Below are positions 1 through 64,000 of a stretch of DNA of 64,000 bases, piece after piece (position 1 is the stretch's first letter; every line of letters starts with the position of its first letter). The DNA comes from Bordetella petrii. Its GTDB lineage: Bacteria; Pseudomonadota; Gammaproteobacteria; Burkholderiales; Burkholderiaceae_B. Under the pieces are notes generated by a model. That model saw only the letters and a program-made list of their open reading frames with translations. It was not told the DNA's origin and did no database searches. The stretch is from the NCBI RefSeq assembly GCF_017356245.1, contig NZ_JAFMZZ010000001.1, positions 1,871,624-1,935,623 of the forward strand, written 5' to 3'. The translations under genes and the position numbers were made by a program.

Positions 1-12
1 ATACGTACAAAT

Positions 13-27
13 GTTCGTATATAGAAC
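13..27. promoter_or_regulatory. Candidate IclR operator upstream of the HADH gene
   Basis: A short palindrome GTTC-N7-GAAC sits about 95 bases before the start of the dehydrogenase gene. The same arrangement occurs twice between the iclR-type gene and pcaI (4155-4188). That the IclR regulator binds here is inferred from the shared pattern. Confidence 0.5.
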
Positions 28-121
28 ATACTGATTCCCGGCCCGCGCGGGAATGCATGCTCGGCTGGGCGCGCTGCGCGCGTCTGGCCGCCCGGCGCGA
101 GCATCTCAAGAGCGTATCGAC

Positions 122-1054
122 ATGGATCTTCCTATCCAGAGCCTGGCCGTGGTCGGCGCGGGCGCCATGGGCAGCGGTATTGCGGCCCTGTTTGCCGCCA
201 AGGGGCTCGACGTGGTCCTGATCGACCCGGTGCCCGGCGCGCTGGAGCGCGCCGCCGGTGTCATCGACCGGCAGCTCGGGGTGTATGCCCCCGGCGCCGT
301 GGCCGAGACGCGGCGCCGCATCCGCATGGACGCCGGCCTGGAAGCGGCCTGTTCCTGCGACCTGGTCATCGAGGCCGTTCCCGAAAAACTGGAGCTCAAG
401 CGCGACGTGTTCGCGCGGCTGGACACGCTGTGCCGGCCCGAGACTATCTTCGCCACCAATACTTCGGGCCTGTCCATCAATGCCATCGCCCAAGCGGTCA
501 CGCGCCGCGACCGCTTCGTGGGCACGCATTTCTTCACTCCCGCCGACGTGATTCCGCTGGTCGAGGTGGTGCGCAACGACCACACCGCTCCGGCCACCGT
601 CGACACGGTGATGGCCGCGCTGCGCCATGTGGGCAAGCGCCCCGTGCTGGTCAACCGCGACATTCCCGGCTTTATCGCCAACCGCATCCAGCATGCGCTG
701 GCGCGCGAAGCGATGTCGCTGCTGGAAAAAGGCATCGCCAGCGCCGAAGATATCGACGAAGTGGTCAAGTGGAGCCTGGGCATCCGCCTGGCGCTGACCG
801 GGCCGCTGGAACAGCGCGACATGAACGGCCTGGACGTGCACCACGCCATCGCCACTTATCTGTATCCCGACCTGGAAAACCGCACGACCCCGTCGCCCCT
901 GCTGGCCGGCAAGGTCGCCAGCGGCCAGATCGGCGCCAAGGCCGGCAAGGGCTTCTACGACTGGCCAGCCGAACGCCGCGAGCAGGTGCTGCGCGACAAG
1001 AGCTCCGCCCTGGGCGACCTGGTGGACTGGCTCAATAGCCGGCAAGCCGATTGA
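122..1054 (+). CDS. 3-hydroxyacyl-CoA dehydrogenase family protein
   Basis: Predicted soluble NAD-dependent dehydrogenase of 310 residues that oxidises a 3-hydroxyacyl-CoA. The N-terminus carries the Rossmann motif VVGAGAMGSGIA, followed by THFFTPADVIPLVEVV and the C-terminal 6PGDH-like helical domain with NRDIPGFIANRIQ. The ATG at 122 is chosen because it lies just before the Rossmann strand; an upstream in-frame ATG at 53 would add 23 unconserved residues. It heads a group with an AtoE transporter and an SDR, suggesting beta-oxidation-like metabolism of a short acyl-CoA. The exact substrate cannot be read from the sequence. Confidence 0.88.
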   Translation: MDLPIQSLAVVGAGAMGSGIAALFAAKGLDVVLIDPVPGALERAAGVIDRQLGVYAPGAVAETRRRIRMDAGLEAACSCDLVIEAVPEKLELKRDVFARLDTLCRPETIFATNTSGLSINAIAQAVTRRDRFVGTHFFTPADVIPLVEVVRNDHTAPATVDTVMAALRHVGKRPVLVNRDIPGFIANRIQHALAREAMSLLEKGIASAEDIDEVVKWSLGIRLALTGPLEQRDMNGLDVHHAIATYLYPDLENRTTPSPLLAGKVASGQIGAKAGKGFYDWPAERREQVLRDKSSALGDLVDWLNSRQAD

Positions 1055-1168
1055 CCCCCATCCTATTCTTTTCAAACCCCTGACCCGGCGGGCCGCTGCG
1101 CCGGGCGGCCGCCACCGGCCGCGTGCCACGGCCCCCAACGGACACGCTTTACCGGAGCTGGAAGCAGC

Positions 1169-2506
1169 ATGAACAAACTGACGTCGTTTTTCACGGAGCT
1201 GATGCGCAAGTATCTGCCCGACCCCTTCGTATTCGCCATCGCGCTGACGCTGCTGACCGTGCTGATGGCCATGGGCATCGAGGGCCAGAGCCTGGGCCAG
1301 GTCACCCGTGAATGGGGCAAGGGCTTCTGGAGCCTGCTGGCCTTCACCACGCAGATGGCAGTGATCCTGGCCATGGGCTATGTGCTGGCCACCGCGCCGC
1401 TTACCGACCGCCTGCTGAACCGCATCGTCAGCCACGTGCACCAGCCGCGCACGGCCATCATCGTGGCCACTCTGGTGGGCGGCATCGGCAGCTACCTGAA
1501 CTGGGGTTTCGGCCTGGTCATCGGCGGCATCGTGGCCAAGAAACTGGCGTTGAAGGTCAAGGGCGTGCACTATCCGCTGATCATCGCGGCGGCCTACAGC
1601 GGCTTCACCATGTACGGCCTGGGCCTGTCGGCCAGCATTCCGGTGCTGATCGCCACGCCCGGCCACCCCATGGCCGACCAGATGGGCGTCATCCCGCTGT
1701 CGGAAACGATCTTCTCGGCGCCCATGCTGCTGACCAGCCTGGTCATCATCGTGACCTTGCCGCTGCTCAACGCCTGGCTGCATCCCCGCGGCGGCGACAA
1801 GGTCGTGGAAGTCGACCCCGCCATCGACAAGCCCACCGAAACCGCCGCGGCCGGCGACCTGATAGAACAGAACACCTTCGCCTCGAAGCTGAACAACAGC
1901 CGCCTGCTCAGCCTGGCGATCGGCCTGCTGGGCATGGCCTACGTGGCGTTCCACTTCATGGACGGCGGCTCGCTGGACCTGAACCTGATCAACTTCACCA
2001 TCCTGTTCCTGGGCGTGCTGCTGCTGGGCACGCCGGCCGCCTACGTGGCCAAGCTCAATGAAGGCATCAAGACCATCTCGGGCATCATCCTGCAGTACCC
2101 GTTCTACGCCGGCATCATGGCCATCATGGCCGGCTCGGGCCTGGTCAACACCATCTCGCACGTGTTCGTCGACGTGGCCTCGGCCGGCACCCTGCCGTTC
2201 TGGGGCCTGATCAGCTCGTTCTTCATCAACTTCTTCGCGCCCTCGGGGGGCGGCCACTGGGTGATCCAGGGCCCGTTCATGATCGACGCCGCCAAGGAAA
2301 TCGGCAGCTCGATCAGCCAGACCTCGATGTCGGTCATGCTGGGCAACGCCTGGAACGACCTGGTGCAACCCTTCTGGATCCTGCCCGCGCTGGCGCTCTC
2401 GAAGCTGAAGCTGCGCGACGTCATGGGCTACACCGTCATCATGATGCTGTGGGTGGGGCTGATCGACATCGTCGCCGTGCTCGCCTGGGGCATCCTGACC
2501 CACTAA
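1169..2506 (+). CDS. atoE: AtoE-type short-chain fatty acid transporter
   Basis: A 445-residue, very hydrophobic inner-membrane protein with about a dozen predicted membrane segments. It resembles the AtoE family of short-chain fatty acid permeases, with the conserved stretch FAPSGGGHWVIQGPF near residues 355-370. Placed between an acyl-CoA dehydrogenase and an SDR and close to a CoA-transferase, it probably imports the acid processed by the cluster. The symbol rests on family resemblance; the true substrate could be another small carboxylate. Confidence 0.85.
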   Translation: MNKLTSFFTELMRKYLPDPFVFAIALTLLTVLMAMGIEGQSLGQVTREWGKGFWSLLAFTTQMAVILAMGYVLATAPLTDRLLNRIVSHVHQPRTAIIVATLVGGIGSYLNWGFGLVIGGIVAKKLALKVKGVHYPLIIAAAYSGFTMYGLGLSASIPVLIATPGHPMADQMGVIPLSETIFSAPMLLTSLVIIVTLPLLNAWLHPRGGDKVVEVDPAIDKPTETAAAGDLIEQNTFASKLNNSRLLSLAIGLLGMAYVAFHFMDGGSLDLNLINFTILFLGVLLLGTPAAYVAKLNEGIKTISGIILQYPFYAGIMAIMAGSGLVNTISHVFVDVASAGTLPFWGLISSFFINFFAPSGGGHWVIQGPFMIDAAKEIGSSISQTSMSVMLGNAWNDLVQPFWILPALALSKLKLRDVMGYTVIMMLWVGLIDIVAVLAWGILTH

Positions 2507-2518
2507 AAGAGCATCGAT

Positions 2519-3247
2519 ATGAACAAAGCTCAGGCTTATCTGGTTACCGGCGGCAGCGCCGGCATCGGCGCCGCCATTGTGCGCGCGCTGCTCGACGCGG
2601 GCCACCGCGTGGTCAACATCGATTACCGCCTGCCCGCCAACCCGCCCGAAGGGCTGGTGTCGATCCAGGCCGACCTGACCGACGAAGCGCAAACCAGGGC
2701 CGCGGCCGCCCAGGCCACGCGCGACCACGCCATCGTGGGGCTGGTGAACAACGCCGGCGCCACCCGGCCCGGCACCGCCGACACCGCCACCCTGGCCGAC
2801 CTGGATTACGTCGTGGCGCTGCACCTGCGCACGGCGCTGATCCTGGTGCAGGCCGTGCTGCCCGACATGCGCGCGGCCGGCTTCGGCCGCATCGTGAACA
2901 TGTCGTCGCGCGCGGCGCTGGGCAAGCCCGACCGCGTGGTGTATTCGGCCACCAAGGCCGGCCTGGTGGGCATGACCCGCACGCTGGCCATGGAACTGGG
3001 CGGCGACGGCATTACCGTCAACGCCATCGGCCCCGGCCCCATCGCCACCGACCTGTTCCGCAACAGCAACCCCGACGGCGCCCCGCAGACGCAGCGCATC
3101 ATCAACAGCATCGTGGTCAAGCGCCTGGGCACGCCCGAAGACGTGGCGCGCGCCGCGATGTTCTTCCTGTCGCCCGACAACGGCTTCGTGACCGGGCAGA
3201 TGCTGTACGTGTGCGGCGGCACCACGCTGGGCGTGGCGCCGGTCTGA
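2519..3247 (+). CDS. SDR family oxidoreductase
   Basis: Classical short-chain dehydrogenase/reductase of 242 residues. Visible are the cofactor motif TGGSAGIG at residues 10-17, the NNAG motif (LVNNAGAT), and the catalytic S...YSATK (VVYSATKAG). It starts 12 bases after the atoE stop, so it is probably in the same transcript. It could be a 3-hydroxybutyrate dehydrogenase or 3-oxoacyl reductase; specificity is not visible. It ends about 40 bases from the convergent IclR gene. Confidence 0.88.
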   Translation: MNKAQAYLVTGGSAGIGAAIVRALLDAGHRVVNIDYRLPANPPEGLVSIQADLTDEAQTRAAAAQATRDHAIVGLVNNAGATRPGTADTATLADLDYVVALHLRTALILVQAVLPDMRAAGFGRIVNMSSRAALGKPDRVVYSATKAGLVGMTRTLAMELGGDGITVNAIGPGPIATDLFRNSNPDGAPQTQRIINSIVVKRLGTPEDVARAAMFFLSPDNGFVTGQMLYVCGGTTLGVAPV

Positions 3248-3286
3248 ATGAACGGCCGCGCCGCCTTCGCCCCCGGCCGCCGCGCC

Positions 3287-4132
3287 TCAGCGGCGCCGCA
3301 GCGCCTGGTCGATGTGTTCGGCCGCGCGGCGCAGCGGCGGCAGGAAGGCGTCCAGCATGGCCTCGCGCGAGTAGCGGTTGGCATGCCCGCTGACGTTCAT
3401 GGCGCCGATCACGCGGCCGCCCCGGTCGATGATGGGCACCGCCACCGACTGCAGGCCGGGTTCGAGCTCCTGCACCACGCAGGCATAGCCGTCGGCGCGC
3501 ACCTGCGCCAGAATGCGCTTGAGCCTGCCCGGGTCGGTGACCGTGTGCCGCGTCAGGGGGCGGATATCGCTGGCGGCCAGCACGCGGTCTTGTTCGGCCG
3601 GCGGCAGGCCGGCCAGCAGCACGCGGCCCATGGAAGTCACCCAGGCCGGCAGGCGGCTGCCCACCGACAGGTTGATGCTCATTACCTTGTGGGTGGACAG
3701 GCGCAGGATGTACACCACGTCGACGCCGTCCAGCACCGACACCGAGCACGATTCGCGCGTGGTCTCGGCCACCTCTTCCATGTAGGGCAGCGCCAGGTCC
3801 CACAGCGGCGTGGCCGACAAGTACGAATAGCCCAGTTCGAGAATGCGCGGAGTCAGCGCGAATTTGCGGTCTTCCACCGACACATAGCCCAGGTGGGCCA
3901 GGGTCAGCAGGATGCGGCGCGCGCCGGCGCGCGTCAGGCCGCAGGCGGCCGCCACTTCGGACAGCGTCATTTGCGGGCGCTGCGGGCCGAACGCCCGTAT
4001 CACCGACAGCCCGCGCGCGAACGACTGCACGTAGGTATCGCTGGGTTGCTGGGTTTCCTGCGTATCGATAGCCATGCGTGCGCCAACCCTGATCACCACC
4101 CGGGAACCCGCCAGGCGCATCCGCCTTGACAC
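3287..4132 (-). CDS. IclR family transcriptional regulator
   Basis: Regulator of about 260-281 residues. An N-terminal winged helix-turn-helix (ARGLSVIRAFGPQRPQMTLS, then EVAAACGLTRAGARRILLTL) precedes a C-terminal IclR effector domain with AMNVSGHANRYS. The GTG at 4132 gives the longest form; ATG at 4120 or 4075 are alternatives, and family alignment favours a start near MAIDTQ (4075). PcaR/PcaU-type IclR regulators commonly control beta-ketoadipate genes, and this gene is divergent from pcaIJ with two operator-like palindromes between them, so it is very likely their regulator. Confidence 0.88.
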   Translation of the reverse strand: MSRRMRLAGSRVVIRVGARMAIDTQETQQPSDTYVQSFARGLSVIRAFGPQRPQMTLSEVAAACGLTRAGARRILLTLAHLGYVSVEDRKFALTPRILELGYSYLSATPLWDLALPYMEEVAETTRESCSVSVLDGVDVVYILRLSTHKVMSINLSVGSRLPAWVTSMGRVLLAGLPPAEQDRVLAASDIRPLTRHTVTDPGRLKRILAQVRADGYACVVQELEPGLQSVAVPIIDRGGRVIGAMNVSGHANRYSREAMLDAFLPPLRRAAEHIDQALRRR

Positions 4133-4154
4133 TCCCAGGTCACCATGAAACGAT

Positions 4155-4188
4155 GTTCTTTAAAAGAACGAAAGTTCTAATAAAGAAC
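4155..4188. promoter_or_regulatory. Tandem IclR operator candidates between iclR and pcaI
   Basis: Two copies of GTTC-N7-GAAC at 4155-4169 and 4174-4188, exactly 19 bases apart, in an AT-rich patch between the divergent regulator and pcaI. Their spacing near two helical turns fits cooperative binding by a tetrameric IclR protein. A third copy lies at 13-27. Confidence 0.6.
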
Positions 4189-4222
4189 AAATTATGACAC
4201 GCCCTTTTTACTGCGGACACTC

Positions 4223-4912
4223 ATGATCTCAAAGCTCGTTGCAAACGCGGCAGCCGCCCTGGCGGACGTACCCGACGGCGCCACCGTCCTGATCGGCGGT
4301 TTCGGCACGGCCGGCCAGCCGATGGAACTGATCGACGCCCTGCTCGAACAAGGCGCGAAAGACCTCACCATCATCAACAACAACGCCGGCAACGGCACCA
4401 CCGGCCTGGCCGCGCTGCTGGGCGCGGGCCGCGTGCGCAAGATCATCTGCTCGTTCCCGCGCCAGGTCGATTCGCAGATCTTCGACGGCCTGTACCGCAG
4501 CGGCAAGGTCGAGCTGGAACTGGTGCCGCAGGGCAACCTGGCCGAGCGCATCCGCGCCGCCGGCGCCGGCATCGGCGCCTTCTTCACGCCCACCGGCTAC
4601 GGTACGCCGCTGGCCGACGGCAAGGAAGTCCGCGAGATCAATGGCCGCCATTACGTGCTTGAATACCCCCTGCATGCCGACTACGCGCTGATCAAGGCCG
4701 AACGCGGCGACCGCTGGGGCAACCTGGTGTACCGCAAGACGGCGCGCAACTTCGGGCCCATCATGGCCAGCGCCGCGCGCGTGGCGGTGGCCCAGGTGCG
4801 CCAGGTGGTCGAACTGGGCGAGCTCGATCCCGAAACCGTCGTCACCCCCGGTATCTTCGTCAAGCGCGTCGTGCAGATCGACGCCGCCCCGGCCGCCAAG
4901 GAGCAGCAATGA
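4223..4912 (+). CDS. pcaI: 3-oxoadipate CoA-transferase subunit A
   Basis: Alpha subunit (229 residues) of a type I CoA-transferase. The N-terminal GATVLIGGFGTAGQPMELI and the NNNAGNGTTGLAALL region are typical of PcaI/AtoD/ScoA. It overlaps the B-subunit gene by four bases. Neighbouring catC and pcaD genes favour the 3-oxoadipate:succinyl-CoA role over acetoacetate, although the AtoE transporter nearby leaves AtoD-like activity possible. Confidence 0.9.
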   Translation: MISKLVANAAAALADVPDGATVLIGGFGTAGQPMELIDALLEQGAKDLTIINNNAGNGTTGLAALLGAGRVRKIICSFPRQVDSQIFDGLYRSGKVELELVPQGNLAERIRAAGAGIGAFFTPTGYGTPLADGKEVREINGRHYVLEYPLHADYALIKAERGDRWGNLVYRKTARNFGPIMASAARVAVAQVRQVVELGELDPETVVTPGIFVKRVVQIDAAPAAKEQQ

Positions 4913-5553
4913 GCAGCAAACTGACCCGCGACCAGATCGCCGCCCGCGTCGCGCAAGACATTCCCGAAGGCGCCTACGTCAACCTGGGCATCGGCCTGCC
5001 CACGCTGGTGGCCAACCACCTGCCGGCCGACCGCGAAGTGATCCTGCATACCGAAAACGGCATGCTGGGCATGGGCCCCGCCCCCGCCAAGGGCCAGGAA
5101 GACTATGACCTGATCAACGCCGGCAAGCAGCCCGTTACCGAACTGCCGGGCTGCTCGTTCTTCCACCATGCCGATTCGTTCGCCATGATGCGCGGCGGCC
5201 ACCTGGACATCTGCGTGCTGGGCGCCTTCCAGGTGTCGCAGCGCGGCGACCTGGCCAACTGGCACACCGGCGCGCCCGACGCCATTCCGGCCGTGGGCGG
5301 CGCCATGGACCTGGCCATCGGCGCCAAAGACGTGTTCGTGATGATGGAACTGCTGACCCGCGACGGCCAGAGCAAGCTGGTGGCCGACTGCAGCTACCCG
5401 CTGACCGGCGTGCAGTGCGTGTCGCGCGTGTACACCGACCTGGCCGTCTTCGACATCGGCGCCGACGGCGTCACCGTCATCGACATGTTCGGCGACATGA
5501 GCGCCGACGAACTGCTGCGCCTGACCGGCCTGCCGCTGAAGTTTTCCCGCTGA
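4909..5553 (+). CDS. pcaJ: 3-oxoadipate CoA-transferase subunit B
   Basis: Beta subunit (214 residues) partnering the preceding gene. The motif YVNLGIGLPTLVANHL and the segment HTENGMLGMGP contain the conserved active-site glutamate of type I CoA-transferases. The ATG overlaps the pcaI stop, implying translational coupling. Together the two subunits activate 3-oxoadipate (or a similar 3-oxoacid) to its CoA ester; no thiolase (pcaF) is present in the window. Confidence 0.9.
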   Translation: MSSKLTRDQIAARVAQDIPEGAYVNLGIGLPTLVANHLPADREVILHTENGMLGMGPAPAKGQEDYDLINAGKQPVTELPGCSFFHHADSFAMMRGGHLDICVLGAFQVSQRGDLANWHTGAPDAIPAVGGAMDLAIGAKDVFVMMELLTRDGQSKLVADCSYPLTGVQCVSRVYTDLAVFDIGADGVTVIDMFGDMSADELLRLTGLPLKFSR

Positions 5554-5572
5554 ATACGATTGGAGATACCCC

Positions 5573-5848
5573 ATGCTTTTCATGGTCCAGATGCAAGTGA
5601 ACCTGCCCGTGGACATGCCCGCCGAACGCGCCGACAAGCTCAAGGCCGATGAAAAGGCCTTGGCGCAGCAGCTGCAGCGCGACGGCAAATGGCCGCACCT
5701 GTGGCGCGTGGCGGGCCGCTACGCCAACGTCAGCATCTTCGACGTGGCCAGCAACGACGAACTGCACCAGCTGCTGTCGTCGCTGCCGCTGTTTCCGTAC
5801 ATGGATATCCAGGTAACGGCGCTGGCGCGCCATCCCTCGGCCATCTGA
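5573..5848 (+). CDS. catC: Muconolactone delta-isomerase
   Basis: Small protein of 91 residues matching the usual length of CatC, starting MLFMVQMQVNLP and containing KWPHLWRVAGRYANVSIFD and LPLFPYMDIQVTALA. CatC converts muconolactone to 3-oxoadipate enol-lactone in the catechol branch of the beta-ketoadipate pathway. It lies 20 bases after pcaJ, with a GGAG-type ribosome-binding site. catA and catB are not in the window, so their products must come from elsewhere. Confidence 0.92.
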   Translation: MLFMVQMQVNLPVDMPAERADKLKADEKALAQQLQRDGKWPHLWRVAGRYANVSIFDVASNDELHQLLSSLPLFPYMDIQVTALARHPSAI

Positions 5849-5866
5849 GCCCCGCGCGAGCCCGCC

Positions 5867-6163
5867 ATGCCCTACATCATCGAAACCTTCGACAAGCCGG
5901 GCCACCAGGCCGTGCGCCAGCAGCAGCGCGCCGCGCACCTGGAATTCCTGGACGCCAACAAGCATCTGCTGCTGGCCTGCGGCGCCAAGCTGCACGACGA
6001 CGGCCAGGATGCCGGCGGCGGGCTGTACGTCGTGGATCTCGACACGCGCGAGGCCGCCGAAGCCTTCATCGCCGCCGACCCCTTCAGCCAGGCGGGCCTG
6101 TTCGAGCGCGTGGCCATCACGCGCTGGCGCAAAGCCTACGTCAACGGCCAGTGCCTGCTGTAA
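5867..6163 (+). CDS. YciI family protein
   Basis: A 98-residue ferredoxin-fold protein of the YciI/YCII type, related in fold to muconolactone isomerase. The terminal part has the family pattern AFIAADPFSQAGLFERVAIT followed by RWRKAYVNG. Its position between catC and pcaD suggests a lactone- or ring-processing auxiliary role, but YciI proteins have few proven functions and the reaction is unknown. Confidence 0.8.
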   Translation: MPYIIETFDKPGHQAVRQQQRAAHLEFLDANKHLLLACGAKLHDDGQDAGGGLYVVDLDTREAAEAFIAADPFSQAGLFERVAITRWRKAYVNGQCLL

Positions 6164-6190
6164 TGCGGGCCGCATCCCAGGAATCTTCTT

Positions 6191-6970
6191 ATGTCTTATG
6201 CTGACCTGAGCCAGGTACGCCTGTACTACGTCATCGACGGCCCCGCCGACGCCCCCGTGCTGGTGCTGTCGAATTCGCTGGGCACCTGCGCCGACATGTG
6301 GGCGCGCCAGGTGCCGGCGCTGTCGCAACACTTCCGCGTACTGCGCTACGACACGCGCGGCCACGGCAAATCGTCGGTGCCGGCGGGCGAATACAGCTTC
6401 GCGCAGCTGGCCGGCGACGTGGCCGAGCTGCTCGACCACCTGGACATCGCCCAGGCCGATTTCTGCGGCCTGTCGATGGGCGGCCCCACCGGGCTGCAGC
6501 TGGCGCTGGACCACCCGCAGCGCGTGCGCCGGCTGGTGCTCAGCAACACGGCGGCGCGCATCGGCAGTGTGGAAAGCTGGTCGGCGCGCATCGCGGCGGT
6601 GGCGCAGAACGGCCTGGAAAACATGGCGCCCGGCCTGGTCGAACGCTGGCTGTCGCCGGCGTTTCGCGCCGACAAGCCGGGCCTGACCCAGGTGCTGGTC
6701 GACATGCTGCGCCGCATTCCCGATGAAGGCTACAGCGGCAACTGCGCGGCCCTGCGCGATGCCGACCTGCGCGGCCGGCTGGGCGACATCAAGGCGCCCA
6801 CGCTGGTGATCGCCGGCACGCAAGACCCGGCGGCCACCCCGCAAGACGGCCGCGAGCTGGCCGCGGGCATCGCCGGCGCGCGCTACGTGGAACTGGACAC
6901 TTCGCACCTTTCCAACTGGGAACAACCGGAAGCCTACACCCGCGCGGTCGCCGACTTCCTTACGGAGTAA
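6191..6970 (+). CDS. pcaD: 3-oxoadipate enol-lactonase
   Basis: Alpha/beta hydrolase of 259 residues. The nucleophile elbow is FCGLSMGGPTG, the acid lies near AGTQDPAATP and the catalytic histidine in TSHLSNWEQPE. Length and motif spacing match PcaD, which hydrolyses 3-oxoadipate enol-lactone to 3-oxoadipate, the substrate of PcaIJ. It is cotranscribed with catC and yciI by spacing. Confidence 0.9.
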   Translation: MSYADLSQVRLYYVIDGPADAPVLVLSNSLGTCADMWARQVPALSQHFRVLRYDTRGHGKSSVPAGEYSFAQLAGDVAELLDHLDIAQADFCGLSMGGPTGLQLALDHPQRVRRLVLSNTAARIGSVESWSARIAAVAQNGLENMAPGLVERWLSPAFRADKPGLTQVLVDMLRRIPDEGYSGNCAALRDADLRGRLGDIKAPTLVIAGTQDPAATPQDGRELAAGIAGARYVELDTSHLSNWEQPEAYTRAVADFLTE

Positions 6971-6974
6971 GCCT

Positions 6975-8015
6975 ATGCAACGCTGGAAGCAACGTCCCGA
7001 AGGCTCGAACTGGGGCGACTACGGCCCCGACGACCAGCTGGGCCGGCTGAACCTGCTGACCGAAGCGCAGGTGCTCAAGGGCGCGCGCGAGATCCGCGCC
7101 GGCAAGACGTTCTGCCTGTCGCTGCCGCTGGACCTGCCGGGCGGCAATGTGCTGAACGCCCGCCGCCACCCGCCCCAGCTCAGCCCCACGCGGCTGCAGG
7201 ACACGCCGTACCTGAACTTCCCGCTGCGCAACCTGAACCCCGACGCGGTCGACGTGCTCAGCGACGACCAGGTGCTGCTGTCGATGCAGTACTCCACCCA
7301 ATGGGATTCGCTGGCCCACGTGGGCGCGCTGTTCGACGCCGACGGCGACGGCCGCGCCGAGCTTTGCTACTACAACGGCTACCGCGCCGGCGCGGACATC
7401 ATCGGGCCGGCCGACGCCGACCACGCCGGCTGCGGCTGCAACAGCGGCGGCCCCTCGGCCGCGCTGAAGCTGGGCGTGGAAAACCTGGCCTGGCAGGGCA
7501 TGCAGGGGCGCGGCGTGCTGCTCGACCTGGCGCGCCACTTCGGCACCGGGCGCACGCTGATCGGCCATGCCGAACTGATGCAGGTGCTGAAAGCCGACGG
7601 CATCGCCGTCGAATCCGGCGACATGCTGGTGCTGCGCACCGGGTTCGCCGAGAAAGTCGTCGAAATGGCCGGCCAGCCCGACCCCGATGTGCTGCACGCC
7701 TACGGCGCCGCCCTGGACGGCACCGACGCGGCCCTGCTGCAATGGATTACCGACAGCGGCATCGTGGCGATCTGCGCCGACAACTACGCGGTCGAGGCCT
7801 ACCCCGCGCGCGACCGCCAGGGGCCGCGCGCCATGCTGCCGCTGCACCACCACTGCCTGTTCAAGCTGGGCCTGCCGCTGGCCGAGCTGTGGTACCTGAA
7901 AGACCTGGCCGACTGGCTGCACGCCAACGGCCGGCGCCACTTCATGCTGACCGCCCCGCCGCTGCGCATGCCGCACGCCATCGGCTCGCCGGTCACGCCC
8001 ATCGCGACCGTGTAA
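6975..8015 (+). CDS. Cyclase family protein (kynurenine formamidase-like)
   Basis: A 346-residue protein of the metal-dependent cyclase/formamidase family, seen from STQWDSLAHVG around residues 110-120 and the middle segment GRGVLLDLARHFG. The usual HxGTHxDxP signature appears in the W-D-H variant found in larger members. It starts four bases after pcaD and ends the operon. Such enzymes hydrolyse amides or lactones; the substrate here is unknown, and it could feed an extra aromatic route into the beta-ketoadipate genes. Confidence 0.75.
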   Translation: MQRWKQRPEGSNWGDYGPDDQLGRLNLLTEAQVLKGAREIRAGKTFCLSLPLDLPGGNVLNARRHPPQLSPTRLQDTPYLNFPLRNLNPDAVDVLSDDQVLLSMQYSTQWDSLAHVGALFDADGDGRAELCYYNGYRAGADIIGPADADHAGCGCNSGGPSAALKLGVENLAWQGMQGRGVLLDLARHFGTGRTLIGHAELMQVLKADGIAVESGDMLVLRTGFAEKVVEMAGQPDPDVLHAYGAALDGTDAALLQWITDSGIVAICADNYAVEAYPARDRQGPRAMLPLHHHCLFKLGLPLAELWYLKDLADWLHANGRRHFMLTAPPLRMPHAIGSPVTPIATV

Positions 8016-8137
8016 CCGGCCGGCAGGCAGCTGCCTGCCCCGGTTGCCAGCTGACACACACTGCCGCGCCGCGCGCTTGCGCCATCGGGCGCGGCATTCT
8101 ATGGTGGAACACGGGCCATGCGCCCCGGAGGACCACC

Positions 8138-8470
8138 ATGAAAAAGATCCTGGCTTCGCTGGCGCTGGCGGCGGCGTCCGCCGCGGCCGCCGCCCAGAGC
8201 CTGCCGTACGGCGTGTCCATCGACAACCTGGCCGCCACCCGCCAGGCCGACGGCAGTTCGGTCATTACCGGCATCGTGTCCAACCACGGCGACAAGGCCG
8301 TGCAGGGCCTGACGGTTACTTTTGTGCTGTACGACGCCCAGGGCCGCGAAGTCGGCCGCACCACGGGGCGGCGCGACACCGCCCTGGCGCCCGGGGAAAA
8401 CTGGCAGGTGCTGGCCACCACTCCGCACGCCTTCACGCGCTTTACCGCCATGGACATCAAGGCCCAATAA
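8138..8470 (+). CDS. Secreted FxLYD-like beta-sandwich protein
   Basis: A 110-residue protein with a clear signal peptide (MKKILASLALAAASAAAAAQ) and a single FxLYD-like immunoglobulin-fold domain (GIVSNHGDKAVQGLTVTFVL, YDAQGREVG). It has its own Shine-Dalgarno (CGGAGGA) and stands between two unrelated genes. The function is unknown; members are small periplasmic or lipoprotein-like proteins. Confidence 0.75.
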   Translation: MKKILASLALAAASAAAAAQSLPYGVSIDNLAATRQADGSSVITGIVSNHGDKAVQGLTVTFVLYDAQGREVGRTTGRRDTALAPGENWQVLATTPHAFTRFTAMDIKAQ

Positions 8471-8577
8471 GCCCGCGCCGGCCGCCGCCCGCAAGCCGGG
8501 GGCCGCCCAGTAGCCTGTAAGGGTGGTGTGGGAAAATGGCAGGGTACCCACCCCATAACAACAAAAGGACACGTCCC

Positions 8578-9225
8578 ATGTTTCCGAAACGACTTTCCGA
8601 CGGCTACCAGGCATTTCTCGACGGCCGCTTCCACAACGAACGCAAACGCTACGAACAGCTGGGCGAAACCGGGCAAAGCCCCGAAATCCTGCTGATCGGC
8701 TGTTGCGATTCGCGGGTGTCGCCCGAAGTGATCTTCGACGCCGGCCCCGGCGAAATGTTCGTGATCCGCAACGTCGCCAACCTGGTGCCTCCGTACGAAG
8801 GCGAGGCCAAATCCTCGTCCCTGCACGGCACCAGCGCGGCCATCGAATTCGCGGTCAGCGCGCTCAATGTGAAACATGTCGTGGTGCTGGGCCATGCCTC
8901 GTGCGGCGGCGTGCGCGCCGTGTTCGACGACGCCAAGCCGCTGACCGAAATCGACTTCATCGGCAAATGGATGTCGCAGGTCACCTCTGTGGCCGAAGCC
9001 ACCCCGCGCACCGGCGACCGCGACACCGATATCCAGCGGCTGGAATGGGCCGTGGTGGAACACAGCCTGAAAAACCTGATGACCTTCCCGTCCATCCGCA
9101 GCCGGGTCGAACAGGGCCAGATGGAACTGCACGGCGCCTATTTCGGGGTGGCCACCGGCCTGCTGTTCCTGCGCGACCCCGGCACCGGCCAGTTCTCGCC
9201 CTGCCAGCCGCAGGCGGCGGCGTAA
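8578..9225 (+). CDS. Beta-class carbonic anhydrase
   Basis: A 215-residue enzyme interconverting CO2 and bicarbonate. Zinc ligands are visible as GCCDSRVSPE (Cys, Asp-Arg dyad) and GHASCGGVRA (His and Cys). The ATG at 8578 has a purine-rich AAAAGGA site and gives MFPKRLSDGYQAFLDGRF, the usual family start; the in-frame ATG at 8536 would add 14 unconserved residues. Two hairpins follow the gene. Confidence 0.93.
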   Translation: MFPKRLSDGYQAFLDGRFHNERKRYEQLGETGQSPEILLIGCCDSRVSPEVIFDAGPGEMFVIRNVANLVPPYEGEAKSSSLHGTSAAIEFAVSALNVKHVVVLGHASCGGVRAVFDDAKPLTEIDFIGKWMSQVTSVAEATPRTGDRDTDIQRLEWAVVEHSLKNLMTFPSIRSRVEQGQMELHGAYFGVATGLLFLRDPGTGQFSPCQPQAAA

Positions 9226-9240
9226 TTCATACGTATGCGA

Positions 9241-9278
9241 ACGCCCGGTTCCGGGCGTAAGCCTGGCGCTATCCAGGC
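9241..9278 (+). terminator. Double hairpin after the carbonic anhydrase gene
   Basis: Two adjacent stem-loops, ACGCCCGG-TT-CCGGGCGT at 9241-9258 and GCCTGG-CGCTAT-CCAGGC at 9261-9278. Neither has a strong T run, so termination is plausible but not certain. Confidence 0.4.
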
Positions 9279-9351
9279 CCGGGCATAAGCATTAACCTTC
9301 GATGGGTTGGCGCCACGGCATCTTGCCCGCGCCCCCACCAAAGGAACCCGC

Positions 9352-9969
9352 ATGAAACTCTATTTTTCGCCCGCCTCGCCCTTTGTACGCAAGTGCCTGG
9401 CGGTGGCGCACGAAACCGGCCTGGCCGGCCGGATCGAAAAGCTGCCCAGCGCCGCGCACCCGGTCAACCGCGACCAGACCATCATCCCCAGCAACCCGCT
9501 GGGCCAGGTGCCCACCCTGATCACCGACGATGGCCAGGCGCTGTACGACAGCCGGGTCATCTGCGAATACCTGAACGACCTGGGCGGCGGTGCGCTGTTC
9601 CCGGCCGCCGGCCCGGCGCGCTGGCAGGCGCTGGCCGACCAGGCGCTGGCCGACGGCATCCTGGGCGCGGCGTTGCTGGCCCGCTACGAAATCACCGTGC
9701 GCCCCGAGCCCAACCGCTGGAGCGGCTGGATCGACGGCCAGATGGGCAAGGTGGCCGACGCCCTGGCGCAATTCGAACGGCGCGCGGCCTCGCTGGCCGG
9801 CCGGCTGGACATCGGCAGCCTGACCCTGGGCTGCGCGCTGGGCTACCTGGATTTCCGCTACGCCGACTACGACTGGCGCAGCAGCCACCCCGGCCTGGCC
9901 GCCTGGTACGCCAGCTTCAGCCAACGCCCGTCGCTGGCCGAAACCGCCCCGCCGGCGCCCGGCGCCTGA
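9352..9969 (+). CDS. Glutathione S-transferase family protein
   Basis: A 205-residue cytosolic GST. The thioredoxin-like N-terminal domain begins MKLYFSPASPFVRKCLAVAH, with the glutathione-binding segment LGQVPTLITDDGQALYDSRV, and is followed by an all-helical C-terminal domain. The ATG at 9352 is preceded by AAAGGAACCC. Substrate is unknown; no catabolic neighbour points to a specific dehalogenase or maleylacetoacetate role. Confidence 0.87.
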   Translation: MKLYFSPASPFVRKCLAVAHETGLAGRIEKLPSAAHPVNRDQTIIPSNPLGQVPTLITDDGQALYDSRVICEYLNDLGGGALFPAAGPARWQALADQALADGILGAALLARYEITVRPEPNRWSGWIDGQMGKVADALAQFERRAASLAGRLDIGSLTLGCALGYLDFRYADYDWRSSHPGLAAWYASFSQRPSLAETAPPAPGA

Positions 9970-9970
9970 A

Positions 9971-10016
9971 CCCGCCGGCATGGCCGCGCCCGGCCTGCGG
10001 CACAGGGTGCGGCGGG
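9971..10016 (+). terminator. Possible terminator after the GST gene
   Basis: Arms CCCGCCG (9971-9977) and CGGCGGG (10010-10016) are exact complements, with a GC-rich loop and a pyrimidine-rich tail CTTCTATTCTT. It is an imperfect candidate because the loop is long. Confidence 0.4.
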
Positions 10017-10201
10017 CTTCTATTCTTATTACCAGAATGACTTAGACAAGCCAATCTAGCGGCTGTTACGGTTATGAGCATAGAACCCTGCGGCGCCGGG
10101 CGGCGGCACGTGTCCGTGTCCGCCGCAACCATTGCGGGCCGCTGCAAGCCGCAGGCTGTTCCCTTGCGCCCTCCGGGGCGTTCCAAGAAGGGCAACCTGC
10201 C

Positions 10202-11950
10202 ATGTATGTGTACGACCCCGTCGATCAGCAACTCGTCGAACAGCGCGTCGCGCAGTTCACCGACCAGACCCAGCGCTTTCTTGCCGGCCAGCTGACCGAA
10301 GACGACTTCCGCACGCTGCGCCTGCAAAACGGCCTGTATATCCAGCGCCATGCGCCCATGCTGCGCATCGCCATTCCCTACGGCCTGCTGGCCGCGCGCC
10401 AGCTGCGCACCCTGGCCCACATCGCGCGCACCTGGGACCGCGGCTACGGCCACTTCAGCACGCGCCAGAACATGCAGTTCAACTGGCCCAAGCTGGAAGA
10501 CGTGCCCACCATCCTGGCCGAGCTGGCCAAGGTGCAGATGCATTCCATCCAGACCAGCGGCAACTGCATCCGCAACACCACGTCCGATCACTTCGCCGGC
10601 ATCGCGCCCGACGAGCTGGTGAACCCGCTGGTGTGGTGCGAGATCATCCGCCAGTGGTCTACCCTGCACCCCGAATTCGCCTTCCTGCCGCGCAAGTTCA
10701 AGATCGCCGTCAGCGGCGCCGAAGAAGACCGCGCCGCCGTGGGCGTGCACGACATCGGCCTGCAGGCGGTCGAGCGCGACGGCGTGCTGGGTTTTCGCGT
10801 GTGGGTGGGCGGCGGCCTGGGCCGCACGCCCATGGTGGGCCACCTGATCAACCCGTTCGTCGAATGGCAGCACCTGCTTACCTACCTGCAGGCCGCGCTG
10901 CGGGTGTACAACATGCACGGCCGGCGCGACAACAAGTTCAAGGCGCGCATCAAGATCCTGGTCAAGGACCTGACGCCCGAGGCCTATGCGCAACAGGTCG
11001 ACGAGCAATGGCAGCTGACCAAGGGCGGCCCCGATACCCTGACGCAGGAATACGTCGACACCATTGCCGGGCGCTTCACCTGGCCCGACTACGACGCGGC
11101 CGCCGCCGGCGAGCCCGACCCCACCGGAATGCACGCCGCGGCGCACCCGGCCTTCGCGCGCTGGCTGCGCAAGAACGTGCATGGCCACAAGGTGTCCGGC
11201 TACGCCGCGGTCACCCTGTCGCTCAAGCCCACCGGCGTGCCGCCCGGCGACATCACGGCCGAGCAGATGGAAGCCGTGGCCGACCTGTCCGAACGCTACG
11301 GCTACGGCGAGGTGCGCGTGTCGCACGAACAGAACCTGGTGCTGGCCGATGTGCGCCGCGCCCAGCTGTTCGAGCTGTGGCAGGAACTGCGCGCGCTGAA
11401 CATGGCCACGCCCAATATCGGGCTGCTAACGAACATCATCTCGTGCCCCGGCGGCGATTTCTGCGCGCTGGCCAATGCCGTGTCGATCCCGGTGGCCGAG
11501 GCCATCCAGCGCCGTTTCGACGACCTGGACTACTTGTTCGAAGTGGGCGAGCTCGACCTGAACATCTCGGGCTGCATCAACGCCTGTGGCCACCACCACG
11601 TGGGCCACATCGGCATCCTGGGCGTGGATAAGAACGGCGAAGAGTGGTATCAGGTCACCATCGGCGGCCGCCAGAACGGCGCGGCCAAGCCGCTGCCCGA
11701 CCTGCAATCGCTGCGCGGCGGCGGCGCCGCCATCGGCCGCATCATCGGCCCTTCGTTCGCCCGCGAACAGGTGCCCGACGTCGTCGAGCGGCTGGTGCGC
11801 ACCTACCTGCGCCTGCGCGACAGCGACGCCGAGCGCTTCATCGACGTGGTCGACCGCCTGGGCATCGCGCCCTTCAAAGAAGATGTCTATTCCGATCCGG
11901 CGGTGGCCAAGGCCGCCCCGGCGCAATCCCGCGAGGCTGCTCATGCTTGA
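10202..11950 (+). CDS. cysI: Sulfite/nitrite reductase hemoprotein
   Basis: A 582-residue siroheme and [4Fe-4S] reductase. The cluster ligands are visible as SCPGGDFC (C-x5-C) and GCINACG (C-x3-C); two ferredoxin-like half domains precede each siroheme-binding half. It probably reduces sulfite to sulfide in assimilation, as DUF934 follows directly and overlaps it. Assimilatory nitrite reduction cannot be excluded from sequence alone. The in-frame start at 10202 gives MYVYDPVDQQLVEQRVAQFT, typical of this clade. Confidence 0.88.
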   Translation: MYVYDPVDQQLVEQRVAQFTDQTQRFLAGQLTEDDFRTLRLQNGLYIQRHAPMLRIAIPYGLLAARQLRTLAHIARTWDRGYGHFSTRQNMQFNWPKLEDVPTILAELAKVQMHSIQTSGNCIRNTTSDHFAGIAPDELVNPLVWCEIIRQWSTLHPEFAFLPRKFKIAVSGAEEDRAAVGVHDIGLQAVERDGVLGFRVWVGGGLGRTPMVGHLINPFVEWQHLLTYLQAALRVYNMHGRRDNKFKARIKILVKDLTPEAYAQQVDEQWQLTKGGPDTLTQEYVDTIAGRFTWPDYDAAAAGEPDPTGMHAAAHPAFARWLRKNVHGHKVSGYAAVTLSLKPTGVPPGDITAEQMEAVADLSERYGYGEVRVSHEQNLVLADVRRAQLFELWQELRALNMATPNIGLLTNIISCPGGDFCALANAVSIPVAEAIQRRFDDLDYLFEVGELDLNISGCINACGHHHVGHIGILGVDKNGEEWYQVTIGGRQNGAAKPLPDLQSLRGGGAAIGRIIGPSFAREQVPDVVERLVRTYLRLRDSDAERFIDVVDRLGIAPFKEDVYSDPAVAKAAPAQSREAAHA

Positions 11951-12500
11951 TGCCATTGCCACGAACCCCGACGCCGCGCGCCTGATCCGCCACGGCCGCC
12001 TGCAGGCCAACGACTGGCGCGTGTTCGCCCCCGAAGCCGGCACCGAGCCGGGCGCGCAGCTGCCGGCCGACGAACCGGGCTGGATCGTGCCGCTGCCTGT
12101 GTGGACCGCCGCGCGCGACACGCTGCGCCAGCGCCGCCATCCGGTGGCCGTGCTGCTGGCTCCGGCCACCGACCTGAACGAGCTGGTGGGCGCGGACGGC
12201 CGGGTAGACCCTGCAGGCATCGCCTTCATCGCCATCGACTTTCCCGTCTACACCGACGGGCGCGGCTATTCGCTGGCGCAATTGCTGCGCACGCGGCATG
12301 GCTGGCAGGGTGAACTGCGGGCGCTGGGCGATGTCATGATCGACACCATCCACTACCAGGCGCGCGTCGGCTTCGACAGCTTCCTGGTCAAGGAAGGCCA
12401 CGACCCGCACAAGGCGCTGGCGGCCTTCAAGACCTTTACCGTGCACTACCAGAAAACGTATCCCAAGCCCCGGGCCCCGGAAGAACTGCTGGCGGCATAG
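11943..12500 (+). CDS. DUF934 family protein, CysI partner
   Basis: A 185-residue protein of the DUF934 family, which is almost always encoded beside a CysI-type reductase. The C-terminal region (FKTFTVHYQKTYPKP) is characteristic. Its ATG at 11943 overlaps the reductase stop by eight bases, indicating coupled translation. An electron-transfer or assembly role in sulfite reduction is inferred from this association. Confidence 0.85.
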   Translation: MLDAIATNPDAARLIRHGRLQANDWRVFAPEAGTEPGAQLPADEPGWIVPLPVWTAARDTLRQRRHPVAVLLAPATDLNELVGADGRVDPAGIAFIAIDFPVYTDGRGYSLAQLLRTRHGWQGELRALGDVMIDTIHYQARVGFDSFLVKEGHDPHKALAAFKTFTVHYQKTYPKPRAPEELLAA

Positions 12501-12511
12501 CGGCAAGGCCA

Positions 12512-12603
12512 GGTGCCAGGCTCCCGAAGGGTGCCTGACACCGCTGTACGCCACAGCTATCTCAGTCGTACGGTGTCTGACACCCTGCGGGAGTCAGACA
12601 CCT
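12512..12603. repeat. Inverted pair of GTGTCTGACACC-type palindromic repeats
   Basis: Between two convergent genes there are two hairpins of one sequence family: GGTGCCAGGC...GCCTGACACC at 12512-12542 and GTGTCTGAC...GTCAGACAC at 12573-12601, the latter a perfect 9-bp stem. Repeats of this kind are dispersed in intergenic regions of Bordetella/Achromobacter genomes as far as I recall; here they could also act as a bidirectional terminator. Confidence 0.7.
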
Positions 12604-12614
12604 GGCCGCGCTGG

Positions 12615-13184
12615 CTACATGCCTTCCCAGTGCGGGCCCGGCACGTGGATGTCGAACAATTCCAGCACGCGCGCCACGGTGTGGTCGACCATCTGCTCGA
12701 TGGACGCGGGGCGGTGGTAGAACGCCGGCAGCGGCGGAAAAACAATGCCGCCCATTTCGGTAACGGCGGTCATGTTGCGCAGGTGCGCCAGGTTGAAAGG
12801 CGTTTCGCGCACCATCAGCACCAGGCGGCGGCGCTCTTTCAGCGTAACGTCGGCCGCGCGCGTGATCAGGTTGTCGGACAGGCCGTGCGCCACGGCCGCC
12901 AGGGTGCGCATCGAACACGGCACGATCACCATGCCGGCCGTCTGGAAGGCGCCGCTGGCCAGCGTGGCCCCGACATCGCGCACGCTGTGCACGTGGTCGG
13001 CCAGCGCTTGGACATCGTGGCGGCCGACATCCAGTTCATGCTTGATGTTGAGCACGCCCGAGGCGGACACCACCAGGTGCGACTCGACGTCGTCCACCCC
13101 GCGCAGCGCCTGCAGCAGGCGCACCGCGTACAGGGCGCCGGTGGCGCCCGTGATGCCGACGACCAGCCGCCGCGGAGACGTCAT
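12615..13184 (-). CDS. ubiX: Flavin prenyltransferase UbiX
   Basis: A 189-residue enzyme that attaches a dimethylallyl group to FMN to make the prenyl-FMN cofactor of UbiD-type decarboxylases. The N-terminal LVVGITGATGALYAVRLL and the segment VIVPCSMRTLAAVAHG are diagnostic. The ATG at 13184 overlaps the grxD stop by four bases; longer in-frame extensions run into the upstream gene. Confidence 0.92.
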   Translation of the reverse strand: MTSPRRLVVGITGATGALYAVRLLQALRGVDDVESHLVVSASGVLNIKHELDVGRHDVQALADHVHSVRDVGATLASGAFQTAGMVIVPCSMRTLAAVAHGLSDNLITRAADVTLKERRRLVLMVRETPFNLAHLRNMTAVTEMGGIVFPPLPAFYHRPASIEQMVDHTVARVLELFDIHVPGPHWEGM

Positions 13185-13510
13185 GCGGTGGTGGCGCCGG
13201 AGGTTTCCAGCAGCGTCTTGAGTTCGCCGTTGTCGTTCATTTCGGTCATGATGTCCGAACCGCCGATGAACTCGCCGCTGACGTACAGCTGCGGAATGGT
13301 GGGCCAGTTGGAATATTCCTTGATGCCCTGGCGCACTTCGTCGTCTTCGAGCACGTTGACGGTGACCAGCTTCTTCACCCCACAGTCCTTCAGGATCTGG
13401 ATGGCGCGGCCCGAAAAGCCGCACTGGGGAAACTGGGCCGTGCCCTTCATGAACAGCACAACGGGATGCTGGGTGACGGTGTCGCGGATGAATTCTTGCA
13501 CGTCGCTCAT
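13181..13510 (-). CDS. grxD: Monothiol glutaredoxin, Grx4 family
   Basis: A 109-residue iron-sulfur-carrier glutaredoxin with the CGFS active site in KGTAQFPQCGFSGRAIQIL. Length and the WPTIPQLYVSGEFIGGSDI block are standard for the family. It lies between prmC and ubiX on the same strand, with short gaps consistent with an operon. Confidence 0.95.
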   Translation of the reverse strand: MSDVQEFIRDTVTQHPVVLFMKGTAQFPQCGFSGRAIQILKDCGVKKLVTVNVLEDDEVRQGIKEYSNWPTIPQLYVSGEFIGGSDIMTEMNDNGELKTLLETSGATTA

Positions 13511-13555
13511 GGTGGTCTCACAAACAGGAAAAGCAGGGGTGGCGGAATGAACTCA

Positions 13556-14389
13556 TTATAGGGACCCGCCGGAAATCCGCTCGATGCCCGACAGGTCGCG
13601 CAGGCTGGAAACTTGACCGAACCCCGCCGCGGCCAGCAACTGCCGTACCGCGGCCGCCTGGTCCCAGCCGTGCTCCAGCCACAGCGCCCCGCCGGGGCGC
13701 AGCCGTCCGGCCGCCCCGGTAATGATGGCGGCCAAGTCGCGCAGGCCGTCGGCGCCGTCGGTCAGGGCGCTGCGCGGCTCGAACCGCAGGTCGCCGCGCC
13801 CCAGGTGCTGGTCGTCGCGGGCGATATACGGGGGGTTCGACACAATCAGGTCGTAGCGCGCGCGTGCCGGCAGCGCTTCGTACCAACTGCCCTGCGCGAA
13901 ATCGACCCGGGCGCCCAGCCGCGCCGCGTTGCGCACCGCCACCTGCAGCGCGGCCGCGCTGGCGTCGGTGGCGGTCACGGCCGCCTGCGGCGCGCCCAGC
14001 GCGATCGACACGGCAATCACGCCGCTGCCGGTGCCCAGGTCCAGCACGGCGGCCTCGGGGCGGTCGGCCAGCCAGGCCAGCGCCGTCTCGACCAGCAACT
14101 CAGTTTCGGGCCGCGGAATCAGCACGTCGGGCGTTACCGCGAAATCGTGCCCCATGAACTCGCGATGGCCCACCAGGTAGGCCATGGGCTCGCCCGCCAG
14201 CCGGCGGGTGGCCAGCACCTGGTATTGCTGCGCCTGCCAGGCCTCGATGGGATCGGTATCGTGCGCCAGCATCCAGGCGCGCGGCTTCTGCAAGACATGC
14301 TCCAGCAGCATGCGCGCCTCCAGGCGCGGCAGGCGCGGGTCTTGCAAGAAAGCCTGCAGGATGGGGCGCTGCTCCACTTCAGGCATCAT
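13556..14389 (-). CDS. prmC: Release factor N5-glutamine methyltransferase
   Basis: A 277-residue SAM-dependent methyltransferase that modifies the GGQ glutamine of release factors. The motif I region [17 protein letters not shown] and the catalytic NPPY ([11 protein letters not shown]) are visible. It overlaps the end of prfA by 11 bases, the normal order in many proteobacteria. Confidence 0.94.
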
Positions 14390-15461
14390 CCCCCAGCGCC
14401 GCCAGCTGCTCGGCCTGGTGTTCGGCGATCAGGGCGCCGGTCAGTTCTTCGAGATCGCCTTCCATGATCTGCTGCAGCTTGTACAGCGTCAGGTTGATGC
14501 GGTGATCGGTCACCCGCCCCTGCGGGAAGTTGTAAGTGCGGATGCGCTCGGACCGGTCGCCCGAGCCCACCAGGCTCTTGCGCTCGGCCGCTTCCTTGCT
14601 TTGGCGCTCGCGCAGCTCGCGGTCTTTCAGGCGCGCGGCCAGCACCTGCATGGCCTTGTCTTTATTGCGGTGCTGCGAGCGGTCGTCCTGGCATTCCACC
14701 ACCAGGCCGGTGGGCAGGTGCGTGATGCGCACCGCCGAGTCGGTCTTGTTGATGTGCTGCCCGCCCGCGCCGCTGGCGCGGAACGTGTCGATGCGCAGGT
14801 CGGCCGGATTGATCACGATCTCGTTCATGGCGTCGGCCTCGGGCATCACCGCCACGGTGCAGGCCGACGTATGGATGCGGCCCTGCGCCTCGGTGGCGGG
14901 CACCCGCTGCACGCGGTGCGCGCCCGATTCGAACTTCAGCCGGCCGTAGGCGCCATCGCCGTCGATGCGCGCGATCACTTCTTTGTAGCCGCCCAGTTCC
15001 GAGGGGCTTTCGGACATCAGCTCGACGCGCCAGCCGCGCTGTTCGGCATAGCGCGAATACATGCGCAGCAGGTCGCCCGAGAACAGCGCGCTTTCGTCGC
15101 CGCCGGTGCCCGCGCGGATTTCCAGGAACAGGCTGCGGCCGTCGTTGGGATCGCGCGGCAGCAACAGCAGCTGCAATTCAGATTCGAGCCCTTCCAGGCG
15201 CTCGCGGCCGGTCTTGATCTCGTCTTCGGCCATGGCCTTCATGTCGGGATCGGCCAGCATTTCCTGCGCGGTGGCCAGGTCGTCTTCGGTGCGCGCGAAC
15301 TGCGCGAACGCCTGCACCACCGGCTCGAGCTCGGCGCGCTCGCGCGACAGCTTGCGAAAGCGTTCCATGTCGGCAGCGGTGTCGGGTTCGGCCAACAGGG
15401 CGTCAACCTCGATCAAGCGGTGGGACAGCTGTTCCAGCCGGCTGCGCATGGAAGATTTCAT
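14379..15461 (-). CDS. prfA: Peptide chain release factor 1
   Basis: A 360-residue release factor recognising UAA and UAG. The GGQ motif lies in [16 protein letters not shown], and the length is exactly the family norm. It sits between hemA upstream and prmC downstream, a common arrangement in bacteria. Confidence 0.96.
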
Positions 15462-15554
15462 AAGGGATACCAGGAAGACAAATAGCGGATTGGCAGAAAG
15501 CGGGCGCCCGGAAAGCGAACGCCCGCCATGGCGGCGGGCATTGCGGCAGCAGCG

Positions 15555-16829
15555 CTAACGGCGCGAATCGCGGCCCGGGAACAGGCGCGGCATCCAGGCG
15601 AGCAGTTGTTTGCGCTCGTCGCCTTCGCTGCGGTTCAGCGCCGCCAGCGGGCCGTGCAGGTACTTCTGGGTAAGCCCGTGCGCCAGCTGGTCGAGCACGG
15701 CTTCGGGCGATTCGCCGCGCGCCAGCAGGCGGCGGGCGCGCTCGAGTTCGGCGGCGCGCACGTCTTCGGCGGCCTGGTGCAGGTCGCGGATGACGGGCAC
15801 CACTTCGCGCGACTGCATCCAGTGCATGAAGCCCTGGACGCGCGTTTCGATGATGGCTTCGGCCTGCACCACGGCAGCGCGGCGCGCGTCGGTGCCGCTT
15901 TGCACCAGGCGGCCCAGGTCGTCGACCGAATACAGATAGACGTCGTCGAGCCGGCCGACTTCGGGTTCGATATCGCGCGGCACGGCCAGGTCGATCATGA
16001 CCATGGGGCGGTGGCGGCGCAGGCGCGTGGCGCGCTCGACCAGGCCCAGGCCCAGAATGGGCAGCGAGCTGGCCGTACAGGACACGATGACGTCGAACTC
16101 GGCCAGGCGCTCGGGCAGGTCGGCCAGCTTCATGGTGCCGGCCGAAAAACGCCCGGCCAGCGTTTCGGCGCGTTCGGCGGTGCGGTTGGCCACCACCATG
16201 CTGCGCGGGCGCTGCGCGGCGAAATGGGTGGCGCACAGTTCGATCATTTCGCCCGCGCCGATGAACAGCGTGCGAGCCTGGTCCAGGTTGCCGAACACGC
16301 GCTCGGCCAGCCGCACGGCGGCCGCCGCCATGGACACCGAATGCGCGCCGATGGCGGTTTGCGAACGGACTTCCTTGGCCACCGAGAAAGTGCGCTGGAA
16401 CAACTGGTGCAGCAGCGTGCCCAGCGAACCGGCTTCGCCGGCCGCGCGCACCGCGTCTTTCATCTGCCCCAGAATCTGCGGCTCGCCCAGCACCATGGAA
16501 TCCAGCCCGCTGGCCACGCGGAACGCATGGCGCACCGCGTCGTCTTGCTGGTGGCGGTACAGATGCGGGCTGAGCGCCACGGCTTCGATGCGGTTGTGAT
16601 CGGCCAGCCACGCCGGCAGCTGTTCGGCCACCTGCGCCTCGGCGGCGCAATAGACCTCGGTGCGATTACAGGTGGACAGGATGGCCGCTTCGCGCACCGA
16701 GCCGCCAAAGGCCGAACGCAGGCCTTCCAGCGCCGGCCGCACCAAGTCGACCGGCATGGACACGCGTTCGCGCACCGACACGGGCGCGGACGTGTGATTC
16801 AGGCCGAAAGCGAGAACAGCGACGGACAT
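15555..16829 (-). CDS. hemA: Glutamyl-tRNA reductase
   Basis: A 424-residue enzyme reducing glutamyl-tRNA to glutamate semialdehyde, the first committed step of C5 tetrapyrrole synthesis. It begins [17 protein letters not shown] and has the catalytic cysteine in [11 protein letters not shown] and a Rossmann domain around [13 protein letters not shown]. The ATG at 16829 is preferred over an in-frame TTG 12 bases upstream. A GC-rich hairpin lies between it and prfA (about 15520-15540). Confidence 0.95.
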
Positions 16830-16973
16830 GGGACGCGGCAAGCGCCGCCCGGCGAGGGTCGGCGCATTTGTAACATTAGGTCGATGAAAATTATACCTCT
16901 GCGGGTAATCCCGAGGGTAGTGGCCGCAAGCCGGTTTGTGGCTGAAGCGCCTGCAAGAATCAAGAAAATTGTG

Positions 16974-16979
16974 TATAGT
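16974..16979 (+). promoter_or_regulatory. Probable -10 box of the tRNA-Phe gene
   Basis: TATAGT ends 13 bases before the first tRNA base and is followed by a GC-rich discriminator. The -35 region near 16951 (CTGCAA) is weak. Confidence 0.4.
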
Positions 16980-16992
16980 TGCGGACTTCGTT

Positions 16993-17068
16993 GGCCTGGT
17001 AGCTCAGTTGGTAGAGCAGCGGATTGAAAATCCGCGTGTCGGTGGTTCGATTCCGCCCCAGGCCACCA
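16993..17068 (+). tRNA. tRNA-Phe (anticodon GAA)
   Basis: A complete 76-base cloverleaf. The acceptor arms GGCCTGG and CCAGGCC pair perfectly, the anticodon stem is GCGGA/TCCGC with loop TTGAAAA (anticodon GAA), the T arm is GGTGG-TTCGATT-CCGCC, and CCA is encoded. The integrase gene follows 170 bases downstream in the same direction, so the 3' half is the likely attachment site of the island. Confidence 0.97.
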
Positions 17069-17181
17069 TTCATTTTCCCCAGAACGTCCCAAACAAGCCT
17101 AAAAAACCTTAGAAACCAAGGGCTTATCGGTAAAATCTGACTCACTGGGTTCATAGTCGTCTCAAGAAATCCCAAGCTTGC

Positions 17182-17240
17182 GGGTCCCCTACGGGGTCCC
17201 CCATAATGATTTCGTCGAAATCGCATTTTGGGGGGACCCC
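17182..17240 (+). promoter_or_regulatory. Alternative hairpins masking the integrase start
   Basis: GGGGTCCCCC at 17193-17202 is exactly complementary to GGGGGACCCC at 17231-17240, which abuts the integrase ATG. Inside lies a 7-bp stem, GATTTCG-T-CGAAATC (17208-17222). A competing hairpin CCCC-TAC-GGGG (17186-17196) would use part of the first arm. If transcribed, the long hairpin would bury the integrase ribosome-binding region. Confidence 0.55.
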
Positions 17241-18599
17241 ATGGGACTGCTCACTGACGTCAAAGTCAAAACCGCCACGCCGCACGGTAAAGAATATTTA
17301 CTGTCCGATAGCGACGGCCTGTACCTGCGAGTACGCCCATCCGGCAAGACCTGGCTCTATATCTACAAACATCAAGGCACCAAGACCAAACTCGGACTCG
17401 GCAGCTACCCCGTTGTTTCGCTGGCCACTGCTCGCCAAAAGGCGCGGGCCGAGGCTGAAAAACGCGCCAGTGGTATCGACCCCAAACAGGCACGCCGACA
17501 GGAAGAAGAGCGCGAGCGTGTTTCCCGGCTCAACACATTTGAGCGCATGGCACGTGCATGGCATGCACAGTCCAAAGTGGACCGCGTGTGGTCGGATGAT
17601 TACGCGAACAAGCTTATCCGCCATCTAGAACTGCACATCTTCCCTTGGGTCGGCAAACTAACTATCGACAGCATTCAACCCACCGAAATTGTGCGATGCC
17701 TGCACCGCATCAAAGAGCGTGGCCATCTTGAAACCGCCCAGCGCGTCCGCGAAGTTGTTCAGAATATCTACCAACACGCGGTCGATGTCGGCGCCCTGGA
17801 GCCGGCCAAGAACTTCGTCAACAATCGGACGGGCGGACTGCCAGCGCCGCGTAGTCGCCACTATGCCGCCATCACCGATCCCAAGAAACTCGCTCAACTG
17901 TTGATCGACATTCGGGCATACAGCGGGCATGTCATCACGCGCAGCGCCCTGCTCCTGTCACCCCTAATCTTTCAACGACCCGGCCAGATACGGCTGGCCG
18001 ACTGGGAGGATGTCGATTTCGAGCAGGAGCTGCTGCGCAGTCCGCCCGAAAAAATGAAGATGCGCGAATGGATGAAACGCGATAACCGGACTCCCGCGCA
18101 CCTGACTCCCCTGCCCCATCAAGCGATGGCGATCCTCCAAGAACTGTATCCGCTGACCGGCCCCACCGGGCCAATCTTTCGGAGCATGGCAAAACGCTCA
18201 GAAGGCAGCCGCTACATGAGCAACAACACCATCAACAGTGCCTTGAGAACGCTCGGTTACGACACTCAGGAGGAGATCACGGGACATGGCTTTCGAGCCA
18301 CTGCGCGAACGCTCATCCGCGAATACCTGGGATGGGATAAGGACGTAATCGAGCGCCATCTGGCACACGTCTCAGATGAAGAACTGGGCGGTAGCTATGA
18401 TCGCGCCGTTTTTCTCGCGCAGCGACGCAGGATGATTCAGGAATGGTCCGATTTTCTGGACGACTTGGCCGCAGGCAAAGAGGTCGTACCGGTAGATGGC
18501 ATCACGCCCGAAGCGCAGCCGGCTCGGCTCAAAGTCAGACACAAGGCAGTTCAATTGCCCAGAGAGGAGCAATCTATGGCGTCGGAGCGGGCAGCCTGA
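17241..18599 (+). CDS. int: P4-type tyrosine integrase
   Basis: A 452-residue site-specific recombinase. An N-terminal arm-binding domain (DUF4102 type, DSDGLYLRVRPSGKTWLYIY) precedes the core-binding and catalytic domains. Catalytic residues are visible as the Arg in FQRPGQIRLADW, HGFRATARTLI, a second His in ERHLAHVS and the Tyr in GGSYDRAVF. The start at 17241 is the first ATG before the conserved domain. Placement beside tRNA-Phe indicates integration at that tRNA. Its 3' end overlaps the convergent alpA gene by 26 bases. Confidence 0.93.
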   Translation: MGLLTDVKVKTATPHGKEYLLSDSDGLYLRVRPSGKTWLYIYKHQGTKTKLGLGSYPVVSLATARQKARAEAEKRASGIDPKQARRQEEERERVSRLNTFERMARAWHAQSKVDRVWSDDYANKLIRHLELHIFPWVGKLTIDSIQPTEIVRCLHRIKERGHLETAQRVREVVQNIYQHAVDVGALEPAKNFVNNRTGGLPAPRSRHYAAITDPKKLAQLLIDIRAYSGHVITRSALLLSPLIFQRPGQIRLADWEDVDFEQELLRSPPEKMKMREWMKRDNRTPAHLTPLPHQAMAILQELYPLTGPTGPIFRSMAKRSEGSRYMSNNTINSALRTLGYDTQEEITGHGFRATARTLIREYLGWDKDVIERHLAHVSDEELGGSYDRAVFLAQRRRMIQEWSDFLDDLAAGKEVVPVDGITPEAQPARLKVRHKAVQLPREEQSMASERAA

Positions 18600-18834
18600 C
18601 GGCCTGATAAGTATCGGGACTGTTAATCCATTCCTGCAAGTCGTTGCTCGGCCATGCGGAAGCACGGCCACCCAAATGAATCGGCGCGGGGAAACGGCCT
18701 TCGGCGATTCGCCGATAAACCGTTGACCGACTCAACGCGGCAATACGAACTACGTCACGCAGACGGTAGAACGCAGGCGCAGCGTCAGACGACGATGGGG
18801 CGGGGCTGATGGCAAGTCTATGGTGAACAGGCAT
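18574..18834 (-). CDS. AlpA family regulator / excisionase-like protein
   Basis: An 86-residue DNA-binding protein with the AlpA helix-turn-helix (FYRLRDVVRIAALSRSTVYR followed by RIAEGRFPAPIHLGGRA and W...D..EWI). AlpA proteins activate or act beside P4-type integrases and promote excision. It is convergent with int, overlapping its end. Confidence 0.87.
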   Translation of the reverse strand: MPVHHRLAISPAPSSSDAAPAFYRLRDVVRIAALSRSTVYRRIAEGRFPAPIHLGGRASAWPSNDLQEWINSPDTYQAVRLPAPTP

Positions 18835-19037
18835 GGCACGCCTCCTTATTTACCAGGTAGACCTAGCTTGCCGCACTGTCCGTAGGAAGCACACTTAGCA
18901 CAGCATGGTTCAACGTATTCAAGCGGATTCTCGGGCTTATTTGGGCCGACGCGAGAGGACGCACAGAACGAAGTGCTTGAGCCCAACGAGCTAGAAAGAT
19001 CATTGCATGAAATACATTTTTGTAGTAACATTTTAGT

Positions 19038-19343
19038 ATGTTCACGCAGTTTGAATGGGATGCTGCCAAGGCGGGAGCCAACCTACGTAAACACGGTGTG
19101 AGCTTCGAGGTCGCGATGCGGGTGTTTGCCGACCCTTTGGCGTTAACTGGGCTGGATCGCGTGGAACGAGGCGAGCAACGCTGGCAGACGCTTGGCATGG
19201 TGGATGGGTATCTCCTGCTTCTGGTGGCTCATACCGTTCTTGAACTGAACGCGGACAATCAATCCATTGAAGTTATCCGCATCATCTCGGCCAGACGGGC
19301 CGACAGGAAAGAAAGGCGACGTTATGAGCAAGAAATCCGTTAA
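19038..19343 (+). CDS. brnT: BrnT family toxin
   Basis: A 101-residue RelE-fold ribonuclease toxin. It opens with FEWDAAKAGANLRKHGVSF and ends with the RIISARRADRKERRRYE pattern typical of BrnT. The toxin gene comes first and overlaps its antitoxin gene by 20 bases, the normal brnTA order. In this element it could stabilise the island. Confidence 0.92.
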   Translation: MFTQFEWDAAKAGANLRKHGVSFEVAMRVFADPLALTGLDRVERGEQRWQTLGMVDGYLLLLVAHTVLELNADNQSIEVIRIISARRADRKERRRYEQEIR

Positions 19344-19632
19344 ACATGAGGTAAATCTGGCTAACCTGCCTCCCCTTAGCGACAAACAGAAAGCCGAACT
19401 GGCCGCGCTGTCGACGCGCGCTGATGAGGATGTCGATTACGGCGACATCCCTCCGTTGACGGCGGAGTTCTGGAAGACCGCTGAACGCGGCAAGTTCTAT
19501 AAGCCGACCAAGACGTCCACCACCGTACGCATTGATTCAGATGTCCTAGCATGGTTGCGGTCGCAAGGCAAAGGCTATCAGTCTCGCATCAATGCGATTC
19601 TGCGACGGGAAATGCTGTCATCACTAAAGTAA
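19324..19632 (+). CDS. brnA: BrnA family antitoxin
   Basis: A 102-residue antitoxin with a C-terminal ribbon-helix-helix domain (STTVRIDSDVLAWLRSQGKG, YQSRINAILRREM) that binds DNA and a basic/acidic N-terminal part that neutralises BrnT. The ATG at 19324 lies inside the end of brnT. Autoregulation of the pair is known for the family. Confidence 0.92.
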   Translation: MSKKSVKHEVNLANLPPLSDKQKAELAALSTRADEDVDYGDIPPLTAEFWKTAERGKFYKPTKTSTTVRIDSDVLAWLRSQGKGYQSRINAILRREMLSSLK

Positions 19633-20122
19633 GCAGTGATCAGCCCATACCAGCGATCAACACAGTAGAGGCTCCTAGCTCTGTTGCCGCGCTTAACGTA
19701 TCGGCTGAGGGCCGCCCCTTCCCCTTCTTCGTACCCCTGACGACCTATCCGCAAAATCCTGTAATTGTTGCAGATACCCAGGTCACTTATTGGCTATCGG
19801 TCAGGTCTAAGACTAAGTTGGCCCAACGCTTCAAGTGTCCTAACGACAGCCTCCACATGGTCGCATTAGGCACATTGCCGGTAACGCGACGTTGGTAGTT
19901 TCCATCGTGATACCGAAGCAAATAGACTTTGCAATTGCCGCGCCGCTGAACAGGTATCCGCGGCCAAGCAATAGGGCCGGACCGCACTTCGCTTCGAACC
20001 TCTTGCAGAGTTTCGCCCCATGCGGGTATCCACTATTCCCTCGCTGCGCTCGGTTGACACCTTCGACCCGACTTATCGCTTCGGGCCTGCGCGTGCTTCG
20101 CACTTGCACCAAATGGCAGCGA
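19633..20122 (+). other. Gene-free stretch after brnTA
   Basis: About 490 bases without a credible gene. Short open frames here lack coherent domains or ribosome-binding sites. The part around 19900-20110 has mixed GC content and could be decayed sequence; nothing specific was recognised. Confidence 0.4.
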
Positions 20123-20297
20123 GACGGTGGGTGGCGGACTTGCCGTTCCGGTCAGTGTGTCACGGCGTTCTCGGATTCAAGGGCTGCACGCCGGCGGCGC
20201 TTGCGGCCCGATAGGCCGGTGCCCCCTTGAGTCCTGCCCTGCGCCGTGCCTGTTCCCCGGAGACAGGGCAATTCCGCTCTGATTACCGGAGAAAACG
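20123..20297 (+). ncRNA. radC-motif-like structured leader, copy 1
   Basis: A GC-rich leader immediately before the antirestriction gene, homologous to leaders at 23988-24173 and 25309-25495. Shared blocks are GTGGCGG...TTGCCG, GTCAGTGTGTCACGG, TTCAAGGGC, GCGCCGTGCC and GGCAATTCCGC before ACCGGAG. TCAAGGG pairs perfectly with CCCTTGA further on. Position and associated genes fit the published radC RNA motif; identity with that family needs a covariance-model search. Confidence 0.6.
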
Positions 20298-20711
20298 ATG
20301 AATACGACGACTTCCTTAACAGCTTCGGCCATCACTGGTCCGGCTCGTCTGAACTTCTTGCCTAAACTCTTTACCGAGCAAAGCTACTTTTATGGTGAGC
20401 GTGCGGTATTTGAATGGATGCGCCGACGGTGCCAGGACTACAACGGCGGATACCGGGAGTATTACGCGGTATCGAACGGTGCGTATTTCATGGCGCCGCA
20501 TCGCCCTGAACCCATGCGCTTGCAGTGGGCGCTGAACTGGTCGAATGAAACGGTGTCGTCCGAGACGGCTGGCATCGTGGCGACATTGTTCGGCATCTAT
20601 GAAATTCTGGAGTCTTTTCCCGACGAAGATTTGGCTGAGCACTATCGCTTGTTGTGCCAGTATGCGTATGAATTACCTGAGAGCTGCTCCATCATGCGCT
20701 TGATTGACTAA
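20298..20711 (+). CDS. Antirestriction protein, ArdB/KlcA family
   Basis: A 137-residue protein matching the ArdB/KlcA fold: RLNFLPKLFTEQSYFYGERA, CQDYNGGYREYYAVSNGAYF and the MAPHRPEPM block. Such proteins protect incoming conjugative DNA from type I restriction. It follows a radC-like leader and is followed by a strong terminator, so it is a single-gene unit expressed probably on entry into a new host. Confidence 0.88.
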   Translation: MNTTTSLTASAITGPARLNFLPKLFTEQSYFYGERAVFEWMRRRCQDYNGGYREYYAVSNGAYFMAPHRPEPMRLQWALNWSNETVSSETAGIVATLFGIYEILESFPDEDLAEHYRLLCQYAYELPESCSIMRLID

Positions 20712-20719
20712 TCCATCTT

Positions 20720-20752
20720 GGGGCTTGCGTGGAAACGCAGGCCCCACTTTTC
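20720..20752 (+). terminator. Terminator after the antirestriction gene
   Basis: An 11-bp stem (GGGGCTTGCGT with ACGCAGGCCCC, one G-T pair), loop GGAA and a T-rich tail ACTTTTCT. It lies between the convergent antirestriction gene and arsH. Confidence 0.75.
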
Positions 20753-20756
20753 TCGG

Positions 20757-21464
20757 TCAGATACTCTTTTGATTCACGCGCTTGCTTAATTCCTCGGCAC
20801 TTTCCTTACGTTCGCTATAGCGGTCCACTAGATACGTTGTGGCATTGCGTGTCAGCAGCGTGAACTTCATCAGTTCTTCCATCACGTCTACGATGCGATC
20901 GTAGTAGGCCGACGGCTTCATGCGTCCGGCTTCGTCGAACTCTAGCCACGCTTTGGCAACCGACGATTGATTGGGAATCGTCAGCATACGCATCCATCGG
21001 CCCAGTACACGCATCTGATTAACCGCATTGAACGACTGCGAACCACCGGATACCTGCATGACGGCCAGTGTCTTGCCTTGTGTGGGGCGTACCGCACCGA
21101 CTGAAAGCGGTATCCAGTCGATCTGGGTTTTCATCAGGCCGGTCATCGCACCATGGCGTTCGGGCGAGCACCACACCATGCCCTCAGCCCACTGCGCGAG
21201 TTCGTGTAGCTCCTGTACCTTGGGGTGATCGGCGGGCGCATCATCGACCAGCGGCAGCCCAGAGGGGTTGAATAGGCGAGTTTCACCACCGAGGACATGC
21301 AGGATGCGCGCGGCTTCTTCGGCGGCCAGGCGACTATACGAGCGTTCGCGCAGCGAGCCATAGAGCAGCAGAAAGCGCGGGGCATGGGTAGCACGCGCCG
21401 GGGTGAATAACCGCTGTGTATCGGGCTGTTGGAATAATTCCGTGCCGATATTGGGTAGATCCAT
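20757..21464 (-). CDS. arsH: Arsenical resistance NADPH-dependent FMN reductase ArsH
   Basis: A 235-residue flavoprotein with the flavodoxin-like motif [15 protein letters not shown] and the [20 protein letters not shown] block typical of ArsH, which oxidises trivalent organoarsenicals. The ATG at 21464 follows AAGG and lies 10 bases past the arsC stop; the longer frame would overlap arsC. It is the last gene of the ars operon. Confidence 0.92.
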
Positions 21465-21474
21465 CTGCAATGCC

Positions 21475-21897
21475 TTAGACACGACGACCCTCGGCATCAA
21501 TCACAGGCTCGCCGTCTTCCTTGGTGAACGCACCACGTTGCGGTTGGGGCAGAATGTCCAGCACGATTTCCGATGGGCGGCATAGACGCGTGCCCATCGG
21601 GGTGACGACGATAGGGCGGTTCATCAGGATAGGGTGCTGTTCGATAAAATCGAGCAACTGTTCATCGGTCCATTTGGGGTCGCCTAGTCCGAGTTCGGCA
21701 TACGGTGTGCCTTTTTCGCGGAGCACGTCGCGCACGCTCAAGCCTGCATCGGCCAACAGCTTGACCAGTGTTGCGCGCGTAGGCGGTGTTTTCAGGTACT
21801 CGATGACCGTGGGGTCTTCGCCGCTGTTGCGAATCAGAGCCAGGGTGTTGCGGGATGTGCCGCAGGCGGGATTATGGTAGATCGTAATGTTGCTCAT
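21475..21897 (-). CDS. arsC: Glutaredoxin-dependent arsenate reductase
   Basis: A 140-residue ArsC of the Grx/E. coli type, with the catalytic cysteine in [20 protein letters not shown] and the substrate arginines in the RPIVV/GTRLCRP region. It reduces arsenate to arsenite for export by the Acr3 pump encoded just upstream. The operon carries a second, unrelated arsenate reductase at 23000-23497. Confidence 0.93.
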
Positions 21898-21909
21898 AGT
21901 AGTTCCGGC

Positions 21910-22992
21910 TTATCTCTGGGAAACGCTGGCGCTGGCTTCGTACCAGCCCTTGCTTTGGTTGACGATACGCACCACCAGCAGCATGACGGGTACCTCGATC
22001 AGCACGCCGACCACGGTGGCCAGTGCAGCCCCCGATTCAAAACCAAACAGGCTGATGGCAGCCGCCACGGCCAGCTCGAAGAAATTGCTCGCTCCGATCA
22101 AGGCTGACGGGCAGGCAATGTTGTGTTTTTCACCTGCGCGGCGGTTGAGCCAATAGGCCAGCCCCGAGTTGAAAAATACTTGGATCAGGATAGGCACGGC
22201 CAGCATGGCGATGACCAGCGGTTGTTGCAGAATGGCTTGCCCCTGGAAGGCAAACAGCAACACCAGTGTCAGCAGCAAGGCCGCAATAGATAGCGGGCCA
22301 ATGCGTTCCAGTGCTTGATCAAAGGCTGCTTGGCCCTTGCGCAGCAGTGCCTTGCGCCAGAGTTGAGCGATGATGACAGGTACCACAATGTAGAGGGCGA
22401 CCGACACCAACAACGTGTCCCACGGCACGGAGATGGCAGAAAGGCCGAGCAGCAACCCGACAATGGGTGCAAACGCAAACACCATGATGGTGTCATTCAG
22501 TGCGACCTGTGACAGCGTGAATACCGGATCACCGCCGGTCAGTCGGCTCCACACAAACACCATGGCTGTGCAGGGAGCAGCAGCTAGCAGAATGAGCCCT
22601 GCGACATAGCTGTCAAGTTGTTCTGCAGGCAACCATTGGGCAAAGACATGGCGGATAAAGATCCATGCCAGCAACGCCATCGAAAACGGTTTGACTGCCC
22701 AGTTAATAAACAGCGTGACGCCAATGCCGCGCCAATGTTGTTTGACCTGTCCCAATGCGCTGAAGTCGACCTTCAGCAGCATTGGGATGATCATGACCCA
22801 GATCAGAATACCGACAGGCAGATTGACCTGGGCGATCTCCATGCGACCAATGGCCTGGAATACGTCGGGAACGAATTGCCCCAACGCAATGCCCACGACA
22901 ATGCACAGGAAAACCCATACCGTCAGATAGCGCTCGAATACGCTCATCGTTGGCACCGGTGTGAGTCGGGCCGTTTCAATCGCTGCGGTCAT
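21910..22992 (-). CDS. acr3: Acr3 family arsenite efflux permease
   Basis: A 360-residue inner-membrane carrier with about ten membrane segments. The conserved cysteine needed for arsenite export is in AAPCTAMVFVWSRLTGGDP. The ATG at 22992 gives MTAAIETARLTPVPTMSVFE and overlaps nothing upstream; a longer frame runs back into the phosphatase-type arsC. The symbol arsB is often used for it although it is not homologous to true ArsB. Confidence 0.93.
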   Translation of the reverse strand: MTAAIETARLTPVPTMSVFERYLTVWVFLCIVVGIALGQFVPDVFQAIGRMEIAQVNLPVGILIWVMIIPMLLKVDFSALGQVKQHWRGIGVTLFINWAVKPFSMALLAWIFIRHVFAQWLPAEQLDSYVAGLILLAAAPCTAMVFVWSRLTGGDPVFTLSQVALNDTIMVFAFAPIVGLLLGLSAISVPWDTLLVSVALYIVVPVIIAQLWRKALLRKGQAAFDQALERIGPLSIAALLLTLVLLFAFQGQAILQQPLVIAMLAVPILIQVFFNSGLAYWLNRRAGEKHNIACPSALIGASNFFELAVAAAISLFGFESGAALATVVGVLIEVPVMLLVVRIVNQSKGWYEASASVSQR

Positions 22993-22999
22993 GAGTGCC

Positions 23000-23497
23000 T
23001 CACTTCTTGCCGATGTCGCGCAACTCTTGTTGCAACGACAGGCTATCCAGGCGCTGGAAAGGCAATGAGATGAACAATTCAATGCGTCGGCGAAGCGCCA
23101 TGGCGGTGTCGGAAAAGGCTTTGCGTTGCTGTTCTTCGGGGCCTTCAACTGCTGCAGGGTCTGGTACGCCCCAGTGAGCCGATACCGGTTTGCCCGGCCA
23201 TATCGGACAAACTTCCCCCGCAGCGTTGTCGCAAACCGTGAAGATGAAATCAAACACGGGCGCGTCGGGCGCGACGAACTCGTCCCAGCTTTTGCTGCGG
23301 TAGCCCGTTGCAGGCAGATGCAGTCGTTCCAGCGTCGCTAACGCTAACGGGTGAACTTCGCCCTTGGGATGACTACCCGCAGAATAGGCACGAAAACGGC
23401 CATTGCCCAAGCCATTGAGCAAGCCTTCAGCGAGGATGGAACGGGCCGAATTGCCCGTGCAGATGAATAACGCGTTGTAGGTGGTATCGGTCGTCAT
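23000..23497 (-). CDS. arsC: Arsenate reductase of the low-molecular-weight phosphatase type
   Basis: A 165-residue LMW-PTP-fold reductase with the P-loop CTGNSARS (C-x5-R) near residue 13 and the acid loop VPDPAAVEG. Members use thioredoxin or mycothiol-like reductants rather than glutaredoxin. It starts five bases after arsR ends and eight bases before acr3, so is tightly within the operon. Confidence 0.88.
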   Translation of the reverse strand: MTTDTTYNALFICTGNSARSILAEGLLNGLGNGRFRAYSAGSHPKGEVHPLALATLERLHLPATGYRSKSWDEFVAPDAPVFDFIFTVCDNAAGEVCPIWPGKPVSAHWGVPDPAAVEGPEEQQRKAFSDTAMALRRRIELFISLPFQRLDSLSLQQELRDIGKK

Positions 23498-23501
23498 GGT
23501 G

Positions 23502-23825
23502 TCAGCAGTCGCAGTGAGAGGATTCGGAGACTTCGCATACGCCGCCCTGGCAGCAATGTTCAGTCAGGTAGCCGAGTAGCCCATTCATCTGGGCAAAGTC
23601 GGCGCGGTAGATGAGGTTGCGGCCTTGCTGCTCAACCGTGACAAGACCTGCATGAGTGAGTTCTTTCAGGTGGAAGGACAAAGTGTTGCGGGCCACAGCA
23701 AGTTGCTCGGCCAGTACGCTGGGCGTCAGGCCTTCTAGGCCAGCAATAACCAAGGCGCGAAACACCCGAAGGCGTTGCGTGTGGGCCAAGGCGCTAAGTG
23801 CGGAGACAGTTTGAGCTTCGTTCAT
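23502..23825 (-). CDS. arsR: ArsR family repressor
   Basis: A 107-residue winged-helix repressor. The HTH is LTPSVLAEQLAVARNTLSFHLKEL. A C-terminal cluster (EHCCQGGVCEVSESSHCDC) is unusually rich in cysteines and is a likely As(III) site, different from the classical ELCVCDL motif in the DNA-binding helix, which is absent here. The ATG at 23825 is chosen because the longer frame lacks any conserved sequence. It heads the ars operon. Confidence 0.92.
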   Translation of the reverse strand: MNEAQTVSALSALAHTQRLRVFRALVIAGLEGLTPSVLAEQLAVARNTLSFHLKELTHAGLVTVEQQGRNLIYRADFAQMNGLLGYLTEHCCQGGVCEVSESSHCDC

Positions 23826-23837
23826 ATTTCCATGATA

Positions 23838-23849
23838 CAACGTTTGTTG
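23838..23849 (-). promoter_or_regulatory. Candidate ArsR operator
   Basis: CAAC-GTTT-GTTG, a short palindrome 13 bases upstream of the arsR start in an AT-rich promoter segment. Binding by ArsR is inferred from position only. Confidence 0.4.
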
Positions 23850-23987
23850 AATTAATGCATAGAGGAATGTCGAAATGCTGCGCCGTATCCCTCGCAGTGT
23901 GCCTTGAGGCGTTGCGCAGATAGTCAAGACCATGCAACGTCAATCAATAGACTTGCCTTGTAAGGCGACACAGGGCACCCGCATCAT

Positions 23988-24173
23988 CTGCTGTTGGAGA
24001 ATGAATGGGCGGCCTTGCTTTTAGGCCATCATGCCACGACGTGCTCCGCGTCAAAGGCGGCGCGTGCTGTGCACGCTGGCGGCCTGGTGGCCGTCTGTGA
24101 CCCTGTGACGGCGTGCGCTGCGCCGTGCCTCTTCGGTTATCCGGGCAATTCCGCCCAGTTACCGGAGAAGGTC
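23988..24173 (+). ncRNA. radC-motif-like structured leader, copy 2
   Basis: Second homologous leader, beginning CTGCTGTTG and containing GGGCGGCCTTGC, GTGCTCCGCGTCAAAGGCGG, GGTGGCCGTCTGTGACCCTG and CGGGCAATTCCGCCC before ACCGGAG. The last segment can form a GGGC-AATTCC-GCCC hairpin next to the ribosome-binding site. The 5' GTGTCAC half of the long stem has decayed to TGCCACG, making this the most divergent copy. Confidence 0.55.
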
Positions 24174-24566
24174 ATGAGCGACAAATCCCACGTTTCGCTG
24201 GAGCAGCATGTCTGCCTGGTGTGCGGCACCACTTTCGATACCGGCAGTCTGCTGCTGGACAAGCGTCTGCGTCAATGCATGGAGCACCACACGGTTACCG
24301 GCTGGGGCCTGTGCCGTGAGCACGAACAAGTGTTTAAGGATGGCTTCGTCGCCTTGGTTGAATGCGACCCAGCGCGTAGTGGTGGCGTGAAATCGGGGTG
24401 CATGAAACCCGAAGACGCTTATCGCACAGGTCGAGTGGCCCATCTGCGGCGCGAAGCATTCGCTCAGGTGTTCAACGTGCCGATTGAAAACACACAACCT
24501 TGCGTCTTTGTCGAGCCCGGCGTCCTCGCACATTTGCAGGCGATGGTCGAACCCGCATCGGACTGA
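24174..24566 (+). CDS. Conserved ICE protein with CxxC motif, function unknown
   Basis: A 130-residue protein that I do not recognise with a named family. It has an N-terminal CLVCGTTFDTGSLLLDKRL, then C..HH...GWGLCREHEQVF, which could form a zinc site, and an aromatic-poor acidic C-terminus. It has its own radC-like leader and its own strong terminator, so it is a single regulated unit, parallel to the antirestriction and radC genes. Confidence 0.7.
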   Translation: MSDKSHVSLEQHVCLVCGTTFDTGSLLLDKRLRQCMEHHTVTGWGLCREHEQVFKDGFVALVECDPARSGGVKSGCMKPEDAYRTGRVAHLRREAFAQVFNVPIENTQPCVFVEPGVLAHLQAMVEPASD

Positions 24567-24574
24567 TGCGTCTG

Positions 24575-24616
24575 GCGCGCCGCCCCATGTCGTATCCGGG
24601 TGCGGCGCGCTTTTTT
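24575..24616 (+). terminator. Rho-independent terminator
   Basis: A perfect 9-bp stem GCGCGCCGC / GCGGCGCGC followed by six T residues, nine bases after the preceding stop codon. Confidence 0.85.
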
Positions 24617-24681
24617 ATGCGCGGCAGTCGATGGATGTACGACGCTAAGTGTCCATGGCCTGCCCTGATTCGACAGGGGTA

Positions 24682-25242
24682 TTACACAGGTTTGCCGCCA
24701 AGGGTCTTGCCGATGGCGATGAACGGGTCAATCAGCGCGTGACCCGTGTGGTGCGTCATCGCTTGCAACGTCACGCCGTCTCGGTAGGTGTCATCGGTGT
24801 ACCAAACGCCTTGTACGTCTTGCCGGGACAACAAGCAAAGCACGGTGAGGGCATAGTCCATGACGGGTCCTTCTGGGTAATGCTCGCTCCCCCCACAGGT
24901 GACGTACTGGATGTGGTGCAAGCGGCCTTGAATGAAAGGCACGTTTGACAGCGCGCCAGGCCGCGGGCGGGACAGGTATTGAAGCTCACCTTCGGCACAG
25001 ACATTCGCTACCAAGTCCGCGTCCTCTACGGCATGGATGCGATCGTACGATGCGTGGCTCGGTACGAAGGGGCGGCCAATTCGGTTGGCAATGCGCAGGT
25101 GCAATTGCGCAAGATCCGTGTCCGATGGGGCGTGCTGGAACAGCACTTTCCCGCGTTGATGGAATGACCGCGTAGTGCGTCTCCCGGCCGGGCCGCGCTG
25201 CTCCAGGTTCGCTTTTCGCTCATCCCTGACGGGACGGGTCAA
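24682..25242 (-). CDS. Hypothetical protein
   Basis: Open frame of up to 186 residues without recognised family. The C-terminal two thirds (VEDADLVANVCAEGELQYLS, GPVMDYALTVLCLLSRQDVQ, THHTGHALIDPFIAIGKTL) have a normal amino acid mix, unlike the overlapping plus-strand frames, which favours coding on the minus strand. The N-terminus is Arg-rich and the real start may be internal, for example near FVPSHASYDRI. It lies between two plus-strand units of the element. Confidence 0.45.
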   Translation of the reverse strand: MTRPVRDERKANLEQRGPAGRRTTRSFHQRGKVLFQHAPSDTDLAQLHLRIANRIGRPFVPSHASYDRIHAVEDADLVANVCAEGELQYLSRPRPGALSNVPFIQGRLHHIQYVTCGGSEHYPEGPVMDYALTVLCLLSRQDVQGVWYTDDTYRDGVTLQAMTHHTGHALIDPFIAIGKTLGGKPV

Positions 25243-25308
25243 GCCCGCCTTGCGTATCGCTGACGCGGCGCGCGCGATGCGCGCTCAACGTCACCCCACT
25301 TCCATTCT

Positions 25309-25495
25309 CTGCTGTTGAGACAGGTGGCGGCTTTGCTTTGCCGTCAGTGTGTCACGGTGTGCTCCCAGTCAAGGGCGGCGCGTGCCGGGCACGCTTGCGG
25401 CCGATGGCCGTCTTTGACCCTGTGACACGGTGCGCGGCGCCGTGCCCTTGCCGGTTTCCCGGGCAATTCCGCCCGATTCCGAACCGGAGGCAGTC
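25309..25495 (+). ncRNA. radC-motif-like structured leader, copy 3
   Basis: Third copy, directly before the radC-like gene. It reads CTGCTGTTGAGACAG, GGTGGCGGCTTTGC, CAGTGTGTCACGG, AGTCAAGGGCGGCGCGTGC, CGTCTTTGACCCTGTGACAC and CGGGCAATTCCGCCC. GTGTCAC (about 25345) pairs with GTGACAC (about 25420), and TCAAGG with CTTTGA, enclosing the GC-rich arm, so a two-part stem is clear. Confidence 0.65.
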
Positions 25496-26020
25496 ATGCA
25501 GCAATATTCCCTTTTCGTCGATAGTCCGATCAACCCGAGTAATACGCTGCTGGTGCGCGAGGCCGATGGCGCGATGCGCCCGGCCCAGCGGGCCGAGATT
25601 CTGGCCGTGGCGCGTGAGCTGGTGTCGATCGACACGTTACATGGCGAGGATCTGAGCAATCCCGATAAAGCTAAGGCATTTCTGCAGTTGCGTCTGGCGG
25701 GCCTGGAACACGAGGTGTGCGCGTTGATGCTGCTCGATGTGCAATTGCGGTTGATCACATACCTGGAGCCATTTCGCGGCACCTTGAGCCAGGCGCCCGT
25801 TTATCCGCGCGAAATCCTCAAGCTGGCCCTACGGCATAATGCGGCCGGACTCATGATGGCCCACAACCATCCGTCGGGTCTGGCCGAAGCCAGTCAGGCG
25901 GATAGGCAATTGACCCAGGCCGTGCAGCAGGCCTTGGCGCTCATTGATGTGCGGCTGCTCGATCACTTCATTGTCGCCGGCACCACGGTGGTGTCGATGG
26001 CGCAGCGCGGGCAGCTCTAG
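25496..26020 (+). CDS. radC: RadC-like JAB domain protein
   Basis: A 174-residue protein of the RadC family (JAB/MPN+ metalloprotease-like fold). The metal-binding motif MMAHNHPSGLAEASQADRQL is complete. It lacks the N-terminal HhH extension of chromosomal RadC, like most mobile-element versions. The biochemical role of RadC is not established. It is preceded by the best-preserved copy of the structured leader. Confidence 0.9.
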   Translation: MQQYSLFVDSPINPSNTLLVREADGAMRPAQRAEILAVARELVSIDTLHGEDLSNPDKAKAFLQLRLAGLEHEVCALMLLDVQLRLITYLEPFRGTLSQAPVYPREILKLALRHNAAGLMMAHNHPSGLAEASQADRQLTQAVQQALALIDVRLLDHFIVAGTTVVSMAQRGQL

Positions 26021-26348
26021 CCGGTTGTGCCGAAGGCGGGCGATGCCCGTCTGACTTCCTTTCATGGGGTCGATGGCGACGTTTTTGACGGGTAACACGG
26101 CGGTTAGGGACGCCTGCGCGCGCCGGGCGGCGCTTGCCTGGCATGTCTGGGGCGCATCCGTCAAGGGTCGCGTCCGGCCCCCGTGTCCTCGCTGCGCTGC
26201 GGGCCGCGCCAGGGCCGTGCGCTTTGTCCCCTTGACGGTGCGCTCCCGGGACATGCCGCGTGGTGGCCATGGGCACGAAGGGCCACTCCGGCCCTACGTG
26301 CCCAGATGGGAACTCACCCCCGGGCTTCTCTTACGCAAGGAGCGCATC
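26021..26348 (+). promoter_or_regulatory. GC-rich structured leader of parB
   Basis: A 328-base gap before parB with several short inverted repeats, such as GGGCC-ACTCC-GGCCC near 26280-26294, and an AAGGAGCGC ribosome-binding site. It shows no clear homology to the three radC-like leaders. A promoter was not identified. Confidence 0.35.
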
Positions 26349-28364
26349 ATGAACACCACGATTTTCTCTGAAACCACCGCCGTGCAAGCCGTCAGTGACA
26401 AGGTATCGCAAGACGCGGCACAGCAAGCGCACACCGTGCTCGACCACGTTCAAGCCGCCGTCCAGACGGATGAAGGCGTGTCGCCCCAGCCGCAGGCCCC
26501 GGCGGCTGAACTGCGCTTTATCGCGCTCTCGCGCTTGCGCCTGTCCCAGCGCAATGTGCGCAAGACCGCCGGGCCGGTCGATGCCCTGGCCGATAGCATC
26601 GAGCGCGTGGGCCTGCTGCAAAACCTGATCGTCGTACCGCATGCGGACGGCAAAACGTTCGACGTCGTGGCAGGCGCTCGGCGTTGGGCCGCATTGCGCC
26701 TGCTGGCCAAGAAAAAACGCATGGCCCGCGAGCAGACCATTCCGTGCTTGGTCGTGCCCGATGCCCGCGCCATCACCGTCAGCCTGACTGAGAACGTGCA
26801 GCGCGAAGCAATGCACCCGGCTGATCAGTTCGAGGCGTTTCTGGCGATGGTCAACGAGGGGCGGCCTATCGAGGATATTGCGGCCGATTTTGGCGTGACG
26901 CCGCTGGTAGTGCAGCGCCGCCTGAAACTGGCCCGCATCTCTCCGCGCCTGATGGCGGCGTACCGCCAAGGCGATGTCACGCTGGAGCAATTGATGGTGC
27001 TGACGCTGACCGAGGACCACAAGGCGCAGGACGCCGCGTACTTCGATGCGCCACCCTATGAGCGCGAGCCTTACGCGCTGCGTCGGCGGCTCACGCAAGG
27101 CGACGTGGACGCGGCGCGTAGCCCCTTGGCGCATTTTGTGGGCGTGGACGCCTATACGGCGGCAGGCGGTGGCATCCGGCGCGATTTGTTCGCCCAAGAC
27201 GGCGATGGCGTGTATCTCACCGATGCGGATCTGCTGGCGCGGTTGGCGGCAGACAAGCTGGAAGCGCTGGCCGCAGACGTTCGCGCCGAGGGGTGGAAAT
27301 GGGTTGAAGCGGTGGCCGTGTTCGGCTACAGCGAACTGGCCGCGTTTCGCCGCGCCCCGCAGATCGAGCGCCAGCCCACCGCCCGGCAAGCCAAACGCCT
27401 TGCCAAGCTGCAAGCGCGGCAGGCAGCCATTGAGCAAGCGCTGCATGCCGCCGAAGACGCCGAGGACGAAGATGCCGCCGCTACGCTCTACGAGGAAGGC
27501 GACCGCGTGGGCGAAGCGCTGGACGCGCTCTATGCCGATTTGCTGGCCTACGCGCCTGAAACGATGGCGGCATCCGGCGCGGTGGTGACCCTCGATCACG
27601 ATGGGCAAGTCCTCGTTCATCGCGGCTTGCTGCGCCCGGAGGACGCCAAGGCCATCGAATCCCCCAGCCACGCCAAACACCCCAGCAGCGGCGACGGTGA
27701 GCCAGACAGCCAGAGCGACGCCGCCGACGCGCCACCTGCCAAAACGCTGTCCGAACGGCTGGTGCGCAACCTGAGCGCACACCGAACCGCCGCGCTGCAA
27801 GCCACGCTGGCGAAAAAGCCCGAGGTGGCACTGGCCGCGTTGGTGCATCGACTGGCGTTGACCGTGTTCTATCACGGCGGCGACAGCCTGCTGCAAATCG
27901 CTGCGCAACCGCAGGATGGTTTGACACACCATGCGCCGGAACTGGCCGAGAGCAAGGCGGCAGGCGAGTTCGCTGCGCTGCGCACCGCATGGCGTGAACG
28001 CCTGCCTGCCCGCGAGGACGAGTTGTTCGACGCCGTGCGCCAGATGAAGCGGGCCGATGTGCTGGCGCTGTTGGCGGTGTGCGTGGCAGGCACGGTTGAT
28101 GCCGTGGTACGCAGCGAACACGACACCCACGCTGACGCATTGGCGCAAGCCGTGGCGCTGGACATGAGCACTTATTGGCAACCCACTGCCCAAGCGTACT
28201 TCAATCATGTCTCCAAACCCCACATTCTGGCGGGATTGCAGACCTTCAAACCCTCGGAAGTGAACCGCGTGGGCGGCTACAAGAAGCCGCAGATGGCCGC
28301 AGAAGCCGAGCGGTACGCCACGGCGGCGGCATGGTTGCCTGACATGCTGCGCACATCAGTGTAA
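26349..28364 (+). CDS. parB: ParB/RepB/Spo0J family partition protein
   Basis: A 671-residue ICE-type ParB. An N-terminal ParB/Srx domain (FIALSRLRLSQRNVRKTAGP, VVAGARRWAALRLLAKKKRM) with TENVQREAMHPADQFEAF is followed by an HTH (IEDIAADFGVTPLVVQRRLK) and a long C-terminal region with an Ala/Glu-rich coiled coil near residues 340-395. It is far longer than chromosomal ParB (about 290), normal for Tn4371-type elements. The ATG at 26349 has an AAGGAG site; a longer frame upstream is Arg/Pro-rich and unlikely to be coding. Confidence 0.9.
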   Translation: MNTTIFSETTAVQAVSDKVSQDAAQQAHTVLDHVQAAVQTDEGVSPQPQAPAAELRFIALSRLRLSQRNVRKTAGPVDALADSIERVGLLQNLIVVPHADGKTFDVVAGARRWAALRLLAKKKRMAREQTIPCLVVPDARAITVSLTENVQREAMHPADQFEAFLAMVNEGRPIEDIAADFGVTPLVVQRRLKLARISPRLMAAYRQGDVTLEQLMVLTLTEDHKAQDAAYFDAPPYEREPYALRRRLTQGDVDAARSPLAHFVGVDAYTAAGGGIRRDLFAQDGDGVYLTDADLLARLAADKLEALAADVRAEGWKWVEAVAVFGYSELAAFRRAPQIERQPTARQAKRLAKLQARQAAIEQALHAAEDAEDEDAAATLYEEGDRVGEALDALYADLLAYAPETMAASGAVVTLDHDGQVLVHRGLLRPEDAKAIESPSHAKHPSSGDGEPDSQSDAADAPPAKTLSERLVRNLSAHRTAALQATLAKKPEVALAALVHRLALTVFYHGGDSLLQIAAQPQDGLTHHAPELAESKAAGEFAALRTAWRERLPAREDELFDAVRQMKRADVLALLAVCVAGTVDAVVRSEHDTHADALAQAVALDMSTYWQPTAQAYFNHVSKPHILAGLQTFKPSEVNRVGGYKKPQMAAEAERYATAAAWLPDMLRTSV

Positions 28365-28425
28365 ACGCGTCCGATACGCATGGGCCTTGGCGGCGCAGGT
28401 TCGCGCCGTCAGGCGGATGCGGCAT

Positions 28426-28464
28426 CGCCCGCCGTTGTGAGGTCATGAGCGGCGGGCGTTTTTT
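28426..28464 (+). terminator. Terminator after parB
   Basis: A perfect 9-bp stem CGCCCGCCG / CGGCGGGCG with six T residues directly after it. Confidence 0.85.
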
Positions 28465-29220
28465 GTGCCGACGATTTGCCCGTCCATCGGGGGCCGTACA
28501 AACCGCGCCCGCTCGCGCCTGTAGGCTCAGGCGCGAGCGGGCAACGGCCAGGGCCGCGTCGGCCTGGACGCGGCCCAGTACGCGCCGCAGAGCGGCGACA
28601 AACGCAACCAGTCGCGCATCGGCAGATAGACCACGTGAGGTAATGAACACGCCCGGCGAACCGGGCAGGCGAATCCGCCGCTACGCTGGAATGCGACCAG
28701 ATCGGTTGTGTAGGAGCCGGCCGTACTCGATCCTATTGCGTAGGCGTGCCGGCGAGGGCACCTCAGCGCCCAGCGATGGGAGCGACCGTCGACCTTGCGC
28801 CATGCCGCGCCGATGTACCCATCACACCGCACCGACACCTTATCGCAAATCCCGGACGGATCACTCGACATGCCCAGGCATCACACCGCGCGCCGCTGCA
28901 CCGTCATGACATTGACCGAGCCAGCCATGAAGACTCTTGCGTACCGTCCGTCCCAAGGCGGCCTTGTTGTTGTGAATCCTGGCTCCGGCACGGCGGCCCG
29001 GCAAACCTCACCGGGCCGCCTCGGGCTTGTGCGGTGCAACCGGCTGTCACAACGATTTTCCCCTGCGCGTGCCGCGCCTTCCTCGCGAGTCAAAATCGCC
29101 GTGCCTACCGGTCGTCCACTGGCGTTCCCGCCCCAAGGGGTGCACCGCGCCCGACCTGCGCCTGATCGGAATCACACAAGGACGCGATGGGCGCGGACTT
29201 GAAACTTCAGGAGAGTCATC
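28465..29220 (+). other. Long GC-rich gene-free region before the DUF736 gene
   Basis: No convincing gene; open frames are Arg/Pro/Ala-rich and lack domains. Features seen are a GCCCGGCGAACCGGGC hairpin near 28650, a possible CGATTTT/AAAATCG pairing (about 29053 and 29091) in the leader of the DUF736 gene, and a minus-strand relic of a DUF736-type gene. Confidence 0.45.
28700..28829 (-). pseudogene. Possible DUF736 gene remnant
   Basis: On the minus strand the frame reads [19 protein letters not shown], matching [18 protein letters not shown] of the intact DUF736 gene. At DNA level 24 bases (28791-28814) are the exact reverse complement of 29371-29394. Similarity fades on both sides, so this is either a decayed, inverted copy or a short recombined fragment. 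Confidence 0.35.
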
Positions 29221-29529
29221 ATGGCTAACATCGGCACCTTCACCGCTCAGGACAACGGCTACACCGGCACGGTGCGCACCTTGACCTTGAACGTCAAAGT
29301 CAAGTTCGTTCCGGCCGACAAGGACAGCGACAAGTCGCCCGACTACCGCATCGTGGTGGGCAGCTACGAGATCGGCGCGGCATGGCGCAAGGTCTCCAAA
29401 CAGGACCGTTCCTATCTGTCGGTCACGCTCGATGATCCGTCGTTCCCGGCCACCATCTACGCCCGGCTGATCGGGAACGAGGCCGGCGATTTCGACCTCA
29501 TCTGGTCGCGTCCAGCGAAGGCGAACTAG
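29221..29529 (+). CDS. DUF736 family protein
   Basis: A 102-residue protein beginning [20 protein letters not shown], with [19 protein letters not shown] and [13 protein letters not shown], all diagnostic of DUF736. The family is confined largely to ICEs and conjugative plasmids and has no proven function. A strong GGAG site precedes it and a UUCG-loop hairpin follows. Confidence 0.92.
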
Positions 29530-29538
29530 GGTTCGCCC

Positions 29539-29562
29539 GCACGCCCGGTTCGCCGGGCGTGC
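29539..29562 (+). terminator. UUCG-tetraloop hairpin after the DUF736 gene
   Basis: A perfect 10-bp stem GCACGCCCGG / CCGGGCGTGC capped by TTCG, an exceptionally stable RNA hairpin. The following TTCACATT is only weakly T-rich, so it may also protect the mRNA 3' end. Confidence 0.65.
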
Positions 29563-29586
29563 TTCACATTCCGTTACTATCGGAAT

Positions 29587-31725
29587 ATGGACGCTTTGAA
29601 CTCCCGTCCTTCTTCTGCAAGTGGCCGTTCACGGCTTACCGTCCGCGCTTTTGAAATGGCGGCGCGCCTGCGTTCGCGTCGTAAGAATCTTAAACTGACA
29701 TGCCGTTTCGTTGCCGAAAGATTAGGCATTCCCGCCGTGCGCTATCGTTTCTGGGAAAAGCAATTTGGCCCTGCTGCTGAAAAACAGTACCTTGAGGCTG
29801 TTGCGCAAGTGCTTCAAGTCTCGCCGGAGTGGTTGGCCCATGGCACAGGGATCTTGCCTATTCCGGCAGATCAGGTCGAATCTGCAAAATTCGTGGATTC
29901 ATTTGCGAATCGCAAGGCGACAGAGGAAGAACGAATCGTGCTTGGCCAACGAGCACTGGCTAGGCGAGTCGCACTTGAACTAAGCCGTCAGGAAATTGCC
30001 TTGCGAATCGGTATCGCAACCTATCTTCTTGCCAACTGGGAGCGTGTGCTGCCACTTAAACCCAAAGTCGAGTTTGAGAATAAATGGGAAGAGGCGTTGG
30101 GCGTCCCCGCAGGATGGTTGCGCCGGATAGACATCGAAACGCCAGCTCCTTCGAAGGAGGCTGTGACTCAAATCATTGAGGCAAGAACGGCCGATAGTGT
30201 GGCAGCCGAAATTCGTACTGCTGGGACATGGCTTTGCCGCGCGTCTTTCGCGCGTCGAACTGTTCTCCATCACGAACTCTCGCCGACTGAACAGCGGTTA
30301 GCGGACATCTTTGCGCTGCGATATGGTGTCGACGGAGAAGCGCACACGACCTTGCAAGTCATCGGGGATCGCTATGGTCTGACTCGCGAACGTATCCGCC
30401 AGATCGTGGAAAAGATGGTGGAGCGTTCGGCACGAATGCAGCTTCTTACCCCGCATATTGACAGGCTTGCCGACGAAATCCGTCCGTTGTTACCGGCAAC
30501 GATGGACGCAGTGGATACTCAACTGCGAGGCCGACTCGGAGAGCGCTTGTCTATTGAGAGCGTCAGTCGGTTTTGCCGTGAAATTCTCGGGCGTAATATC
30601 GTTGCGTTAACGGATCGGCCAGCTGATATGGCCTATCTATGGTCACCTACAGTCATCGATCCCGCAACCCATGATGTAACCCGTATTCGCGCCGCACGCG
30701 ATGCGGCGTTGCGACTAATTCGAAGCTGCGGTGCTGCGCAAGCCATGTTTGTTGCGGGCGCTGCAAGTGAAATTACGGGAACGGGCCTCACACCAGACGA
30801 AGCCATGCAAGGCTGTCGTATGGTGCCAGGCTTTGAGTGGCTTTCAGAAAGGGATGGCTGGTTTTGGTTCGGCGAGGGTAACGAAAACCGTTTGGTGACG
30901 ATCGCTCTAAAAGTGCTAGCGGTCTCCGGCCGTCGAGTCGATGCAGAGGAGATTCTGGCCAGCTTTATTCGTGCGCGCCGTGGTTACTATCCACCGGAGC
31001 AACTGCGGCCTTATCTCATTGAGCCACCGCTACAGATTGTCGTCGAAGTGTTGCGTCGGGTGAAAGGACTAAAGAACGTGCAGTCGGACGATTTCTTGCT
31101 CGACAAACCTGTTCCCGTCGAAACGGTGTTGTCCGATGCGGAGCTTGCGGTCTATAGCCTAATGCGAGATAACGGCAACATCATCTCTCGCCATACCCTC
31201 GTCACCGAACTGGTCAAGACAGGCAAGGTGAAGCTGATGGCACTGCATGTCAGTCTCAATAGTTCTCCCATTTATCGCCAATTAGATCGAGGCGTCTTTG
31301 CGTTGCGGGGAGCCACCTTGAATCCCGCGTCTCTGCGCGAGGCACAGAGAACCGTTGGTGGCGACGCGAGCAAATCGGCACGAATCAGCGAGCGTGACAA
31401 AGATGGCTACTACCATTTCACCTTCGAACTCACGGAGTATATGGTTAGAACCCGTGTCTGGGAGGTGCCGCGCGCGCTGGACGACCTCATTACAGAAGAA
31501 GGAAACGTGACTCTGCAAGGATCAGAGCAACCGGTAGTGTTCGCACGCCTACCTAGCGGCTCGTGCCGCCTCAAGCAGTTTGTATCCAGACTTTTACAGC
31601 AAGGTTTCGTAGCGGGAGATATGCTTAACCTTGCTCTCCATCCCGAGCAGCGTCTGATTCGCGTAACCCAACTTGGACCAATCATGCAACGGGCCGAGAC
31701 TGGCGATCAACCTAGGCTTTTTTAG
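29587..31725 (+). CDS. Large regulator-like protein with sigma-70 region 4-like HTH
   Basis: A 712-residue protein with no named family that I recognise. Two N-terminal XRE-like HTH units (about 20-90 and 115-185) precede a region at about 232-290, LSPTEQRLADIFALRYGVDG then IGDRYGLTRERIRQIVEKMV, which closely follows sigma-70 region 4. Sigma regions 2 and 3 are missing. The C-terminal half has possible winged-helix repeats (VDAEEILASFIRARRGYYPP, SRHTLVTELVKTGKVKLMAL). Base composition is visibly lower in GC than parB and repA, suggesting separately acquired cargo. A regulatory or nucleic-acid-binding role is inferred. Confidence 0.75.
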   Translation: MDALNSRPSSASGRSRLTVRAFEMAARLRSRRKNLKLTCRFVAERLGIPAVRYRFWEKQFGPAAEKQYLEAVAQVLQVSPEWLAHGTGILPIPADQVESAKFVDSFANRKATEEERIVLGQRALARRVALELSRQEIALRIGIATYLLANWERVLPLKPKVEFENKWEEALGVPAGWLRRIDIETPAPSKEAVTQIIEARTADSVAAEIRTAGTWLCRASFARRTVLHHELSPTEQRLADIFALRYGVDGEAHTTLQVIGDRYGLTRERIRQIVEKMVERSARMQLLTPHIDRLADEIRPLLPATMDAVDTQLRGRLGERLSIESVSRFCREILGRNIVALTDRPADMAYLWSPTVIDPATHDVTRIRAARDAALRLIRSCGAAQAMFVAGAASEITGTGLTPDEAMQGCRMVPGFEWLSERDGWFWFGEGNENRLVTIALKVLAVSGRRVDAEEILASFIRARRGYYPPEQLRPYLIEPPLQIVVEVLRRVKGLKNVQSDDFLLDKPVPVETVLSDAELAVYSLMRDNGNIISRHTLVTELVKTGKVKLMALHVSLNSSPIYRQLDRGVFALRGATLNPASLREAQRTVGGDASKSARISERDKDGYYHFTFELTEYMVRTRVWEVPRALDDLITEEGNVTLQGSEQPVVFARLPSGSCRLKQFVSRLLQQGFVAGDMLNLALHPEQRLIRVTQLGPIMQRAETGDQPRLF

Positions 31726-32021
31726 TCCAAAGGTGCTTGGTTTGTCGCTCGCCAGACCATACCCAGTTCTCCCTCTACCTGCGATAACAAGCTTTTAGCC
31801 TGGCTTGCATCGTCAACATAAGCCAGTGCCATTAAGGTCAGCGGGTGAATCTGCATGACTTCGCACAGCTCGGCCAGCTTGCTGAGCGTAGGGTTCTTCA
31901 GGCCGCGTTCGAGCGTGCTCAGATAGGTCCGGCTGGAGACGTCCGAAAACGCTTCTTGGCTCAAGCCACGCAGCGTGCGTACGGTTTTGATGGCTTGGCC
32001 TATGTCATATTGTTCCGCCAT
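31722..32021 (-). CDS. XRE family transcriptional regulator
   Basis: A 99-residue protein with an N-terminal Cro/C1-type HTH (IGQAIKTVRTLRGLSQEAFS, SSRTYLSTLERGLKNPTLS). It is convergent with the 712-residue gene and their stop codons overlap by four bases. A perfect inverted repeat 43 bases upstream is its probable operator. Confidence 0.88.
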   Translation of the reverse strand: MAEQYDIGQAIKTVRTLRGLSQEAFSDVSSRTYLSTLERGLKNPTLSKLAELCEVMQIHPLTLMALAYVDDASQAKSLLSQVEGELGMVWRATNQAPLD

Positions 32022-32064
32022 CCGCCTGTCATCCCCAAAATGAAGAATGACACCTGACAGCGCC

Positions 32065-32085
32065 CTATAGAGCTACAATCTATAG
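32065..32085 (-). promoter_or_regulatory. Probable operator of the XRE regulator
   Basis: On the minus strand CTATAGA-TTGTAGC-TCTATAG, perfect 7-bp arms with a 7-base spacer, 43 bases before the regulator start. The dyad size suits a Cro-like dimer. Confidence 0.6.
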
Positions 32086-32149
32086 TGTTCATTGTGCTGG
32101 CCATATCAGCCGGTTTTACGGATTCACGGTTTTGCACATTGGTGGGAAA

Positions 32150-32193
32150 CCGCTTTTCCGTATTGGCGGATTTGCGCCAATACGGAAAAGCGG
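32150..32193. repeat. Perfect 19-bp inverted repeat with 6-base loop
   Basis: Left arm CCGCTTTTCCGTATTGGCG (32150-32168), loop GATTTG, and an exactly complementary right arm to 32193. Related pieces (TTTGCACATTGG near 32132, TTTGCGTATTG near 32219) flank it. It lies between the XRE gene and the DUF2958 gene and has no T tail, so it is not a simple terminator. Confidence 0.8.
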
Positions 32194-32292
32194 CGTTACG
32201 ATATCGCGTAAAGTCGGCTTTGCGTATTGTCGATGGCGCGGCTCGGCGTGCTGGTGCGTTGCCCATTTTGTGCTTGTGGCTTGGAGGCCATT

Positions 32293-32640
32293 ATGCCGCT
32301 GCTGACTGACGCTCAACAGGCGCAACTGCTGGCCCATGGTCAGCGGCGCGCTAACGATCCGGGCTTCGATCCCATGCCGGTGGTCAAGCTGTACACGCCC
32401 GATGCGGGCGCGGTCTGGTTGCTGGCCTTTGCTTATCCCGACGATCCGGGCCGGCTACACGCCTTGTGCGATGCCAATACGGGCTGTCCGCAACTGGTCG
32501 ATATCCGCTTGGACGAACTCGAAGCCATGCGCGGGCCGAACGGCTACCGCGTGGCCGTGGATGCAAGTTTTAGAGCCGCGCGTACGCTGTCGGATTACGC
32601 CGCCCGGGCGCACGCCCGAGGCGCTTACACCGAGGACTAG
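32293..32640 (+). CDS. DUF2958 family protein
   Basis: A 115-residue protein with the DUF2958 pattern: an opening MPLLTDAQQAQLLAHGQRRA, PMPVVKLYTPDAGAVWLLAF and the end ELEAMRGPNGYRVAVDASF. The ATG at 32293 follows GGAGGCC. The family is typical of conjugative elements; function unknown. Confidence 0.88.
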   Translation: MPLLTDAQQAQLLAHGQRRANDPGFDPMPVVKLYTPDAGAVWLLAFAYPDDPGRLHALCDANTGCPQLVDIRLDELEAMRGPNGYRVAVDASFRAARTLSDYAARAHARGAYTED

Positions 32641-32753
32641 CGCCTGGCGGGAGCCTTCCCACCGCTTTTGGCTGGCGGCCACAATAAGCCGTCGGCGAGT
32701 CACTTCTCGACATCCTGTTCGGGGTCGGGGGACTTATAGCGGGAGGAAGGACC

Positions 32754-33551
32754 ATGGTCATGACCATTGGGGCCGCGCCCTGGCAGGCGACGGCGGCTTA
32801 TCTGTACCTGTTGCGGCTCGATGCCGCGAGCCTCGCCTGGGAATATCTGCGCCGTAATGCCGACTACCGCGCATGTTGGCGCCGCTACGGTCGTACCGCG
32901 GCCGTGAGTGTTACCCGGCCCTGGGGGCTGGCGCTGCTGGAAGATCCACAGCTTGACGCACGGCGTGCGCATCCGGTCTGGGACAACCGGCTGTCGGCAC
33001 TCCTGCACATCCAGGCGGATGATCATGCCGCGCAATCCGGCCTGGACCTGTGGCATATTCCCGGTCCCAAAGACGTGATTGTGTTGCCGACGGGCGTGGC
33101 AGCGCTATGCGTGCGTGCTTCGGTACCAAGCACGACACTGCGGGCGCGCCTTGGGCCGGGCGTGCTCGACGGTCGCCCGGCGCTGTGCGCCGTGCCGCTT
33201 GATACGCGTCTACACGCCCAGGCGGCACTGCTGACCTTGCACGCGGCCCGGTTCGCGCCGCGCCGGGCCTGTCCCGTCCGGCCTATCCCCTGCGCCGCCC
33301 TCACTGCCAAGGTGGACCAAGCCCACCTACACCATCTGCACGCCTTGCAGGCGCTCGATGGCGTACAGGCCGGCGCATCCCAGCGTCGCATCGCCGACGT
33401 GCTGTACGGACGCGAACGCATGCGCCGCGACTGGCATGCTGACAGCGCCCTGCGGGCGCAGGTGCGCCATAGCCTTGCGCGGGCCGTCGCACTGATGCGT
33501 GGCGGCTACCGGGACCTGGCCGGGCTATCCCCGGACGACCTCGACCAATAG
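32754..33551 (+). CDS. DUF2285 domain protein
   Basis: A 265-residue protein. The N-terminus (AYLYLLRLDAASLAWEYLRR NADYR) is the DUF6499-type segment and the C-terminal QRRIADVLYGRERMRRDW belongs to DUF2285. Such proteins are fixed members of Tn4371-type cores between DUF2958 and an HTH gene and are annotated as transcriptional regulators without proof. A second ATG at 32760 is an alternative start; GGAGGAAGG precedes both. Confidence 0.87.
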   Translation: MVMTIGAAPWQATAAYLYLLRLDAASLAWEYLRRNADYRACWRRYGRTAAVSVTRPWGLALLEDPQLDARRAHPVWDNRLSALLHIQADDHAAQSGLDLWHIPGPKDVIVLPTGVAALCVRASVPSTTLRARLGPGVLDGRPALCAVPLDTRLHAQAALLTLHAARFAPRRACPVRPIPCAALTAKVDQAHLHHLHALQALDGVQAGASQRRIADVLYGRERMRRDWHADSALRAQVRHSLARAVALMRGGYRDLAGLSPDDLDQ

Positions 33552-33686
33552 TTCGCTTGCGTCCGATCAGGGGGAGAAAAATGTGCCCCCCTGAAGATAC
33601 TCCCTTACGCACCTGCCTCGGCTTGCGCAGACTGTCTCCAGCCAGCGGGAATTGTCCCGCGTGCGCATCGCATTGCTGGAGGCAAC

Positions 33687-33971
33687 ATGATCTCGTCACA
33701 CGCTGTCCTTGCCGCACCGTCCACGCCCGCACTCACCGCCGTACCGACGGCAACTTCGGCACGCTATCTGACCAACAGCGAAGCGGCCGATTATCTGCGT
33801 CTGTCGCCGCGCACGCTCGAAAAACTGCGCGTATTGGGCGGCGGCCCACGTTTTCGTAAGTTCGGCCGACGCGTGCTGTATGCCGCCGTCGACCTGGAGG
33901 CGTGGGCCGACGATCACAGCTACGCCATGACGTCTGACCCCGAATACCTCGAACACCGCGCTGGCCGTTAA
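33687..33971 (+). CDS. Excisionase-like helix-turn-helix protein
   Basis: A 94-residue protein with a MerR/HTH_17-type domain (YLTNSEAADYLRLSPRTLEK, LRVLGGGPRFRKFGRRVLYA). It precedes repA by 27 bases. The family includes excisionases and regulators of ICE replication modules; this is the second Xis/AlpA-like gene in the element. Confidence 0.88.
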   Translation: MISSHAVLAAPSTPALTAVPTATSARYLTNSEAADYLRLSPRTLEKLRVLGGGPRFRKFGRRVLYAAVDLEAWADDHSYAMTSDPEYLEHRAGR

Positions 33972-33998
33972 CGGCTGGGCGCGCAACGAGAAGCGGAC

Positions 33999-34883
33999 AT
34001 GGCTGCGCGGCGACTCCCGCCAAGCGAACGCGATCAGCTCACGCTGTTTCGCGCGCTGCCGGGCGACATGCGTCCGCGCGATGCGCAGGACCTCATGGCC
34101 TATCCGTTCTTCTCGTTGTCGAAATCGCACCGTGTGGTGCCCATCGACTTCACGGCCGGGCCGGTGCGTATTCAGGTCGAAGCCGTCCCCGAACACGGCA
34201 TGGCGACAATCTGGGATGCGGACATCTTGATCTGGGCGGCCAGTCAGATCGTCGCGGCCCGCGACCGCGGACTGCCAACGTCTCGGCTGATTGCGGCCAC
34301 CCCGCACGAAATCCTGACCTTCACCGGGCGCGGCACCGGCGCACGCGACTACCGGCGCCTGCGTGCGGCGCTTGATCGCCTGCAATCGACCACGGTAGCC
34401 ACGTCGCTGCGTCAGGCCGATGGCCGGCGTCTGCATCGGTTCTCGTGGATCAATGAATGGAAGGAAGTCGTTCACGCCGATGGCCGCTCGGCGGGTCTCG
34501 ATCTGATCCTGCCCGACTGGTTCTACAGCGGCGTGCTTTGCAATGCGCTGGTGCTGAGTATCGACCCGCGCTACTTCCGGCTAACCGGCGGCATCGAGCG
34601 CTGGCTGTACCGCCTGGTGCGCAAGCACGGCGGCGCCCAGCGCATGGGGTGGCGTTTCGAGCTGCGCCACCTCTATGTCAAATCCGGCAGCCATGCCCGC
34701 TATGCCGACTTTGCGCTGGACGTCCGTCGTTTGGCTCAGCGCCAGACGCTACCGGGCTATCGCCTGCGTGTGGCATATGCGGGTGGCGCCGAACAGTTGT
34801 TCTTCTACCGACATCCTGCGCAAGCCGGCCACTTGCCGGCCCCTGTGGCGAGATGTGAACGGAGCACATCAACATGTGGATAA
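33999..34883 (+). CDS. repA: Replication initiator protein A
   Basis: A 294-residue protein of the RPA/RepA family from broad-host-range plasmids and ICEs: MAYPFFSLSKSHRVVPIDF, TIWDADILIWAASQIVAARD, and the C-terminal GGIERWLYRLVRKHGG. Its stop codon is part of a consensus DnaA box and iterons follow immediately, supporting true initiator function rather than a relic. Confidence 0.9.
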   Translation: MAARRLPPSERDQLTLFRALPGDMRPRDAQDLMAYPFFSLSKSHRVVPIDFTAGPVRIQVEAVPEHGMATIWDADILIWAASQIVAARDRGLPTSRLIAATPHEILTFTGRGTGARDYRRLRAALDRLQSTTVATSLRQADGRRLHRFSWINEWKEVVHADGRSAGLDLILPDWFYSGVLCNALVLSIDPRYFRLTGGIERWLYRLVRKHGGAQRMGWRFELRHLYVKSGSHARYADFALDVRRLAQRQTLPGYRLRVAYAGGAEQLFFYRHPAQAGHLPAPVARCERSTSTCG

Positions 34884-34982
34884 CTTGTGGGCAACCCTGT
34901 GAACATCCTGTGGATGCATTCGTGCTATCGGGCGCATCCGGTTCGTGCTATCAGGCGCAAAACAGTCGTGCTATCAGGCGCA
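34875..34982. other. oriV: Putative replication origin: DnaA box and three iterons
   Basis: The reverse strand carries TTATCCACA, a perfect DnaA box (34875-34883), overlapping the repA stop. Three 17-base direct repeats TCGTGCTATC(A/G)GGCGCA start at 34920, 34943 and 34966, exactly 23 bases apart. An AT-richer tract with repeated CTAACT units follows at about 35029-35060, as expected of an unwinding element. Confidence 0.8.
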
Positions 34983-35086
34983 GCGATGCCTTGAAACCCG
35001 CGCCAATCAAGGCGCTCCGGGCCGTTCCTAACTCTCTAACTAAAAGACTAACTAAGACTACTAGCGCGAGGTTGTTTGGTCAAAAA

Positions 35087-35830
35087 TTGACCAGTGAACC
35101 ATGCGAGGCCGTTAAAAGCAGTAGACAACCGGAGCCATTACCGGTCGTTATCGGCGCGCTGGATGCCGACCTCGGTCGGCCTCACACTGGCCGAGTCATT
35201 GCGCTACTGAACCAGAAAGGCGGCTCGGGCAAGACGACGCTGGCTACACACCTGGCTGGGGAGTTGGCCAGCGAGGGATTCAACGTCGCGTTGCTCGACG
35301 CCGATCCGCAAGGCTCGGCCTCGGGCTGGGCCGAGCGACGTGCACAAAACGGGCACAAGCGCCTGTACGGTGTTTTCGGCCTGGCACGCGAGTCCTTGCA
35401 TGTTGACGTGCCGCACATCGCGCGCAGCGCCGATTTTGTCGTGATCGACGGCCCGCCGCGGACGGCGGCCATCACGCGCTCAGCGCTGCTGGCCTGCGAT
35501 ATCGTGCTGATTCCTGTGCAACCCTCGGCCTATGACGTGTGGGCCAGCCAGGAGATGGTACGTCTCATCGAGGAAGCGCGCCTGTACCGCCCGCAGCTTC
35601 GGGCGGCCTTTGTCATCAACCGGCGCGTCGTGGGCACCGTCATCGGCCGCGAAGCGCGTGCCGCACTAGCAGAGCAGATCCTACCGACACTGGCGGTCGA
35701 GATAAGTCAACGCATTGCGTTTGCGGACAGCGTGGCCGGCGGCTTGCTAGTGCGCGAGCGCGACGCCCGTGGCGCGGCCGCTCGCGAGATCGCGCGGCTT
35801 GCCGCTCAAGTGCGCAAGGCGCTGCGATGA
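35087..35830 (+). CDS. parA: ParA family partition ATPase
   Basis: Deviant Walker ATPase with IALLNQKGGSGKTTLATHLA, the A' motif LLDADPQGSASGW and VVIDGPPRTAA. Its core is about 210 residues, the family norm in Tn4371-type elements. No ATG or GTG lies within 150 bases upstream of the P-loop; in-frame choices are TTG at 35087 (used here, 247 residues), TTG at 35072, or a rare ATT at 35198 that would match family length. It acts with ParB and the small downstream protein. Confidence 0.88.
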   Translation: MTSEPCEAVKSSRQPEPLPVVIGALDADLGRPHTGRVIALLNQKGGSGKTTLATHLAGELASEGFNVALLDADPQGSASGWAERRAQNGHKRLYGVFGLARESLHVDVPHIARSADFVVIDGPPRTAAITRSALLACDIVLIPVQPSAYDVWASQEMVRLIEEARLYRPQLRAAFVINRRVVGTVIGREARAALAEQILPTLAVEISQRIAFADSVAGGLLVRERDARGAAAREIARLAAQVRKALR

Positions 35831-36060
35831 GCGAGTCCCGCGAGCGTCCCATGATCGGTACGCGACCCGCGCCACGCGGCGCGACTGCCTGGGTAAAGCA
35901 TGGCGACGGGCCTGCGCCCGTTTACAGCGCACGGCTGACCATTGATGTAACGCCCGCGCTGCGCGGGCGCATCAAGGTGGCCGCATTCCAGCATGGCGTG
36001 ACCGCCGCCACCATGCTGCGCACCGTATTGGAACGCGAGTTCCCGGAGCGCACGTCATGA
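35827..36060 (+). CDS. Small ParA-coupled segregation protein
   Basis: A 77-residue basic protein whose ATG overlaps the parA stop (ATGA). The C-terminal SARLTIDVTPALRGRIKVAA, FQHGVTAATMLRTVLEREF looks like a ribbon-helix-helix of the ParG/CopG kind. Position after parA suggests a centromere-binding or regulatory partner. Confidence 0.75.
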   Translation: MSESRERPMIGTRPAPRGATAWVKHGDGPAPVYSARLTIDVTPALRGRIKVAAFQHGVTAATMLRTVLEREFPERTS

Positions 36061-36070
36061 CGGTGCCGCC

Positions 36071-36544
36071 ATGTACGTGACGCGCGTGGCGCTGGCGAGC
36101 ATAGGTCGGCACGTACGCATCCGGCTGCGCTTTGGCGCGCCGCAACGCATCGTGCGGCTGGATGCATACCGGCGCCTGGCGATCTTCATGCCCGGCGCGG
36201 TGTGCTGCCGCGTGAGCTGGGCCGCCAATGCCTACGGTACCGTGGCCTGGACGCTGATGGTGATGCAAGCGGCTACACCGCTTGATGCCGTCCAACGCAT
36301 CTCGGGCGTTGTGCCCGGGGCGCGTCTCTTGCTGCGCGTTGATGGCAAGCGGCAGGTCAAAACCGTGCTTGCGCTGATCGATGCCGTCGAGGTCGGCGGC
36401 ATCGCACCTGTGACGGTTTCGCCCGCCTACTGGCGCACCGTGGCCAACCGGCTCGCGGCTCGGCAAGCGCCACCGGTCTACACGGCCGAGCGGCATGCCG
36501 CTTACCTTGCGCGTCGCACTTTACAGGGAGTAAATGATGTCTGA
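36071..36544 (+). CDS. DUF2840 family protein
   Basis: A 157-residue protein (RIRLRFGAPQRIVRLDAYRR, CCRVSWAANAYGTVAWTLMV, VVPGARLLLRVDGK). Similarity to the DUF2840 family and its place between parA and traF are as in Tn4371-type elements. It overlaps the traF start by 11 bases. Function is unknown, presumably linked to transfer. Confidence 0.82.
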   Translation: MYVTRVALASIGRHVRIRLRFGAPQRIVRLDAYRRLAIFMPGAVCCRVSWAANAYGTVAWTLMVMQAATPLDAVQRISGVVPGARLLLRVDGKRQVKTVLALIDAVEVGGIAPVTVSPAYWRTVANRLAARQAPPVYTAERHAAYLARRTLQGVNDV

Positions 36545-37127
36545 TGTGCCATGCGTTGCGTGCCGGCCCGCCTGGCGCTATCGCGTAGCGGTGCTGGCCA
36601 GCACGACGGTCGGTCTGGCGGCAATTTTGGCGTCCGGCCTGCTGCGTGCCGTAGCGCCTGCCGCCGCGTCCGGCGATCCGGTTGCTACATTCGCGCCCCG
36701 CCTAGTCTACAACGCCAGCGACAGCGTGCCGCGCGGCTTCTATGTTATCCATGCGCAGCCGCCGCGTGTGGGCGATACCATCCTCACGCGCTTGCCCGGC
36801 GATGCCGCGAGGCGGGCTGCCGAGCGCGGCTACTTGCCAGCTGGCGTGCCGCTGATCAAACCGATCGCCGCTGGCTATGGCGATCATGTCTGCGTGCGCA
36901 ACGGTATCGTGCGCATCAATGGCCGTGTGGTGACGCGCACGCTCACACACGACCGCCAGGGCCGGCCAATGTCTGCCTGGCCAGGCTGCCGGCTATTGAC
37001 CATACACGAATGGTTTTTGCTCGGCACGACGCACCCGGCGTCGTTCGACAGCCGCTATTTTGGTCCCGTTACGCACGCGGCCGCCTACGGCGTGGCCGTG
37101 CCGCTCTGGGTGTGGGGCACGCCATGA
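36534..37127 (+). CDS. traF: Conjugative transfer signal peptidase TraF
   Basis: A 197-residue S26-type peptidase. An N-terminal membrane segment (residues 15-42) precedes the catalytic Ser in YNASDSVPRGFYV and the Lys in GVPLIKPIAAGYGDHVCVRN. TraF-like proteins mature the pilin subunit. An ATGATG at 36534/36537 leaves two possible starts. Confidence 0.88.
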   Translation: MMSDVPCVACRPAWRYRVAVLASTTVGLAAILASGLLRAVAPAAASGDPVATFAPRLVYNASDSVPRGFYVIHAQPPRVGDTILTRLPGDAARRAAERGYLPAGVPLIKPIAAGYGDHVCVRNGIVRINGRVVTRTLTHDRQGRPMSAWPGCRLLTIHEWFLLGTTHPASFDSRYFGPVTHAAAYGVAVPLWVWGTP

Positions 37128-37571
37128 GTGGCGTGTTGTCGGTCAGTCACTTTGCGCGCCGGTTGCACTGCGCTATGCGGCGCGTATGCGGTGTTCGGCG
37201 CAGTGGCCATGTCAGCGGCTTGGCCAGATGGCTGCGCCCCGGCGTGCAGACCGCTTACCCTCGCGGCGGCTCGCCGTCTACGTCTGGCTGGCCCGGCCTG
37301 TGGCCGTCGCCCGCGCCCGGCGCACCCGGCATCGACCGGATCGCCAGTCTATTCCCGTCACCAAGACGGCGGCAAGGGGCGCAGGGTGACAGCGAGGGCA
37401 AGATAAAAGGGCCAGCACGTGGTTGGCCGCAAACCCTTGTCTGCACGTGTGGGGAGACGACACGCGGGTCGGTGGACCGTGTGCCGTGGAAGGACGCTTG
37501 GGCTCATGGGTGCAGGCGTCGCCGTGTGCTGTCTGCGCTCGTGTGCGCTTGCCTTGTCGGGAGTGTGGCCG
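37128..37571 (+). pseudogene. Region between traF and relaxase, possible gene remnant
   Basis: A 444-base gap in an otherwise tightly packed transfer operon. The frame from GTG 37128 to 37406 has a signal-peptide-like start (TALCGAYAVFGAVAMSAAWP) and an abrupt Arg-rich end (YSRHQDGGKGRRVTARAR) without a domain between. In related elements a lytic transglycosylase is often found here, so an internally deleted remnant is possible; this is inference. Confidence 0.35.
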
Positions 37572-39533
37572 ATGGCGCAACCTGACGACGATCGTTTCCG
37601 GCCCCAGCCCGGTGCGCCTCGCCAGCGCGGCGGTGGCGGCGAACGCTTTGTGTCGCTGGTGCGCCGTCAGGTGGCCAAGACAGGCCAGGCGGCCGGCCGC
37701 TCGATGCGTGGCCGCCAGTTCGGCCGGGGCCGGGTCGCGGCTCGATTGAGAGGGCGCACGCCGACGCTGCGCAGCCGGCGCGTCGTCATCAAATCGCGTT
37801 TCGTGATGATCAAACCCGGCTCGGATGCCATCGCCGCGCACCTGCGCTACATCGAGCGCGATGGCGTCACCCGCGACGGCGAACGCGGCCAGGCCTATGG
37901 CGCCCAAACCGACGCGGCCGATACGCAAGCTTTCGCCGATCGCTGCCAGCAGGACCGGCACCAATTCCGATTCATACTTTCCAGTGAAGATGCTGTGGAG
38001 ATTGGCGATCTGCGCGCCTTCACTCGCACCTTCATGCAGCGCATGGAAGTCGATCTGCAAACCCGACTGGATTGGGTGGCCGTCGATCACTGGGACACCG
38101 ACAATCCGCATACGCATATCGTGCTGCGCGGACGGGCCGATAACGGGCAGGATCTAGTCATTGCACCGGAATATATGAGCCATGGCATGCGCGAGCGCGC
38201 TGCCGAGCTGGCCACCGAGTGGCTCGGGCCACGTACGGAACGCGAGATCGCCGACACCTTGCAGCGCGAAGTCCAGCAAGAGCGGTTCACCACCTTGGAT
38301 CGGTCACTGTTGCGCCTGTCAGTCGACGCCGAGGCAACAGGTGCATCGGGCTTGCGCGGCGACTCGTCTTATCAGCACGCGCTGGCCGCTCGCTTGCAGC
38401 ATTTGACCGGCATGGGTTTGGCCCATTTGAACGATGATGGCCGCTATCAGCTTGATGCAAAGTTGGAGGCCACGTTACGCAGCCTGGGCGAGCGCGGCGA
38501 CATTCTGCGCGCCTTGCACCGGGCAATGCGCGACCAGGCACGCGAATACGTCATCGAATCCGGGCCAGCGCTGCGCCATCCCATCATCGGCCGCATTGCC
38601 GACAAGGGGCTTGCCAATGAGCTGTATGACAAAGGTTATCTCGTCATCGACGCGGCCGATGGCCGGGCGCATTACCTAGCATTGCCGCCCGGTATGGTGC
38701 TGGCCGACTTCCCGACGAATGGCATCGTAGAAGTGCAGCCTATCCCGGAAAGCGCTGCCGACAGAAACATCGCCAAGCAAGCGGCGGGCGGTCTATATCG
38801 ACCCGGCGAACACTTGGCCGAACTCGAACGCTGGCAAGCGCAGCGTGAAGACAGTCAGGATCAGAAACGCCTGCCCAGTCCCGAAGCCATGGTGCGCTCG
38901 CATGTGATGCGTCTCGAAAGTCTGCGGCGTGCCGAGATTGTGGAGCGTGTGGACGATGAAACCTGGAAGGTGCCAAACGATCTCATCAAGCAGGGGCGGG
39001 AACATGATCTGAAGATGCGCCACGGCATCAACATCACGGTACGCTCGCACCTGCCTCTGGCGAACCAGATCGACGCGCGGGGCGCAACCTGGCTGGATCG
39101 CAAGCTGATCGACAACGGCAAAGACCTGACAGGACAGGGTTTCGGCGGCGAGGCGCGAGAGGCCATGCGGGCGCGTGCGGCCCACTTGGAAAGCGAGGGG
39201 CTGGCTCGACGTCAGGGGCTGCACGTCATCGTTGCGCGTGGACTGCTCAATACGCTGCGTGACCGGGAAGTGGCAGCGGTAGCTCAGCGGCTGGCCATGG
39301 AAACGGGCCTGACGTATCAGCCGCTGGGCGAAGATGGCCAGGCCGCCGGCGTCTACCGGCGTTCACTAATGCTGGCCAGCGGTCGCTACGCCATGCTGGA
39401 CGATGGGCTGGGTTTTACGCTAGTGCCATGGCGGCCGGTACTGGCGCAGCGGCTGGGTGAATCCATGTCGGTCTCGATCGAGAATGGCCGGGCGACGTGG
39501 GAGTTAGGTAAACAGCGCGGCCGAGCATTGTGA
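37572..39533 (+). CDS. rlxS: DUF3363 family relaxase (VirD2-like)
   Basis: A 653-residue conjugative relaxase. The three-histidine metal motif is HWDTDNPHTHIVLRG near residues 178-192, and AAHLRYIERDGVTRDGE is typical of the family; the C-terminal half is DUF3363. The ATG at 37572 gives MAQPDDDRFRPQPGAPRQRG, the usual family start. It would nick oriT to start transfer. The oriT itself was not identified. Confidence 0.9.
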   Translation: MAQPDDDRFRPQPGAPRQRGGGGERFVSLVRRQVAKTGQAAGRSMRGRQFGRGRVAARLRGRTPTLRSRRVVIKSRFVMIKPGSDAIAAHLRYIERDGVTRDGERGQAYGAQTDAADTQAFADRCQQDRHQFRFILSSEDAVEIGDLRAFTRTFMQRMEVDLQTRLDWVAVDHWDTDNPHTHIVLRGRADNGQDLVIAPEYMSHGMRERAAELATEWLGPRTEREIADTLQREVQQERFTTLDRSLLRLSVDAEATGASGLRGDSSYQHALAARLQHLTGMGLAHLNDDGRYQLDAKLEATLRSLGERGDILRALHRAMRDQAREYVIESGPALRHPIIGRIADKGLANELYDKGYLVIDAADGRAHYLALPPGMVLADFPTNGIVEVQPIPESAADRNIAKQAAGGLYRPGEHLAELERWQAQREDSQDQKRLPSPEAMVRSHVMRLESLRRAEIVERVDDETWKVPNDLIKQGREHDLKMRHGINITVRSHLPLANQIDARGATWLDRKLIDNGKDLTGQGFGGEAREAMRARAAHLESEGLARRQGLHVIVARGLLNTLRDREVAAVAQRLAMETGLTYQPLGEDGQAAGVYRRSLMLASGRYAMLDDGLGFTLVPWRPVLAQRLGESMSVSIENGRATWELGKQRGRAL

Positions 39534-39535
39534 GG

Positions 39536-39733
39536 CTAATGTCGGGGTTCGCTCTCAACCTGACGCGCCAACTCCAAATAGGCCTGCTCCAGATACTCCG
39601 CTTCAACATCTCGTGCGCCCATGGCTTCCAGGGCCTGTAGCAGCGACTCGGCCACAATTGTGTCCCCTTCCTTGCATGCGCGTTTGAACGCTGCAAGTAC
39701 GTCGTCACCTAAGGTTGAAGCTGCTTTGTCCAT
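39536..39733 (-). CDS. Small acidic helical protein
   Basis: A 65-residue protein (MDKAASTLGDDVLAAFKRAC, IVAESLLQALEAMGARDVEA) predicted all-helical. It is convergent with the relaxase, three bases from its stop. Function is unknown. It marks the edge between the transfer genes and the copper cargo. Confidence 0.6.
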   Translation of the reverse strand: MDKAASTLGDDVLAAFKRACKEGDTIVAESLLQALEAMGARDVEAEYLEQAYLELARQVESEPRH

Positions 39734-39974
39734 GATTTAGCCCGCGAACTCTCACAGCACTCGCAAAAAAGAAGCCGCTCGGTCCATAAGTGACTAATTT
39801 CGTTTGGCCTTTTGAAGGCGATAATAATGGGTTCCACGATTCATTTACGTTTCGACCGCAGCAATTCCCGCCTCTTTCTCCGTAATCCCATTCCAGCCTT
39901 GTGAGATTGACCGAGCTACGGCCACGCACCTCACTTACGTGCTTTATTTGCTGTTTCCTGAAACGTCTTCAGCA

Positions 39975-41435
39975 TTAACTAATCAAAAATTGCCCCATCA
40001 TTCCAGCATCCTCGTGCTCAAGAATATGGCAGTGATACATAAATGGCGAACTCACCGCAGTCTGCGAAAACTTCACAAGCAACTCGACCGGCTCCTGAAC
40101 TATGACCGTATCTCGGAGACCTTGATCACGGATGCCCGGGCTCGAGCCATTTCGACTCAGTACCTCAAAGTGAACACCGTGAATATGGAACGGATGCGCC
40201 ATCATCTCACCTGAGACTTCCCAAATCTCGGTGTCTCCAAGTCGAATCCTTTCGTCAATCCGCGACATATCGAAAGCGCGGCCATTGATGCCGAACATTG
40301 TCATTCCGCCGCGCATTTGGCCTCCCATACCTATGTTCATTTCGAAACGACGCCGCCGAACGGCATTCGAAACGTTCGGGCGCTCCCAGCTGACAAGCTT
40401 GTCCGGCACGGCCTTCACCAGTGCCTCTCCTGACTGCGGTTCGAACCTGACAACCGTCTCGCGTCCGATACCACCCAGATTAGTGACGCCTGTCATTGTT
40501 CTCATCATCATCGACATGGTGTTGTCTGGCCCCGCTTCGAGCAGAGCGGGACGGCCATCAGAAAAATCAACAATAATCTCAGCCCGCTCGCCGGGAGCAA
40601 GCCTCAAAGAACGCAATTCCACTGGCCCTTCGAGTAGCCCGCCTTCGGACGCAATCCATTGAAATGACCGGCCATCGTCAAAGGCGAGATCAAAGTCTCT
40701 GGAGTTGGCCCCATTGACCAAGCGAAGCCGAACTAGACGACGTGGCACTCGAGCCACCGGATTGACGGTTCCGTTGACCATCAACGTATCGCCGCGTCGG
40801 CCGTGCATCATCGACATCATTCCTTGCGGGAGGACAAGCATCCCATCCTGGAATTGTCGATCCTGCAATACCAACGGAAGATCATCGACGCCATACTCAG
40901 ACGGTAGTCCGAGCGCTCTTTCTTCGTCGTCAGAAACGATCAGGACGCCGGCCAGCCCGGCATAGACTTGCTCGGCGGTACGACCATGGGCATGCGAGTG
41001 ATACCAGAGCGTCGCTGCAGGCTGACGAATGGGAAGCACGGGTCGCCACGTAGCACCTGGACGGATCGTCTGGTGTGGACCGCCATCAAGCTCTCCGGGA
41101 ATGAGTAACCCATGCCAATGGACTGTTGTATCTTCGCGAAGGGAGTTGGTGACGGCAATTTGCACGTCATCACCGCGATGGACACGCAACGTCGGTCCAA
41201 GATAGCTGCCGTTATAGCCCAAGGTATCGCTTTCACGCCCGGAGTAGAAGGCTGTTCTGCCGGACTGCGCGGTCAGCACAATCGCTTGCCCCTTCGTGCG
41301 GGCATCAATCAGCTCAGGAATTCGTAACGCCGTTGAAGCGCTATTAGCCCTAGAAGGCCATAGGAGGGATCCCGCCAGGAACGAACCTCCTGCCAGGCCT
41401 GCCCCTGTGAGGAAAGATCGTCGGGTCAATGTCAT
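39975..41435 (-). CDS. Multicopper oxidase, CueO-like
   Basis: A 486-residue periplasmic cuprous oxidase. A twin-arginine signal (LTRRSFLTGAGLAGGSFLAG) opens the protein. All four copper motifs are present: HWHGLL, WYHSHAHG, HPFHIHGVHF and HCHILEHEDAGMM. A Met-rich segment (GMGGQMRGGMTMFG) lies near residues 370-385. It has its own CueR-type promoter at 41586-41616 and is probably monocistronic. Confidence 0.92.
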   Translation of the reverse strand: MTLTRRSFLTGAGLAGGSFLAGSLLWPSRANSASTALRIPELIDARTKGQAIVLTAQSGRTAFYSGRESDTLGYNGSYLGPTLRVHRGDDVQIAVTNSLREDTTVHWHGLLIPGELDGGPHQTIRPGATWRPVLPIRQPAATLWYHSHAHGRTAEQVYAGLAGVLIVSDDEERALGLPSEYGVDDLPLVLQDRQFQDGMLVLPQGMMSMMHGRRGDTLMVNGTVNPVARVPRRLVRLRLVNGANSRDFDLAFDDGRSFQWIASEGGLLEGPVELRSLRLAPGERAEIIVDFSDGRPALLEAGPDNTMSMMMRTMTGVTNLGGIGRETVVRFEPQSGEALVKAVPDKLVSWERPNVSNAVRRRRFEMNIGMGGQMRGGMTMFGINGRAFDMSRIDERIRLGDTEIWEVSGEMMAHPFHIHGVHFEVLSRNGSSPGIRDQGLRDTVIVQEPVELLVKFSQTAVSSPFMYHCHILEHEDAGMMGQFLIS

Positions 41436-41585
41436 AGCGAAGTTTTCTCAATTCCAGGCCATGCTTTGCACCCAGCTTTAAGTCAAAACGCTCACTGACA
41501 ATTAGAAGGATGCTTCGCCCAGCCGATGCCTCGCCGCACTCCCATTGCTTCGGGGACATGTATGTCATATGCGGCAATGGTAATT

Positions 41586-41616
41586 AGCGTAAACCTTACC
41601 ACCATGGAAAGGTCAA
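41586..41616 (-). promoter_or_regulatory. MerR/CueR-type promoter of the multicopper oxidase
   Basis: On the minus strand TTGACC, 19 bases (TTTCCATGGTGGTAAGGTT) and TACGCT. The overlong 19-bp spacer with a dyad (CCTTTCC...GGTAAGG) is the hallmark of promoters activated by MerR-family copper sensors. Confidence 0.82.
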
Positions 41617-41686
41617 GCATCCCTCTCAAATTGGATCTAAAGTGCCCCGCGAGATCCTCCCGTGTTTTCACTCTCTCGAATGCACA

Positions 41687-44005
41687 TTACTCGTCAATTT
41701 TCGCGACTCTAAGCCTCAACGCGTTACCGATCACGCTCACAGATGACAACGCCATAGCCGCCGCCGCAATGACGGGAGAGAGAAGGACGCCAAAAATCGG
41801 ATACAGCACACCGGCGGCAACGGGAATGCCCGCCGCGTTATAAATAAACGCAAAAAACAAGTTCTCTTTGATGTTTCGCATCGTTGCTTGGGAAGCACGC
41901 CGTGCGCGTACGATGCCCATGAGGTCGCCTTTCAGCAGCGTCACGCCGGCGCTTTCCATCGCCACGTCAGTACCGGTCCCCATGGCTATACCAACGTTAG
42001 CGGCGGCCAAAGCGGGCGCATCATTGACGCCGTCACCAGCCATGGCAACAATTCTGCCCTCTGCCTGGAAGCGCTTTACGGCAGCGCTTTTATCTTCGGG
42101 CAGCACTTCGCCTATAGCCTCATCGATGCCGAGCTGCTCGGCAACGGCACGCGCAGTCGCTTTGCTGTCCCCGGTAAGCATCACAACTCTGACTCCCGAC
42201 CTGTGTAGCGCATCGATCGCCTGGGGTGTCGACTCCTTGATGGGATCGGTGATGCTAACGAACCCGGCGTAGTGACTATCAATCCCGACATAAATGACTG
42301 TGGCGCCTTTCGCTCGTAGCGAATCGCCCGAGTCCTCGGCTGATATCACAATGCCGTGCTCTGCCAAGAATTTGGCGCTGCCGCAAACAATGTGCTTTTT
42401 GTCGACGGTTCCAATTACCCCCTTACCAACGGGAGAATCAAAATTCTCTACGGGTAAAAGCGCCAACTTCGCCTCTTGTGCAGCATCGACGATCGCAGTG
42501 GCTAATGGGTGCTCGCTGGCGCGCTCCACGCTGGCCAGCATTTGCAGCAGCACAGCGCGGTCTACGGCTGCCGCGGGCTGAATACTGGTGACCTTTGGTT
42601 TGCCTTCGGTCAACGTCCCCGTCTTGTCCACAATTACCAAATCAACTTTCTGCATCTGCTCGAGCACTTCGGCGTCTCGGATAAGCACCCCATGCTGTGC
42701 AGCACGCCCCACCCCGACCATGATCGACATAGGTGTAGCCAGCCCCAACGCGCAAGGGCACGCAATGATCAGCACAGACACCATCGCGATGAGTGCATAC
42801 GTGAAGGCAGGAGCCGGTCCCCAGTAAAGCCAGGCGGCAAAGGCAACCACAGATGCCACGATTACCGCAGGCACGAACCAGCCAGCCACTTGATCAGCCA
42901 GCCGCTGAATTGGCGCTCGACTGCGTTGCGCGGCCGCGACCATCTGTACGATTTGCGCTAGAAGCGTATCTGCCCCTACCCGCTCTGCCCGCATGACGAA
43001 ACTACCAGTTTGGTTCAGCGTCCCCGCAGTAACAGAGGACCCTGGCGCCTTTGTCACCGGAATTGGTTCACCCGTTATCATCGATTCATCTACGGTGCAT
43101 CGTCCCTCCAGAACCTCCCCGTCTACAGGGACTTTCTCACCCGGCCGAACTCGCAGTCGCTCGCCGACTTGGATCGACTCCAACGCGACAGTCTCGTCGC
43201 TGTCATCTTCTCTGACCCTAACCGCCGTCTTTGGCGCGAGGTTCAACAGCGCTTTAATCGCTCCAGAAGTCCGCTCTCGTGCGCGCAGCTCCAGCAGCTG
43301 CCCCAGTAGGACAAGCACCGTAATAACAGCAGCCGCCTCAAAGTAGACTGCGACAGCTCCCTGAGTCCGAAAGTTTTCGGGGAACCATTGTGGCGCGACC
43401 GTGGCGACGACGCTATAGATCCACGCAACGCCAGTGCCCAATGCAATAAGTGTGAACATGTTCAGACTTCGAAACACGAGCGACTTCCACGCTCGCACGA
43501 AGAATGGCCATCCCGCCCACCACACTACGGGGGTGGCCAACACAAATTGCAGCCAATTCGATAACTGTGGACTCACCAGTCTATGAATGTCGAATAGGTG
43601 CCCTCCCATCTCGAGTACGACTACGGGCAACGTAAGCACCAGGCCGATCCAGAATCGACGAGAAAAGTCACGCAACTCGCTACTTTCTTGCTCGCCGTCT
43701 AACGACACAGTCACCGGCTCGAGCGCCATGCCACAGATAGGGCAACTGCCCGGTCCAATCTGCCGAATCTGCGGATGCATCGGACATGTGTATTCCGCAC
43801 TCGATGATCCGGCACGCGATACGCCAGCGTCAGTCGTTCGGCCATGAGAGGAGCCATGATGATGGTCATGTCCTTCACAAGCGTGCCTCGTTGAAGGAGC
43901 CTTAGCGTCCTTCTCATCCCGATGATGACTGTGCTGGAACGCGTGTGTCGCAGGCCCATGCTTGTGGTCCGCCAAGTCCTGCTTTGGTAATGACTTCCGC
44001 GCCAT
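41687..44005 (-). CDS. copA: Copper-translocating P-type ATPase
   Basis: A 772-residue P1B ATPase exporting Cu(I). A His-rich N-terminus ([23 protein letters not shown]) precedes a heavy-metal-binding domain [30 protein letters not shown] in the membrane, [11 protein letters not shown] and [10 protein letters not shown] are intact. The usual GMTCxxC HMA domains are absent. The ATG at 44005 is used because the longer frame begins in the promoter. Confidence 0.93.
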
Positions 44006-44031
44006 GCCAACCTCCAGTGACTGAGGTTCTA

Positions 44032-44062
44032 AGCCTAAACCTTCCCCCCATTGGAATGTCAA
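44032..44062 (-). promoter_or_regulatory. MerR/CueR-type promoter of the P-type ATPase
   Basis: On the minus strand TTGACA, a 19-base spacer (TTCCAATGGGGGGAAGGTT) and TAGGCT. The dyad CCTTCC/GGAAGG-like arms and spacing match CueR targets. No merR-type gene occurs in the window. Confidence 0.82.
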
Positions 44063-44212
44063 GCTCTAAAGCTGGGCATTCAGCAAAACTATCGAGCCAT
44101 AATCTCGATAGCGATACCCAGACGAAAGATAGGCCACTTGTGCTTGCGCTGAATCACCACATGATCCATCACGGCTAGTGCCTTTAGTGCTTACACATTA
44201 TAATTTTTCACC

Positions 44213-44593
44213 ATGGCTCTATTACGCATACTAGTTATCGTTTTACTGACGCTGGCGGTCCCCGTTGCGACCACGGCGAGCGTACTCGCGCCTCACGCCA
44301 TGCCTGCGATGCAGATGTCCGTTCAGCCGCACGATACTGCAACAACCCAAAATTCGATGTCCGACGGGCACTGCGCAACAGATTCGGCCGATACGAAGTC
44401 GTCTCCGCACTCCAGCGGATCCAAGCCATGTAAGCCGAGTGCAGCCTGCAAGCTCTGCCATTCCTTTCCGTCTCCTCAAGCCGTCTCTTGGCAACCGTCG
44501 TGGACTATCCAGCCACACCTGCTGCTCTTGACTGATACGGCAGTCAGCACGCGCGACCCATCAGGGTTGTGGCGCCCTCCTCGTTCGCTCTAA
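44213..44593 (+). CDS. Secreted Met/His/Cys-containing small protein
   Basis: A 126-residue protein with a signal peptide (LLRILVIVLLTLAVPVATTA) and a mature part with PAMQMSVQPHD, DGHCATDSADTKSS and CKPSAACKLCHSF, plausible metal ligands. It precedes cusC by 89 bases. I do not recognise a named family; small periplasmic proteins of this type often open cus/czc-like operons. Confidence 0.65.
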   Translation: MALLRILVIVLLTLAVPVATTASVLAPHAMPAMQMSVQPHDTATTQNSMSDGHCATDSADTKSSPHSSGSKPCKPSAACKLCHSFPSPQAVSWQPSWTIQPHLLLLTDTAVSTRDPSGLWRPPRSL

Positions 44594-44613
44594 CGCTCCC
44601 TAGATTTGGTGTC

Positions 44614-44632
44614 CCGCCAGTTTGACTGGCGG
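44614..44632 (+). terminator. Hairpin between the small secreted gene and cusC
   Basis: A perfect 8-bp stem CCGCCAGT / ACTGGCGG with a 3-base loop. No T tail follows, so it may attenuate or process the transcript rather than terminate it. Confidence 0.45.
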
Positions 44633-44682
44633 AGATCGATGCGCGTCCCCGTCACGCGTAGGCCCCGTCATGGAGTTGGAGC

Positions 44683-45924
44683 ATGTCTCCTCGTTTGGAT
44701 TTTCTTACCCTGCCATTGTTGGTAGGGTGGGTGGCCGTGGCTCACGCCGCCCCGCTTTCGTTTGAACAGGCAATCTCTTTAGCACAACAAGAATCCCCCG
44801 CCTTACGCGCCGATACCGCGGAAATACGAGCCGCTCAGCTTTCGGTCATCCCTGCAGGAGAACAACCGGATCCCAAGATTGCGCTCGGCATCGACAACTA
44901 TCCCGTATCGGGAATGGGCCGATGGACCATGAATGGAGAGTCGATGACCATGCAAAAGGTCTCCATCATGCAAGACTTCATCAACTCGGATAAACGAGAG
45001 GCTCGCAAAGACGGTGCTCGCGCCGCCGTTGGTGTGGCCCAGGCCCAGCGGCGTGTTGCGCTACTGGACATTCGGCGGGCTGTCGCCCAAGGGTGGATCA
45101 CCCGGTATTACCTCGAGCGCAAAGTGGAGGTTCTCAACAATATCCACCGCGACAACAGAATTGCGGTAACGACGGCCGGCGCACAAGTCACAGCCGACCG
45201 CCTATCGCCGTCCAATGCTCTTGAACCCCGTATCGCGGCGGCTGATATCGAAGACCTGAAAGACCAACTGACGCGAGACATTTCAAAGTCCAAAGCGAAC
45301 TTGCGGCAATACATCGGCTCGGCGGCCGATGAACCCTTAATAGGCGCTCCGCCACCCATGGAAGTTGAAATCGGTGCATTGCGCGAAGGGCTAGATCGCC
45401 ACCCTCTGTGGGACTCCTATGATGCTCAGGCGCGCAGCGCCAGTGCCGCCATTCGAGAAGCCGATGCGGAGAAGAAACCCGACTGGGGCGTAGAACTCGG
45501 ATTCCAGCGGCGAGACCCGCAATTCGGCAATATGGTGTCCCTGCAATTCACCTGGGAATTGCCTATCTTTTCATCGACGCGACAGGGACCTCGCGCCGAC
45601 GCCAAACGTCAAGATCTCATACGTGTCAACGCCGAACGCGAGACAGCCAGGCGGGAACGCAGTAGCGCTCTCGAGAGCACATTTTCCGATTACGAGGCGG
45701 CATCCCGCCTGGGCCACCGTTTGGCCACCACGACGCTGCCGCTCGCACGATCCTCTGTGGACTTGCAGTACGCCAGCTATCGAGCCGGAAAATCCTCTCT
45801 GAAGCAAGTTCTGGCGGTTCGTCGCCTGCTGCTCGATCAGCAACTCAAACTCATTGACCTGCAATGGCAACAAGCGATGCTCGCCGCAGAACTCTACTTC
45901 AGCTATGGAGAGTTAGCCCAATGA
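44683..45924 (+). CDS. cusC: Outer membrane factor CusC-like (TolC family)
   Basis: A 413-residue outer-membrane channel with a signal peptide (LTLPLLVGWVAVAHA) and two TolC-type repeats (FEQAISLAQQESPALRAD, and WGVELGFQRRDPQFGNMVSL in the second half). It overlaps cusB by four bases. It completes the tripartite copper/silver efflux pump. Confidence 0.9.
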   Translation: MSPRLDFLTLPLLVGWVAVAHAAPLSFEQAISLAQQESPALRADTAEIRAAQLSVIPAGEQPDPKIALGIDNYPVSGMGRWTMNGESMTMQKVSIMQDFINSDKREARKDGARAAVGVAQAQRRVALLDIRRAVAQGWITRYYLERKVEVLNNIHRDNRIAVTTAGAQVTADRLSPSNALEPRIAAADIEDLKDQLTRDISKSKANLRQYIGSAADEPLIGAPPPMEVEIGALREGLDRHPLWDSYDAQARSASAAIREADAEKKPDWGVELGFQRRDPQFGNMVSLQFTWELPIFSSTRQGPRADAKRQDLIRVNAERETARRERSSALESTFSDYEAASRLGHRLATTTLPLARSSVDLQYASYRAGKSSLKQVLAVRRLLLDQQLKLIDLQWQQAMLAAELYFSYGELAQ

Positions 45925-47426
45925 AGGCCTCATTCACTCTCGGTCAAATCACGCTTGGCATGGTCGTAGCCGCAGCTATTGCGGCAGGCGCAGGCTATGC
46001 CCTAGCCAATCGCAACGTACCGACATCATCGGCCGTATCTACTGCCATAAATTCCAAGGGCGATCGGCAAGTACTCTACTGGTATGACCCCATGGTGCCC
46101 ACTCAGCACTTTGATAAGCCGGGAAAGTCCCCCTTCATGGACATGGAGTTAGTGCCTAAATACGCCGACGAAGGAAACGGCGCGCAAGGCATCATGATCG
46201 AACCTACCATCCAACAGAACCTGGGCATTCGAATCGTCAAAGTTCAACAAGGTCCAATACCAGGCGCTATTGAAGCGACGGCCAGCATAAAGTTGAATGA
46301 CCGCCTCGTAACCATACTGCAGGCGAGAACCACCGGATACGTTGACAAAGTCTACCCCCTGGCGCCGGGCGACGTTCTAGCGAGCGGAACACCCATTGCC
46401 GAGTTGATTGTTCCAGAATGGGAAGGGGCGCAATTAGAGTTTCTCGCCCTGATGCGAAGTGGCGAGCGCTCCCTCGCTCGCGCCGCTCGCGAACGCATGC
46501 GGCTTTTGGGGATGCCAGACGATTTGATCGAGCGTGTCGAGCGCACCCGCAAGGCGCAACCCACCTTGACAATCAGAGCCCCATCAACCGGACTGCTCCA
46601 GACACTCAACGTGCGTAACGGAATGGCTGTCAGCGCGGGAACAGTTCTGGCGCAACTCAATGGATTGGATGCGGTCTGGCTCGATGCCGCTGTTCCTGAG
46701 ACCCAAGCCCGAGCGATGCGGCCCGGCCTAGAAGCGAAGGTGAGTTTCCCTGCATTCCCCGGACACACAGTCGTTGGGAAAGTCAGCTACATCCTGCCTG
46801 AGGTAGACGCAGCCAGTCGGACGGCGCGGATACGCATCGAACTCCAAAATCCGGATGGCCAGCTCAGACCAGGTCTATTTGCCAAGGTAGAGTTTGCTCA
46901 CACAGGAGAAAAGGCCGGCCTACTTATTCCTTCCGAATCGGTAATCCGCTCAGGCAAGCGGAATGTGGTCATCGCAGTAACCGACAACGGCCGATTTTTG
47001 CCGACGGAAGTACAGCTAAACGGCGAGGCCGATGGAAAGACGGTGGTCGCGAAAGGCCTCAAAGAGGGCCAAGGCGTAGTGGCTTCAGGACAGTTCTTGA
47101 TCGACTCTGAAGCGAATCTACGCGGGGTACTCGCGCGCTTGGCGACCGACAGCTCGGCTGCAGCAACACCTTCCGCCGGGCCAACAACCGGTGCCAGCCA
47201 CCACAAGGCGACGGGCACAGTGAAAACCATTACGCCGACAGATATAACCATATCGCACGGCCCCGTCCCATCGATAGGCTGGCCCGCCATGACAATGACG
47301 TTCAAAGTGATCGATCCCGGGCTGACGCGGGATATCAAGACTGGCGAGGCAGTCGCATTCCAATTCGTTCAAGAAGAGGACAGCTATGTGGTCCAGACCA
47401 TCCAAGCCTCGGGAGCATCTCGATGA
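45921..47426 (+). CDS. cusB: RND periplasmic adaptor CusB with C-terminal CusF-like domain
   Basis: A 501-residue membrane fusion protein. Residues 45-80 are a heavy-metal-binding segment ([32 protein letters not shown]); the barrel-sandwich and beta-barrel follow. The last 75 residues ([20 protein letters not shown]) are a CusF-type copper-binding domain, so the chaperone is fused to the adaptor. A separate CusF is encoded downstream. The ATG at 45921 overlaps the cusC stop. Confidence 0.92.
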
Positions 47427-50400
47427 TAGAGAAACTCATACGGTGGTCTATCAACAATCGGTTCCTGGTGCTCTTGGCCACACTCTTTCTATTCTTTTGG
47501 GGACTCTGGGCAATCAAGAATGCGCCCATCGATGCACTGCCAGACCTCTCCGACGTCCAGGTCATCGTCCGCACCACGTATCCCGGGCAAGCGCCTCAAA
47601 TTGTAGAGAACCAGGTCACATATCCCCTGGCCACAACCATGCTTTCGGTCCCCGGGGCCAAGACCGTACGGGGCTACTCCTTCTTTGGCGACTCGTTCGT
47701 ATACATCATCTTCGAGGACGGAACTGATCTCTACTGGGCACGCTCCAGGGTGCTCGAATACTTGAACCAAGTTCAAGGGCGACTGCCCGCCACGGCAAAG
47801 CCATCTTTGGGCCCGGACGCCACCGGAGTCGGCTGGATATACGAATATGCGTTGGTCGACCGGTCCGGAAATCATGACCTCTCACAGCTACGAGGACTTC
47901 AAGACTGGTTCTTGAAATATGAACTGAAGAGTGTGCCGGATGTCGCTGAAGTCGCGTCGATCGGAGGCATGGTAAAGCAATATCAGATCGTGATTGATCC
48001 GATAAAACTCGCGGCATTCGGCGTGACTCAGGATCAGGTCATCCAGGCCGTACGCGCCTCAAATCAGGAAGTGGGCGGCTCCGTTCTGGAGCTTGCCGAG
48101 GCCGAATACATGGTACGCGCCTCAGGATATCTCGCAAGCCTGGAAGACTTTCGGAATATTCCTCTGGCGGTCAAATCGGGCGGAACACCCATTCTGCTTG
48201 GCGACGTGGCCACGATCCAGCTAGGGCCCGAAATACGACGCGGGATTGCCGAGCTCAACGGCGAGGGTGAAACCGCCGGCGGCGTGGTGATCCTTCGCTC
48301 GGGCAAGAACGCCCGACAGGCCATATCCGCGGTCAAGGCGAAGTTGGACGAGCTCAAGGCGAGCCTGCCGCCTGGCGTGGAAATCGTACCCACGTATGAC
48401 CGCAGCAAACTGATTGATCGCGCAATCGAAAACCTCACATCCAAACTCATCGAAGAGTTCATTGTCGTTGCTCTCGTATGCGCGATCTTTCTTTGGCATT
48501 TGAGGTCTGCGCTGGTGGCGATTATTTCTCTGCCTCTTGGAGTGCTAACCGCCTTCATCATCATGCATTATCAAGGCGTGAGCGCAAATATCATGTCGCT
48601 TGGCGGCATCGCGATTGCCATTGGCGCCATGGTGGATGCAGCAGTCGTGATGATTGAGAACGCTCACAAGCACGTCGAGACATGGCGCCACGAGCACCTG
48701 GGACAAGAGCTCAGGGGCGAAGCGCACTGGCGGGTAATGGCCAACGCGGCAGCTGAAGTAGGGCCGGCGCTATTCTTCAGCCTACTGATCATTACGCTAT
48801 CGTTCATCCCCGTTTTTACCCTCCAAGCGCAAGAAGGTCGCTTATTTGGCCCTCTGGCGTTTACCAAAACCTACGCCATGGCCGGTGCAGCTGGACTGGC
48901 CGTCACACTTGTCCCAGTATTAATGGGTTACTGGATTCGAGGGCGCATTCCGCCAGAGGAAAAGAATCCGCTTAACCGATTCTTGATACGAATCTATCGG
49001 CCTTTGCTTGATGCCGTACTGAGAAGGCCTCGCACAACTCTTGCTGCGGCGTTGATCATCCTGCTAACCGCGATATGGCCCGCAACACGCCTTGGCGGTG
49101 AATTTCTGCCGCCCTTAGACGAAGGCGACCTACTCTACATGCCATCTGCTTTGCCGGGCCTGTCGGCTTCGAAGGCATCCGAGCTCCTTCAGCTGACCGA
49201 CAGGATGATCAGGACGGTACCAGAGGTGGCGAGCGTATTCGGCAAGGCGGGCCGCGCCGAGACAGCCACGGATCCTGCTCCGCTTGAGATGTTTGAGACG
49301 ACGGTCCAACTCAAACCACACGATCAATGGCGCCCAGGAATGACCGTCGACAAGCTGATCCAAGCGCTCGACGATGCGGTCAAAGTTCCCGGGCTTGCCA
49401 ACATATGGGTTCCGCCTATTCGCAACCGGCTGGACATGTTGGCTACAGGCATAAAAAGTCCTATCGGTGTAAAGGTGGCGGCGGCCAACTTGGCCGATAT
49501 AGAGAGCGTAGCGCTCGCTATCGAGCAGGTCGCCAAGACAGTCCCAGGAGTAAGTTCCGCTTTGGCCGAACGCCTCACAGGAGGTCGTTATGTCGACGTC
49601 CAAGTTGATCGCATCTCCGCCGCACGCTATGGGCTGAGTATTGCCGATGTGCAGTCGGTCGTGTCAGCCGCAGTGGGTGGAGAAAATATCGGGGAGACCG
49701 TAGAAGGCCTGGCACGCTATCCGATCAATGTCCGCTATCCCCGAGAAATACGAGACTCGGTCGAAGGCCTTCGCAACCTCCCCATGTTTACCAGCAATGG
49801 CCAGCAGATCACATTGGGAACGGTTGCACGTATCGCTATCGAGAACGGGCCGCCGATGCTCAAGAGCGAGAATGCCAGGCCGACAGGCTGGGTCTACATC
49901 GACGTACGAGGACGCGACCTGGCCTCCGTGGTCTCAGACCTACGCCATGCGGTTGCACAACAAGTAGCGCTCAAACCGGGCATGAGCATCTCGTTCTCTG
50001 GGCAGTTCGAATATATGGAGCGCGCCACGGCCCGTCTGACCCTTGTGATACCCGCTACGCTATTGATCATTTTTGTCCTGCTTTATCTGACATTTCGACG
50101 ATTCGATGAAGCACTTCTCATCATGGCCACACTTCCTTTCGCGCTGGTCGGTGGTGTCTGGTTCCTGTATCTCCTGAACTATCACTTATCCGTTCCGGCA
50201 GGCATCGGATTCATCGCTCTTGCTGGTGTATCGGCCGAATTCGGCGTGGTGATGCTTTTTTACCTGAAGCAGGCGGCCGCATCCCGCCAGGACAGCGGCT
50301 TATCGTTAACGCCATCGGTTCTTGAAGACGCCATTCGCGAAGGTGCCGTAATGCGCGTACGCCCCAAGGCCATGACAGTTGCAGTCATCTTGGCGGGTCT

Positions 50401-50590
50401 GCTGCCGATTCTGCTTGGCAGCGGCGCAGGCTCAGAAATCATGAGCCGTATCGCCGCGCCCATGGTCGGTGGAATGATCACCGCCCCTCTGCTTTCCATG
50501 TTCGTCATACCCGCCGCATATCGTCTGATGCGCGGTCGAGTCAACGCGTCTTCGGACGCATCAACAAGCCCTCACGCTAAAGGAACCTGA
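47423..50590 (+). CDS. cusA: Heavy-metal RND permease CusA
   Basis: A 1055-residue inner-membrane proton antiporter with 12 expected membrane segments. The signature [19 protein letters not shown] and the [20 protein letters not shown] block with the Met residues of monovalent-metal transporters are visible. It overlaps cusB by four bases. With CusB and CusC it expels Cu(I)/Ag(I) from the periplasm. Confidence 0.95.
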
Positions 50591-50591
50591 A

Positions 50592-50978
50592 ATGAAGTCT
50601 CCACGTTTTACCATTCCGCTCATCATGCTTACCACGCTGGCCTCACCCGCAATGGCGGCCGGCATGCAAGGCATGTCCTCGAGCCAGATGCAACAGATGC
50701 CAATGAAGCAAATGGGAATGTCCCAATCAAGTAATTCGGATTCGACCGCGCAAAGTGCTGAAGGGACCGGAGCGATCGACGCCCTGGACACGCAGTCTGG
50801 CACCGTCAAACTATCGCATGGCCCAATCAAATCCTTGAACTGGCCTGCCATGACAATGAGTTTTCCCGTCGCGGAAAAAAAACTGCTCCAGGGCCTCAAA
50901 GTGGGGGACAAAGTGAAATTCTCTCTTCGTAATGGGAGTTCTTCGCCCGTCATAACGAAGATCACACCGACGCAGTAA
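50592..50978 (+). CDS. cusF: Periplasmic copper chaperone CusF
   Basis: A 128-residue protein with a signal peptide, a Met-rich linker (GMQGMSSSQMQQMPMKQMGM) and the CusF beta-barrel motif KLSHGPIKSLNWPAMTMSF, holding the His, Trp and two Met copper ligands. It starts one base after the cusA stop codon. Confidence 0.92.
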   Translation: MKSPRFTIPLIMLTTLASPAMAAGMQGMSSSQMQQMPMKQMGMSQSSNSDSTAQSAEGTGAIDALDTQSGTVKLSHGPIKSLNWPAMTMSFPVAEKKLLQGLKVGDKVKFSLRNGSSSPVITKITPTQ

Positions 50979-51119
50979 CCCTTCCCATGATGTGGCATCG
51001 GTAACAGGGCACACCGATGCCACACCGTCACTCTTTAATACTTCGCCTGTGTGGATTGACTGCTGTGTGCTTTGTGCGTATGGGTTCGCGGCAGCCTGTC
51101 GAAGAAGGAAGTGCTGCTT

Positions 51120-51323
51120 ATGATGACATTCGCAAGGACATTAACGTCCTTCTCTGTGTGCGTTACGTTGGCACTGCGATCTGGCAATGCTCAGGCGCAG
51201 ATGATGGGAGAGGCCATGATGGGCGGGATGATGTGGCTGATGGTTATTTTTCTGCTGCTCATCGCCGCGGTGCTTATTCTTGCCATCGCAGCGCTGGTGA
51301 AGCATCTTTTTAAGAAATGGTGA
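51120..51323 (+). CDS. Small single-span Met-rich membrane protein
   Basis: A 67-residue protein with a possible signal sequence (LTSFSVCVTLALRSGNAQA), then MMGEAMMGGMMWLM and a strong hydrophobic segment (VIFLLLIAAVLILAIAALV) ending in basic residues. Two adjacent ATG codons (51120, 51123) are possible starts. A role in copper handling is suggested by the Met residues and location. Confidence 0.6.
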   Translation: MMTFARTLTSFSVCVTLALRSGNAQAQMMGEAMMGGMMWLMVIFLLLIAAVLILAIAALVKHLFKKW

Positions 51324-51548
51324 CCTAATGGGCGAGCCAGAAAACTTGGAACCAATTCTTCATAGCTGACGAAAAAGTAATACTACTGTTGGATTGGGGT
51401 CAGGCTCCCCCTGTCAGAATTGTTCTTACGCATCCCGGCACCCAAGGCGCACATCGGATACCCCGCTTGTACGAACGGCTTGCCGAATTTAGAAAAGGCA
51501 GTGTCTCTGGATGCGCGAGGCATTACCCCTTTATTGAGGATGATTACC

Positions 51549-51827
51549 ATGAATCGACTTGCTATTGTGACCATCGCTTCTGTTCTGTTCGCCACCGCTT
51601 CGGGCGCCAATGCGGATCCCTTGCCGAGCGGTTCCGCGAACGTTGCAAATTCCTCGCTCACTCGTGCTCAAGTTCAGGCCGATCTCGCGCTCTGGAAACG
51701 TGCGGGGATGGAACGTCTTCAAAAACGAGCGGAAGTGGATCCGAGCGTCTATGCCTCAACGGATTATCGGGCTCACTATGCAGAGTATGTACGCTTGCGC
51801 TCCAATCCGGATTCCGCACGCAACTGA
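51549..51827 (+). CDS. DUF4148 family secreted protein
   Basis: A 92-residue protein with a signal peptide (RLAIVTIASVLFATASGANA) and the DUF4148-like pattern LTRAQVQADLALWKRAGMER with YRAHYAEYVRLR. DUF4148 proteins are common small exported proteins in Burkholderiales with no assigned function. The ATG at 51549 is preceded by GAGGATGATT. Confidence 0.7.
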   Translation: MNRLAIVTIASVLFATASGANADPLPSGSANVANSSLTRAQVQADLALWKRAGMERLQKRAEVDPSVYASTDYRAHYAEYVRLRSNPDSARN

Positions 51828-52066
51828 GTCTTCAATGAACGCGTGCGTCGCTAGGACATCGGGCAACACGAAGGCCGCAATGATCTTCGGTGAGGTGTTG
51901 CCCACGACTATGCCTCTTGTCTGGTGCCACTAACTAAAGGGCGCTTGAAACGTTGCCTAAGGTGAAACCCTCTTTATCGCTATCGATGGTCGCCGAAAAA
52001 TTGAACGCATCGAACAGTTTCTTGTCTATTCATCTATCGGCCAACCGTTAATTTTCAGGAGCAGAT

Positions 52067-52375
52067 ATGAACACGAAAACCCTTCTTGCCGGCATTGTGA
52101 CGTCAACTGCCATGGCATTCGGCGTGCCCGCCATCGCCGCAACCCCCGCACACGATGGCGGCAACATGAACACCGGCATGCACGACATGCAGGGCAACGG
52201 CAAGAACATGCCTATGGGGGACATGATGGGGATGATGAAAAATTGTCCCATGATGGCTCAGTTGCCTCCTGGCAACGAAAAGCTTTCGATGCAGATGCAT
52301 GCCGCAATGATGAAGGCTATGGGGGATATTCTTAGCAAGTATGCCGATCAGGTCAAAGTCCCTGAGGGCAAGTAG
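52067..52375 (+). CDS. Met-rich periplasmic copper-binding protein
   Basis: A 102-residue protein with a signal peptide (GIVTSTAMAFGVPAIAA) and a very Met/His-rich centre (MNTGMHDMQGNGKNMPMGDM, MGMMKNCPMMAQLP) followed by a helix. Likely a periplasmic Cu(I) buffer; no named family recognised. A GGAG site precedes it. Confidence 0.7.
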   Translation: MNTKTLLAGIVTSTAMAFGVPAIAATPAHDGGNMNTGMHDMQGNGKNMPMGDMMGMMKNCPMMAQLPPGNEKLSMQMHAAMMKAMGDILSKYADQVKVPEGK

Positions 52376-52425
52376 CTGGAACGTAACGATTGAACCTTAG
52401 CTTGCCCGATTTGGAGGAACCCAAA

Positions 52426-52680
52426 ATGCAATGCAGCAAAAAGACGATGGCGTATGTGGCCGTGGGAGTCGTGGCGGCTATCGCCGCAGCCTACGCACTC
52501 CTTCCTGGTATGCGTGAAACGCTACTGGGTGTGGCCCCGTTGTTGCTGGTGCTGGTTTGCCCGTTGTCGATGCTATTCATGATGAAAGCGATGGGTGGCC
52601 AAAATCAAGCAAAAGAGGCTGACCGGCCCCACGTAGACGTAGATCCGGTCGCACAAATAGGCTCGAAGGCTTCGCAGTAG
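52426..52680 (+). CDS. DUF2933-type small membrane protein
   Basis: An 84-residue protein with two membrane segments (AYVAVGVVAAIAAAYALLPG and LLGVAPLLLVLVCPLSMLFM) and a hydrophilic C-terminus. The CPLSMLFMMKAMGG stretch fits DUF2933. Such genes are common in metal-resistance islands. The TTTGGAGG site sets the ATG at 52426. Confidence 0.75.
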   Translation: MQCSKKTMAYVAVGVVAAIAAAYALLPGMRETLLGVAPLLLVLVCPLSMLFMMKAMGGQNQAKEADRPHVDVDPVAQIGSKASQ

Positions 52681-52880
52681 GATGCGAGGTCACGGAGTGA
52701 AACCGAACTGCAGAGGGTCTCTTCTTGCGTCACCTGGCATCGGCTCGGAGGCCTATTGCACTACGCCCGTATTCACATTCCTGCATTCCCGCCGATATCG
52801 CATGCTGAATCCCACAGGCACGGGCCTCACTCACAGCAGTGAGGCCACAGCCTCGCGCCTCTTCGTCTGAGATTTACGGC

Positions 52881-54068
52881 ATGAGCGCACCGTTGCTGGT
52901 CCAAACCCTGTTGGCTATCGGTGCCGGACTGCTGCTCAATCTCACTCCGTGTGTCCTGCCCGCTGTGCCGCTCAAGGTACGCGCAGTGTTGCGCGAAGCG
53001 GGCGAACGTCAGGCGATGCGCGTGACCTCCGCAGCACTCTTTGCTGCCGGATCAGTAGCTTTTTTTGGCAGCTTGGGATTGGCCACCTCCCTCTTGCAGT
53101 GGCGTTGGGGAGTGCTCTTCCAGTCGCGACCACTCCTGATTGCCATGAGCGCTCTGCTTACCGCCTTGGCCATTCTGAGTTTCTTTGGGCGCAGCCTGCC
53201 TCTGCCCAATGCTTTGGTAACGCTGCGCGGCAGACGTCTGCTTGAACCTTTCGTCTCTGGACTGGTAAGCGCGCTACTGTCCACTCCCTGCACCGGGCCG
53301 CTTCTGGGCGGCGTGTTGGTCTTTGCGCTAGCACAACCGCTTGCCAACATTCTCGTTATCTTTGTCGCAATCGGTCTGGGACTGGCGGCACCTTATGTCG
53401 TGCTCATTTTGCGACCGAGCCTACTCAAGCGTATGCCACGTGCCGGAGCATGGACGGCAGTTGTGCAGCAAAGCTTTGGCTGGTTGCTGCTCGCAGCAGC
53501 ACTTTTTTACGCACAAAGCGTGCTACCCGCCGCGTGGGGTACCCCCATATGGATAGCGCTGCTTATCGCCATACTCGGATGGGCGGCCGTCACGTTCCAG
53601 CGGGCCACAGAGCGCAGTGCCCGAACAGCCGCAATATCGGTGGGTGTCATAGCGGTAGTGCTCGGCTACTTCGGTTCTGGACTCGGCCAGTCGTCAGAAA
53701 CCGCCATCGCGTGGCAACGGTTGCGCGCTACCGATGTAGAGGCCCTACCCACGCTCGGTCGGCCTGTCTTAATGGAATTTACCGCTCAGTGGTGCATCAA
53801 CTGCAAGGTTCTGGAGAAAACGGTGTATGCGGACAGAGATGTCGTCGCGGCCCTGAAACACACTGGAACCGTTCCACTGCAGGTGGATCTCACTCGCCCC
53901 GCCCCGATTCTTGAACACCTACTCGCCTCGCACGGTGGGGTGGGCCTGCCCTTTGCCGTCGTGCTCGATGACAAGGGGCGCGAAGTGCAAGCGCTCTCGG
54001 GTCTTTTTACCAGCACCAGCCTAGTGCAAGCGCTGAACAAAACCCTGACACAGGAGAACGGATCATGA
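52881..54068 (+). CDS. DsbD-like membrane thiol reductase (beta and gamma domains)
   Basis: A 395-residue protein with eight membrane segments of the DsbD/CcdA type, with transmembrane cysteines in LTPCVLPAVPLKV and LLSTPCTGPLLGG, then a C-terminal thioredoxin domain with FTAQWCINCKVLEKTV. The N-terminal periplasmic domain of full DsbD is missing and is encoded by the next gene. It would carry electrons from cytoplasmic thioredoxin to the periplasm, probably protecting thiols under copper stress. Confidence 0.88.
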   Translation: MSAPLLVQTLLAIGAGLLLNLTPCVLPAVPLKVRAVLREAGERQAMRVTSAALFAAGSVAFFGSLGLATSLLQWRWGVLFQSRPLLIAMSALLTALAILSFFGRSLPLPNALVTLRGRRLLEPFVSGLVSALLSTPCTGPLLGGVLVFALAQPLANILVIFVAIGLGLAAPYVVLILRPSLLKRMPRAGAWTAVVQQSFGWLLLAAALFYAQSVLPAAWGTPIWIALLIAILGWAAVTFQRATERSARTAAISVGVIAVVLGYFGSGLGQSSETAIAWQRLRATDVEALPTLGRPVLMEFTAQWCINCKVLEKTVYADRDVVAALKHTGTVPLQVDLTRPAPILEHLLASHGGVGLPFAVVLDDKGREVQALSGLFTSTSLVQALNKTLTQENGS

Positions 54069-54574
54069 ATCGCCAGACCCGATACGGACTAGGCATGCTT
54101 GCCGCTATCGTGGTCGTCGCGGGCGTCGCCCTCCTGATTGCTGGCACGCTCCAGACTTCCCTCGATTCGCCTGCGGGCGGCATCACTACGTATACAGAAT
54201 TTGCCGATTCGGCCAATCATGTCAAGGCATCACTCACGAAGACGGGACAGGACGGAGTAATTACGCTGCACATTGGCGACGGTTGGCACGTCAACGCCAA
54301 CCCAGCCTCTCTAGACAACCTGATCCCGACTTCCGTACTCGTTGTGGGCGATGGCGAGGAGCGTTCAGTGCAAGCTGATTACCCGGCCGGCAAAAATAGT
54401 GGAATCAAGATCGATACAACCGATATCATGGTTTACGATGACGGCACGCGCATTCCGGTGCATCAAATCGAGATCGACGCGGGCGAACACCTCGTCATGC
54501 GGGTTCAGGCCTGCAACGATCAAGGGATCTGTCTCGCACCTGCGACGATTTCTGTCGTTCAGGAGCAAGTCTAA
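54065..54574 (+). CDS. Periplasmic DsbD N-terminal-like domain protein
   Basis: A 169-residue protein anchored by one N-terminal membrane segment (LGMLAAIVVVAGVALLIAGT). The fold matches the DsbD alpha domain, and its redox pair is present as RVQACNDQGICLAPAT (C-x5-C). The ATG overlaps the preceding stop, so the two genes reconstitute a DsbD split into two chains. Confidence 0.8.
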   Translation: MNRQTRYGLGMLAAIVVVAGVALLIAGTLQTSLDSPAGGITTYTEFADSANHVKASLTKTGQDGVITLHIGDGWHVNANPASLDNLIPTSVLVVGDGEERSVQADYPAGKNSGIKIDTTDIMVYDDGTRIPVHQIEIDAGEHLVMRVQACNDQGICLAPATISVVQEQV

Positions 54575-54691
54575 CTGCGGAACCCGCGCCACGCGGAGCA
54601 AACAAAGATCCTGTCAAGCGTAGGATATGGCGACTGCGGACGAATCATGACTTTCAACGTTCGGTAAATCACCTCAAGAGGAACATTTATC

Positions 54692-55126
54692 ATGCACACA
54701 GTAAAGAAATTGGCCTTGGGTGTGGCGCTCGGCCTGCCGCTCTCAGTCTTTGCCGCCGGTATCCCTGTCAAAATGTACAAAAATCCCGACTGCGGATGCT
54801 GCGATCGATGGGCCGCATACATGGAAGCCAACGGCTTTGCCGTGGAGACTATCAACACACGTGATCTCGCCTCCATCAAGGCGAAATACCATGTCCCCGC
54901 GAGCCTTGCTGGCTGCCATACAGCACTGATTGAAGGCCATGTAGTAGAAGGCCTGGTGCCTGCCAAGTATGTCAAGCGGATGCTCTCGGAGCACATTGCA
55001 GGCCAGGGGTTATCGCTTCCCGGCATGCCGGTGGGCGCGCCGGGCATGCCCGGTGACCAGGCAGGACCTCTCACCGTCTACACCCTGGGTCCGGGCGCCC
55101 AGTCCAAAGCGTACGCAAATTTCTAG
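54692..55126 (+). CDS. DUF411 family metal-binding protein (first copy)
   Basis: A 144-residue exported protein with a signal peptide (KLALGVALGLPLSVFAAG) and the DUF411 motif KNPDCGCCDRWAAYMEANGF; GCHTALIEGHVVEGLVPAKY follows. DUF411 proteins occur in copper loci and may bind Cu. A paralogue lies at 58517-58993. Confidence 0.87.
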   Translation: MHTVKKLALGVALGLPLSVFAAGIPVKMYKNPDCGCCDRWAAYMEANGFAVETINTRDLASIKAKYHVPASLAGCHTALIEGHVVEGLVPAKYVKRMLSEHIAGQGLSLPGMPVGAPGMPGDQAGPLTVYTLGPGAQSKAYANF

Positions 55127-55157
55127 TATCGAAGAAGCGAGCTGCAGACCAGCGTCG

Positions 55158-55646
55158 TCACCGCGGCCGCTGCTGTTCGGTCACTTCCTTCTGCATGCGC
55201 AGGACGTCGGACGACCACGTGCTCTTGATGTAGGCGAGCACCGCAATAATCTGTTCATCGCTCAACGTACTACCGAATGCTGGCATGTCGCTCTGATAGT
55301 CCGATGGCGCGGTTCGTCCTGGAATCAGGCCGTTTTTCACTAGATCAAAAAGCACTGCATCGGGATGGTGCCAGGTATGGCCAGTATCATCGTGTGGCGG
55401 CGCGGGCAGTCGTCCATTGGCTAAGCGCTCACGCCAACGTGGCTGTCCCTGCAACTTTGCCCCATGGCAAGCAGCGCAAGCGTACGCATAAATAGCCTTC
55501 CCCTGCATAACATGCCCTGAGTTCGTGGGATCGATGAACGTCGCACTGGACGGAAGGTTGACCCAATACAATAGGGATGCTCCCCCAACGGCAGTCATAC
55601 CAATGGCTGCAACGGCCCATTTTCTATTGAATTGGAGAAATGCCAT
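55158..55646 (-). CDS. Membrane-anchored c-type cytochrome
   Basis: A 162-residue protein with an N-terminal anchor (WAVAAIGMTAVGGASLLYWV), heme motif YACAACHG and a likely Met ligand in SDMPAFGSTLSDEQI. The ATG at 55646 is chosen over a start 42 bases upstream. Convergent with the DUF411 gene. It may accept electrons from the copper oxidases or the periplasmic redox chain. Confidence 0.85.
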   Translation of the reverse strand: MAFLQFNRKWAVAAIGMTAVGGASLLYWVNLPSSATFIDPTNSGHVMQGKAIYAYACAACHGAKLQGQPRWRERLANGRLPAPPHDDTGHTWHHPDAVLFDLVKNGLIPGRTAPSDYQSDMPAFGSTLSDEQIIAVLAYIKSTWSSDVLRMQKEVTEQQRPR

Positions 55647-55689
55647 AGCCTGATGAGTATTCCAGTCGGTGGTAATTAACGAGTCCAAT

Positions 55690-56229
55690 GTAAGTCAAAG
55701 CCAGTAGTCGATTGCGCTACTCGCGCTGCTACAGGAGAGAGTACTCCCAACCAATCCATACTTGCCAAGATACGGCGAGCGTCGATTCCATGAACAGGCT
55801 CTCAAGCTTGATACAGCCGCGGCGGCGGTTAGCCTTAAACAGCGAATCAGCGTGATCAAGCGCCGAACATAGACGAACAACATCATTGCTGACGGTGGCG
55901 ATCTTCCTCCCACCTTCGCCTCCACGGATGCACCAATCGATTAGCAGACCGTGCATTCGAAGCGGCTTACCTGCACCATATTCCTCGCCCCTGAAAAATG
56001 CACGACGCTCCTCCATCTACTAACAGCCTCATCTACTTCGCCGCTCGGACTGCGGCAAAACTAACGAGAGCAGATACAGAACACGTGCTGAAGGGAGGCA
56101 GCCAATATGAGTTCATGATTGCTCCTTTTGCAAAAACTACGCCTGCTTTCTCCGCGCCGTTAATAGCGCGTGTTTATGACAACCTCCCACCCGGTCGTTA
56201 GTCTGCATCCCCCTAACGCATGTCAAATA
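55690..56229. other. Decayed stretch between the cytochrome and copD genes
   Basis: About 540 bases without an intact gene. It contains the copD-like relic near 55730-55830; short open frames on both strands have no recognisable domain. Confidence 0.45.
55740..55820 (-). pseudogene. Remnant of a copD 3' end
   Basis: The minus strand encodes KLESLFMESTLAV, closely matching KLRQSLFMEASLAV in the intact CopD (56230-57156), and the next bases resemble its GVAWLGILSP end in another frame. The rest of the gene is gone. It suggests an earlier copD copy lost through recombination. Confidence 0.5.
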
Positions 56230-57156
56230 TTAGGTTCCGTTGGGAGAAAGAATGCCTAGCCATGCGACACCCGCGAAAATCAGAACCGCTAAGCTTGCCT
56301 CCATGAACAGACTCTGCCGTAGTTTGACAACTGCCTGCGTGCGATTTTCGCCTTTCAGCGACGCTTCCAGAGCGGGACTCAACCTAAACCGATTCGCCGC
56401 CGCAAGCGCGAGCATTCCTCCAAATAACAAGAGCTTCCCTAAAAGCAGACGGCCATAAAGCGTTGAGGAAAGCGGACTAAGAGATGGTCCAGCGATCATC
56501 AAGTAATTGAGGACTCCACTCACGACCAGCGTTGCCACGATCAGCGTACCAATCCGTGCGAAGCCATTGGAAGCTCGGCTCAGGAGTTCTACCGAACCGT
56601 GAGCGGTGCCCGGCTTGATTACTGCAAGCATAAAGAAGGCAACCAAAGCGCCTATCCAGGCGCCCGCCGCCCAGAGGTGCATGACGTCGGAAGCGAGATG
56701 AATGTATCCGCGCACGCCATCATCCATAGCGCCGTGGCCCGCCCAGGCAAGTGTCGCAAGTCCCACGCCGCTTGAGACTGCCATAACAGAAAATCGCAAT
56801 CTTGGATTCAATTTGAGTATTGCGATGACTGCACAAGTCATCAGCGCTAGGATACGAACGCACCAGGCGATTCCCAAATGGGTACCTGTAAGGAGCATTT
56901 CGAATACATGCGTCGACAGCTCGGCGTAGTTTTGCGCGCCAGACATGACCTTGGCCATGAGCGCCAATGCCCACATTGACAATGCAATGCCGATTACTGC
57001 AAACGCGCCAACAAGTATTCGATAACGTCTTGAGATCGCAGAAGATCGCTCGTCATGCCCCAAAGCGTAGACACCGAACATGGCGACGCCAAATGCCGCC
57101 GCCACGTCCAGATAGAGTGCGAGGCGCAACGCGATAGTCAACCAATCCCCAGCCAT
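56230..57156 (-). CDS. copD: Copper resistance membrane protein CopD
   Basis: A 308-residue inner-membrane protein with about eight membrane segments, a CopD-like MAGDWLTIALRLALYLDVAA start, HLASDVMHLWAAGAWIGALV and the C-terminal FMEASLAVLIFAGVAWLG. CopD takes copper from CopC. It begins three bases after copC ends. Confidence 0.9.
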   Translation of the reverse strand: MAGDWLTIALRLALYLDVAAAFGVAMFGVYALGHDERSSAISRRYRILVGAFAVIGIALSMWALALMAKVMSGAQNYAELSTHVFEMLLTGTHLGIAWCVRILALMTCAVIAILKLNPRLRFSVMAVSSGVGLATLAWAGHGAMDDGVRGYIHLASDVMHLWAAGAWIGALVAFFMLAVIKPGTAHGSVELLSRASNGFARIGTLIVATLVVSGVLNYLMIAGPSLSPLSSTLYGRLLLGKLLLFGGMLALAAANRFRLSPALEASLKGENRTQAVVKLRQSLFMEASLAVLIFAGVAWLGILSPNGT

Positions 57157-57159
57157 GGG

Positions 57160-57546
57160 TTATTTCACCTGGAAATCCACATTACCGGTGATCGGATGCG
57201 TATCCGACGAAACTGCGCGCCATTCCACGCGGTACTCGCCTGGCTGCAATGCTTGTGCCGGTGTAATAATCATGGTTTTTCCATCACTGGCACCGGACAC
57301 GCTGGCGCTTATCTTCATCGCACCGTGATTCGGCATACCGGCCATGCCTGTCATGGACAAGCTAGCGGCAGAGAATTGCGACACGAGCGTTTCGGAAAAC
57401 TTCAAATCGATAGTGGCAGGTGCAGTGACCTGAGATTTGTCGGCGGGCGTCGACGACACCAGCGAAGGGTGCGCAAATGCAGCGGTGGCGAACAAGCCGG
57501 CGGCGATTGGCGCAACGAATTTTGCAATGAAGTCTAAACGAAGCAT
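57160..57546 (-). CDS. copC: Periplasmic copper-binding protein CopC
   Basis: A 128-residue protein. Cleavage after the signal peptide would expose an N-terminal His (AHPSLVSSTPADKSQ), the Cu(II) ligand of CopC. The Met-rich loop SMTGMAGMPNHGAM supplies Cu(I) ligands. Length is standard. Operon with copD. Confidence 0.92.
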   Translation of the reverse strand: MLRLDFIAKFVAPIAAGLFATAAFAHPSLVSSTPADKSQVTAPATIDLKFSETLVSQFSAASLSMTGMAGMPNHGAMKISASVSGASDGKTMIITPAQALQPGEYRVEWRAVSSDTHPITGNVDFQVK

Positions 57547-57960
57547 AGATTTCCTACCTTAATGTGTGATGGTGGTTAAGTAAGCAATGCTTAGGCAGCT
57601 AGTGTCTCAAGCATTTAACGTCACAACCGTTTTCAACTCAATAAGCAACCGCACGCTGAGATAGCGCACGTGCATTCTTAATGCAGAGATGCTTGGAAGT
57701 GATTTTGACAGGATCACCCTGACGCGAATCAAACGACGGCATTACTCTTTCGTAAGCATTCAGAATAGTTCGCCACTCTGACCCAATGCAACGGACGCGA
57801 CGCCGCATAAGCATACTCAAATAAAGTGTAGCGACAGTGCGGCGACCAAACTAAGCCGGAACGAAATTTGCTGCACACCAAAAGTCAAAATCAATCTGCG
57901 CCGTTCGCATGGGCGCTGTGCTTGGCATGGCAACAACCAGCGCACAACAGGGAGTCGACA
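57547..57960. other. Divergent intergenic region of copC and the DUF305 gene
   Basis: About 410 bases that should contain promoters for copCD leftward and the DUF305 gene rightward. No copper-box or MerR-type promoter was identified with confidence, and a 60-residue minus-strand frame (57638-57820) lacks a domain. Confidence 0.4.
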
Positions 57961-58506
57961 ATGGACAACACCGAAAGAAAATCAATGAAGATGAGTTACG
58001 GACGCTTTGCGCTGATGATCATTGCCGCTACAGTCATCATGTACGGGCTCATGTATTTGAATGTCTACGTCTTATCGCATATTGAGTTCAGTCAAATGCG
58101 AATATGGATGGCGATCCTAATGGGTGCGGTGATGGCCATCGTCATGCTTGGCTTCATGTGGTCCATGTATAGGAGCGCGAAAGCCAACATCGCCATCGTG
58201 ATCAGCAACGTAGCAGCCTTCGCCATTGCACTGTGGTTGGCACGCAGTCAAACCACAGTTGACGATATCTCTTACATGAGAGCAATGATTCCTCATCACT
58301 CTATCGCAATTTTGACGAGCGAACGTGCTCGCATTCGCGATCCGCGAGTCCGGAAGCTAGCAGACGGGATTATTCGAGCACAGCTCAAAGAAATAGAGGA
58401 AATGCAGCAGTTGATCGCCGACCTGGAAACAAACCCGCCGGCAAACGATACGCCTGTTCTCCGAAGCTATCGAACACTTGGCTTACCGCCTCCGAAACCA
58501 CAGTAG
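57961..58506 (+). CDS. DUF305 domain membrane protein
   Basis: A 181-residue protein with three membrane segments (about residues 16-37, 46-66, 73-90) and a C-terminal ferritin-like DUF305 segment (YMRAMIPHHSIAILTSERAR, LKEIEEMQQLIADL). DUF305 proteins appear in copper islands and may bind metal. The ATG at 57961 follows ACAGGGAGTCGAC. Confidence 0.85.
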   Translation: MDNTERKSMKMSYGRFALMIIAATVIMYGLMYLNVYVLSHIEFSQMRIWMAILMGAVMAIVMLGFMWSMYRSAKANIAIVISNVAAFAIALWLARSQTTVDDISYMRAMIPHHSIAILTSERARIRDPRVRKLADGIIRAQLKEIEEMQQLIADLETNPPANDTPVLRSYRTLGLPPPKPQ

Positions 58507-58516
58507 GAAACCCACT

Positions 58517-58993
58517 CTAGCGGTATTGCTGATACACGCTGGCTTCGCCAGCATTCCCGATCAGAAAAACATCATATGCGAATCGCTTGCCACCATAGGC
58601 CGGTCCGTCCATCCCCGGAGAACCGAGGGGCATACTTGGCACGGCCAGGCCCACGGCGGCCGGACGCTCACGCAATAACCGCCTGATCTCACGTGCTGGA
58701 ACATGTCCCTCAAGGGCATATCCCTCAACCCGGGCGGAGTGGCACGACCCATAATCGTCCGGAATTCGGTTCTGACGGCGAGCTACTGAAGTGTCCGTCA
58801 CGTCACGGACGCTCACTTGAAAACCATTATCTTGAAGATACTTCACCCAGTCTTTGCAACAACCGCATGTAGACGTCTTCCATACGTCAACCGTCACCGC
58901 CGTTTTTGCTAAAGACGCGACGGGAATTAACGCAACGGCCGCCAGCATTGCACGGCGGCTTAGATATCCGCCTTCAGATTCGAGTAGCGTCAT
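58517..58993 (-). CDS. DUF411 family metal-binding protein (second copy)
   Basis: A 158-residue exported protein with a YLSRRAMLAAVALIPVASLA signal and the motif KTSTCGCCKDWVKYLQDNGF. The ATG at 58993 has a GGAG site seven bases upstream; a longer frame starts at 59029 directly after copB. It is the last gene of the cop operon and a paralogue of 54692-55126. Confidence 0.86.
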   Translation of the reverse strand: MTLLESEGGYLSRRAMLAAVALIPVASLAKTAVTVDVWKTSTCGCCKDWVKYLQDNGFQVSVRDVTDTSVARRQNRIPDDYGSCHSARVEGYALEGHVPAREIRRLLRERPAAVGLAVPSMPLGSPGMDGPAYGGKRFAYDVFLIGNAGEASVYQQYR

Positions 58994-59029
58994 CCTTACG
59001 CTCCATTGATTGAAAAATTTGCTGAGCAT

Positions 59030-60139
59030 CTAGAACCAAATTCGGACACCAGCCAAGATCGTCCGTTCAGATCGGCTTTCCCCATCCTCGCTCGCGTATC
59101 TGGCTGTCTTACCGAACTTGCGGCCGAACGACACGCCAATATACGGTGCTACCTCTCGCGTTATCTCGTAGCGAAGCCGCAACGACAGCGATGCATCGGA
59201 TAAGCCCGCGCCTATACCACGCGCTTTGTCATCCTTTCCGTAAAGACTGGCCTCGACCTCGGGCGTCAAGATCAACCGCTGGGTAAGCAGCAGATCGTAC
59301 TCGGCTTTCAACGCCAATGCGGTCCGTCCTGCCTCACCAACGTAGGCAGTTAGCTCCGTTTCAAATTTGTACGGCGCTAGACCTTGGATGCCCATTGCCG
59401 CCCAATTGCGTTTAGGTCCGGTACCAAAATCGCGGCGGGCACCTAGTTGGAAGTCCCAATATGGAGAAAAGGTATGACTCCAGAAAGCCTCTAGTTTACC
59501 ATCGGTGCTGCCATTGACACGATCGCCCTCACTCTTGATCCAGAGCTTATTCAAATCACGCCCGATCCAAAATTGACCATCCCATTGCAGACCGGTCTCG
59601 CCATCTCGATTATAGGCCACCCCTAGTTTGTCAAAAAGCAGATGGGTCGTAATCATGTCATCCATCATGTGAGGATGAATATCGTAGGCTGAATAGCGGT
59701 GATCGGTTGTACCGTCACTTGTCGGCAACGTCCCCACTGCAGGCCCATTCTGAAAAGATCCCATCAACATCCCATCCATGGAGCCGTGGTCCATTCCTTG
59801 CATAGGCTGATTCTTCGCCCCCTCCGACATACCCGGCATCGAACTATGATCCATGCCTTTCATTGAATTTTGGCCCATGCCCTTCATCGAGCCATGATCC
59901 ATCTCTTTCATGGGCGACGCCTTCGCTCCTTCCGACATACCGGGCATCGAACTATGATCCATGCCTTTCATTGAATCCTGGCCCATGCCCTTCATCGAGC
60001 TGTGATCCATTCCCGGCATCGACTTATGGTCCATACTCGTAGCATCGGCCTGAGCCAGAGCCGCGGTAGCTGCAAATCCCATGAATGCACCGCTCAGAAC
60101 CGATGCCAGCCGTTTTCGTTCCACGCTTAACGTCCCCAT
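59030..60139 (-). CDS. copB: Copper resistance outer membrane protein CopB
   Basis: A 369-residue protein with a signal peptide, a long Met/His-rich repeat region (residues 35-125, HSSMKGMGQDSMKGMDHSSM) and a C-terminal beta-barrel (DIHPHMMDDMITTHLLFD onward) typical of CopB/PcoB. It starts seven bases after copA. The repeat length is likely to vary between strains. Confidence 0.92.
   Translation of the reverse strand: MGTLSVERKRLASVLSGAFMGFAATAALAQADATSMDHKSMPGMDHSSMKGMGQDSMKGMDHSSMPGMSEGAKASPMKEMDHGSMKGMGQNSMKGMDHSSMPGMSEGAKNQPMQGMDHGSMDGMLMGSFQNGPAVGTLPTSDGTTDHRYSAYDIHPHMMDDMITTHLLFDKLGVAYNRDGETGLQWDGQFWIGRDLNKLWIKSEGDRVNGSTDGKLEAFWSHTFSPYWDFQLGARRDFGTGPKRNWAAMGIQGLAPYKFETELTAYVGEAGRTALALKAEYDLLLTQRLILTPEVEASLYGKDDKARGIGAGLSDASLSLRLRYEITREVAPYIGVSFGRKFGKTARYASEDGESRSERTILAGVRIWF
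59800..60020. repeat. Tandem 108-bp repeat in copB
   Basis: Two near-identical 108-base units, for example GGCATCGAACTATGATCC at 59835 and 59943, encode 36-residue Met-rich copies within CopB. The reading frame is kept, so the duplication is functional at protein level. Confidence 0.8.
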
Positions 60140-60145
60140 TTTGAC

Positions 60146-62005
60146 TTACTCCACGACGACGGCGCGGAACATGCCCGCTTCCATGTGATATAGCAGGTGG
60201 CAGTGATACGCCCAGTTCCCTCTAGCATCCGCGCTTACGCGATAACTGACACGTTGCGCGGGATTGAGGCTTATCGTGTGCTTACGAACTTGAAAATTAC
60301 CCTCAGGCGACTCGAGGTCGCTCCACATCCCATGCAAGTGAATCGGGTGCGTCATCATCGTGTCATTGACCAAGACGAATCGCACGCGCTCGCCAAACTT
60401 CAGGACAATAGGCTTCGCTTCAGTGAATTTCAATCCGTTGAAGGACCACATGTACCGTTCCATATTTCCCGTGAGATGCAATTCGATCTCCCGAGTGGGC
60501 GGTCGATTATCTGGGGGCTCGACCATCGAATGCAGATCGGCGTAGGTCAAAACCTTGCGCCCATTGCCTCGTAGGCCCACACCAGGATCATCTAGCCTGG
60601 TTGACACCACATCAGGAGGCATAGTCGTTGCGGGACTATTCTCTGCGGGATAGGGATGCTTGACTTCAACCATCCCTCCTTCCCCGTCTCCAGCGCCATG
60701 ATTCATCCCGCCGTGACTCATTCCCGCCATGCCGCCCATACTGCCGTGGTCCATTCCGCTCATCGCGCCTTGGTTGCCTGCGCCCGACGAGGATTGATCA
60801 GCGTTGCTCATTGAGCCATGATCCATCCCCTTCATTGAGCCGCCCGACTCTCCGCCCATATCCATTCCGGACATATCGTGAGCCATTCCCATATCCATCA
60901 TGGTGAGGACCTGTACCGGATCCGTAGGTGGCACTTCTGCCGCCATACCCTCACGCGGAGCCAGCGTGGCGCGCGCGAATCCAGAGCGATCCATAGCCTG
61001 TGAGAAGATCGTATAGGCCCGATCTTCACTCGGCTCCACAATGACATCGTATGTCTCGGCGACAGCAATTCGGAATTCTTCTACTTCCACCGGCCGGACT
61101 GGTTGGCCATCAGCAGACACCACTGTCATTTTTAATCCCGGGATACGAACGTCAAAATACGTCATCGCTGAACCATTAATGAAGCGTAGGCGAACGCGTT
61201 CTCCAGGCTTAAACAGGCCTGTCCAATTTCCCGCTGGGGCCTTACCGTTGGTAAGAAATGTATAGGTCGCACCGGATACGTCAGCCAGGTCGGTCTGATT
61301 CATGCGCATTTTCTGCCACATGAGACGCTCGTTTAGGGCATTCTTCCACCCGCTCTTCTTTGCGTCATCCATCAGGTTTTCTACGGATGGCTGGATATAG
61401 TTGTAATAATCGGGCATGACCTTAAGCTTGCGGAACACGCTCATCGGGTCTTCGTCTGTCCAATCGGAGAGCAGCACGACGTAATCGCGTTCAGCTCGCA
61501 CAGGATCTGGACGCTTGGGTTCAATAACAATCGCCCCATACAGGCCCGTCTGCTCTTGGAAGCCAGAATGGCTGTGATACCAGTACGTACCGCTTTGACG
61601 CACTTCGAATTGGTAGGTAAACGTTTCGCCAGGACGAATCCCTGGAAAGCTCAACCCAGGGACACCATCCATGCCTGTCGGCAACAAGATGCCATGCCAA
61701 TGAATTGACGTATCCTCGCTCAGGCGATTTGTGACGCGCAGCGTTACCGTATCCCCTTCCTTCCAGTGCAGGGTCGGCGCGGGCAACATGCCGTTGACGG
61801 TAGTTGCCATTCGGGGAGACCCCGTGAGGTTGGCCGGGGATTCACCTATTTCCAGATCAAACTCAGTGCCAGACAGTACATTGGCCTGCTCGGGAGTTGG
61901 GAGCGCCCACGCCGGTTGCCGCCAAAGCCCCAGACCGGTCAACAATCCACCCGCTGCCAGGCCTTGAACAAACTGGCGGCGTTGGTTCGAAACAGCTTTT
62001 GTCAT
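60146..62005 (-). CDS. copA: Copper resistance multicopper oxidase CopA (PcoA type)
   Basis: A 619-residue periplasmic oxidase with a Tat-like start (NQRRQFVQGLAAGGLLTG). Copper motifs are HWHGILLP, WYHSHSGF, HPIHLHGMWSD and HCHLLYHMEAGMF. The middle carries Met-rich repeats (MGMAHDMSGMDMGG, HGSMSNADQS). The ATG at 62005 is preceded by GGGGAGAGAG. Distinct from the CueO-like oxidase at 39975-41435 and the P-type ATPase also called CopA. Confidence 0.92.
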   Translation of the reverse strand: MTKAVSNQRRQFVQGLAAGGLLTGLGLWRQPAWALPTPEQANVLSGTEFDLEIGESPANLTGSPRMATTVNGMLPAPTLHWKEGDTVTLRVTNRLSEDTSIHWHGILLPTGMDGVPGLSFPGIRPGETFTYQFEVRQSGTYWYHSHSGFQEQTGLYGAIVIEPKRPDPVRAERDYVVLLSDWTDEDPMSVFRKLKVMPDYYNYIQPSVENLMDDAKKSGWKNALNERLMWQKMRMNQTDLADVSGATYTFLTNGKAPAGNWTGLFKPGERVRLRFINGSAMTYFDVRIPGLKMTVVSADGQPVRPVEVEEFRIAVAETYDVIVEPSEDRAYTIFSQAMDRSGFARATLAPREGMAAEVPPTDPVQVLTMMDMGMAHDMSGMDMGGESGGSMKGMDHGSMSNADQSSSGAGNQGAMSGMDHGSMGGMAGMSHGGMNHGAGDGEGGMVEVKHPYPAENSPATTMPPDVVSTRLDDPGVGLRGNGRKVLTYADLHSMVEPPDNRPPTREIELHLTGNMERYMWSFNGLKFTEAKPIVLKFGERVRFVLVNDTMMTHPIHLHGMWSDLESPEGNFQVRKHTISLNPAQRVSYRVSADARGNWAYHCHLLYHMEAGMFRAVVVE

Positions 62006-62052
62006 TTGCTCTCTCCCCGGACTGCCACTGGCCGCCCGGCTCCGAATTACCA

Positions 62053-62556
62053 TCATTTGACCGAAACGGCCCCCTTCATGCCCGCGGGATAATGCCCCGG
62101 CTCAAGACATGCGAACGCCACGTGACCCGCCTTATCGAATTGCCAGACGATTTCGCCGGTCTTGCCAGCCTCCAGAGAGACGGAATTCGCCTCTTCGTGG
62201 CGCATACCTGGATCCTTCAGCATCATTTGATAATGGCCACTCAGGTCAGCCTCAGTACCCAGCACCATTTCGTGACGGATCTTGCCCGAGTTAGTAACCC
62301 TAAAACGCACCGTTTCGCCGGCTTTAACGTCAATACGGTCCGGTGTGAACCGCATGGCGTCTGTCATGACGACATCGATGGTGCGAGACACTTTGGATGC
62401 GTTGCCAGCCTTACCAATCGGAGCAGCTGTCTCGTGACCACCGCTATGGTTGCTACCATGCTCACTTCCGTGCGAACCCGCAGCTAGAGCACCAAACGAA
62501 ATTACCGCGGCACCAACCGCAGCAATTAGGCGAACGCGATTGATCACTTTGCTCAT
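62053..62556 (-). CDS. Cupredoxin domain protein
   Basis: A 167-residue exported protein with a signal peptide and a His-rich linker (GSHGSEHGSNHSGGHE). The plastocyanin-like domain keeps the type 1 ligands: His in GKIRHEMVLG, then Cys, His and Met in AFACLEPGHYPAGMKG. ATG 62556 is favoured by GAGG six bases upstream; ATG 62562 is the alternative. It heads the copA-copB-DUF411 operon. Confidence 0.86.
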   Translation of the reverse strand: MSKVINRVRLIAAVGAAVISFGALAAGSHGSEHGSNHSGGHETAAPIGKAGNASKVSRTIDVVMTDAMRFTPDRIDVKAGETVRFRVTNSGKIRHEMVLGTEADLSGHYQMMLKDPGMRHEEANSVSLEAGKTGEIVWQFDKAGHVAFACLEPGHYPAGMKGAVSVK

Positions 62557-62632
62557 CTTCATCCTCGACAATCGAAGTTGGGAAAGGCTGCCACTGTAAC
62601 GAGCCACCCCTAACTACAGTCTGTCAGAAAGA

Positions 62633-64000
62633 TTACTTTTTTGTAATGTCCTGATCGCGTTGAATTGTAAAACCCACTTCTGAACCGTGATTATCCGATT
62701 TCGCAAACGCGGCACCGCCATGCATCCGGGCAATTGCGCTAACGATTGCGAGCCCCAAGCCGTGTCCGTCTGCCCGTCCACTGCGAGCGTCATCCGCGCG
62801 AAAGAATCTATCGAAGATTCTGGGTAGCGCATCCCGGTGAATCGGTGTCCCTGGATTCCTGAGGCTGATTTCGACGAACTGATCGTCTTGTGCGCAACGA
62901 GCAAGTATCGTCTGACCATTTGGCGTAGCTTTTATCGCATTGCTCACGAGATTTGCAATGGCTCGTCTTAACAAGCGTGAGTTTGCGTGTACTTGCACAT
63001 TTCCATCAACCACTAAGCGCACCCCGGCCTCTTCCAAAGCCGCCTCGTAGTATTCAACCACCTGATCTATCTCATCGCGAACCATCACGGGCCGGAGGTC
63101 GCGGGCAGTCTCGCCACCATCGGCACGCGCGAGAAACAGCATGTCGTTAATGAGCGCCTTCAGGCCGTGAAGCTCCTCCAGGTTGGATGCCATCACATCG
63201 CGCAATTCCTCAATGGAACGCTCCGAAGAAAGAGTAACTTCTGTCCCGTTGATCAACGTGGCCAGCGGGGTGCGCAATTCATGCGCTACGTCAGCGTTGA
63301 ACCCCTCCATCTGCTGATAAGCAGCCTGGACACGTGCCAACATTTTGTTGAACGTGTGCGTGAATTCTCTCAATTCACGATCGATCCCACCCTCTGGCAA
63401 CCGCACCTTTAAATTATCAGGCCCGATCTGGGCCGCGCGGGCGGACAGCCGACGGATAGGGGCAAGGGATCGTCGAACCGCCCAAGCTGACAGTATCACC
63501 GTCACACCTATCCAAATGATGCATATCAGCACTAAAGCTGTAGCGAAGGCATAAAGGAACTCCGCACTGGGACGCACATTGACAGCGACAAGGAGCTGAC
63601 CTTGCGGAAAGAGCTTTCCGTCAAGGGCAGCCTGCATTCCGCGCATATGCAATCCATCTTGCGTTTGAAGAGACACTTCGCCATCGGAAAATACTCGAGT
63701 GATCTGCGGTGCCTCGGCACCGTAGAAAACTTCACCATTGGGCCGTATGATCCACACCCGGAGATTGGTGTGCCCGACGAGAATACCGTCAAGCGTCTGA
63801 CGCAAGCCATCGTACTGCGACGGCTCCGTCTGCATATCCACCATGTGGTCGATAAGCTCGAGCTTTCCCGAAACTTCCGTCATCTCCTGGCGTTGAACCT
63901 CACGCTTTAACGCCAGGAACAATGTGCAGCCTGCCACCGTGGACACCACGAGCGCAATCAAACCTAACAAAAGAGTGAGGCGGACCTGAATAGAATTCGT
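62633..64000 (-). CDS. cusS: Heavy-metal sensor histidine kinase (N-terminus beyond the window)
   Basis: At least 455 residues in view; the frame is open through the last base, so the start lies outside. It has a TM segment at the N-terminus, a periplasmic sensor loop, a second TM near SAEFLYAFATALVLICIIWI, HAMP, the phosphoacceptor FNADVAHELRTPLATL, N-box LVSNAIKATPNG and GHGLGLAIV. It resembles CusS/CopS. Its response regulator is expected just past base 64000. Confidence 0.9.
   Translation of the reverse strand, partial: TNSIQVRLTLLLGLIALVVSTVAGCTLFLALKREVQRQEMTEVSGKLELIDHMVDMQTEPSQYDGLRQTLDGILVGHTNLRVWIIRPNGEVFYGAEAPQITRVFSDGEVSLQTQDGLHMRGMQAALDGKLFPQGQLLVAVNVRPSAEFLYAFATALVLICIIWIGVTVILSAWAVRRSLAPIRRLSARAAQIGPDNLKVRLPEGGIDRELREFTHTFNKMLARVQAAYQQMEGFNADVAHELRTPLATLINGTEVTLSSERSIEELRDVMASNLEELHGLKALINDMLFLARADGGETARDLRPVMVRDEIDQVVEYYEAALEEAGVRLVVDGNVQVHANSRLLRRAIANLVSNAIKATPNGQTILARCAQDDQFVEISLRNPGTPIHRDALPRIFDRFFRADDARSGRADGHGLGLAIVSAIARMHGGAAFAKSDNHGSEVGFTIQRDQDITKK

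Follow-up and report, generated by a model that had tools for sequence, protein, structure and literature searches.

The three leaders that precede an antirestriction gene, a Cys-rich gene and a radC-like gene in the 64,000-nt stretch of Bordetella petrii DNA analysed here (the window) probably represent a new Frpo-like family of single-stranded DNA (ssDNA) promoters, each of which would be active from single-stranded DNA. This reading draws on features that can be read in the sequence, namely a hairpin, a conserved inverted promoter signature, a recurrent orientation relative to the relaxase gene and the absence of a forward promoter signal. On this evidence, an inverted promoter within a structure of the transferred single DNA strand is favoured over an RNA that senses a ligand. 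The leaders are part of a large family in Tn4371-like conjugative elements.

All three copies and their genes lie on the plus strand. Copy 1 (20131..20292) stands before an antirestriction protein gene (20298..20711; PF03230, E 6.2e-22), copy 2 (24007..24168) before the gene for a 130-aa Cys-rich (CxxC) protein without a Pfam or NCBIfam match (24174..24566) and copy 3 (25325..25489) before a radC-like JAB-domain gene (25496..26020; PF04002, E 1.2e-38). A sequence-only leader model (R1), built partly from these same three copies, matched them with 83.1, 101.4 and 94.9 bits, respectively (E 1.2e-23, 2.4e-29 and 2.5e-27 in 904,688 bases), and copy 1 is backed by the alignment as well. When the copies are aligned, their blocks appear in identical order, and GGCAATTCCGC, ACCGGAG and the ATG are found where the sequence-only reading had placed them. 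The homology that it claimed therefore stands, whereas its leader starts do not, as the family-wide part begins 8, 19 and 16 nt further in for copies 1, 2 and 3, respectively. Copies 2 and 3 have some extra bases in common 5' of this family-wide start. The same reading was right in holding that the coding sequences served by the leaders are unrelated (PF03230, a CxxC protein without a family match and RadC PF04002) and that the conserved unit is the leader itself, not the genes behind it. Beyond the window, this genome has a fourth copy (C1:1977666-1977825, minus strand), before a gene that contains an in-frame stop.

The early set of family members, after removal of ten chance loci by eye and of sequences with N, comprised 96 leaders (85 unique); two partly homologous rows (L073 and L088) were excluded from the model. 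The model gave 137 matches; 129 of them covered almost the entire length, and the 113 unique ones among these were used for the signature counts. Two fragments (G453:C2:416041-416141 and 416142-416214) were taken as a single leader. All family counts are to be read with the descent of the leaders from one another in mind. Family members precede radC, Cys-rich, antirestriction and DUF2958 genes, with gene classes set by rough patterns under which many rows classed as 'other' are visibly radC, and with nine contexts labelled DUF2958, one of which was confirmed by Pfam. In agreement with the earlier suggestion, the leader marks probable entry-phase genes. Among the openly licensed PMC articles listed for ssDNA promoters in ICEs, for Frpo with radC or ssi, and for the DUF genes, no title or abstract opening describes these leaders.

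Taken as its reverse complement, the 5' arm gives TTGA-N14-TGnYAnnnT in 100 of the 113 unique leaders, and the signature recurs in 13 of 16 further leaders from other genomes, none identical to an earlier one. It occurs in 0/113 leaders on the plus strand and, rounded, in 0.0 of 2,260 shuffles. Ten of the 13 leaders missing the full signature retain the entire TGnYAnnnT and deviate at the -35 or by an insertion. By parsimony over the 113 leaders, A(-11) and T(-7) underwent no change and the three positions between them 10 each; the TG changed once at each base, and the first T of TTGAC never changed, yet its partner column did so 18 times. The spacer is 15 nt, shorter than the usual 17. In the window, the inverted -35-like elements, all on the minus strand, are TTGAAT in copy 1 (20175..20180, by column conservation), TTGACG in copy 2 (24049..24054) and TTGACT in copy 3 (25367..25372). 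The inverted extended -10-like elements on the same strand are TGACACACT in copy 1 (20154..20162, by signature and column conservation), TGGCATGAT in copy 2 (24028..24036) and TGACACACT again in copy 3 (25346..25354), the elements of copies 2 and 3 being placed by the family alignment.

In duplex DNA this -35/-10 signature reads leftward, as would be expected of a conventional leftward promoter giving an antisense or divergent transcript. Such an explanation is highly improbable, since in tandem leader-gene arrays the transcript would enter the preceding gene antisense, and the retention of the paired parts would be left unexplained. The earlier proposal was of a different kind, namely a cis-acting RNA leader (riboswitch, attenuator or protein-binding RNA) with its promoter upstream. 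By consensus matching alone, a forward promoter of at least 9/12 was found in 0/118 leader contexts as against 6/11 copies of the radC RNA motif (RF01754), although the zero is no depletion, as shuffled leader contexts reach 9/12 in only 0.3%. This difference and the most invariant unpaired bases, which read as an inverted promoter, speak against an RNA leader, which is unlikely. Promoters located downstream of the leaders had been named in the earlier reading as counting against it, and something close to this is seen, in that transcription is predicted to begin near the leader's 3' end.

The structure and covariation claimed for the leader are borne out by the main hairpin, in which 97.2% of cells are paired and 13 of 36 pairs show two-sided changes (0/500 shuffles). 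A terminal hairpin that covers part of the ribosome-binding site is also supported: 92.6% of its cells are paired, and two-sided changes are found in 4 of its 11 pairs and in 11 cells (0/500 shuffles). Its one-sided departures are mainly of G.U type, and its outermost pair is broken in 45/96 cells. Leaders before DUF2958 genes have a different terminal stem sequence, with perfect stems that are short in most copies. For the TCAAGG arm, the partner first proposed for copy 3, CTTTGA, has to be corrected: in the family alignment, the partner in copies 2 and 3 is CCCTGTGAC directly after it (24101-24109 and 25418-25426, respectively). A further pairing from folding prediction, of columns 24-27 with 130-133, showed no covariation and 22 pair-breaking events and was left unused. 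The covariation of the main hairpin fits RNA as well as DNA, and the terminal hairpin with its many G.U departures agrees with an RNA leader too. The main hairpin is less favourable to it, having no excess of G.U over A.C, unlike RF01754 (21 vs 8). Parsimony in fact counts 53 A.C against 37 G.U events in the main hairpin, a modest lean to the minus strand.

Predicted folding energies give mixed evidence as to the strand. Consensus folding of the leaders favours minus (-122.5 vs -116.8 for plus), but among leaders below 85% mutual identity the preference is nearly gone (-99.0 vs -98.4), and when sequences are folded one by one, minus is the better strand in only 46/113, a count that suits an RNA leader. 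When G.U pairs are forbidden the minus strand is still ahead (-114.5 vs -110.4), and thus its preference is not wholly a wobble effect. DNA folding of about 149 nt of each window copy gives plus the lower energy for copies 2 and 3, whereas in longer stretches minus is better in two of the three. A rod fold was predicted for both strands in copies 1 and 3 and for plus only in copy 2, and the folding z-scores of the window copies range from -0.74 to -3.67.

Membership of the radC RNA motif, which the sequence-only reading had inferred from gene association, is not upheld. The RF01754 covariance model had no match at E<=5 in 19600-26400, none above cut-off in the whole genome and 0/20 at the gathering score of 40 in related loci, while the leader model recovered 0/11 true RF01754 copies. 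The RF01754 model is itself functional, with matches in 5/398 genomes. In the lack of a cross-match in either direction, the leaders were rejected as members. They do stand before DNA-related genes (radC and antirestriction by Pfam), as radC RNA does, but this setting does not establish membership because gene association alone does not define a family. The two are further alike in that RF01754 is named after radC and has clustered copies (four within 8.6 kb in one genome). They differ in sequence and structure, in the forward promoter-like pair of 6/11 RF01754 copies, in the excess of G.U over A.C in RF01754 and in strand preference: RF01754 consensus folding favours plus (-67.0 vs -64.6 for minus), and with G.U forbidden its strands are about equal (-62.6 plus, -63.0 minus), while the leaders still favour minus. 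Assignment of the leaders to any other Rfam family was likewise rejected, as none matched, which also speaks against an RNA leader. The sole sub-threshold Rfam match, BjrC68, lies at 20660-20754, at the end of the antirestriction gene.

The element that carries the leaders has the gene order of Tn4371-like ICEs, i.e. int, radC, parB, parA, traF, an RlxS-like relaxase gene, cargo and then traG/trb; radC, ParB, ParA, TraF and the relaxase were assigned by family models, and the integrase, cargo and traG/trb only by ORF translations or layout. It also has an attL at tRNA-Phe and a 20-nt repeat at C1:1984305. The ORF of the MOBP-type relaxase (DUF3363, RlxS-like) extends over 37419..39533 on the plus strand, with the true start probably near 37590, as the match to the RlxS model begins only at residue 58. 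Between traF and the relaxase, four elements share a conserved block that starts at 37396..37470 (end approximate, no strand assigned) and is a candidate oriT region; a search of this interval gave no IncP-type nic sequence. The survey for DUF3363 covered 24 genomes, and orientation was judged only on contigs with a relaxase of this type. Fifteen such contigs carry 26 leaders, 25 of which are upstream of the relaxase and share its strand; the same holds for 4/4 leaders in three annotated records. The contrary orientation is seen in the fourth copy of this ICE and in plasmid pJS3066, where a leader (L129) stands before a truncated gene, opposite to an IncP-type TraI.

The placement of the leaders is also like that of ssi sites, and Frpo is described as yielding both mRNA and primer (PMC7736820). 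A site for initiation of second-strand synthesis on the transferred strand (primosome or primase loading), without any mRNA function, is nevertheless very unlikely. The leader adjoins a start codon with a ribosome-binding site, recurs at neighbouring genes and shows promoter-like conservation.

An ssDNA promoter could operate as follows. The template for the leader genes is the minus strand, which we infer to be the one transferred; in conjugation it would reach the recipient first as ssDNA and fold into a long imperfect hairpin. One arm would serve as the non-template strand of a sigma-70 promoter (TTGAC and the extended -10 TGnYAnnnT) and the other as the template. Past the TG, the hairpin duplex would open into an internal loop of 16-19 nt per side, roughly as large as a transcription bubble. 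Downstream of the loop the hairpin may re-close by pairing of GGCGG..TTGC with GCAATTCCGCC, a duplex that is hardly backed by covariation because it is nearly invariant. RNA polymerase would then start just before GCAATTCCGC and exit the hairpin into the gene. With the folded minus strand as template, the register predicts plus-strand transcription starts at 20265..20267 in copy 1, 24142..24144 in copy 2 and 25460..25462 in copy 3. The untranslated leader of the product would measure about 30-36 nt and contain the ACCGGAG ribosome-binding site, and antirestriction and other early genes would be switched on at once during entry. Because the promoter points away from the gene in duplex DNA and would read into it only when the template strand is folded as ssDNA, the gene would be silent until transfer and once more when the second strand has been made.

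A two-part switch, in which an RNA lock is added to the ssDNA promoter, would extend this explanation and is compatible with it. RNA reading through from duplex DNA would contain the whole leader, with the ribosome-binding site hidden in the terminal hairpin, while RNA begun in the folded single strand would be missing the hairpin's 5' portion and be translated. The predicted start (columns 136-138) falls within columns 129-140, the 5' half of this supported terminal hairpin, whose one-sided departures of G.U type suit RNA, and the DUF2958 leaders have another stem sequence. The frequent failure of the outermost pair and the short perfect stems of most DUF2958 leaders tell against the lock, which is possible but rather doubtful. 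As a general view, it is suggested tentatively that beta- and gammaproteobacterial ICEs harbour a large unrecognised family of ssDNA promoters, in which an inverted sigma-70 promoter on one arm and a pre-opened, bubble-sized loop would form only in the transferred strand and an RNA hairpin at the ribosome-binding site would block read-through.

Frpo/ssi sites of F and ColIb-P9 (Frpo1 and Frpo2) resemble the leaders in being template-strand hairpins before antirestriction, ssb and other establishment genes, and in occurring more than once per element (two in F). The F leading region is similarly arranged, with antirestriction, ssb, ParB, psiB and DUF932 genes and then traM on one strand, the genes pointing towards those for transfer. 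Consensus folding of six F-type Frpo sequences favours the template strand (minus -412.4 vs plus -372.2), as for the leaders. One Frpo-type property, an ssDNA stem-loop that reconstitutes a -10 and a -35, is found in the leaders in sequence and predicted structure, with the 15-nt spacer. Run against the F leading region plus four more Frpo loci, however, the leader model gave no match at E<=1, and a scan for promoter boxes detected no convincing -35/-10 boxes or inverted one-arm promoter in the F Frpo. The leaders are also shorter (about 165 nt, as against 591 nt for the F Frpo segment compared), and they reside in Tn4371-like ICEs with a DUF3363 relaxase, whereas Frpo resides in IncF plasmids with MOBF. 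Known ssDNA promoters appear to have been found mostly by BLAST comparison with a handful of established Frpo sequences. As the leader family has no detectable similarity to the Frpo tested, it would probably be overlooked in this way.

If this reading is true, zygotic induction would be extended from IncF/IncI plasmids to ICEs, and a sequence grammar would be available for spotting other ssDNA promoters. Tn4371-like ICEs bear metal-resistance and other adaptive cargo, and the reading would account for their expression of antirestriction and other establishment functions before their DNA becomes double-stranded. The leaders could serve as short templates for dissecting the recognition of folded ssDNA by RNA polymerase, and could flag genes of unknown function in the leading region (RadC-like, CxxC and DUF2958).

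Integron attC sites likewise form imperfect hairpins from a single DNA strand and recur between gene modules. Unlike them, the leaders lie at the 5' side, adjoining the start codon, and contain promoter-like sequence. The STAXI motif, which may be missing from the Rfam library used, differs from the leaders in its repeated pseudoknots with UUCG loops; its authors are reported to have weighed ssDNA and favoured RNA (Weinberg 2010; PMC2864571). Like the leaders, it is described as occurring near antirestriction, Ssb and integrase genes (PMC2864571).

The window belongs to a chromosomal element of Bordetella petrii (G000:C1:1871624-1935623), in which a tRNA-Phe gene (16993-17068) is followed by an integrase-like ORF on the plus strand (starting at 17178). 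The tRNA 3' end is repeated exactly over 20 nt at C1:1984305, giving an ICE of approximately 96 kb. Three plus-strand leaders (20131-20292, 24007-24168 and 25325-25489) precede an antirestriction gene (starting at 20298, plus strand), a Cys-rich gene without family match (24174-24566, plus strand) and radC (starting at 25496, plus strand), the first and last of these assigned by family-model matches. According to further family-model matches, radC is followed by ParB-type, DUF736, ParA-type, TraF-type peptidase and DUF3363/RlxS-like relaxase genes. The gene order of the element matches the Tn4371-like ICE layout as outlined in passages of PMC2789088. The integrase and the arsenic- and copper-type cargo were identified by eye from translations; the arsenic-resistance-type genes (20757-23933, minus strand) separate leader copy 1 from copy 2 and look like an insertion into an array of leader-gene modules. 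The CxxC protein of about 130 aa encoded at 24174-24566, which matched no Pfam or NCBIfam family, is among the commonest gene products behind leaders.

The window copies align over their whole length, which bears out the homology proposed in the sequence-only reading. An exact leader pattern search matched at least 118 stretches of public genomes. Among the matches listed, 107 had sufficient upstream sequence, and a rough automatic labelling gave 53 radC, 31 Cys-rich and 23 other genes, the last including chance matches, further radC genes, antirestriction genes and one DUF2958 gene. A leader model built from 47 sequences, using sequence only (R1), found 137 leaders in 100 sources, most of which had been picked for having already matched. 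At E<=0.001 it found leaders in 9 of 369 gammaproteobacterial and 30 of 399 Burkholderiales genomes, the present genome being counted in both and several matches lying close to the threshold. In some elements two or three leaders occur, each immediately 5' of its own gene, and nine leader contexts bear the DUF2958 label. A second conserved block, CCTGCGCG, occurs in 82 of 112 upstream contexts, up to 150 nt before the leaders; a longer form with GC.CTTGC, found in 33 contexts, ends 20-39 nt 5' of the leader. In the window, a block of this type lies at about 20087-20108.

The structure of the leaders was evaluated on an alignment of 137 rows, 120 of them distinct, that had been built without regard to structure. 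It comprises 36 pairs, with 97.2% of cells paired and two-sided changes at 13 pairs (111 such cells), mostly in the tip, then in the AAGGG/CCC part of the stem and in CACGGCG/CGCCGTG. None of 500 shuffles equalled these values and slid versions dropped to 31-54% paired, although the shuffles ignore relatedness and the structure was itself derived from a consensus of these sequences. The rod base (GGCGG..TTGC with GCAATTCCGCC) is 96.8% paired but almost invariant, so that its pairing is compatible with the alignment and not proven by it. Eleven further pairs make up a terminal hairpin that includes part of ACCGGAG; 92.6% of its cells are paired, and two-sided changes occur at 4 pairs (reached by 1 of 500 shuffles) and in 11 cells (0 of 500). 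Since it has columns in common with the rod base, the two are mutually exclusive.

The sequence-only reading had linked the leaders, by gene association, to the published radC RNA motif (Rfam RF01754). Membership in that family does not hold, as RF01754 gave no match in the region at E<=5. Nor did it exceed its cut-off anywhere in the genome or match in 20 related loci. Eleven true RF01754 copies, obtained from 5 of 398 phylum genomes, differ from the leaders in sequence and structure, and none was matched by the leader model. A forward sigma-70-like pair (>=9/12) was present in 6 of the 11 copies, as against 5.1% of shuffles, in scans of 160 nt per copy extending 40 nt into the motif; RF01754 thus looks genuinely transcribed as RNA. 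Four true RF01754 RNAs lie within 8.6 kb on one strand of one genome (L185, L190, L194, L195).

Upstream of the leaders, a forward promoter (>=9/12) was found in 0 of 118 contexts; as shuffles gave 0.3%, this means no enrichment rather than depletion. A scan of the window found one promoter-like site, against 2.4 in shuffles, and none before any leader. Read as its reverse complement, the 5' arm matches TTGA-N14-TG-n-YA-nnn-T in 100 of the 113 unique leaders, with constant spacing that was taken from the data. The plus strand carries this pattern in 0 of 113 leaders, and shuffles gave 0.0 (rounded) of 2,260. TGnYAnnnT is retained in 10 of the 13 leaders without the full pattern. The minus-strand -35/-10-like pairs of the window copies are TTGAAT/TGACACACT, TTGACG/TGGCATGAT and TTGACT/TGACACACT in copies 1, 2 and 3. 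When changes were mapped onto a tree of these 113 leaders, none fell on T(-7) or A(-11), ten on each of -8 to -10, ten on -12 (only T or C), 16 on -13 and one each on G(-14) and T(-15), a profile that fits a -10 element; the columns of TTGAC changed 0, 1, 5, 1 and 7 times. Pairing cannot account for the invariance of the first T of TTGAC, A(-11) and T(-7), because these are unpaired in the 36-pair structure. The order search yielded 24 leaders, of which 16 differ from the earlier ones (similarity 0.73-0.99); 13 of these carry the inverted pattern, four of them at similarity 0.75-0.82.

In duplex DNA, such a promoter would be directed away from the gene, and only when the minus strand is folded back would it read toward the gene. 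The template strand would then be the active strand. In the predicted structure, the duplex holding the -35 and spacer stops at TG, followed in the window copies by an internal loop, whose non-template side has 16-17 nt and whose template side has 17-19 nt, and a downstream duplex. Counted from the -10, the predicted start is CGG or AGG immediately 5' of GCAATTCCGC, 30-36 nt from the ATG. Passages of PMC9849209 describe F-plasmid Frpo1 and Frpo2 as required for early expression in the recipient and as folding into stem-loops in which -10 and -35 boxes are reconstituted, with shut-off by conversion to duplex proposed. The leaders would fit the same logic with another sequence and a smaller design. 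Sequence and structure are what has been shown, and leader transcription, its start site and the active strand are inferred; this promoter reading matters in that it is directly testable. An additional RNA lock, acting through the terminal hairpin, is possible, since this hairpin can form only with bases that lie 5' of the predicted start, and where one side alone has changed its departures are of the G.U type.

Evidence on the strand is divided. Consensus folding gave -122.5 for the minus against -116.8 for the plus strand of the leaders, -412.4 against -372.2 for six F-type Frpo sequences, and -64.6 against -67.0 for RF01754; minus was better in 47 of 50 random 12-leader sets. Against this, the difference is small among leaders below 85% identity (-99.0 against -98.4), minus is the better strand for only 46 of the 113 leaders folded singly, and plus is better in two of the three window copies folded as DNA. 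The persistence of the minus preference with G.U forbidden also counts against the folding test. Pair-breaking events in leaders, by parsimony, comprised 53 A.C and 37 G.U; per cell, A.C to G.U was 70:54 in leaders, 24:14 in Frpo and 8:21 in RF01754. In unpaired leader columns, C-to-T if anything exceeds G-to-A per site.

Orientation was examined by looking for DUF3363 in 24 leader-bearing genomes. The two occur together on 15 contigs, where 25 of 26 leaders are upstream of the DUF3363 relaxase and on the same strand, as are 4 of 4 more in three annotated records; these counts weigh less than independent ones owing to shared descent. The sole exception among the 26 is a fourth leader of the present genome near the ICE right end (G000:C1:1977666-1977825, minus strand), opposite in strand to the relaxase; its Cys-rich gene has an in-frame stop, and this leader may be left over from another element. 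On the IncP plasmid pJS3066, the leader (L129:10842-10989) is opposite in strand to an IncP-type TraI in the stretch examined; its DUF2958-like gene is cut to 26 aa and adjoins an IS21 element. Between traF and the relaxase, a block conserved in four elements starts at 37396; it is the candidate oriT. According to passages of PMC11541004, the relaxase gene typically enters the recipient last; if both hold, the minus strand would lead with the leader region. The leading region of F matches this arrangement in direction and is similar in its genes.

No published description of the leaders was found in titles, abstract starts and text passages, though an earlier description may exist. According to passages of PMC11541004 and PMC12826799, Frpo surveys relied mainly on BLAST with known sequences, and one also screened islands by structure and -35/-10 consensus. 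Among other leader neighbourhoods, a C4 antisense RNA with its a1/b1 target region (L088:4990-5194) lies near one leader-bearing radC gene, and a Delftia element has a Qat anti-phage operon (L151:11198-16143, minus strand) to the left of the leader, on the strand opposite to that of the leader gene.
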